This document shows, piece after piece, positions 1-24,955 of a stretch of DNA of 24,955 bases (positions are counted from its first letter, which is position 1; every line of letters begins with the position of its first letter). Made by a program: the position numbers and the translations under genes. The notes beneath the pieces are model-generated. The model was not told where the DNA came from. It made no database searches and was given only the letters and a program-made list of their open reading frames with translations. The stretch lies in contig NW_003135349.1 in the NCBI RefSeq assembly GCF_000003605.2, positions 481,784-506,738 on the forward strand. Reading direction: 5' to 3'. This DNA is from Saccoglossus kowalevskii (Eukaryota; Hemichordata; Enteropneusta; Harrimaniidae).

Positions 1-222
1 CAATAGTGTAATAACCTGCAACATGATACATATTCTATTTGTATCAAATAAGAAAGAAACAGAGGTGTACATAGCATGTCTTTGATATTATTTATACAAT
101 GGTAAGGTATAAGAAGAAGAATTACTTATGCCAAGTGAAAACAAGATATTCTACTAACAATTATTTACATGTTAATGTATTAGAGTAATAATACAATCAT
201 TCTGACAAAGGTAAATGACAGA
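1..222. other. Unannotated SIDT 3' flank
   Basis: AT-rich sequence downstream of the SIDT stop. No gene, RNA or clear repeat was recognised here. Confidence 0.5.
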
Positions 223-426
223 TACTGTAAAATACTCTATTTTCGCTTGGAAGTAATTTTCGCTATTTTCGCTGAAGGAATGATTCAGTGAAAATTCGGC
301 GAATATATTTTCCCCCATATTTTACATTCAACTCATCAAAAATCAGTGAAAATAAATTCCATACAAAACACCAAAAAGACTTTTCAGCGAAAATTAATTC
401 CATCTAAAATAAAGTATTTTACAGTA
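223..426. mobile_element. Inverted-repeat element, family 'TACTGTAAAATAC', copy 1
   Basis: The ends are TACTGTAAAATAC and its complement ...GTATTTTACAGTA. The interior has TTTTCGCTTGG, GTGAAAAT and CAGCGAAAATTAATTCCA blocks, also found at 14917-15128, 20184-20391 and 22821-22992. About 204 bp with no coding capacity, as expected for a MITE. A TA target duplication is possible. It may contribute to the SIDT 3' UTR region. Confidence 0.75.
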
Positions 427-429
427 GGT

Positions 430-435
430 TTTATT
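430..435 (-). promoter_or_regulatory. Possible SIDT polyadenylation signal
   Basis: TTTATT on the plus strand reads AATAAA on the minus strand, about 300 nt after the SIDT stop. This hexamer is common by chance in AT-rich DNA, so the call is weak. Confidence 0.25.
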
Positions 436-480
436 TTTCTGATTAAACGAATTTCAGCCAATGAAATCAAATATTTGATT

Positions 481-494
481 GTTGCCATAGCAAC
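481..494. promoter_or_regulatory. X-box (RFX) consensus site
   Basis: GTTGCCATAGCAAC fits the RFX-factor X-box consensus GTNRCC-N2-RGYAAC at every constrained position. It lies about 240 nt beyond the SIDT stop codon. Whether it serves SIDT, a gene to the left, or is only part of a repeat cannot be told. Confidence 0.4.
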
Positions 495-734
495 CAAGTT
501 TTGCATTTATCACGTAATCACGGCCTTCTTTTAGTGACCCCTTTCAATTCAGACATGCTCAAATCAGTGTTTTATATCCGAAGTTGATAATTGAAAACCA
601 CATTTGAACAATATGTTCATGGTCACATTGCTAATATATATTATTTGCCAAGTCCATTAAAACTAGCATTGTAAAACAGTCTTCACAACAATCCCAGCAT
701 GCATAGCAGTCATCTTTGATTATTTCTTCTCCAA

Positions 735-797
735 TCAGAAAACAGGAATTTTCGTTCTCGGGACACGATCTAAATCATCATCTAATGTAAGTAAAGT
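735..797 (-). CDS. SIDT: SIDT terminal exon with stop
   Basis: 63 nt, reading [20 protein letters not shown] and then TGA at 737-735. Family members end [14 protein letters not shown], so this is the true C-terminus and the length is normal. The acceptor is TTCTGTTCAG. A Pro replaces the Tyr usual near the end in vertebrates. Confidence 0.96.
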   Translation of the reverse strand, partial: TLLTLDDDLDRVPRTKIPVF

Positions 798-2536
798 CTG
801 AACAGAAAAAATCAAAAATGTTTTTATTATTAGGAATGATGAAAATTGTGCAATGGAAATGAAGTGAAAACAAAACTTTGGATATCACAAATTAAGTAGA
901 AGTTGTATTCTGAAACAGTGACTATAATTAAATGAGTTTTGCATAGTTTCTGCTGCCACCTAGAATAGGGCATGGACCTACCAACACAGGATGAACATCA
1001 AGATTAAAGTATTAAAAAAACATTAATTTTTTATTTATTGGTTCGCCTAATCTCTTTGATGTACTATGTGTGTTGCCGCTAAAAAGGGGGCGTAGCTCTG
1101 GTACGGAAAATTAAATATTTTGTGAATATAATACAAGAGTTGCGTAGTTTCAGTGATGGGTCAATAGACATGCGCATTTCATCACAACCGGAAACTCTCA
1201 ATAACTTTGCCGTCGCTGCTTTCGTTGGATGTAAAGCCGGTTTCTCCACTTTTAATGTTAGAAATTATTACATTTTTCAAGAAACCATAACATAATTTCC
1301 GATCCATGACGCTTTTAATGTTAATAGTCATGTAAATTCTTTTTTGATTGCAACATTCGGTGACTGTTGCAGTAGTTTGCAGTTGGGTTTTTTCGCTCTG
1401 AATATTGCTTTGATTTGACCAGCATAGTTTGTTTACATGTATGTTAACTATCTAGTGACATATTTCTGGGTTGATATCGTCTGTTTCTCCTTCTCCACAA
1501 GACAAAATGAACTAACATCCAAAAGTATGTCTTCCAACGCTTCTACGGTATTTCTTGTAAATCGCAGGATTAGTCTGATAAGAGTTGAGTGCCTGCAGTA
1601 AAAAGCTAATAAACATTAATTAATCTCAAATAGAGAGTAAATAGTGGCAATGCACATAGATCAAAAGCCAGTGGGTTGATGTTCATCCTGTGTTGGTAGG
1701 TCCATGATTAGTAGGCCTTGTCTTTAAAGTTGTTTTGCCAGCAATATTGTAGTGTATTGAAGTGATATAGTAACTGTAAATGTAACAGCACGGTATTTAC
1801 AATATATTTGCATTAGTTTTCTTTTTTATTTAACACTTTATTTAAAGAGGGTAGACCAAAATACAATAAAGTAATTTTCATTGGGACCTCTGTGGAGGCA
1901 AACTAGTGTACATGGAAAAATTCAACAGTATACATTCTATAAACTTGAACCATGAATAACAAATTTCGCACCAAGATATATTTTGTATGTTTTTTAAAGA
2001 TGCCTAAAAATAAGGCTGAATTTCTTTGAGGCAAGTCATTTCATAGCATTAACTCACCGTACTGAAACGTCCTTTGATCCAAAGATGTTTTCCATTTAGA
2101 AATGTATAAACCAATCATACCTACCTAGCATACAATACATTTTTAAGTTTACATACATGTAGGTCAACTTACCATGAAAGAGAAAAACATGGCACACGCT
2201 GACAGGAAATGCCAGACATCATGAAAGTCATAAAAATCTAATAATATACATTCACGGTTTCCTTCACGAGACACAGCTGGCGTTTTCTGTCAAAGAAATA
2301 TTAAATTTTTTTTTAATTTTTAGATGATGATTTGCAGCAACAAACTGTGGAAGTACATACAAAGTATATCAAAACTCTGCTACTGTTTGGGATGCATACT
2401 TTATTCTTTTTTTATTGACAAAGTACATTATTAATATATACAAATTAACACAAGCGGTGCTAGTCAAGTCTACTGCTCAATATAGAAATGAATAATGTAC
2501 ATTAAAACGTACTAGTGCAACATAAATTAAATAAAA

Positions 2537-2567
<31 letters not shown>

Positions 2568-5500
2568 ATGAATGAATGAATGAATGAATGAATGAATGAA
2601 TGAATGAATAAATAAATGAATAAATAAATAAATAAATTAATAATCAACAAGATTATTCACTACATAATCAAGTTATCAATAAAGAGCAGAGACAATATTT
2701 GTATAGTTTTTAGATGCATTGGAAGCAAGAAAATTGACCAAAGTTAGTTCTCTTTAGGTGATATGATTTGATTTGGAAGAGAATCTAGTGTTGTAAAGTA
2801 GTCACATAGCTTACAAGGAAGTCTATTAAAGTGAAGATCATGTATGATGGTGCATAATTGGTATTTGAATAAGTCATAAATGTGTAAAATGGCAAGTGAA
2901 ATAAAGTGTGGTAGGCTATGAGTAAATTTATCACTGAAAGTCGTATTATGCACATTTGTTTGCAGGTTGTAAATCAGAGCAAGGGATATAATGGTCACAA
3001 CATGAAGAAATATGACAGTGGTTCATCTGAAATATCATAACAATTAAGCTGGCTGTTATCAATAAGAAGTTGAAAATAGCATTTTTAATAAAATAGCATT
3101 TTTAAAAAAATAATTAACTAAAATCAGGAAATTCAAGTTATTGTCACAGAATGAGCAGATGACAGAAAGTCCCTTACACGAAAAGCTCTACTCTGACATT
3201 TTCAGTGAAAACAGGGCTAACTAAAAGGGCTATAATTTTACCACTCTGTGAAGTGACTACAAACTGACTGGGTTCAATTAAGTATGATAATCAATTCAGA
3301 ACCTTTGAAGATTAGAATTATGGGACTATTTTGTGTAGTGGGTGGAAGGAGACAAGAGATGACAATGGTGGTGAAAAGGTTAAGATACTTTTGTGTGGTA
3401 ATCAATACTTACATCCCACTGTGCAAGACCCTGCATGAAAAAGTAGAGTGCTGCAGCCCAGAAAGCAAGAGTCAGACAAATAAACAGACCAGCTCTTGGT
3501 ACAATGCGTTCATTATTCCTAAGCTGTAAACAAAACAAAGCAAAAATAATCTGAGTAAGACTCCGTAGTGAACCACAAGAATATAATTAATAAGATCAAA
3601 TACAAGGTGCAATCATATGAACTCAAAACACACAAAATATCTTGAGATTAGATATCAGCCCTTTAATGATGTTCTTACCTTCATAATAATATAGAATGCC
3701 AGATACAGCATAGAGTTGACAATGAAAATGGCAAGTAGAAATGATGCAAAGTCCTTAGGTTGAGATATTACACCAAGGATGGCACTGGAATAAAGAATAC
3801 CAGTATATCTTGAGTTAGTAAATGTGTATTCAAACCAGTTTTTCATTTAGATTATTGACGGGATTATATATTAACAGTGTGTGAATCATAAATTTCAAAA
3901 ATCTGTTATATTATAAAAAAGTTTTCATTTTGATAGCATTGAATTCTTATGGTATTTGATATGCATGGTAAACATGCACAATTTATACTTTTATAATTCA
4001 ACATTTTTGTCATGAATTGCACCTTTTTCAAAACACAATTTCAATAATAGGCAATTTTTAATTACTAAATCTTAAGTTTAAACTTGAAAAAGAAAATGCA
4101 AGGAGTCAGTACAAACACACACATAATATGTTCGACTATGAAAGTTTGTTACTCCTCAGAGCCTGACTTAATCTGGCCAAGGACGTCAGACATCATGAGT
4201 ACATTTTTGTATGTTTCCAAAACTCAAGACTCGATTCATGACAATTCTAAACACTTTTAGGAGCTACACAAAAGTCAAATAAAAACTTTCATTTGACTCT
4301 GTACAACAACTGTATAACATTATGGCATATATGCCAAGACTGTCACTGAATCCACCTGTATTAGATATTAAATACCTCAGCATTTAAATAAGCAGAAACC
4401 TTAGTTATAATTTTCATGACATTACTTTCACTGTTTACAAAGCATTTATATTACTGTAAATCCTTTTCCGACGTATCTGCTATTATGTATGTATGTATAC
4501 TAAATATGATTATGACTCTGTAATTTTGTCACCAAATCAAAAGAGCTTTCAGATAAGATTGACATGTACAAATCAGATTTATTAAAGTTTTGTACTGTAA
4601 ACTGCATTCACACTGCAGCAAATCCATTTTTTTAGAATTCCACAGAGCAGGACCATGCTGGACATTTTTTTTGGTACTATTAATACTCATTATAACAGTA
4701 CTACCACTTCAAATAAGATCTGTTTGTATGCCCCTGCCAGGTGTCTTAGACAGCAGACTTTTTAAATTAGACTTTGTGGCAGTCCATACTGGGAAATACT
4801 ATCATATTCCTAATATATGTCAGTTTTCAATAATATTTCCAGTAAATCTGATATTGATATTTTTTTCTACACTAAATAGTTTACATTAACAAAATCAGTT
4901 ATTTAATCATTTTAATTGCACTTTTTAATTTTATTCTTATATATTGTCTGTTTTTTGTTTATGTCTGGTGGTCATAATGCCCATTGATCTAGTGTATTAA
5001 ATACACAAAACAAAGTTGATAATTTTTAAGTATTAAAAGTCAAAAATAGCAATTTCTACCAAAATCACAATTTTAAAATATGTGCCAAAAATAGAAAATT
5101 AATGATTGAAGATATCATCATGAAATGAAGAAATCAGACAGAGATCCACCCAAGATACCATCAAAGTATCAAATTAATTGGCTTGGTAGTTTTAAAGAAG
5201 AAGTTGAAAATAGAATTGTTGATGAACGATGGATAGACAGTGACAGACAATCACTAATATGAACAATTCCGCAATTTTTATAAAAATATAGCACTAAAAA
5301 TTTAATGCTAAAATAGTACAGAAAGGATACTCACAATGACCAATTAATAACATTTCCTATGATAAGTAAGATCATACGGTCCTTCAAATAGACAGAAAAA
5401 TAATTAATAGATTGATTTCCAACTACATTTGTCTAATACAGTAATGAGTGAATGGCATTCTCAATGAATCGGATGTTTAAATCTCTGTGTAAATCCTGAC

Positions 5501-8500
5501 AAGTGAATCTATGTTATATAACATACATGTATTACTATCGCAGCGTGTAGCGTTCAAACACCAATGCAGTGGGACAGCAAGCAAATTTGTCAGTTACTAA
5601 TGTTGGTTTCAGACAAGCATCCAGAACATGAATGAACAGTCTCACTTCCCATAATTTGTGAAATATCAAACAAAATGGTGCTGCCCATTAAACAGAAATG
5701 CATCATTTTCAAACTCTACCTTGTAGATTTCTTCCATACTCTTGTATATATACATATATATACACATAGAACTCTCTTTGTGGCTAGCCTTTGACCACTT
5801 TCGTTACACTCGCTACGACTTACCATATATATTGGTCTTGTACAGTGTAAACAATCTGTCTTCATAACCAGATAAATACGCTTAAAAATACCAAGATCTG
5901 AAACCAATAATATTTTTAATAATGGGATGTCTAAAGAGTTTGATGGGATGAGTAGAGATATTGTGTGTTCTTCATACACTGAGAACCACCAATACAAGAT
6001 TATAAGAATCAATCAGGGTGGTGGTCATTGCCTAATCGCAAGTTTTTCATAAAACGTCGAAAAAACACAAGAATTAGTAGAAATATTCCTATTTTGGGCG
6101 GATTATTGATAGAGAATAATGAAAAACCATGAGTTTTTGCCTTAGTCATTTTTTTATCAGTGAAAAACTGCGAACTGCACAAATTTGGTTGCACAACTTC
6201 CCTCTATCATATACACCCAGCGACACCGATGCCAGCTGACTGTGGTTGGAACAGATCAAAGAAGTTGCCAGTGGTAATTATTGCACGTTGCACCCAGGTG
6301 AAAACTCATACTCATGATTTTCATTAGAAGAGCGCATTGGATTGTGGGAAAATTGCAACGACCACCAACCTTTAATAAACAATGCTTTGATTGTTTTTGG
6401 TTTTTTTACAATTTCTCTAATTTTAATTCATAATTTAAATTTCAATCAGATGATTTGATGTTTTATTTGAGAAATATAATTATAATTTAAATATTTTTCA
6501 AGTCAATGTATTAAATCATTTTCTTACCTAGTTTCCATCGCCCCATATAGTAAATCTGAGCACTCAAGACACAGCAAGTGACAATATGCACCACTGCAAA
6601 CACAACCCAAAACAGTAATGTACCAAAAACCTGGAATAAAACAGAATTAGGAAAAACATAATGATCAAACACTGTGGCATTGGCAATGACGCTTTCAGAG
6701 TCAAAATAGCTCTACTTTCTTTCCTCAAAACAAACTTGACAATGTTCCGTACAATAATAATATTTATTAGACGCATAAAATCCTTAGGAAAGGATAAAAA
6801 ACTATAATCTAAAAGGAAAAAAAAAAAAAAAAGGAAAAAACCTATTCTAAAAATATAAAACAAATCAAAAACAAATATGAATAAACAATAAAGACACTTT
6901 GCAACCAATGGTGAATACAGAATAGAGAATATGATACTAGCTAATTACCATGGTTATTATTCCCACAATATTCTTGCCATATTACAACCATGGTAGTTTA
7001 TTTGGTTGTTGCCATGACAATTACAATTGTTACCATATGATTACAAATCTCAGAGTTCCACCCTAGAAGCTACATTAGTACAAACCAACTATCAAAGCAA
7101 AGAATTTTTACCAGAATTTACAAAAATATTTGAATGTAAAATAATATTGACTTGTGTCTATTTTAAGGTTTAAGTTGCTATTGATATTCATGAGGAGTAA
7201 AATGGCAAAACATTATTCAATGGGTTTTAATTTTGCTTATTTCGCTGACTGGAAAATCTGCTTAATTAAAACCCAGTGAATATGTAAAATTTAGCACAGA
7301 ACACATTATCTAAATGATAAAACTGTGAATTTAAAACCCACTGAATATGCCTGAAATGGTAAATCAGCAAAATTTAAACCCAGTGAAAATTAGTCATTTT
7401 TAATACAGTATTTGATTGAGCTATCTTTTATCGCATTTTAAAAATTTTTACAGAAAATCGAAGAACAAGATTGTACTGTAACATTGGCAAATAAACAAAT
7501 AAATATAATATTTTGTTATCATAAAAGAATAAGAAAGGGGAACATGTTCTCATCTGGAAATTGAATACTGGGTGGGACACTACGTTAGAAACAGGAAGTT
7601 TCAGTGCTGGATGGCAGAGATTATCTGCACAAAAACATGACTTCCTTTACATATTTTTCTTCATTCCGTGTAGTTGTCTTTACATTTTTTATTTTTAAAA
7701 GCAAATTTAAATTTGCAATAATATTGTTTCCAATATTATTTTTATATTTGATTTGTTTCAATACTGAGTGAACTTTGCTTGGTACATGTACTTCTTTTCG
7801 TGGAGGTTGAGTTCAATTAAAAATAAAAAATATAAATATTATCAAGAGAAACAGATACATGCAAAATAACAAGTTTCATATCCTCTATGATCAGTTTCTT
7901 ACTCAAACTATATTTAAAACTGAACTATTATAAAATTCATTCAAACCAGATACATGCATTGAGTCAACACTTAGTTAATAACTTCCAAAAACAAAAATAT
8001 AGGATCGACAAAACCATCCAAACTACGCTAATTTTATATAAAAATGTTCTCTTTTCAAAACAAGGATCTCCATTAATATATCAGTAGTAAATCTGCATCT
8101 GCTAAGGAGAGCCAGTTTAGCCTTTTCATCACCAGACTTCCTTGCCTTTTTTCGTTTTTCTGGAAATTAACCTCGATTTTATAGCCAAATATTTGAGTCA
8201 ATTTTCAACATTTTTCTCAAAAAATTTAGCTATTTGTGTCCCAATCTTCTGAAGGAAAGTGCAAACTCTAAAGAGAACTATTTTGTGAATTTGTGATGAA
8301 AAGACGGAACAGGTGTTGAAAAGGTTAGACATTGGGGAACCAGTCATGTCTCCAATAATTTAACAATACACAGCAAAAAGCAACAAATGTTTTCTATATC
8401 CTTAGTCTCTGTTATCACAAAGCCTCTGGCCAAAAATTAGGAGTAATATTAACTGTGAACATTCTAAGCTTGAAATTAACAGCAGAAATTATGCATTTCC

Positions 8501-11500
8501 TGTGAAACAGACCACTTCCTTCTGTTCAGACTCAGTTTCTCACTTCCTTTCAGTCGACACAAGTCACAATGTGCATTACATTGTCAGCTGTGCAATGGAT
8601 AACTGCAGAGTCATTGGCTCCTTGATCTGCCTTACTTTGGTTTATTTCTCCTCTGTAGTACTGTGTACTATAACACCACCAAATGAAGTGCAAAACATCT
8701 TGGCTGATGTAGAACATGATGGGAAAACACTTCCAGTTACTGCAGTAACAACTACATCACCGTCTTCATCTATTGCTATGGGAACACGCTCAAAACAACT
8801 AGTTGAACTGTTGAATATAACCAAAGGACAAAAGACAACAACAGCAGCTCAAGATACTAGAACAGAAGAGGTAAGGAGTATTCATAAAACTAATGAACTG
8901 AAAACTAAAAACGTTTCTACCACAAATCAAACTCAGAAAATGGACATATTATCAATAATCACAGAAAGTACAGTTCATAACAACACTCCTACACAAAGTT
9001 TGGGATATTCCATGATTGACGGAGGAAAAGTAAAAGTCACTGATGCAGAAAATACACCAAGAATGTCAACAACATCTAGAGAACACCGGGTTACTGAGAA
9101 AAAAACAAAACAAAGCAAGGCTTCTGTATTTCTCAATAGTAAATCTGCAAACAGCCAGTTTAGTCATTTTAGAACCAGTCACGTCCCAGAAATTGTCTTA
9201 TACACCAGTACTTCACAAAATAATAGGGCTGCACCTGAGAGAACTCCAACTGGAACGCTAGACACAACAAATGATGGAGTACTTTCTTCTAGACGAAACA
9301 GAGAAACAGTTACCCGGCCACCACATCCAGGTCATCCATTTTTGAGTAAGTTGAACAAGTCAGATGATAACTCAACCACCCCTGCAATGATGATGGAACA
9401 TTCCACTCAACAGACAAATAGTTATTTTATTGGGTGTGACAGCAGCCCTTGTAAAAACGGTGGAACATGTCATACACGGTATGACAAGAGTACAACATGT
9501 TCATGTACACCAATTTATGTGGGATTGACCTGTGATACATTACTGCCGTTTCCAACTAACATATCAGTGTATCACAAGACGAAAGACGCAATAACTGTAA
9601 CCTGGTCAAAGCCGAAACAGCTTGCTATGAAATCTGATATAAGCGGCTATGTGATCCAGCACAATAAGTTTGGAAACGACAATAAACAACACACTTCAAT
9701 ACTACACCCAACTGTAACATTTTTTACGGTTCGAGAACTTGAGCCGAATACACGCTATACTCTGTGTGTCTGTATAACATTGGATGACACCGTGAAAATG
9801 CCATGCGCGGTACTACGTAGTCAGTGCACAGAGGCTGAAACACTGACGAATCCATTGACAACAATTAGCATAAAAGCCGCTAGCATTATACTTGGCTTGA
9901 CAGTAGGAATATTTCTTCTCATCATTGTCTGTATGCAAATTACACAGTGGAGGAAAGATAGAAAATACAAACTACCCCTGAGATCACGGGCAAGGAATTC
10001 CATTCTTTCCAGCATAAACGGTGTACAACTCCCACGACAACAACCACAGTGTCTCGAGACAATCACAGAAAATGTTGAACTGAAAACCTTATCAGAGCAG
10101 GCTACACTACCACGTATCAGCATTGCTGATGACATAGCATCCCAGCATGAAATTAACAACATTTTCCCAACGATTGATAATGAAAATTACAATACATTTA
10201 AAAGTGATAAAAATGCAGACAAGCAGCGCCCTAAATCAAAGATACCACAATGCTCGACAACACCACGACATACCGATGCTTGCAATGAATTTGATTTCTC
10301 TGATGCATATTTCTTACCTTTACCTGACCCACCTACATCAACATATTAGTTCATATAATGTAGTTTAACCTTTTCACCACCAGACTTTTTCGACTTTTTA
10401 TTGTAATTTCTTAAATTTTTCTGAAAACGAACCCTAATTTTGGGGCCAACATACAAAATTTGTATAAATTTTCAGTTTTTACTCAAAAAATTTGGCTATT
10501 TTTGTCTCAATCTTTTGAAGGATAGTGCAGACTATAAGCAAGACTATTTTGTGAATTTGTGGAACTGGTGATGAAAAGAATAATTTGCATAATTGTATGT
10601 AGATTCAATTTTACATTTATTGGTAAAAGATTACCTCGCTTTACCAATTCTCATAAACAGTATTTCTTCCCTGTGATATTATTTGAACTTTGATTTGTAA
10701 AAAAACTTCTCACTCATCCCTGTAAGCAATATAGGGACTTGATTTTGTACAGTTCATGAGGAATCTTATCCAACGGGATCTTGAAATCAAATTTAGAAGG
10801 GTGTCCTAAAACAAGTAAAATGGTCTTGAGTGATTATAATAACTAAAATCAAAGAAAGCTTAGAAAGAACTCTTGTGTGCTAAGGATATTGGGGGTATGA
10901 GGACACAGGTACATGTATGGATTACAAATAAGGAATAATGTCAAACCATTTATTTTCACTGACATTTAATTTCACTATTTTGATGTTTTGAGCATATTCA
11001 CTGTGTTGTAATTTCACAAATTTGTCAAAAAACAATGGGTTCTATTGTTACTTTACATATACATGTAATTTAATTTAGCGGATTTTACTAATCAGTGAAA
11101 ATGGAAAAATTAAAACCTAGTGAATAATCAATTCATGTACAGTATTGTAATAATAATAATAACAATCTTTGTTGCATAATCGTATCCTTATTTGGATATT
11201 GACTCAGAAAAAGTAAATTACAATAAAGATGAAAAACTTATGAAGTAACAAAATGGAAGTGCTAAATTTATTTTTTTATTTTTTATTATTTAGGGGCAGC
11301 TGGATGTTTTTTTGAAATGATTTTCACTCGCACTGAAACAGTTATAGATGTAGCTTGCTAGTTTTGTTATTTTTTCTGGCTGTTATTGCTTGTTAGCATT
11401 GTAATCATCTTTATTGTATTTACTATATTAGAAGCACATCATTAAGCAAAATCATTAATTATATACTGGTATTATTTTGACCACAGATTTGCATTTGTCA

Positions 11501-14500
11501 TTTAAATTTGAACAGGTGTACTTCTAATAGAACAAATACATCACATAAAAATATAACTGCAAGCTGTGATCAGAGTGGTTCAAATGAATCATATATGATG
11601 ACCTGATGTTTCATATATCTAGTGCTAGTTGCATATTATTACAATATTACGGTTTGCATATTAATGAGGTCACATGACCATATATGAGCATGTGGTATGT
11701 TAGTCAAATGTCCTTATCTACCACAGTGCTTAACTGAGATATTACATTTATGCATATTAATGAGATCACATGACCATATATGAGCATGTGGTATGTTTAA
11801 TAGTCAAATCTACCACAGTGCTTAATTGAGATATTACATTTACACACATTAATGATAAACCCATTTCTACAAGGTGGGTAAATTAATATAAATGGATTTC
11901 TACCCTTAAGTAAACAAATCTATGACTTATCCCAGAGAACCTATGTACCAAATTTCATTGAAATTTGATGAGAGATACTCAATATAGCTGTAGAACACCC
12001 TTAAACTGGTTAATTTACGCAAATTAGTAACTTGAAGCACATAATTTAATCCTGAAACTGTATGTGGCTTACCCCAGAGCACCTATGTAACAAGTTTTAT
12101 TGAAATTCAATGAGTGGTTGAGATATATGTGAAAAAGCTAAAAATTGGGAAATTAATATGCACAGACTGCAACTAGAAACTAATCAAGTATGCAAATTAT
12201 CCCAGACCTATTATGTATTAAGTTTCAATGAAATCTGTTAAGTGATTCTTGAGAAAAAAATGAGAAGGCATAAAACTGGCTAACTAATATGCAAATTAGG
12301 TTATTAATATGCAAGACCTTCAATTAAAAACCAGGTCTGCACATTATCCCAAGGCATCTATGTATCATTGAAATTTGCTTAAAATGGTGAAAATGCTTAA
12401 AATTGGGTAATTAATAAGCAAATTAGGTAATTAATGTTCAAAGACTGCAACTAAAAGTTAATCAGATCTGTGCATTACCCCAGACCATCTATGTATCAAA
12501 TTTCATTAAAATCTGTTTTTAGTTCTTGAGAAAAAGGTGAATAAACCTAACATTGATGAATTAAAATGCAAATTAGGTAATAAATATTCAAAAATTGCAA
12601 CCAAAAACTTATTTGGTATGTGCAGACCATCTATTTATGTTTCATTAAAATCTGTTATTATTATAGTTCTTGGGGAAAGAGTGAAAAGGCTTAAAATTGG
12701 CCAATTAATATGCAAATTAAGTAATTAACATTCACAAATTCAACCAAAAACTAATCAGGTATGTGCATTATTCGAGGGCATCTATGTACTAAGTTTCATT
12801 GAAATTCGAAAATTGGTTCCTGAAATATAAAGATTTGGTGACTACAATTCATAACCATTAATGCAGGCTAACTTCATCTAGTATCCCATGCCAACTGATT
12901 TTATAAATTGTCATGGTAATCACAATAATCAGTAGAAGGTGTTCTGCATACAGTAAATGGTAATGCAACTTTAACACTTTTTCTTTTCAGTTCATCTTGT
13001 TGTATTTTTACTGTATTACTGTAAGTTGTATTGTCAGCAAAAAATTATTTGGAGCCATTGACCTGTTAAAGCGAGGGAGTCATCACCTACGCATGCATCA
13101 GGTGGCCATAGCATGTTATTGTTTACAAACAAGTGTTTACCCATAAGCCTTTGTGTTCTTAGTGTGTGTTATTCATTGCTTGGAACTCAATTCCCGCGCG
13201 TGCGCAGGTGACCACCCTTTAGCTTCAGTTATAGTTGTGTTTCAACACACTCCTAAAGCTGAATTCAAATTGCAATGCATGATGGGATTAATTGTTAGTA
13301 TTGAAAACAAATGACACAAACATTATGTACTCCCTAGTTTAGTTGTGTTTCAACACACTCCTAAAGCTGAATTCAAATTGCAATGCATGATGGAATTAAT
13401 TGTTAGTATTGAAAACAAATGACACAAACATTACGTACTCCCTAGTTTAGTTGTGTTTCAACACACTCCTAAAGCTGAATTCAAATTGCAATGCATGATG
13501 GGATTAATTGTTAGTATTGAAAACAAATGACACAAACATTATGTACTCCCTAGTTTAGTTGTGTTTCAACACACTCCTAAAGCTGAATTCAAATTGCAAT
13601 GCATGATGGGATTAATTGTTAGTATTGAAAACAAATGACACAAACATTATGTACTCCCTAGTTTAGTTGTGTTTCAACACACTCCTAAAGCTGAATTCAA
13701 ATTGCAATGCATGATGGGATTAATTGTTAGTATTGAAAACAAATGACACAAACATTATGTACTCCCTAGTTTAGTTGTGTTTCAACACACTCCTAAAGCT
13801 GAATTCAAATTGCAATGCATGATGGGATTAAAGTAGTTGATAAATTGTGCAACATGTCAAATCTTGATATATATGAATGTCGTAACTTTCAGATTTGATT
13901 TTGGCCATGTAACTCTGAATTGAAAAGTTTTGGTTGAAAATACAACTTTAATTCCTTTGTTTGAAATTGTAATGATGCTTTTGTTTTTATGATTCATTAT
14001 TTTCATACCTAACCTAATTCTAATTATTTACTACATTTTTTATTTTATATACAGTACTAATACCAACAGTAAGTCGTTTGCATTCATGTATGTTATAATA
14101 CTTGTTTTTTATACTAAATTATTTGCATACAAAAAAAAATCGTTGGTAGCATTTTGTTTTTATGCTAATAATTGTTTTTTCCTGATGACATTGTTTTTTT
14201 TTTTAAATTGATGATTGTTTATATGATGTGATTCCTTTGTTTTTAGATTGATGTTACTTTTGTTTTTATATTGATGATACTTTTGTTTTTATATTGATGA
14301 TACTTTTGGTTTTATATTGATGATACTTTTGGTTTTATATTGATGATACTTTTGTTTTTATATTGATGATACTTTTGTTTTTATATTGATGTTACTTTTG
14401 TTTTTATATTGATGATACTTTTGTTTTTATATTGATGATACTTTTGTTTTTATATTGATGTTACTTCTGTTTTTATATTGATACTTTTGTTTTTATATTG

Positions 14501-17500
14501 ATGATACTTTTGGTTTTATATTGATGATACTTTTGTTTTTATATTGATGTTACCTCTGTTTTTATATTGATGATACTTTTGTTTTTATATTGATGATACT
14601 TTTGTTTTTATATTGATGTTACTTTTGTTTTTATATTGATGATACTTTTGGTTTTATATTGATTATACTTTTGTTTTTATATTGATGATACTTTTGTTTT
14701 TATATTGATGATACTTTTGTTTTTATATTGATGTTACTGTTGTTTTTATATTGATACTTTTGTTTTTATATTGATGTTACTTCTGTTTTTATATTGATAC
14801 TTTTGTTTTTATATTGATGATACTTTTGTTTTTATATTGATGATTTTTTTGTTTTTATAGTGATGATTTTTTTGTTTTTATATTAATGATACCTTTGGTT
14901 TTATATTGATGATACTTACTGTAGAGTGCTTTACTTTCGCTTGGAATTAATTTTCGCTATTTTTGCTGAAGGAGTGGTTCAGTGAAAATAAAATCTAGTA
15001 TATATACATGTTTTCCTATATTTTGCATCCAACTCATCAAAAATCAGTGAAATTAAATTCCATGAAAAACACACAAAAAGTCTTTTCAGCAAAAATTAAA
15101 TCCAGCTACAATAAAGTATTTTACAGTACGTCTTTTGATGATTCCTTTGTTTTTATATTGATGATACCTTTGTTTGGTTTTTTCATAATGATATTTTGTT
15201 TTTATATTGACAATACTATTCTATTTTTGTCATTCTATAACTGGTCATATATAATTTAGTTTTCAACTTCTAATATACAAGGATTGTAATGTGTTGATAT
15301 TTGTCTTTACAAAAACAAGTTTTAGTGTTTTAACTATTAATAATGTATGATAGAGTTTCCTTTCTGCAATGCACAATACGTACAATAACTGCTAGTTAAA
15401 ATATGAGCTTGTAAAGTATTAGCATACATTGCAATTTAAAAAACATTTCATATCTCAGAAATATTTATTCTTTTGATTTATTTGCTCCTCATGTGTATCG
15501 AGTATAACGATAAAAAAATCTCCATAAAAAAAATAAAAATAATATGCATAAAATGTAATTTAAGCAGAATTTCCATAGACCACAACAAAAATACGAACCC
15601 TTGTTAAAAACCCACTAAAAATATTGTCAATTTTTTTAATATTTCTAGAAATCATAAAGTATCTTGTAAGACACTTTTTTTTCATCATATATCATTGAGC
15701 AAAATTGTGAGATATTGAGATATATCCCTGCAATAAAAATCAATGTTAGAATGTTGTGAAACAGAGAAAACATGCTAGTTTTAATCCATTGTTAACTGAG
15801 TATGGATACCTCATAGTTTTCATCATTGTAACGTGATATATCAAATATATGAAAATAAAGAAAATGACAATAATTTGATATTTTATGTCACATTCCATCT
15901 TAAAAAAACAAATTTCCCCAAATATTTCATATCTCCTTACAAGTACATATGAAAACATACAAAACTTTCCACCAAAAATTTAAAAATTTGAAATGATTCA
16001 TCCCCAAATATTAAAATGGCGGAGTCGTCACCTGCGCATGCGTCAGATGGCCATAGCGTGTCATTGCTTACAAACAAGCGTCTAACCATGAGCCTTTGTG
16101 TTTTTTAGTGTGTGTTGTTATAGTCGCTTGAGACTCGCGTGTGCAGGTGACGACCCTCTCGCTTTAAACATTTTTCAAATACTTTATAAGAATAAAAATG
16201 ACTGTACTTACCACACCCATAACAGCTAGAAATATAATAAGTGCAAAACATGCATATGCTACATAGGCATTGGCGTTGATATCTGGATGACGAGTTTGGT
16301 AGAGTTTCAACATTCCTAATCCAGCTATTATGTACATGAATGATGTATCTGAAACAAAGGACAATTACAACATGATTAGCTAAACATTGTCCACGTCCAT
16401 AATGTGTCTGCATGCCTTTGTCTGATAAAGCAACCGCAATCACCCACTTAAGAAAAATAACTTACGCGGATGGATAACTCATTAACATTAATTAGAATTA
16501 ATATTATCATCACAATACTATTGCAGGATTGGTCAATGAATTCTGATATATCCATTTTTATTCATATAAAATTTTTATGATATAACTGTCATCATAACGC
16601 CATAAATTACAGAGTGCCGAAATTTTGCGATATTGCACTGGGAATTTTTATCCTACCATATTAGGAAATGTGAGTTCCAAATATGGAACAATTACACACG
16701 TAACAAGCTCTAATAATTAAAACAAACATGGCGACCCACAGGATTTTACCAGACCCCATTAAAGAAGTTCGCTAAAACTGTTCTAAACTTTTTGGATTTC
16801 GGCATTCAAAAGATGTATCATTGGGAGGAAAAGATGTATAATATGGTAATTCGGTTATTATGAGGATTCACTCAGACAGTACACCGTCACATTGACGTCT
16901 GCTACGTCTCAATCGATACTCCTCCTGTACTGTCTTCATGCATACTTTTTGGTATCCTTGTAATAACAGGGATTGCGTTAACCCCATATTTTGCTTCCTG
17001 GACTTCAATTATTGAAGAGGGACCCATTTTTTCAGGCAAGCTGGGATCCAATCTCTAATAAAGTTATCCAGGGTTAAATTTCAATTTCGTAAAATTTGGT
17101 AAGTGGGACTAGCGCAAAACCTGTAATAACATTATAATATTCATAAAACATTTATAATGACCCCAGCTTTATACCCTTCTCCATATAAATTGCAAATTTA
17201 ACAAGAGGTAACTTACCAAATTGAAAGTTTGAGTATGTTGGACATACATGGTAGCACCCACTTAGAAATCCTTCCATAATCAGTGCTATACCAATGGCAT
17301 AAAACAAACCAAAGTGTTTTGGGATACCATACCCCTATGAGATGAAGGGAAAGAAATTGAATTTTAAGTAATAAATGAAAGTATAGCTCATCTCATTTTG
17401 CACGCTTGCATGTGTACAGTGATTGGTTGGCAAGAACTTGTCATTTGCACCAAAAGATAAACAACACTGTTGTTCGTTTTGGTTGTTATTAAATATACAT

Positions 17501-20500
17501 GTATGTGTCTCAGGGCAAAACAATAATGTGCAGCGTTGTCACAGCGGTCCATGAGACAGTTGCTGATGAGTGAGCAATATTTGTTATCATACCATACATT
17601 TGTTTGTTGTCCAATTTTGCAGCCATGCTTAACTAACTCCCCCCCCCCACCCTCGAAAGATTTCTATTGTTGGGGTTTGACTTAGTTCCCACCTCTTAAA
17701 AAATGTGATTTTTTGAGGTGAGTAGCGTGGGTGCTAAGTCAGATGAGTACAGTATATGCTTCATTATAGTTAATACTTCACTATAATAAACTACTGTAAA
17801 ACATGTCTTTTTAGCTAGCATGTTATAATAGCTAATCCACAATTTCACTAAATTAAGATATCACTAATTAGAATAGAGTATATTCTCACAGTAAGATTAT
17901 TGGCACTTTAGCTAAATTAAGATTCAGTTAGTTCATGCATGGAGTCAAATTTGCTAAAATGGCATGTAGCTATTTCAAAGTGTTTTATAGTAATTGTTTA
18001 AGAGTTTTTATAATAAGGTTACAGTGTATAGATATTGTGTAGTGTAGCGAGAGTCCATTCTTACTCATCTAATAACAATATATCAAGTGGTTGATTTACT
18101 CAAGCTACAATAACTGCAATATATATATACCTTTTCAAATTCATCATTTCTCTCCACAGCTTTCTTATGAATCGCATCCTCTCTCCAAATCACTATTAAA
18201 AACAATATGCCAAGTAAAATGTAGCCAATATTGCTGAATAGATTGTTGAAAGCACTGAAATATAAACATAACAAGCCATGCATGGCACAGTCCCCGTTAG
18301 TTATCAAATTTAAGATATAAAGTTTTGTTTATAGTAATATAGCTGGAATATAAACATGTCAGGAATATGATGATTGTTTAACATTTAAATGATTGACATT
18401 TGTATCTGATCGTCAAATGAATATTGAGGGATATTGCTCTGGAACAGCATTAATTAAAACAAAATCAGCCATTATGAATATATGTATAATGAATATATGA
18501 AATTTGAACATAGTCAGTCAAAGCATGTCAGAGATATGGCTCTAGAAGCCCATTCATTAAAACAAAATGGCCATTAGTCAGACATTCAGAATCCGATCTA
18601 AAAAATAAAACAATTTTTTTAGCACAAAAGTAGCCACCATTAGGCCACTTTGAAAAGGATCGTCAAACCACTATATCGGTATATCTGTGACATGATGTAT
18701 AATGAATATTAAAAATTTGAACATAATCAGTCAAAACAAGTCAGACATATGGGTCTGGAAACCCATTCATTAAAACAAAATGGCCATTAGTCAGACATTC
18801 AGAATTCGATCTAAAAAATAAAACAAGTTTTTTAGCACAAAAATAGCCACCATTAGGCCACTTTGAAAAGGATCGTCAAACCACTATATCCGTATATCTG
18901 TGACATGATGTATAATGAATATTAAAAATTTGAACATAATCAGTCAAAACAAGTCAGACATATGGGTCTGGAAACCCATTCATTAAAACAAAATGGCCAC
19001 CAGTCGGCCATTTTGAATGTTATCTGAAAAACAAAATTATTTGCAGCAAGGTCCCATAATGTCTAATGTATATATCAAGTTTGAACAAAATCCATCTGTA
19101 AACAGCCAAGAAATGCTTGATTTTTATGATTTTTAGAACAAAAATGGCCGCCATTCGGCCATCTTGAATCAGATCATAAAACAAAATGATTTTCATCAAG
19201 GTCCGATAATGTCCAACGTATATACAAGGTTTGAACAAAATCCATCTGTAAACAGCCGGGAAATGCTTGATTTTGATGATTTATAGAACAAAAATGGCCG
19301 CTATTCGGCCATCTTGAATCAGATCGTCAAACAAATTGACGTGCATATGTATGATATCATTTATGAAGTATGTGTGAAGTTTGATTGTGATTGGTCCAGG
19401 CATTTCTAAGATACAGGTCCGGACGCACGCACAGACGCACACACGCACAGACACACGGAGGTCAAAACATAAGTCCCCGTTTTCGGACTTCGTCCGAACG
19501 GGGACTAATTACAATGATCAGTTCAAATTAGCTACAAATGCATACTGAGTATTGGGTGCCACAGTTGCTCCACTGCAATGTGTACAACATGGGTCTCATG
19601 CATGTAAAACACATGTAAATGACACTTTTCATTTAAATACAAAATTCTAATATGACATCTTTTGTATATGTGACATCAAAGTGAGTACTAATTAGCAAGA
19701 GCTTAGCATTGGTTGTTGCATCAGACTCACGACTAAGTAACAATGGGTTCAATTATCAGTGTTCACTGATGACATCATTGACTGGCCCTCTAGAGGCGAA
19801 ATGACACCAGGCAAAGTGGACGTTTGTCATCTACTTCACAGCCCATTTTATACCCGATATTTAGGGCATTTCACAGCACATACAAGTTGTTCCTATCAAC
19901 AGAATTCATTCATAGATCTTAAATTTCATGTACAGAGTGACAAAAGTCAGACCTTTGTTCCCCTTTAAGCTTATTTGGAACTGAACAACAACAAGAGTAG
20001 ATCTCTACCCTGGGTGAATGTTTTAAGATTCTATGAGGCCGACATGAAGCCATGGTTCCCTGGATGAGTGCACAGAAACTCTACAGCGACACTGAAACCA
20101 CTAATTGATGTATGCAAAATTTGGGAAAATTAACATGCATTCTTCAGCTGTTTGTTATCAACTGAGCCTGGATGACAATGAGATAGTGTAAAATACTTTA
20201 TTTTGTTTTGAATTAAATTTCGCTGAAGGAATGATTCAGTGAAAATAAAATAAAGCGAATATACCTTTTTTCCTATATTTTACATACAACTTGCCAAAAA
20301 TCAGTGAAAATAAATTACATGTACATACAAAACACCCAAAAAGTCTTTTCAGTGAAAATTAATTCCAGCTATAATAAAGAATTTTACAATAGCACATAAA
20401 AATATATATGTCTTGCACTCCTGAACTTGGAAAATGGTTTCTGTGGAAAAATACAATATATGTCAGGATCCATACTTAATTCAATGAAACATTACAAGCT

Positions 20501-23500
20501 GTTACTTTACTGGGGACAAGTAAGGGATTGTAAATTATATCATAGTTTACCTGATTACTCCCAAAGGATTAGCACACAGGAAGTTATAATAGCAAATATC
20601 TTCATCACCAGATACATTGAACATCTGGAAATAATAACAAAATAATGAAATATATATTTAAGCATTACATTAGAACTAGAATAATAATAATAATAATAAT
20701 AATAATTTTATTGCTTCCGTGTAAAAAAGATTTACATAGGATAAGTACAGCAAAAATAAGTTTTAAAATAATAACAAGTTATATGTAAGAAAATAAGCCT
20801 GAATGACTGGTCATGATTTCTGTGTTGCAATTCCTTGGTATTATTATGTCACCATATCTCCATAGCTACAGAGTGCTTTTTGCTGTTTTTTTTACCTTTA
20901 CAAGAATTGTAAATTCTAAATATTTAGTGATTTAACAATATTTTTAAGATAAGGAAATTGGTCAGTTATGGGTTTCCCATCAGCAGTTTGAACAGGAAAA
21001 TGTTATAACATACACTTTAGTGTCACTACAAGGACACCACAAAATTAAGTATTAGATCATACTCAATTGCATCAATATGTGTTGTGTGTCGGTTGATAGA
21101 CACGTTGATACTGCATACTTTACCGCATCCTTGCAACGATCTCATATTCTATAACTACGGTCACCATTCTCATTTGCATATTACCATGACGATATACTTA
21201 CTGTTTGATAAGTAATGACTAGCTGAATGACAGGCAGAGCATAGAATACAGATATTGGCAGCAAGTTCCAATGATATAGCTTGTATTTCTTTCTCAGTGC
21301 TTTGCGATCTTTGCGAGCCAAGTCACTCACATACAGGAACGTCTGAAACATTCAAATTGTAAGCAACTGTCATCAGCAGAAACAGTTATTCAGGTTTAGC
21401 AGTGTAGACAGTGTAAGTTCTTAATTTCATATTTAGATACAGAATGTGGAAATTGTGCCAAAAATTTGTTTTGTAAACTTGATTCTACTTTTGGATCATG
21501 AATTATTCCACATTTTAAAAAGAGCACTAAACAAAGTTTATCATTAACCATTTGATCAACAAAGTCAACTTTTGCTATTTTTCAAAAATAAATCTTTGTA
21601 ATTTCTTTCATATTTTTTTTAACAATTTTGATAATAATTTGTAGTAAAGAAAATTTTGTTAACTTGGATTAAAATTAAATAGATTTTAGAAAAATACAAA
21701 AAAATGTTCAAAATGTTGAACTGAAATTTTGATGGATAAAATGCTGGCATTAAAAGGATTAGACTATAAATGCTTAAAAAAACATAGCATAACTATTACA
21801 ACCTTATCCATTGAGAACCTAGATGGATGAACAACAAACGAACGATGTAATAGATAGATAGATATTTTATTTGACACAAAATTTAGCATGAATGAAAATA
21901 AAAACATCCAATAAATCAATGGTCAAGAAAAACACAAATGAAACAATAGACTAAACTAAAGCTTAGATATATAATCAATAAATTTTCTTAAGCAATTGAC
22001 AATGAAGCTATCTTTAGTGCCCAGCAAGCACTTGAATTTCTCAAAGAGTTGATAACTTGCAAATGTTGTCATCATAAATTGCTAATTCAGCTTCAAATTT
22101 AGTACAAGCTTGTACAATCTGACTATTTTTACATGTAATATCTTGTTTTTGTATAGCAAAAGTATAAAAGTCCTGAAACATAAAAAATACAACACAGGCT
22201 GGAAAAGTCACCATAATTACATAAAAATAATAATTAATATTCATGTTCCTCGAATGTATTACATGTACTGTATTATTCTCAATTTTCTTCACAGAGTAAT
22301 ATAACTTGTATGAAAGTTTCTGAAAAATAACGTATCTAAGCAAAATGTGTTCCTTAATTAATACTGCATGTACTGCAATAATCTCAATGTCCCCATATAG
22401 AATAAGATAACATGAAATGTATAGAAGTTCCTAAAAATAATAGTACAGCAACATATTTAAACAAAATGAAATATTAGCCATGTTTGACAAGCCATTGAGA
22501 ATGCCACAACCCCCCCCCCCCCCCCACACACACACAAATGAAATGTCAGCATTTAATATATCTTGCTTTTTCAAGTTCATGCATATACCAGTTTGACACT
22601 GAACACAAGTCTTGGACTATGTTGGCCAAATGTAAAACATATATGGCAATTCCAAATAATAGTGCATTGTGGGAGGAGCAGGAGCAGGCACACTTTATGA
22701 TTGGCAGAGTTGTGTTAGATTTGGTTATAACTATCCCACAATGCACAATGATTTAGAATTGCGATATCTTGGATTGACCATCTTGAATTGAATTATGACT
22801 CGTATACCTTGCTTTGCATTTATTGTAAAATACTTTATTTTCACTTACCGGTAGAATCCAACGAATATACCTTTTTTCCTATATTTTACATTCAACTTGT
22901 TAAAAATCAGTGAAAATAAGTTCCATACACAACACCCAAAAAACCTTTTCAGCAAAAATTAATTCCAGATAAAAATAAAGTATTTTACAGTACTCACCTT
23001 GGTTCTGTATATGTCCTTCTCCTCTTCAATGTCATGTAACATATCAATTTCATCTTCATCTATAGAGCTATCATCAGAGTCTTGATAACGACGATGTCTA
23101 TGATGATGATGTGATGTGCCACCATTATCAGCACCGCCTGACAGTAAACAACTTTAAGATCAATTTTCAAAACAATAACAATATATACCTACAATGTACA
23201 ACTCCACATGAATTAATTGTCACTGAACAGGAAGTAGTTCATTATGTAATTGTATTTAAGATGAATATATGTGTCCTGAAAAGAGGCATATATAATTGAA
23301 ATGGGAGGGGGGGGCACTGGAGGGACAAAATAGAATTCAAGCTATGAGTGAAGGGTCCCAAGAAACTCTTGGCGATATTTGATTGAGTTGAATACAAAAT
23401 TAACACGATACATGTATGTATGACATAATGTACATGCATTGTATCAATTTCGAAAAAAAAATCTCATGGACGAACAAAACCCAAATTAATAGTTTCAGTT

Positions 23501-23688
23501 TTTAGACTTCCTCAAACAAGGCGTATCATATATCCATCATATGCATGGGTAATACATCCCTCCTTCTTACTGCTAAGAGAACAAAAATATACCTTGTTTA
23601 TTGAAAGGATCTTGCAGTTCAGTTGTACCATAATGAGGTCTATGTTGTTCATTTGCTATCGGGGCTTCAATGTCTGTATCGTCATTGC
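735..23688 (-). CDS. SIDT: SID1 transmembrane family member (SIDT1/SIDT2-like), 5'-partial, 14 exons in window
   Basis: Exons in transcription order: 23688-23593, 23137-22998, 21342-21202, 20624-20551, 18254-18131, 17334-17217, 16348-16212, 6630-6528, 5897-5824, 5381-5335, 3784-3679, 3523-3413, 2286-2173, 797-735. All introns are GT/AG and reading phase is kept at every junction, giving about 481 residues and a TGA stop. The protein matches vertebrate SIDT through landmarks such as [62 protein letters not shown] and LTLDDDLD near the C-terminus. Family knowledge: SIDT/SID-1 proteins are 11-pass membrane proteins of the plasma membrane or lysosome, linked to double-stranded RNA uptake, and belong to the CREST hydrolase-like superfamily. 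The CREST residues SxxxH (SGCYH), D (FQFD) and HxxxH (HDVWH) are all visible. The N-terminal extracellular beta domain and first membrane segment are missing because the gene runs off the right edge. SIDT1 versus SIDT2 cannot be decided, since invertebrates often have a single ancestral form. Confidence 0.95.
971..1706. mobile_element. 736-bp DNA element with 31-bp perfect terminal inverted repeats
   Basis: The left end 971-1001 (CATGGACCTACCAACACAGG...) is the exact reverse complement of 1676-1706. No ORF of note lies inside, so it is a non-autonomous DNA transposon. The interior is richer in CG than its surroundings (for example near 1080-1230). No clear target-site duplication was found. 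It sits in the last SIDT intron. Confidence 0.85.
1707..2172. other. SIDT intron remainder, no clear feature
   Basis: AT-rich intron sequence. 1800-1960 looks like an old interspersed-repeat tail on the minus strand (reads ...AATAAAGTGTTAAATAAAA), but no family is recognised. Confidence 0.3.
2173..2286 (-). CDS. SIDT: SIDT exon: CREST HxxxH motif
   Basis: 114 nt, 38 codons, reading [20 protein letters not shown], then [23 protein letters not shown] is the HxxxH CREST motif at the start of the last membrane helix. KTPA.SRE.NR.CILLDF is strongly conserved. Donor GTAAGT. Confidence 0.97.
2527..2637. repeat. Tetranucleotide microsatellite (AAAT)n(GAAT)n
   Basis: A run of AAAT units switches to GAAT/TGAA units and back. 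Probably the 3' tail of the adjacent minus-strand retrotransposon fragment. Confidence 0.9.
2527..3020 (-). mobile_element. 5'-truncated non-LTR retrotransposon fragment with microsatellite tail
   Basis: The minus strand has an open frame (2998-2744) with the layout of the C-terminal thumb region of CR1/L2/Jockey-type reverse transcriptases: [16 protein letters not shown], then [17 protein letters not shown]. This follows the usual L.IL.I.DL...Q and N.LP....YF pattern. Further downstream on the same strand is a (TTTA)n(TTCA)n tail at 2637-2527, the usual 3' end for such elements. The catalytic palm is absent. It is a dead copy in a SIDT intron. Confidence 0.55.
3413..3523 (-). CDS. SIDT: SIDT exon: LRNNERI and membrane helix
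   Basis: 111 nt, 37 codons, phase 0 on both sides. It reads [20 protein letters not shown] and then [18 protein letters not shown] short cytosolic loop with ERI is followed by a membrane helix ending F-x-Q-G-L-x-x-W, as in the family. Confidence 0.95.
3679..3784 (-). CDS. SIDT: SIDT exon: [13 protein letters not shown] helix
   Basis: 106 nt, reading [20 protein letters not shown] and then [15 protein letters not shown]. The P-x-D-F-A-S-x-L-L-A-I core and FYIIMK are diagnostic SIDT sequence. Acceptor TATTCCAG, donor GTAAGA. The exon ends in phase 0. Confidence 0.96.
3785..5334. other. SIDT intron, mostly featureless
   Basis: AT-rich intron sequence. A 99-codon plus-strand frame at 4590-4889 has no recognisable domain and is not called. 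5100-5260 (CAAATTAATTGGCTTGGTAG then AAGAAGAAGTTGAAAAT, then GACAGTGACAGAC) has the look of a common interspersed-repeat tail. Confidence 0.35.
5335..5381 (-). CDS. SIDT: SIDT micro-exon: DRM...GNVINWS
   Basis: 47-nt exon reading [15 protein letters not shown] plus 2 nt of the next codon. GNVINWS is a conserved family motif at the start of a helix. Donor GTGAGT; the acceptor AAG precedes GACCGTATG. The split codon TT-T gives Phe where vertebrates have Leu. Confidence 0.93.
5824..5897 (-). CDS. SIDT: SIDT exon: amphipathic loop after GRWKL
   Basis: 74 nt, reading [21 protein letters not shown] and then PIYM. It aligns by eye with the vertebrate DSGIFRRI..TDC...GPLY segment, including the TDC. 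Phase in is 2 nt (completing Asp) and phase out is 0. It is more diverged than neighbouring exons. Confidence 0.87.
6014..6372. mobile_element. Inverted-repeat element, GGKTGGTGGTCRTTGC ends
   Basis: The left end CAGGGTGGTGGTCATTGC (6014-6031) matches the reverse complement of the right end GCAACGACCACCAACC (6355-6370) with two mismatches over 16 bp. Interior about 330 bp, non-coding. It lies between two SIDT exons. The family is not identified. Confidence 0.5.
6528..6630 (-). CDS. SIDT: SIDT exon: helix ending YYMGRWKL
   Basis: 103 nt, reading [20 protein letters not shown], then [14 protein letters not shown] plus 1 nt. The Y-Y-M-G-R-W-K-L ending is a conserved SIDT landmark after a long membrane helix. 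It compares with VFGKGN... in vertebrates, with a shorter loop here. Confidence 0.95.
6631..8117. other. SIDT intron, left part
   Basis: Mostly unstructured AT-rich sequence. 6940-7060 has two ACCATGGT palindromes and two RFX-like half sites (GTTGCCATGACAAT, GTTACCATAT). A separate short inverted-repeat element is listed at 7212-7392. The open frames 6564-6908 and 7887-8087 show no domains. Confidence 0.35.
7212..7392. mobile_element. Short inverted-repeat element with TGGGTTTTAATTTTGC ends
   Basis: The left end TTCAATGGGTTTTAATTTTG matches the reverse complement of the right end CAAAATTTAAACCCAGTGAA with few mismatches. The interior repeats the AAAACCCA.TGAA motif three times. About 180 bp, non-coding. 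A related but more decayed copy may lie at about 10945-11130. Confidence 0.45.
8118..8327. mobile_element. Inverted-repeat element, 'CCTTTTCATCACC' family, copy A
   Basis: The left end TAGCCTTTTCATCACC is answered by the right end GGTGTTGAAAAGGTTA. The internal blocks TTAGCTATTTGTGTCCCAAT, TCTTCTGAAGGAAAGTGCA and ACTATTTTGTGA recur at 10366-10582 and 24086-24315. About 210 bp and non-coding. It ends some 270 nt before the start codon of the nested gene. Confidence 0.75.
8595..10349 (+). CDS. Intronless type I membrane protein with mucin-like stalk, EGF, FN3 and TM (vasorin-like membrane-proximal layout)
   Basis: 584 residues in one open frame. The start at 8595 is chosen because GCAATGG is a strong Kozak context (G at -3 and +4) and [20 protein letters not shown] is a good signal peptide. 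The frame stays open upstream to a GTG at 8502. Residues 25-275 are Ser/Thr/Asn-rich with several N-glycosylation sequons, like a stalk. EGF domain at 281-313 with six Cys (C-x4-C-x5-C-x9-C-x-C-x8-C). FN3 domain at about 318-417 with W337, Y352 and [14 protein letters not shown] helix at about 427-449, then a basic stop-transfer WRKDRKYK and a 130-residue tail ending [20 protein letters not shown]3-TM with cysteines in the FN3 resembles vasorin and other LRR membrane proteins, but no LRR is present. The function is unknown. It lies antisense inside a SIDT intron. Confidence 0.85.
   Translation: MDNCRVIGSLICLTLVYFSSVVLCTITPPNEVQNILADVEHDGKTLPVTAVTTTSPSSSIAMGTRSKQLVELLNITKGQKTTTAAQDTRTEEVRSIHKTNELKTKNVSTTNQTQKMDILSIITESTVHNNTPTQSLGYSMIDGGKVKVTDAENTPRMSTTSREHRVTEKKTKQSKASVFLNSKSANSQFSHFRTSHVPEIVLYTSTSQNNRAAPERTPTGTLDTTNDGVLSSRRNRETVTRPPHPGHPFLSKLNKSDDNSTTPAMMMEHSTQQTNSYFIGCDSSPCKNGGTCHTRYDKSTTCSCTPIYVGLTCDTLLPFPTNISVYHKTKDAITVTWSKPKQLAMKSDISGYVIQHNKFGNDNKQHTSILHPTVTFFTVRELEPNTRYTLCVCITLDDTVKMPCAVLRSQCTEAETLTNPLTTISIKAASIILGLTVGIFLLIIVCMQITQWRKDRKYKLPLRSRARNSILSSINGVQLPRQQPQCLETITENVELKTLSEQATLPRISIADDIASQHEINNIFPTIDNENYNTFKSDKNADKQRPKSKIPQCSTTPRHTDACNEFDFSDAYFLPLPDPPTSTY
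10366..10582. mobile_element. Inverted-repeat element, 'CCTTTTCATCACC' family, copy B
   Basis: The left end TAACCTTTTCACCACCAG pairs with the right end CTGGTGATGAAAAG. Interior as in copy A (CTCAAAAAATTTGGCTATTT, TTTTGAAGGATAGTGCAGAC). Same orientation as copy A. It starts 16 nt after the nested gene's stop codon, so it probably lies in that gene's 3' UTR. Confidence 0.75.
10583..11654. other. SIDT intron / nested gene 3' flank
   Basis: No gene is seen. A possible decayed inverted-repeat element (GTGAAAAT and CCTAGTGAA blocks) lies at about 10945-11130. A short (TAA)n run is at 11149-11163. AATAAA on the plus strand at 11222-11227 is a candidate but distant poly(A) signal for the nested gene. 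Confidence 0.35.
11655..11850. repeat. Tandem duplication, 96-bp unit, two copies
   Basis: TGCATATTAATGAGGTCACA at 11655 recurs at 11751. The rest of the unit (GACCATATATGAGCATGTGG, ACCACAGTGCTTAA, GAGATATTACATTTA) is almost identical in both. A decayed third start (CACATTAATGA) follows. Confidence 0.85.
11870..12860. repeat. Degenerate tandem array, about 140-bp unit, about seven copies
   Basis: Each unit contains ATTaTCCCAGA..., CTATGTAyCAA, TTTCATTGAAATyTGATGAG, TTCTTGAGAAAAA, and TTAATATGCAAATTAGGTAA. The CTATGTA block occurs near 11942, 12083, 12211, 12359, 12490, 12632 and 12783, spaced 128-151 bp apart. The copies have diverged by small indels. The 63-codon frame at 12537-12728 is part of this repeat, not a gene. 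Confidence 0.8.
13066..13228. mobile_element. TTAA-flanked inverted-repeat element (piggyBac-like MITE), copy 1
   Basis: It starts TTAAAGCGAGGGAGTCATCA and ends with the related GGTGACCACCCTTTAGCTT in reverse complement. The interior CGCATGCATCAGGTGGCCAT, TTTACAAACAAG and GCCTTTGTGTT is shared with the copy at 16011-16167. The right TTAA is decayed. It abuts the 108-bp array. Confidence 0.65.
13231..13831. repeat. 108-bp satellite-like tandem array, 5.5 copies
   Basis: AGTTGTGTTTCAACACACTC begins at 13233, 13341, 13449, 13557, 13665 and 13773, exactly 108 bp apart. The units are almost identical: the second unit has GATGGAATT for GATGGGATT and ACGTA for ATGTA. Other blocks are AAAGCTGAATTCAAATTGCA, ATGCATGATGGGATTAATTG and ACAAATGACACAAACATTA. 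The near-identity points to recent expansion or homogenisation. Confidence 0.97.
14225..15215. repeat. 23-bp minisatellite GATGATACTTTTGTTTTTATATT, about 30 copies, interrupted by an inserted element
   Basis: The unit GATGATACTTTTGTTTTTAT plus ATT is repeated from about 14225 to 14916, with variants (GATGTTACTT, TTTTGGTTTTAT, shortened units lacking GATGA). It resumes after the inserted element, at about 15129-15215. It is strongly strand-asymmetric: T-rich on the plus strand. Confidence 0.95.
14917..15128. mobile_element. Inverted-repeat element, family 'TACTGTAAAATAC', copy 2
   Basis: The ends are TACTGTAGAGTGCTTTACTT and ...AATAAAGTATTTTACAGTA. The body is shared with copy 1, including GCTGAAGGAGTGGTTCAGTG and CATCAAAAATCAGTGAAA. 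It is inserted within the 23-bp minisatellite, which continues on both sides, so it arrived after the array had formed. Confidence 0.8.
15216..16010. other. SIDT intron, no clear feature
   Basis: AT-rich sequence with A- and T-runs (for example near 15510-15545). No gene or named repeat was recognised. The 70-codon minus frame at 15746-15958 has no domain signature. Confidence 0.4.
16011..16167. mobile_element. TTAA-flanked inverted-repeat element (piggyBac-like MITE), copy 2
   Basis: TTAA at 16011-16014 and 16164-16167 flanks the inverted ends AATGGCGGAGTCGTCACCTG and CAGGTGACGACCCTCTCGCT. The exact TTAA on both sides is what piggyBac-type transposition leaves. About 157 bp, non-coding, CG-richer than its surroundings. 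It ends 44 bp from the SIDT exon at 16212, just inside the splice donor side. Confidence 0.75.
16212..16348 (-). CDS. SIDT: SIDT exon: [17 protein letters not shown] and following helix
   Basis: 137 nt. It reads [20 protein letters not shown] (D split with the previous exon), [26 protein letters not shown]. It contributes two membrane segments separated by the conserved RHPDINA loop. It ends in phase 0 before the 9.6-kb intron that contains the nested plus-strand gene. Confidence 0.97.
16349..16966. other. SIDT intron with a 10-bp inverted repeat
   Basis: AGACAGTACA (16874-16883) and TGTACTGTCT (16926-16935) are perfect inverted repeats around 42 bp containing TGACGTC-like sequence. AACATGGCGACC at about 16726 resembles a YY1 site. 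No gene was seen. Confidence 0.35.
16967..17123. mobile_element. hAT-like MITE (CAGG...CCTG) with TAATAA flanks
   Basis: The element begins CAGGGATTGCGTTAACCCCA and ends, in reverse complement, CAGGTTTTGCGCTAGTCCCA (about 75% identical over the first 22 bp). TAATAA lies immediately outside both ends (16961-16966 and 17124-17129). CAGG ends are usual for hAT elements, though their target duplication is normally 8 bp. Length 157 bp, non-coding. Confidence 0.65.
17217..17334 (-). CDS. SIDT: SIDT exon: CREST SxxxH motif
   Basis: 118 nt, reading [20 protein letters not shown], then [19 protein letters not shown] with 1 nt left over. The S-G-C-Y-H and the Asp completed across the next junction (FQF-D) are the CREST-type putative metal-binding residues described for the alkaline ceramidase/SID1/PAQR superfamily. 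GT donor GTAAGT. Confidence 0.97.
17679..17741. repeat. 63-bp near-perfect foldback hairpin
   Basis: TGACTTAGTTCCCACCTC...AAAAAAT folds back on ATTTTTTGAGGTG...GTGGGTGCTAAGTCA around a GTG loop, with small bulges. It sits between two SIDT exons. It may be a tiny MITE or the core of one. A C-run (17640-17648) lies nearby. Confidence 0.7.
17742..18130. other. SIDT intron, no clear feature
   Basis: AT-rich intron sequence ending in a short (TA)n run (18119-18129) directly beside the exon donor. Nothing else was recognised. Confidence 0.4.
18131..18254 (-). CDS. SIDT: SIDT exon: [12 protein letters not shown] helix
   Basis: 124 nt. It reads [20 protein letters not shown], then [31 protein letters not shown] is a near-universal SIDT motif and begins a membrane helix followed by a charged cytosolic loop. 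The acceptor is preceded by TATTTCAG and the donor is GTATAT, weaker than its neighbours because an AT-repeat follows directly. Confidence 0.96.
18289..19506. mobile_element. 1.2-kb composite element with internal tandem units and terminal hairpin (Helentron/HINE-like layout)
   Basis: It starts AGTCCCCGTT and ends AACGGGGACT, a 10-bp inverted match. Inside are two copies of a 213-bp unit (ATGGCCATTAGTCAGACATT at 18567 and 18780) and about three of a 150-bp unit (ATGGCCRCC/CTATTCGGCC at 18993, 19143 and 19293). These are followed by an ACGCACAG-type microsatellite (19421-19455) and a strong hairpin AGTCCCCG...CGGGGACT (19472-19506). Short terminal repeats, internal arrays, a microsatellite and a 3' hairpin are traits of non-autonomous Helentron-type elements, but no insertion-site proof is available. 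The 72-codon minus frame at 19020-19238 is a by-product of the repeats. Confidence 0.6.
19472..19506. repeat. Terminal hairpin of the 18289-19506 element
   Basis: AGTCCCCGTTTTCGGAC / GTCCGAACGGGGACT pair over 15 bp around a TTC loop, with two unpaired T on one side. It is followed by AATTA. Confidence 0.85.
19697..19770 (+). mobile_element. tRNA-derived SINE promoter region (copy 1)
   Basis: GCTTAGCATTGG (box A-like), GCATCAGACTCACGACTAAG (anticodon-arm-like) and GGGTTCAATTATC (box B-like) occur in tRNA order and spacing. The stems are poorly paired, so it is not a functional tRNA. The SINE body probably continues to about 19970, with no recognised tail. Confidence 0.5.
20184..20391. mobile_element. 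Inverted-repeat element, family 'TACTGTAAAATAC', copy 3
   Basis: The ends TAGTGTAAAATACTTTATTT and ...AATAAAGAATTTTACAATA are slightly diverged. The body matches the other copies (GCTGAAGGAATGATTCAGTG, CCTATATTTTACATACAACT, AAAAAGTCTTTTCAGTGAAA). 208 bp, non-coding. Confidence 0.75.
20551..20624 (-). CDS. SIDT: SIDT exon: conserved cysteine loop
   Basis: 74 nt, reading [20 protein letters not shown] and then LGVI plus 2 nt of a serine codon. The CYYNFLC pair of cysteines and the following LG are characteristic of the family between the second and third membrane helices. The serine is completed by the first base of the next exon. Confidence 0.95.
20681..20790 (-). mobile_element. Short retroelement 3' end with (ATT)n tail
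   Basis: On the minus strand the sequence reads ...TTTACACGGAAGCAATAAAA and then (TTA)n (20705-20681). This is the usual form of a truncated non-LTR or SINE 3' end. No coding sequence remains. Confidence 0.4.
21202..21342 (-). CDS. SIDT: SIDT exon: [12 protein letters not shown] signature and a membrane helix
   Basis: 141 nt, 47 codons, phase 0 at both ends. It begins [12 protein letters not shown], a conserved family motif, continues with a basic [13 protein letters not shown] stretch, and then a hydrophobic segment [19 protein letters not shown] that forms a membrane helix. The donor reads GTAAGT. Confidence 0.96.
21343..22640. other. SIDT intron with microsatellites
   Basis: Holds a (TAGA)n run at 21851-21864 that may be the tail of a minus-strand retroelement (CAAATAAAATATC then ATCT units), a 16-base C-run at 22510-22525 and an adjoining (CA)n. 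The minus frame at 22041-22343 has no recognised domain. Confidence 0.4.
22641..22766. mobile_element. Foldback MITE with TGCATTGTGGGA core ends
   Basis: The left arm (ATATGGCAATTCCAAATAAT, AGTGCATTGTGGGA) and the reverse complement of the right arm (ATATCGCAATTCTAAATCAT, TGTGCATTGTGGGA) match over about 34 bp with few mismatches. About 126 bp in all. The overlapping frames on both strands (22538-22756 and 22546-22746) come from this symmetry. Confidence 0.7.
22821..22992. mobile_element. Inverted-repeat element, family 'TACTGTAAAATAC', copy 4, abutting a SIDT splice donor
   Basis: The ends are TATTGTAAAATACTTTATTT and AATAAAGTATTTTACAGTA. Part of the interior GCTGAAGGAATGATTCAGTG block is missing, giving 172 bp. 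Only five bases (GTGAG on the minus strand) separate the element from the exon at 22998, so its end supplies donor position +6 onward. Confidence 0.8.
22998..23137 (-). CDS. SIDT: SIDT exon: His-rich/acidic cytosolic loop
   Basis: 140 nt. It encodes a [11 protein letters not shown] basic/histidine run, then an acidic [20 protein letters not shown] run, and ends EKDIYRTK, which is a conserved SIDT signature just before the second membrane segment. The donor is GTGAG followed at once by the terminal repeat of an inserted inverted-repeat element. The exon ends in phase 0. Confidence 0.93.
23138..23592. other. SIDT intron with a G-rich tract
   Basis: GGGAGGGGGGGGCACTGGAGGG at 23303-23324 can supply four G-runs on the plus strand, which would be a potential quadruplex. 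The rest is plain AT-rich intron. The frames at 23111-23299 and 23242-23439 have no domains. Confidence 0.45.
23593..23688 (-). CDS. SIDT: SIDT exon: start of cytosolic loop (first exon visible)
   Basis: Flanked by AG acceptor and GT donor. It enters with 2 nt of a split codon and leaves with 1 nt. It reads [20 protein letters not shown] and then [11 protein letters not shown]. This polar, poorly conserved stretch corresponds to the loop between the first two membrane segments in SIDT proteins. Assignment rests mainly on phase and position: its trailing G joins the next exon to give GGADNGG. It is the least certain exon. Confidence 0.7.
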
Positions 23689-24085
23689 CTGCAATTACAC
23701 AAGTCAACAAATATAAACCATTTGTAGATTTCCGTGTCACATGGTATTTTTGTAATAAGAATATATCATCACAATCATCCTGTCATTGTGTTTTGTTCGT
23801 AGTAAGTTGTCAAAAAAACAACTAAGGTATTATCCAAGTATCCATTTGAAATAACATCAAGTGCAGGTGAATGAATGACTTCTAGTGAGTGCTGTATACT
23901 CCTGATATGTGTGTTCTGTTTATACAAATTCAGGAGAACATATGCAATTAGCGGAGTGTATCACACATAAACTTCAAATGAGCCTGCAACGTTGGTGATG
24001 TAATCAAACAACATATTACTTGCACTTGAAAGATGCAAATTCTCTATCTCCTATGAAAACAGTAGAAGTTGCCATAGATAATAAT
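23689..24085. other. SIDT intron (upstream of first visible exon), no clear feature
   Basis: No further SIDT exon was found here. The first transmembrane segment and the N-terminal domain are expected further right, outside the window. Confidence 0.4.
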
Positions 24086-24315
24086 TAACTTTTTCACAAG
24101 ACTTTCTTGCCCAAATTTTCTGCACTTTTTTCTTATATTTTTCAATATTTCTGAAAATTAACCAAAATTTTGAAGTCAACAGATAAAATTTGAATCAATT
24201 TTCAGTTTTTACTCAAAATATTTGGCTATTTTTGTCCCAATCTTCTGAAGGAAAGTGCAGACTATAAACAAGACTATTTTGTGATAAAAAAAGAAAACTG
24301 GTGGGGAAAAGGTTT
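24086..24315. mobile_element. Inverted-repeat element, 'CCTTTTCATCACC' family, copy C
   Basis: The left end TTAACTTTTTCACAAGACTT and right end CTGGTGGGGAAAAGG are diverged. The interior matches copies A and B (ACTCAAAATATTTGGCTATT, TTGTCCCAATCTTCTGAAGG, AAACAAGACTATTTTGTGA). Confidence 0.7.
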
Positions 24316-24337
24316 TTCATTTTTTTGTGATGTATTG

Positions 24338-24620
24338 GAACAACAAATCAGTACCATAGCAACTAAAAAGTTGATCATGTGTTACCATAGCAATGATAAA
24401 TGTTGCAATGAACAACAATTTGTACATCATGTGATGATATGGGAGCAGTCCAAGCAACAAATCAGTACCATAGCAACTAAAAAGTTGATCATGTGTTACC
24501 ATAGCAATGATAAATGTTGCAATGAACAACAATTTGTACATCATGTGATGATATGGGAGCAGTCCAAGCAACAAATCAGTACCATAGCAACTGAAGTTGA
24601 TCATATATTACCATAGCAAC
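24338..24620. repeat. 114-bp tandem array, about 2.5 copies, with RFX X-box-like sites
   Basis: CAACAAATCAGTACCATAGC occurs at 24341, 24455 and 24569, exactly 114 bp apart. Each unit holds AGTACCATAGCAAC and GTTACCATAGCAAT, which are one to a few bases from the RFX X-box. Because 114 is a multiple of three and the unit lacks stops in some frames, open frames of about 100 codons appear on both strands. They are not genes. Confidence 0.92.
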
Positions 24621-24918
24621 AATACAACAACTAACAATGTGTGAACATTTCCAAATAGGCATATGTTGAGTAAACGTCTGCTTAACCCGTAAACCATTAT
24701 TTTCCCTGCCAAAATGTTGGCCTAAAACATTGCACATTCATATTATTTCTGCATTAATTTGTGAAATAAATAATTCTTATATGGCAATTATATAGATGAA
24801 AAGTGACAAAGTTTTACTTGGGAGTTGAAAAGGTTAATGTGGTATAGTGCTATAGTACATTTATGTTGTGGTACTCCCATGATGCATCTCACTGTTAACA
24901 ACTGATGGATTGATCACT

Positions 24919-24955
24919 GGTAGCATAGTGTTTGTTACAACAGACTCATGATCAG
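24919..24955 (+). mobile_element. tRNA-derived SINE start, truncated by window edge (copy 2)
   Basis: TAGCATAGTGTTTG is a good box A, followed by ACAGACTCATGATCAG, an anticodon-arm-like segment resembling that at 19721-19736. Box B would lie beyond the window, so a tRNA gene is not strictly excluded. The D-arm pairs poorly. Confidence 0.4.

Follow-up and report, generated by a model that had tools for sequence, protein, structure and literature searches.

What kind of gene is the long open reading frame that lies within an intron of a dsRNA-channel gene in the hemichordate Saccoglossus kowalevskii, and could its product be a relative of vasorin that has lost its leucine-rich repeats (LRRs)? 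We analyzed this frame within a stretch of 24,955 nucleotides, referred to here as the window (assembly GCF_000003605.2, contig NW_003135349.1, positions 481,784 to 506,738, forward strand), which is part of contig C2730 of the 572-Mb genome that was searched. The original prediction held that the frame is nested antisense in a 9.6-kb intron, and this placement was borne out: SID-1/SIDT exons flank a GT-AG intron of 9581 bp. Seven of the nine minus-strand exon candidates matched PF13965 (SID-1_RNA_chan), in profile order. The one candidate that was run against the PDB, 16212..16348 (minus strand), matched SIDT1 and SIDT2. The host features are as follows.

16212..16348, minus strand: SIDT exon preceding the host intron (PF13965, 2.4e-19; PDB matches to SIDT1 and SIDT2; borders read)
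6631..16211, minus strand: host SIDT intron, GT-AG, 9581 bp (borders read directly)
6528..6630, minus strand: SIDT exon following the host intron (PF13965, 6.2e-8; borders read)

On the minus strand, the intron begins with the donor GTAAGT from 16211 and closes with an acceptor, ...ttattccag, ending at 6631. The nested gene thus sits entirely within the interval that separates two coding exons of a single SIDT gene, on the opposite strand. By this geometry, a plus-strand frame within a minus-strand host, its transcript would be antisense to SIDT pre-mRNA, as had been proposed. The antisense sequence would be that of the SIDT intron only, and any effect on SIDT would operate through transcriptional interference or through pairing with the intron.

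The nested frame itself was as predicted, with 584 codons open on the plus strand and ended by TAG.

8595..10349, plus strand: coding exon of 584 codons, coordinates including the stop (ORF call, stop-to-stop frame, shuffles)

Measured from stop to stop, the open stretch spans 8406-10349 (plus strand) and comprises 647 codons. When the window was shuffled 100 times with dinucleotides preserved, the longest stop-free run was 170 codons, and 2000 shuffles restricted to the ORF stretch reached at most 201 codons, so a frame of this length is beyond chance. The G+C content is raised over the frame, from approximately 0.30 to 0.40. Searched against the genome, the 584-residue protein yielded one full-length match and two weak EGF-type matches at E ≤ 0.001. 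Based on these data, the nested gene is most likely a genuine protein-coding gene that is presumably expressed.

Same-direction repeats flank the ORF at 8200-8295 and 10466-10561 and are 82% alike over 96 bases. They belong to a dispersed repeat with 2014 candidate copies in the genome; all 40 that were scored matched, one of them being the window's own copy. Because the repeat is dispersed, the two flanking copies are not the borders of one recent unit. They also look old, and a mobile-element origin of the nested gene was rejected. Copies of this repeat within the window lie at 8200-8295, 10396-10561, and 24126-24291. The same SIDT intron holds two tandem arrays: one at 13227-13831, with 5.6 copies of 108 bp at 98% matches, in which a 35-aa frame recurs between stops because the period is divisible by three, and one at 14215-14917, where an AT-rich unit of 23 bp is repeated approximately 31 times. 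Further tandem arrays, at 18482-19339 and 24341-24619, have periods of 213, 150, and 114 bp. A perfect 31-bp inverted repeat (971-1001 and 1676-1706, 674 bases apart) may mark the ends of a small DNA transposon. To the left of the window, we noted by eye an NHL-repeat-like frame (L016, ~3468-4388, plus strand) and a reverse-transcriptase fragment (L018, ~7813-8709, minus strand).

The encoded protein is probably a type I cell-surface protein, based on its predicted topology. Its layout along the plus strand is as follows.

8595..8666, plus strand: signal-peptide-like start, residues 1-24 (hydrophobicity peak)
8667..9431, plus strand: Ser/Thr-rich stalk, residues 25-279 (no Cys, 28% Ser+Thr, six N-glycosylation sequons)
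9432..9539, plus strand: six-cysteine EGF-like domain, residues 280-315 (Pfam EGF 0.0019, under the cut-off; Cys positions)
9540..9848, plus strand: FN3 domain with F-strand Cys391 and with Cys411 near strand G, residues 316-418 (Pfam fn3 6.5e-10, AlphaFold2, Foldseek, alignment)
9864..9944, plus strand: transmembrane (TM) helix, approximately residues 424-450 (AlphaFold2, hydrophobicity)
9945..10346, plus strand: cytoplasmic tail, residues 451-584 (predicted topology)

Pfam placed an FN3 domain at residues 320-393, above the cut-off, and an EGF domain at residues 281-306 with 18.9 bits against a cut-off of 21.5. All six EGF cysteines are present (281/286/292/302/304/313). Hydrophobic peaks occurred in windows starting at residues 6-8, which are signal-peptide-like, and at 424-433, which correspond to the TM helix. 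The AlphaFold2 model of residues 280-467 had a mean pLDDT of 67.8 and contained the FN3 strands and, after them, a long helix; pLDDT was below 50 in its EGF part. The best 50 of 1803 Foldseek hits in the PDB were all FN3 domains or FN3-derived binders (top E, 3.6e-7), and the best 60 of 131 hits in a PDB sequence search were matches of the EGF and FN3 to Titin, Notch/Delta, fibronectin, and similar proteins. Pfam found no LRR, LRRNT, or LRRCT in the frame, and an NCBIfam search of the ORF returned no match. Thus, the six-Cys EGF, the FN3 domain, and the single TM helix of the original prediction were confirmed, and its tail of about 130 residues measured 134. The Ser/Thr-rich stalk, put at about 250 residues, proved to be Cys-free and 255 residues long; a further N-glycosylation sequon sits in the FN3. 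For the proposed signal peptide, the hydrophobic start was found, at a strength that warrants the description signal-peptide-like.

Vasorin has the order LRR-linker-EGF-FN3-TM, with a Ser/Thr-rich linker ahead of the EGF, and is encoded by a single coding exon; its gene is nested antisense in CORO7. The order of one EGF, then one FN3, then a TM helix in one frame, which had led to the comparison, is indeed present in the nested protein. The tandem LRRs of vasorin and their flanking caps are absent from the frame as judged by Pfam, and residues 25-279 contain no Cys. PMC12111917 describes vasorin (VASN, SLIT-like 2) as a protein of 673 aa with LRR, EGF-like, and FN3 domains, whose cleavage is assisted by ADAM17; PMC8994405 lists one CpG annotated to VASN/CORO7. 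The nested protein resembles vasorin as a type I protein with EGF-like and FN3 domains, but differs in its lack of LRRs, in its stalk of ~255 residues, and in an FN3 no more similar to that of vasorin than to generic FN3s.

The genome was searched with the EGF-FN3-TM part of a provisional human vasorin sequence, a query of 197 positions whose FN3 begins at about position 53. This yielded 150 matches at E ≤ 10 (150 of 167 candidates scored). Two of these passed query position 67: a frame on C4725, with FN3 only, and the nested frame, which alone spanned both EGF and FN3 (E = 0.068, rank 29, below EGF-only matches). The remaining matches were confined to the EGF part and the residues just past it. 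The EGF-FN3 segment had a z-score of 18.9 against the provisional vasorin, a value to be weighed against the equally high FN3 scores of generic controls. The nested FN3 was not closer to the provisional vasorin (Smith-Waterman score, 60) than to three generic FN3s (90-101). As the only match spanning EGF and FN3, the nested frame would be the candidate vasorin counterpart if the genome has one in a single coding exon. We do not file it as vasorin, because the LRRs are missing and the FN3 likeness is unspecific.

Relatives were also sought in the same genome. A query comprising the EGF, FN3, TM, and tail gave 127 matches at E ≤ 10, self included (128 of 161 candidates scored), and most of those listed were short stretches of EGF or FN3. 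For closer reading, four matches were picked on the basis of a long open frame, a match reaching into the TM helix, or as an FN3 example. L037 looks teneurin-like, and L038, an FN3, was used as a control. Kinship with a tandem FN3 array on C3752 and with the C4725 frame, which is Dscam-like by eye, was rejected, both being without the F-strand Cys. Two genes bear directly on the question.

G000:C3976:27500-35000, 1603-4491, plus strand: L035 receptor gene (single frame, 962 aa)
G000:C2733:133000-139000, 2753-3565, minus strand: L036 gene, LRRNT-like-FN3-TM (271-aa frame from its ATG)

L035 encodes LRRNT-LRR-LRRCT-Ig-FN3-FN3 in a single coding exon, with a TM helix recognized by eye and an LRRCT under the cut-off (0.0044). 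When its FN3 pair and TM helix were used as the query, the nested frame ranked first (E = 0.0227) among the nine matches in the genome other than L035 itself. The two genes share a single coding exon, an acceptor shortly before the ATG (21 nt in L035), and the same F-strand Cys in the FN3s, and the second FN3 of L035 has a 'GYxIQxNKFG' stretch in common with the nested gene. L035 differs in having LRRNT, LRRs, LRRCT, Ig, and two FN3s and in having no EGF match. In L036, an LRRNT-like start (0.011) and an FN3 (8.7e-5), both under the cut-off, are separated by a short linker and followed by a TM helix seen by eye; Pfam gave no LRR match. L036 resembles the nested gene in its single coding exon, its acceptor 35 nt before the ATG, the place of its F-strand Cys, and its lack of LRRs, and is unlike it in keeping the LRRNT-like start and in having no EGF, no long stalk, and a short tail. 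L036 would be a second LRR-less gene of the LRR-FN3 class in this genome.

A membrane-proximal FN3 that carries two cysteines, one in strand F and one near strand G, is taken as a mark of the LRR-FN3 receptor class. In the nested FN3, Cys391 lies three residues past Tyr388 of strand F. When the domains were aligned locally, a Cys stood in the Cys391 column in all four LRR-class comparators (two FN3s of L035, one of L036, and the provisional vasorin, amounting to two genes and one provisional protein sequence) versus none of 12 controls, a set that contains the near-duplicates L026/L027 and L046/L047 and in half of which (6/12) the alignment stopped short of this column. One control, L043, proved to be no FN3, and the remaining 11 had no Cys at 391 in end-free alignments (0/11). 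These alignments shifted the L036 Cys by one place, though its spacing from the F-strand Phe is the same. MAFFT aligned both Cys391 and Cys411 in all four rows, drawn from three genes. In pairwise end-free alignments, Cys411 was aligned with a Cys in L035b (the second FN3 of L035), not in L035a or L036, and, by chance, also in two controls. The two cysteines may form a disulfide between strand F and strand G.

Smith-Waterman scores against the nested FN3 were 101, 99, and 90 for the generic L026, L027, and L038, versus 94 and 78 for L035, 60 for the provisional vasorin, and 51 for L036 among the LRR-class domains. Raw FN3 scores do not separate the LRR class from generic FN3s. Because control FN3s score as high as those of the LRR class, kinship is judged solely by the Cys and by how the genes are built. 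Both are held in common with L035, a gene of the LRR-Ig-FN3-FN3 type, and kinship to LRR-FN3 receptors thereby gains support. Thus, of the proposal that the nested gene is a vasorin relative that lost its LRRs, kinship to LRR-FN3 receptors found backing in the F-strand Cys and the anatomy; descent from vasorin itself did not, given FN3 scores of 60 versus 90-101.

The gene anatomy rests on a splice site predicted ahead of the frame.

8534..8553, plus strand: strong 3' splice acceptor (sequence scan), with a predicted coding-exon start at 8554 (41 nt ahead of the ATG)

A strong acceptor precedes the ATG in all three genes, at 41 nt in the nested gene, 21 nt in L035, and 35 nt in L036. The chance of this per gene, taken as the proportion of window positions with a site of that quality within 50 nt upstream, was 1.3%, 1.3%, and 11%, respectively, the rates for L035 and L036 having been computed from the window's composition. 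Weaker acceptor-like sites near the nested ORF correspond to exon starts at 8530, 8536, and 8659, and a donor-like GTAAGT lies inside the frame at 9346. Past the stop, poly-A signals first occur at 11109 (ATTAAA) and 11222 (AATAAA), and the frame itself contains an AATAAA at 9681. Because of the acceptor 21-41 nt before each ATG, we infer for the three genes a shared plan of a non-coding 5' exon, an intron, and a single coding exon. The whole coding sequence of the nested gene lies in one exon, with splicing predicted upstream. The term 'intronless' therefore holds for the coding part and probably not for the gene, which as read from the sequence is probably a single coding exon behind a predicted 5'-UTR intron.

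The same acceptor, through which the frame stays open, could be taken to mean that the nested frame forms the terminal exon of a larger gene with LRR-coding exons upstream, and ten scattered plus-strand matches to a loose LRR pattern in window positions 1-8594 point the same way. That pattern matched 66 times in the window and 26 times in L035. A strict LRR pattern had no match on either strand of the window or in the unmasked left flank versus four in the control locus L035; masking covered 2.6 kb immediately to the left and 20 kb to the right. The signal-peptide-like start directly past the acceptor also argues against a longer gene, as does the requirement that its upstream coding exons interleave with those of SIDT. 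Hidden upstream LRR exons were rejected on the strict count, and we regard the longer gene as very improbable. A retrocopy or a decaying pseudogene of a multi-exon receptor would account for a coding part without an intron, and nested single-coding-exon genes have been attributed to retrotransposition (PMC3933685). We consider this origin most improbable, as 584 stop-free codons keep the domains in one frame and no parent gene was seen, the genome giving one full-length match.

More serious is a lineage-specific receptor assembled by exon shuffling from a mucin-like stalk, an EGF, and an FN3, which never had LRRs and whose likeness to vasorin is convergent. Consistent with this origin, there is no LRR remnant by Pfam or in the Cys-free stalk, the EGF is of the common Notch/Delta type, and some generic FN3s score as high as those of the LRR class. 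Shuffled genes usually keep introns between domains, and the nested coding part has none. Moreover, the F-strand Cys, the membrane-proximal FN3, and the acceptor followed by a single coding exon recur in two other genes, one of them LRR-bearing. We therefore hold shuffling to be possible, if rather unlikely. The leading reading, in our judgment somewhat more likely than not, is that this nested antisense gene with one coding exon is an LRR-losing member of a metazoan class of LRR-FN3 receptors with single coding exons, the class in which vasorin is closest in layout.

The setting has precedents. Among 91 human-mouse nested pairs on different strands surveyed in PMC3933685, 63 have zebrafish and/or coelacanth orthologs. 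For 19 of these 63, no counterpart could be located in frog or chicken, and 12 of those 19 pairs have a nested gene that codes for an LRR-superfamily protein. Retrotransposition is the source presumed there for nested genes that have just one coding exon. In a survey of extracellular LRR proteins, type I membrane proteins made up 81 of the 87 in the LRR-Ig/FN3 group (PMC2235866). Nested antisense genes of the LRR family are an established pattern (PMC3933685), and the gene described here, in itself of a common kind, is notable for its location. As in the vertebrate LRRTM/alpha-catenin and other nested LRR-superfamily pairs (PMC3933685), a membrane protein with one coding exon occupies an opposite-strand intron; unlike in pairs of the LRRTM/alpha-catenin type, the host is SIDT and the nested protein is without LRRs. 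Among the papers listed by literature searches, none dealt, judged by title and abstract opening, with a gene nested in SIDT or with an invertebrate vasorin.

If the nested gene is an LRR-losing receptor, its LRRs would have been lost from an LRR-FN3 receptor ancestor. What is left would be a long, probably O-glycosylated Ser/Thr stalk with nothing recognizable at its tip and, next to the membrane, the EGF and the FN3 with its two extra cysteines. From this layout, the protein would probably serve as a receptor for adhesion or ligand binding by way of EGF-FN3, its tail would bind cytoplasmic partners, and it is perhaps shed as vasorin is. A broader reading, which we offer tentatively and think doubtful, is that single-coding-exon LRR-FN3 receptors of this lineage have repeatedly shed their LRRs, in the nested gene and in L036, while keeping the Cys-bearing FN3, the TM helix, and the gene anatomy; a vasorin-type receptor would now act via a long stalk and EGF-FN3 alone, from within a SIDT intron. 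If LRR loss did not occur, the gene would be one more lineage-specific EGF-FN3 receptor. If it did, the gene would constitute a natural experiment separating the LRR and EGF-FN3 functions of vasorin-like receptors and would extend antisense intronic LRR-family receptor genes to another animal lineage.
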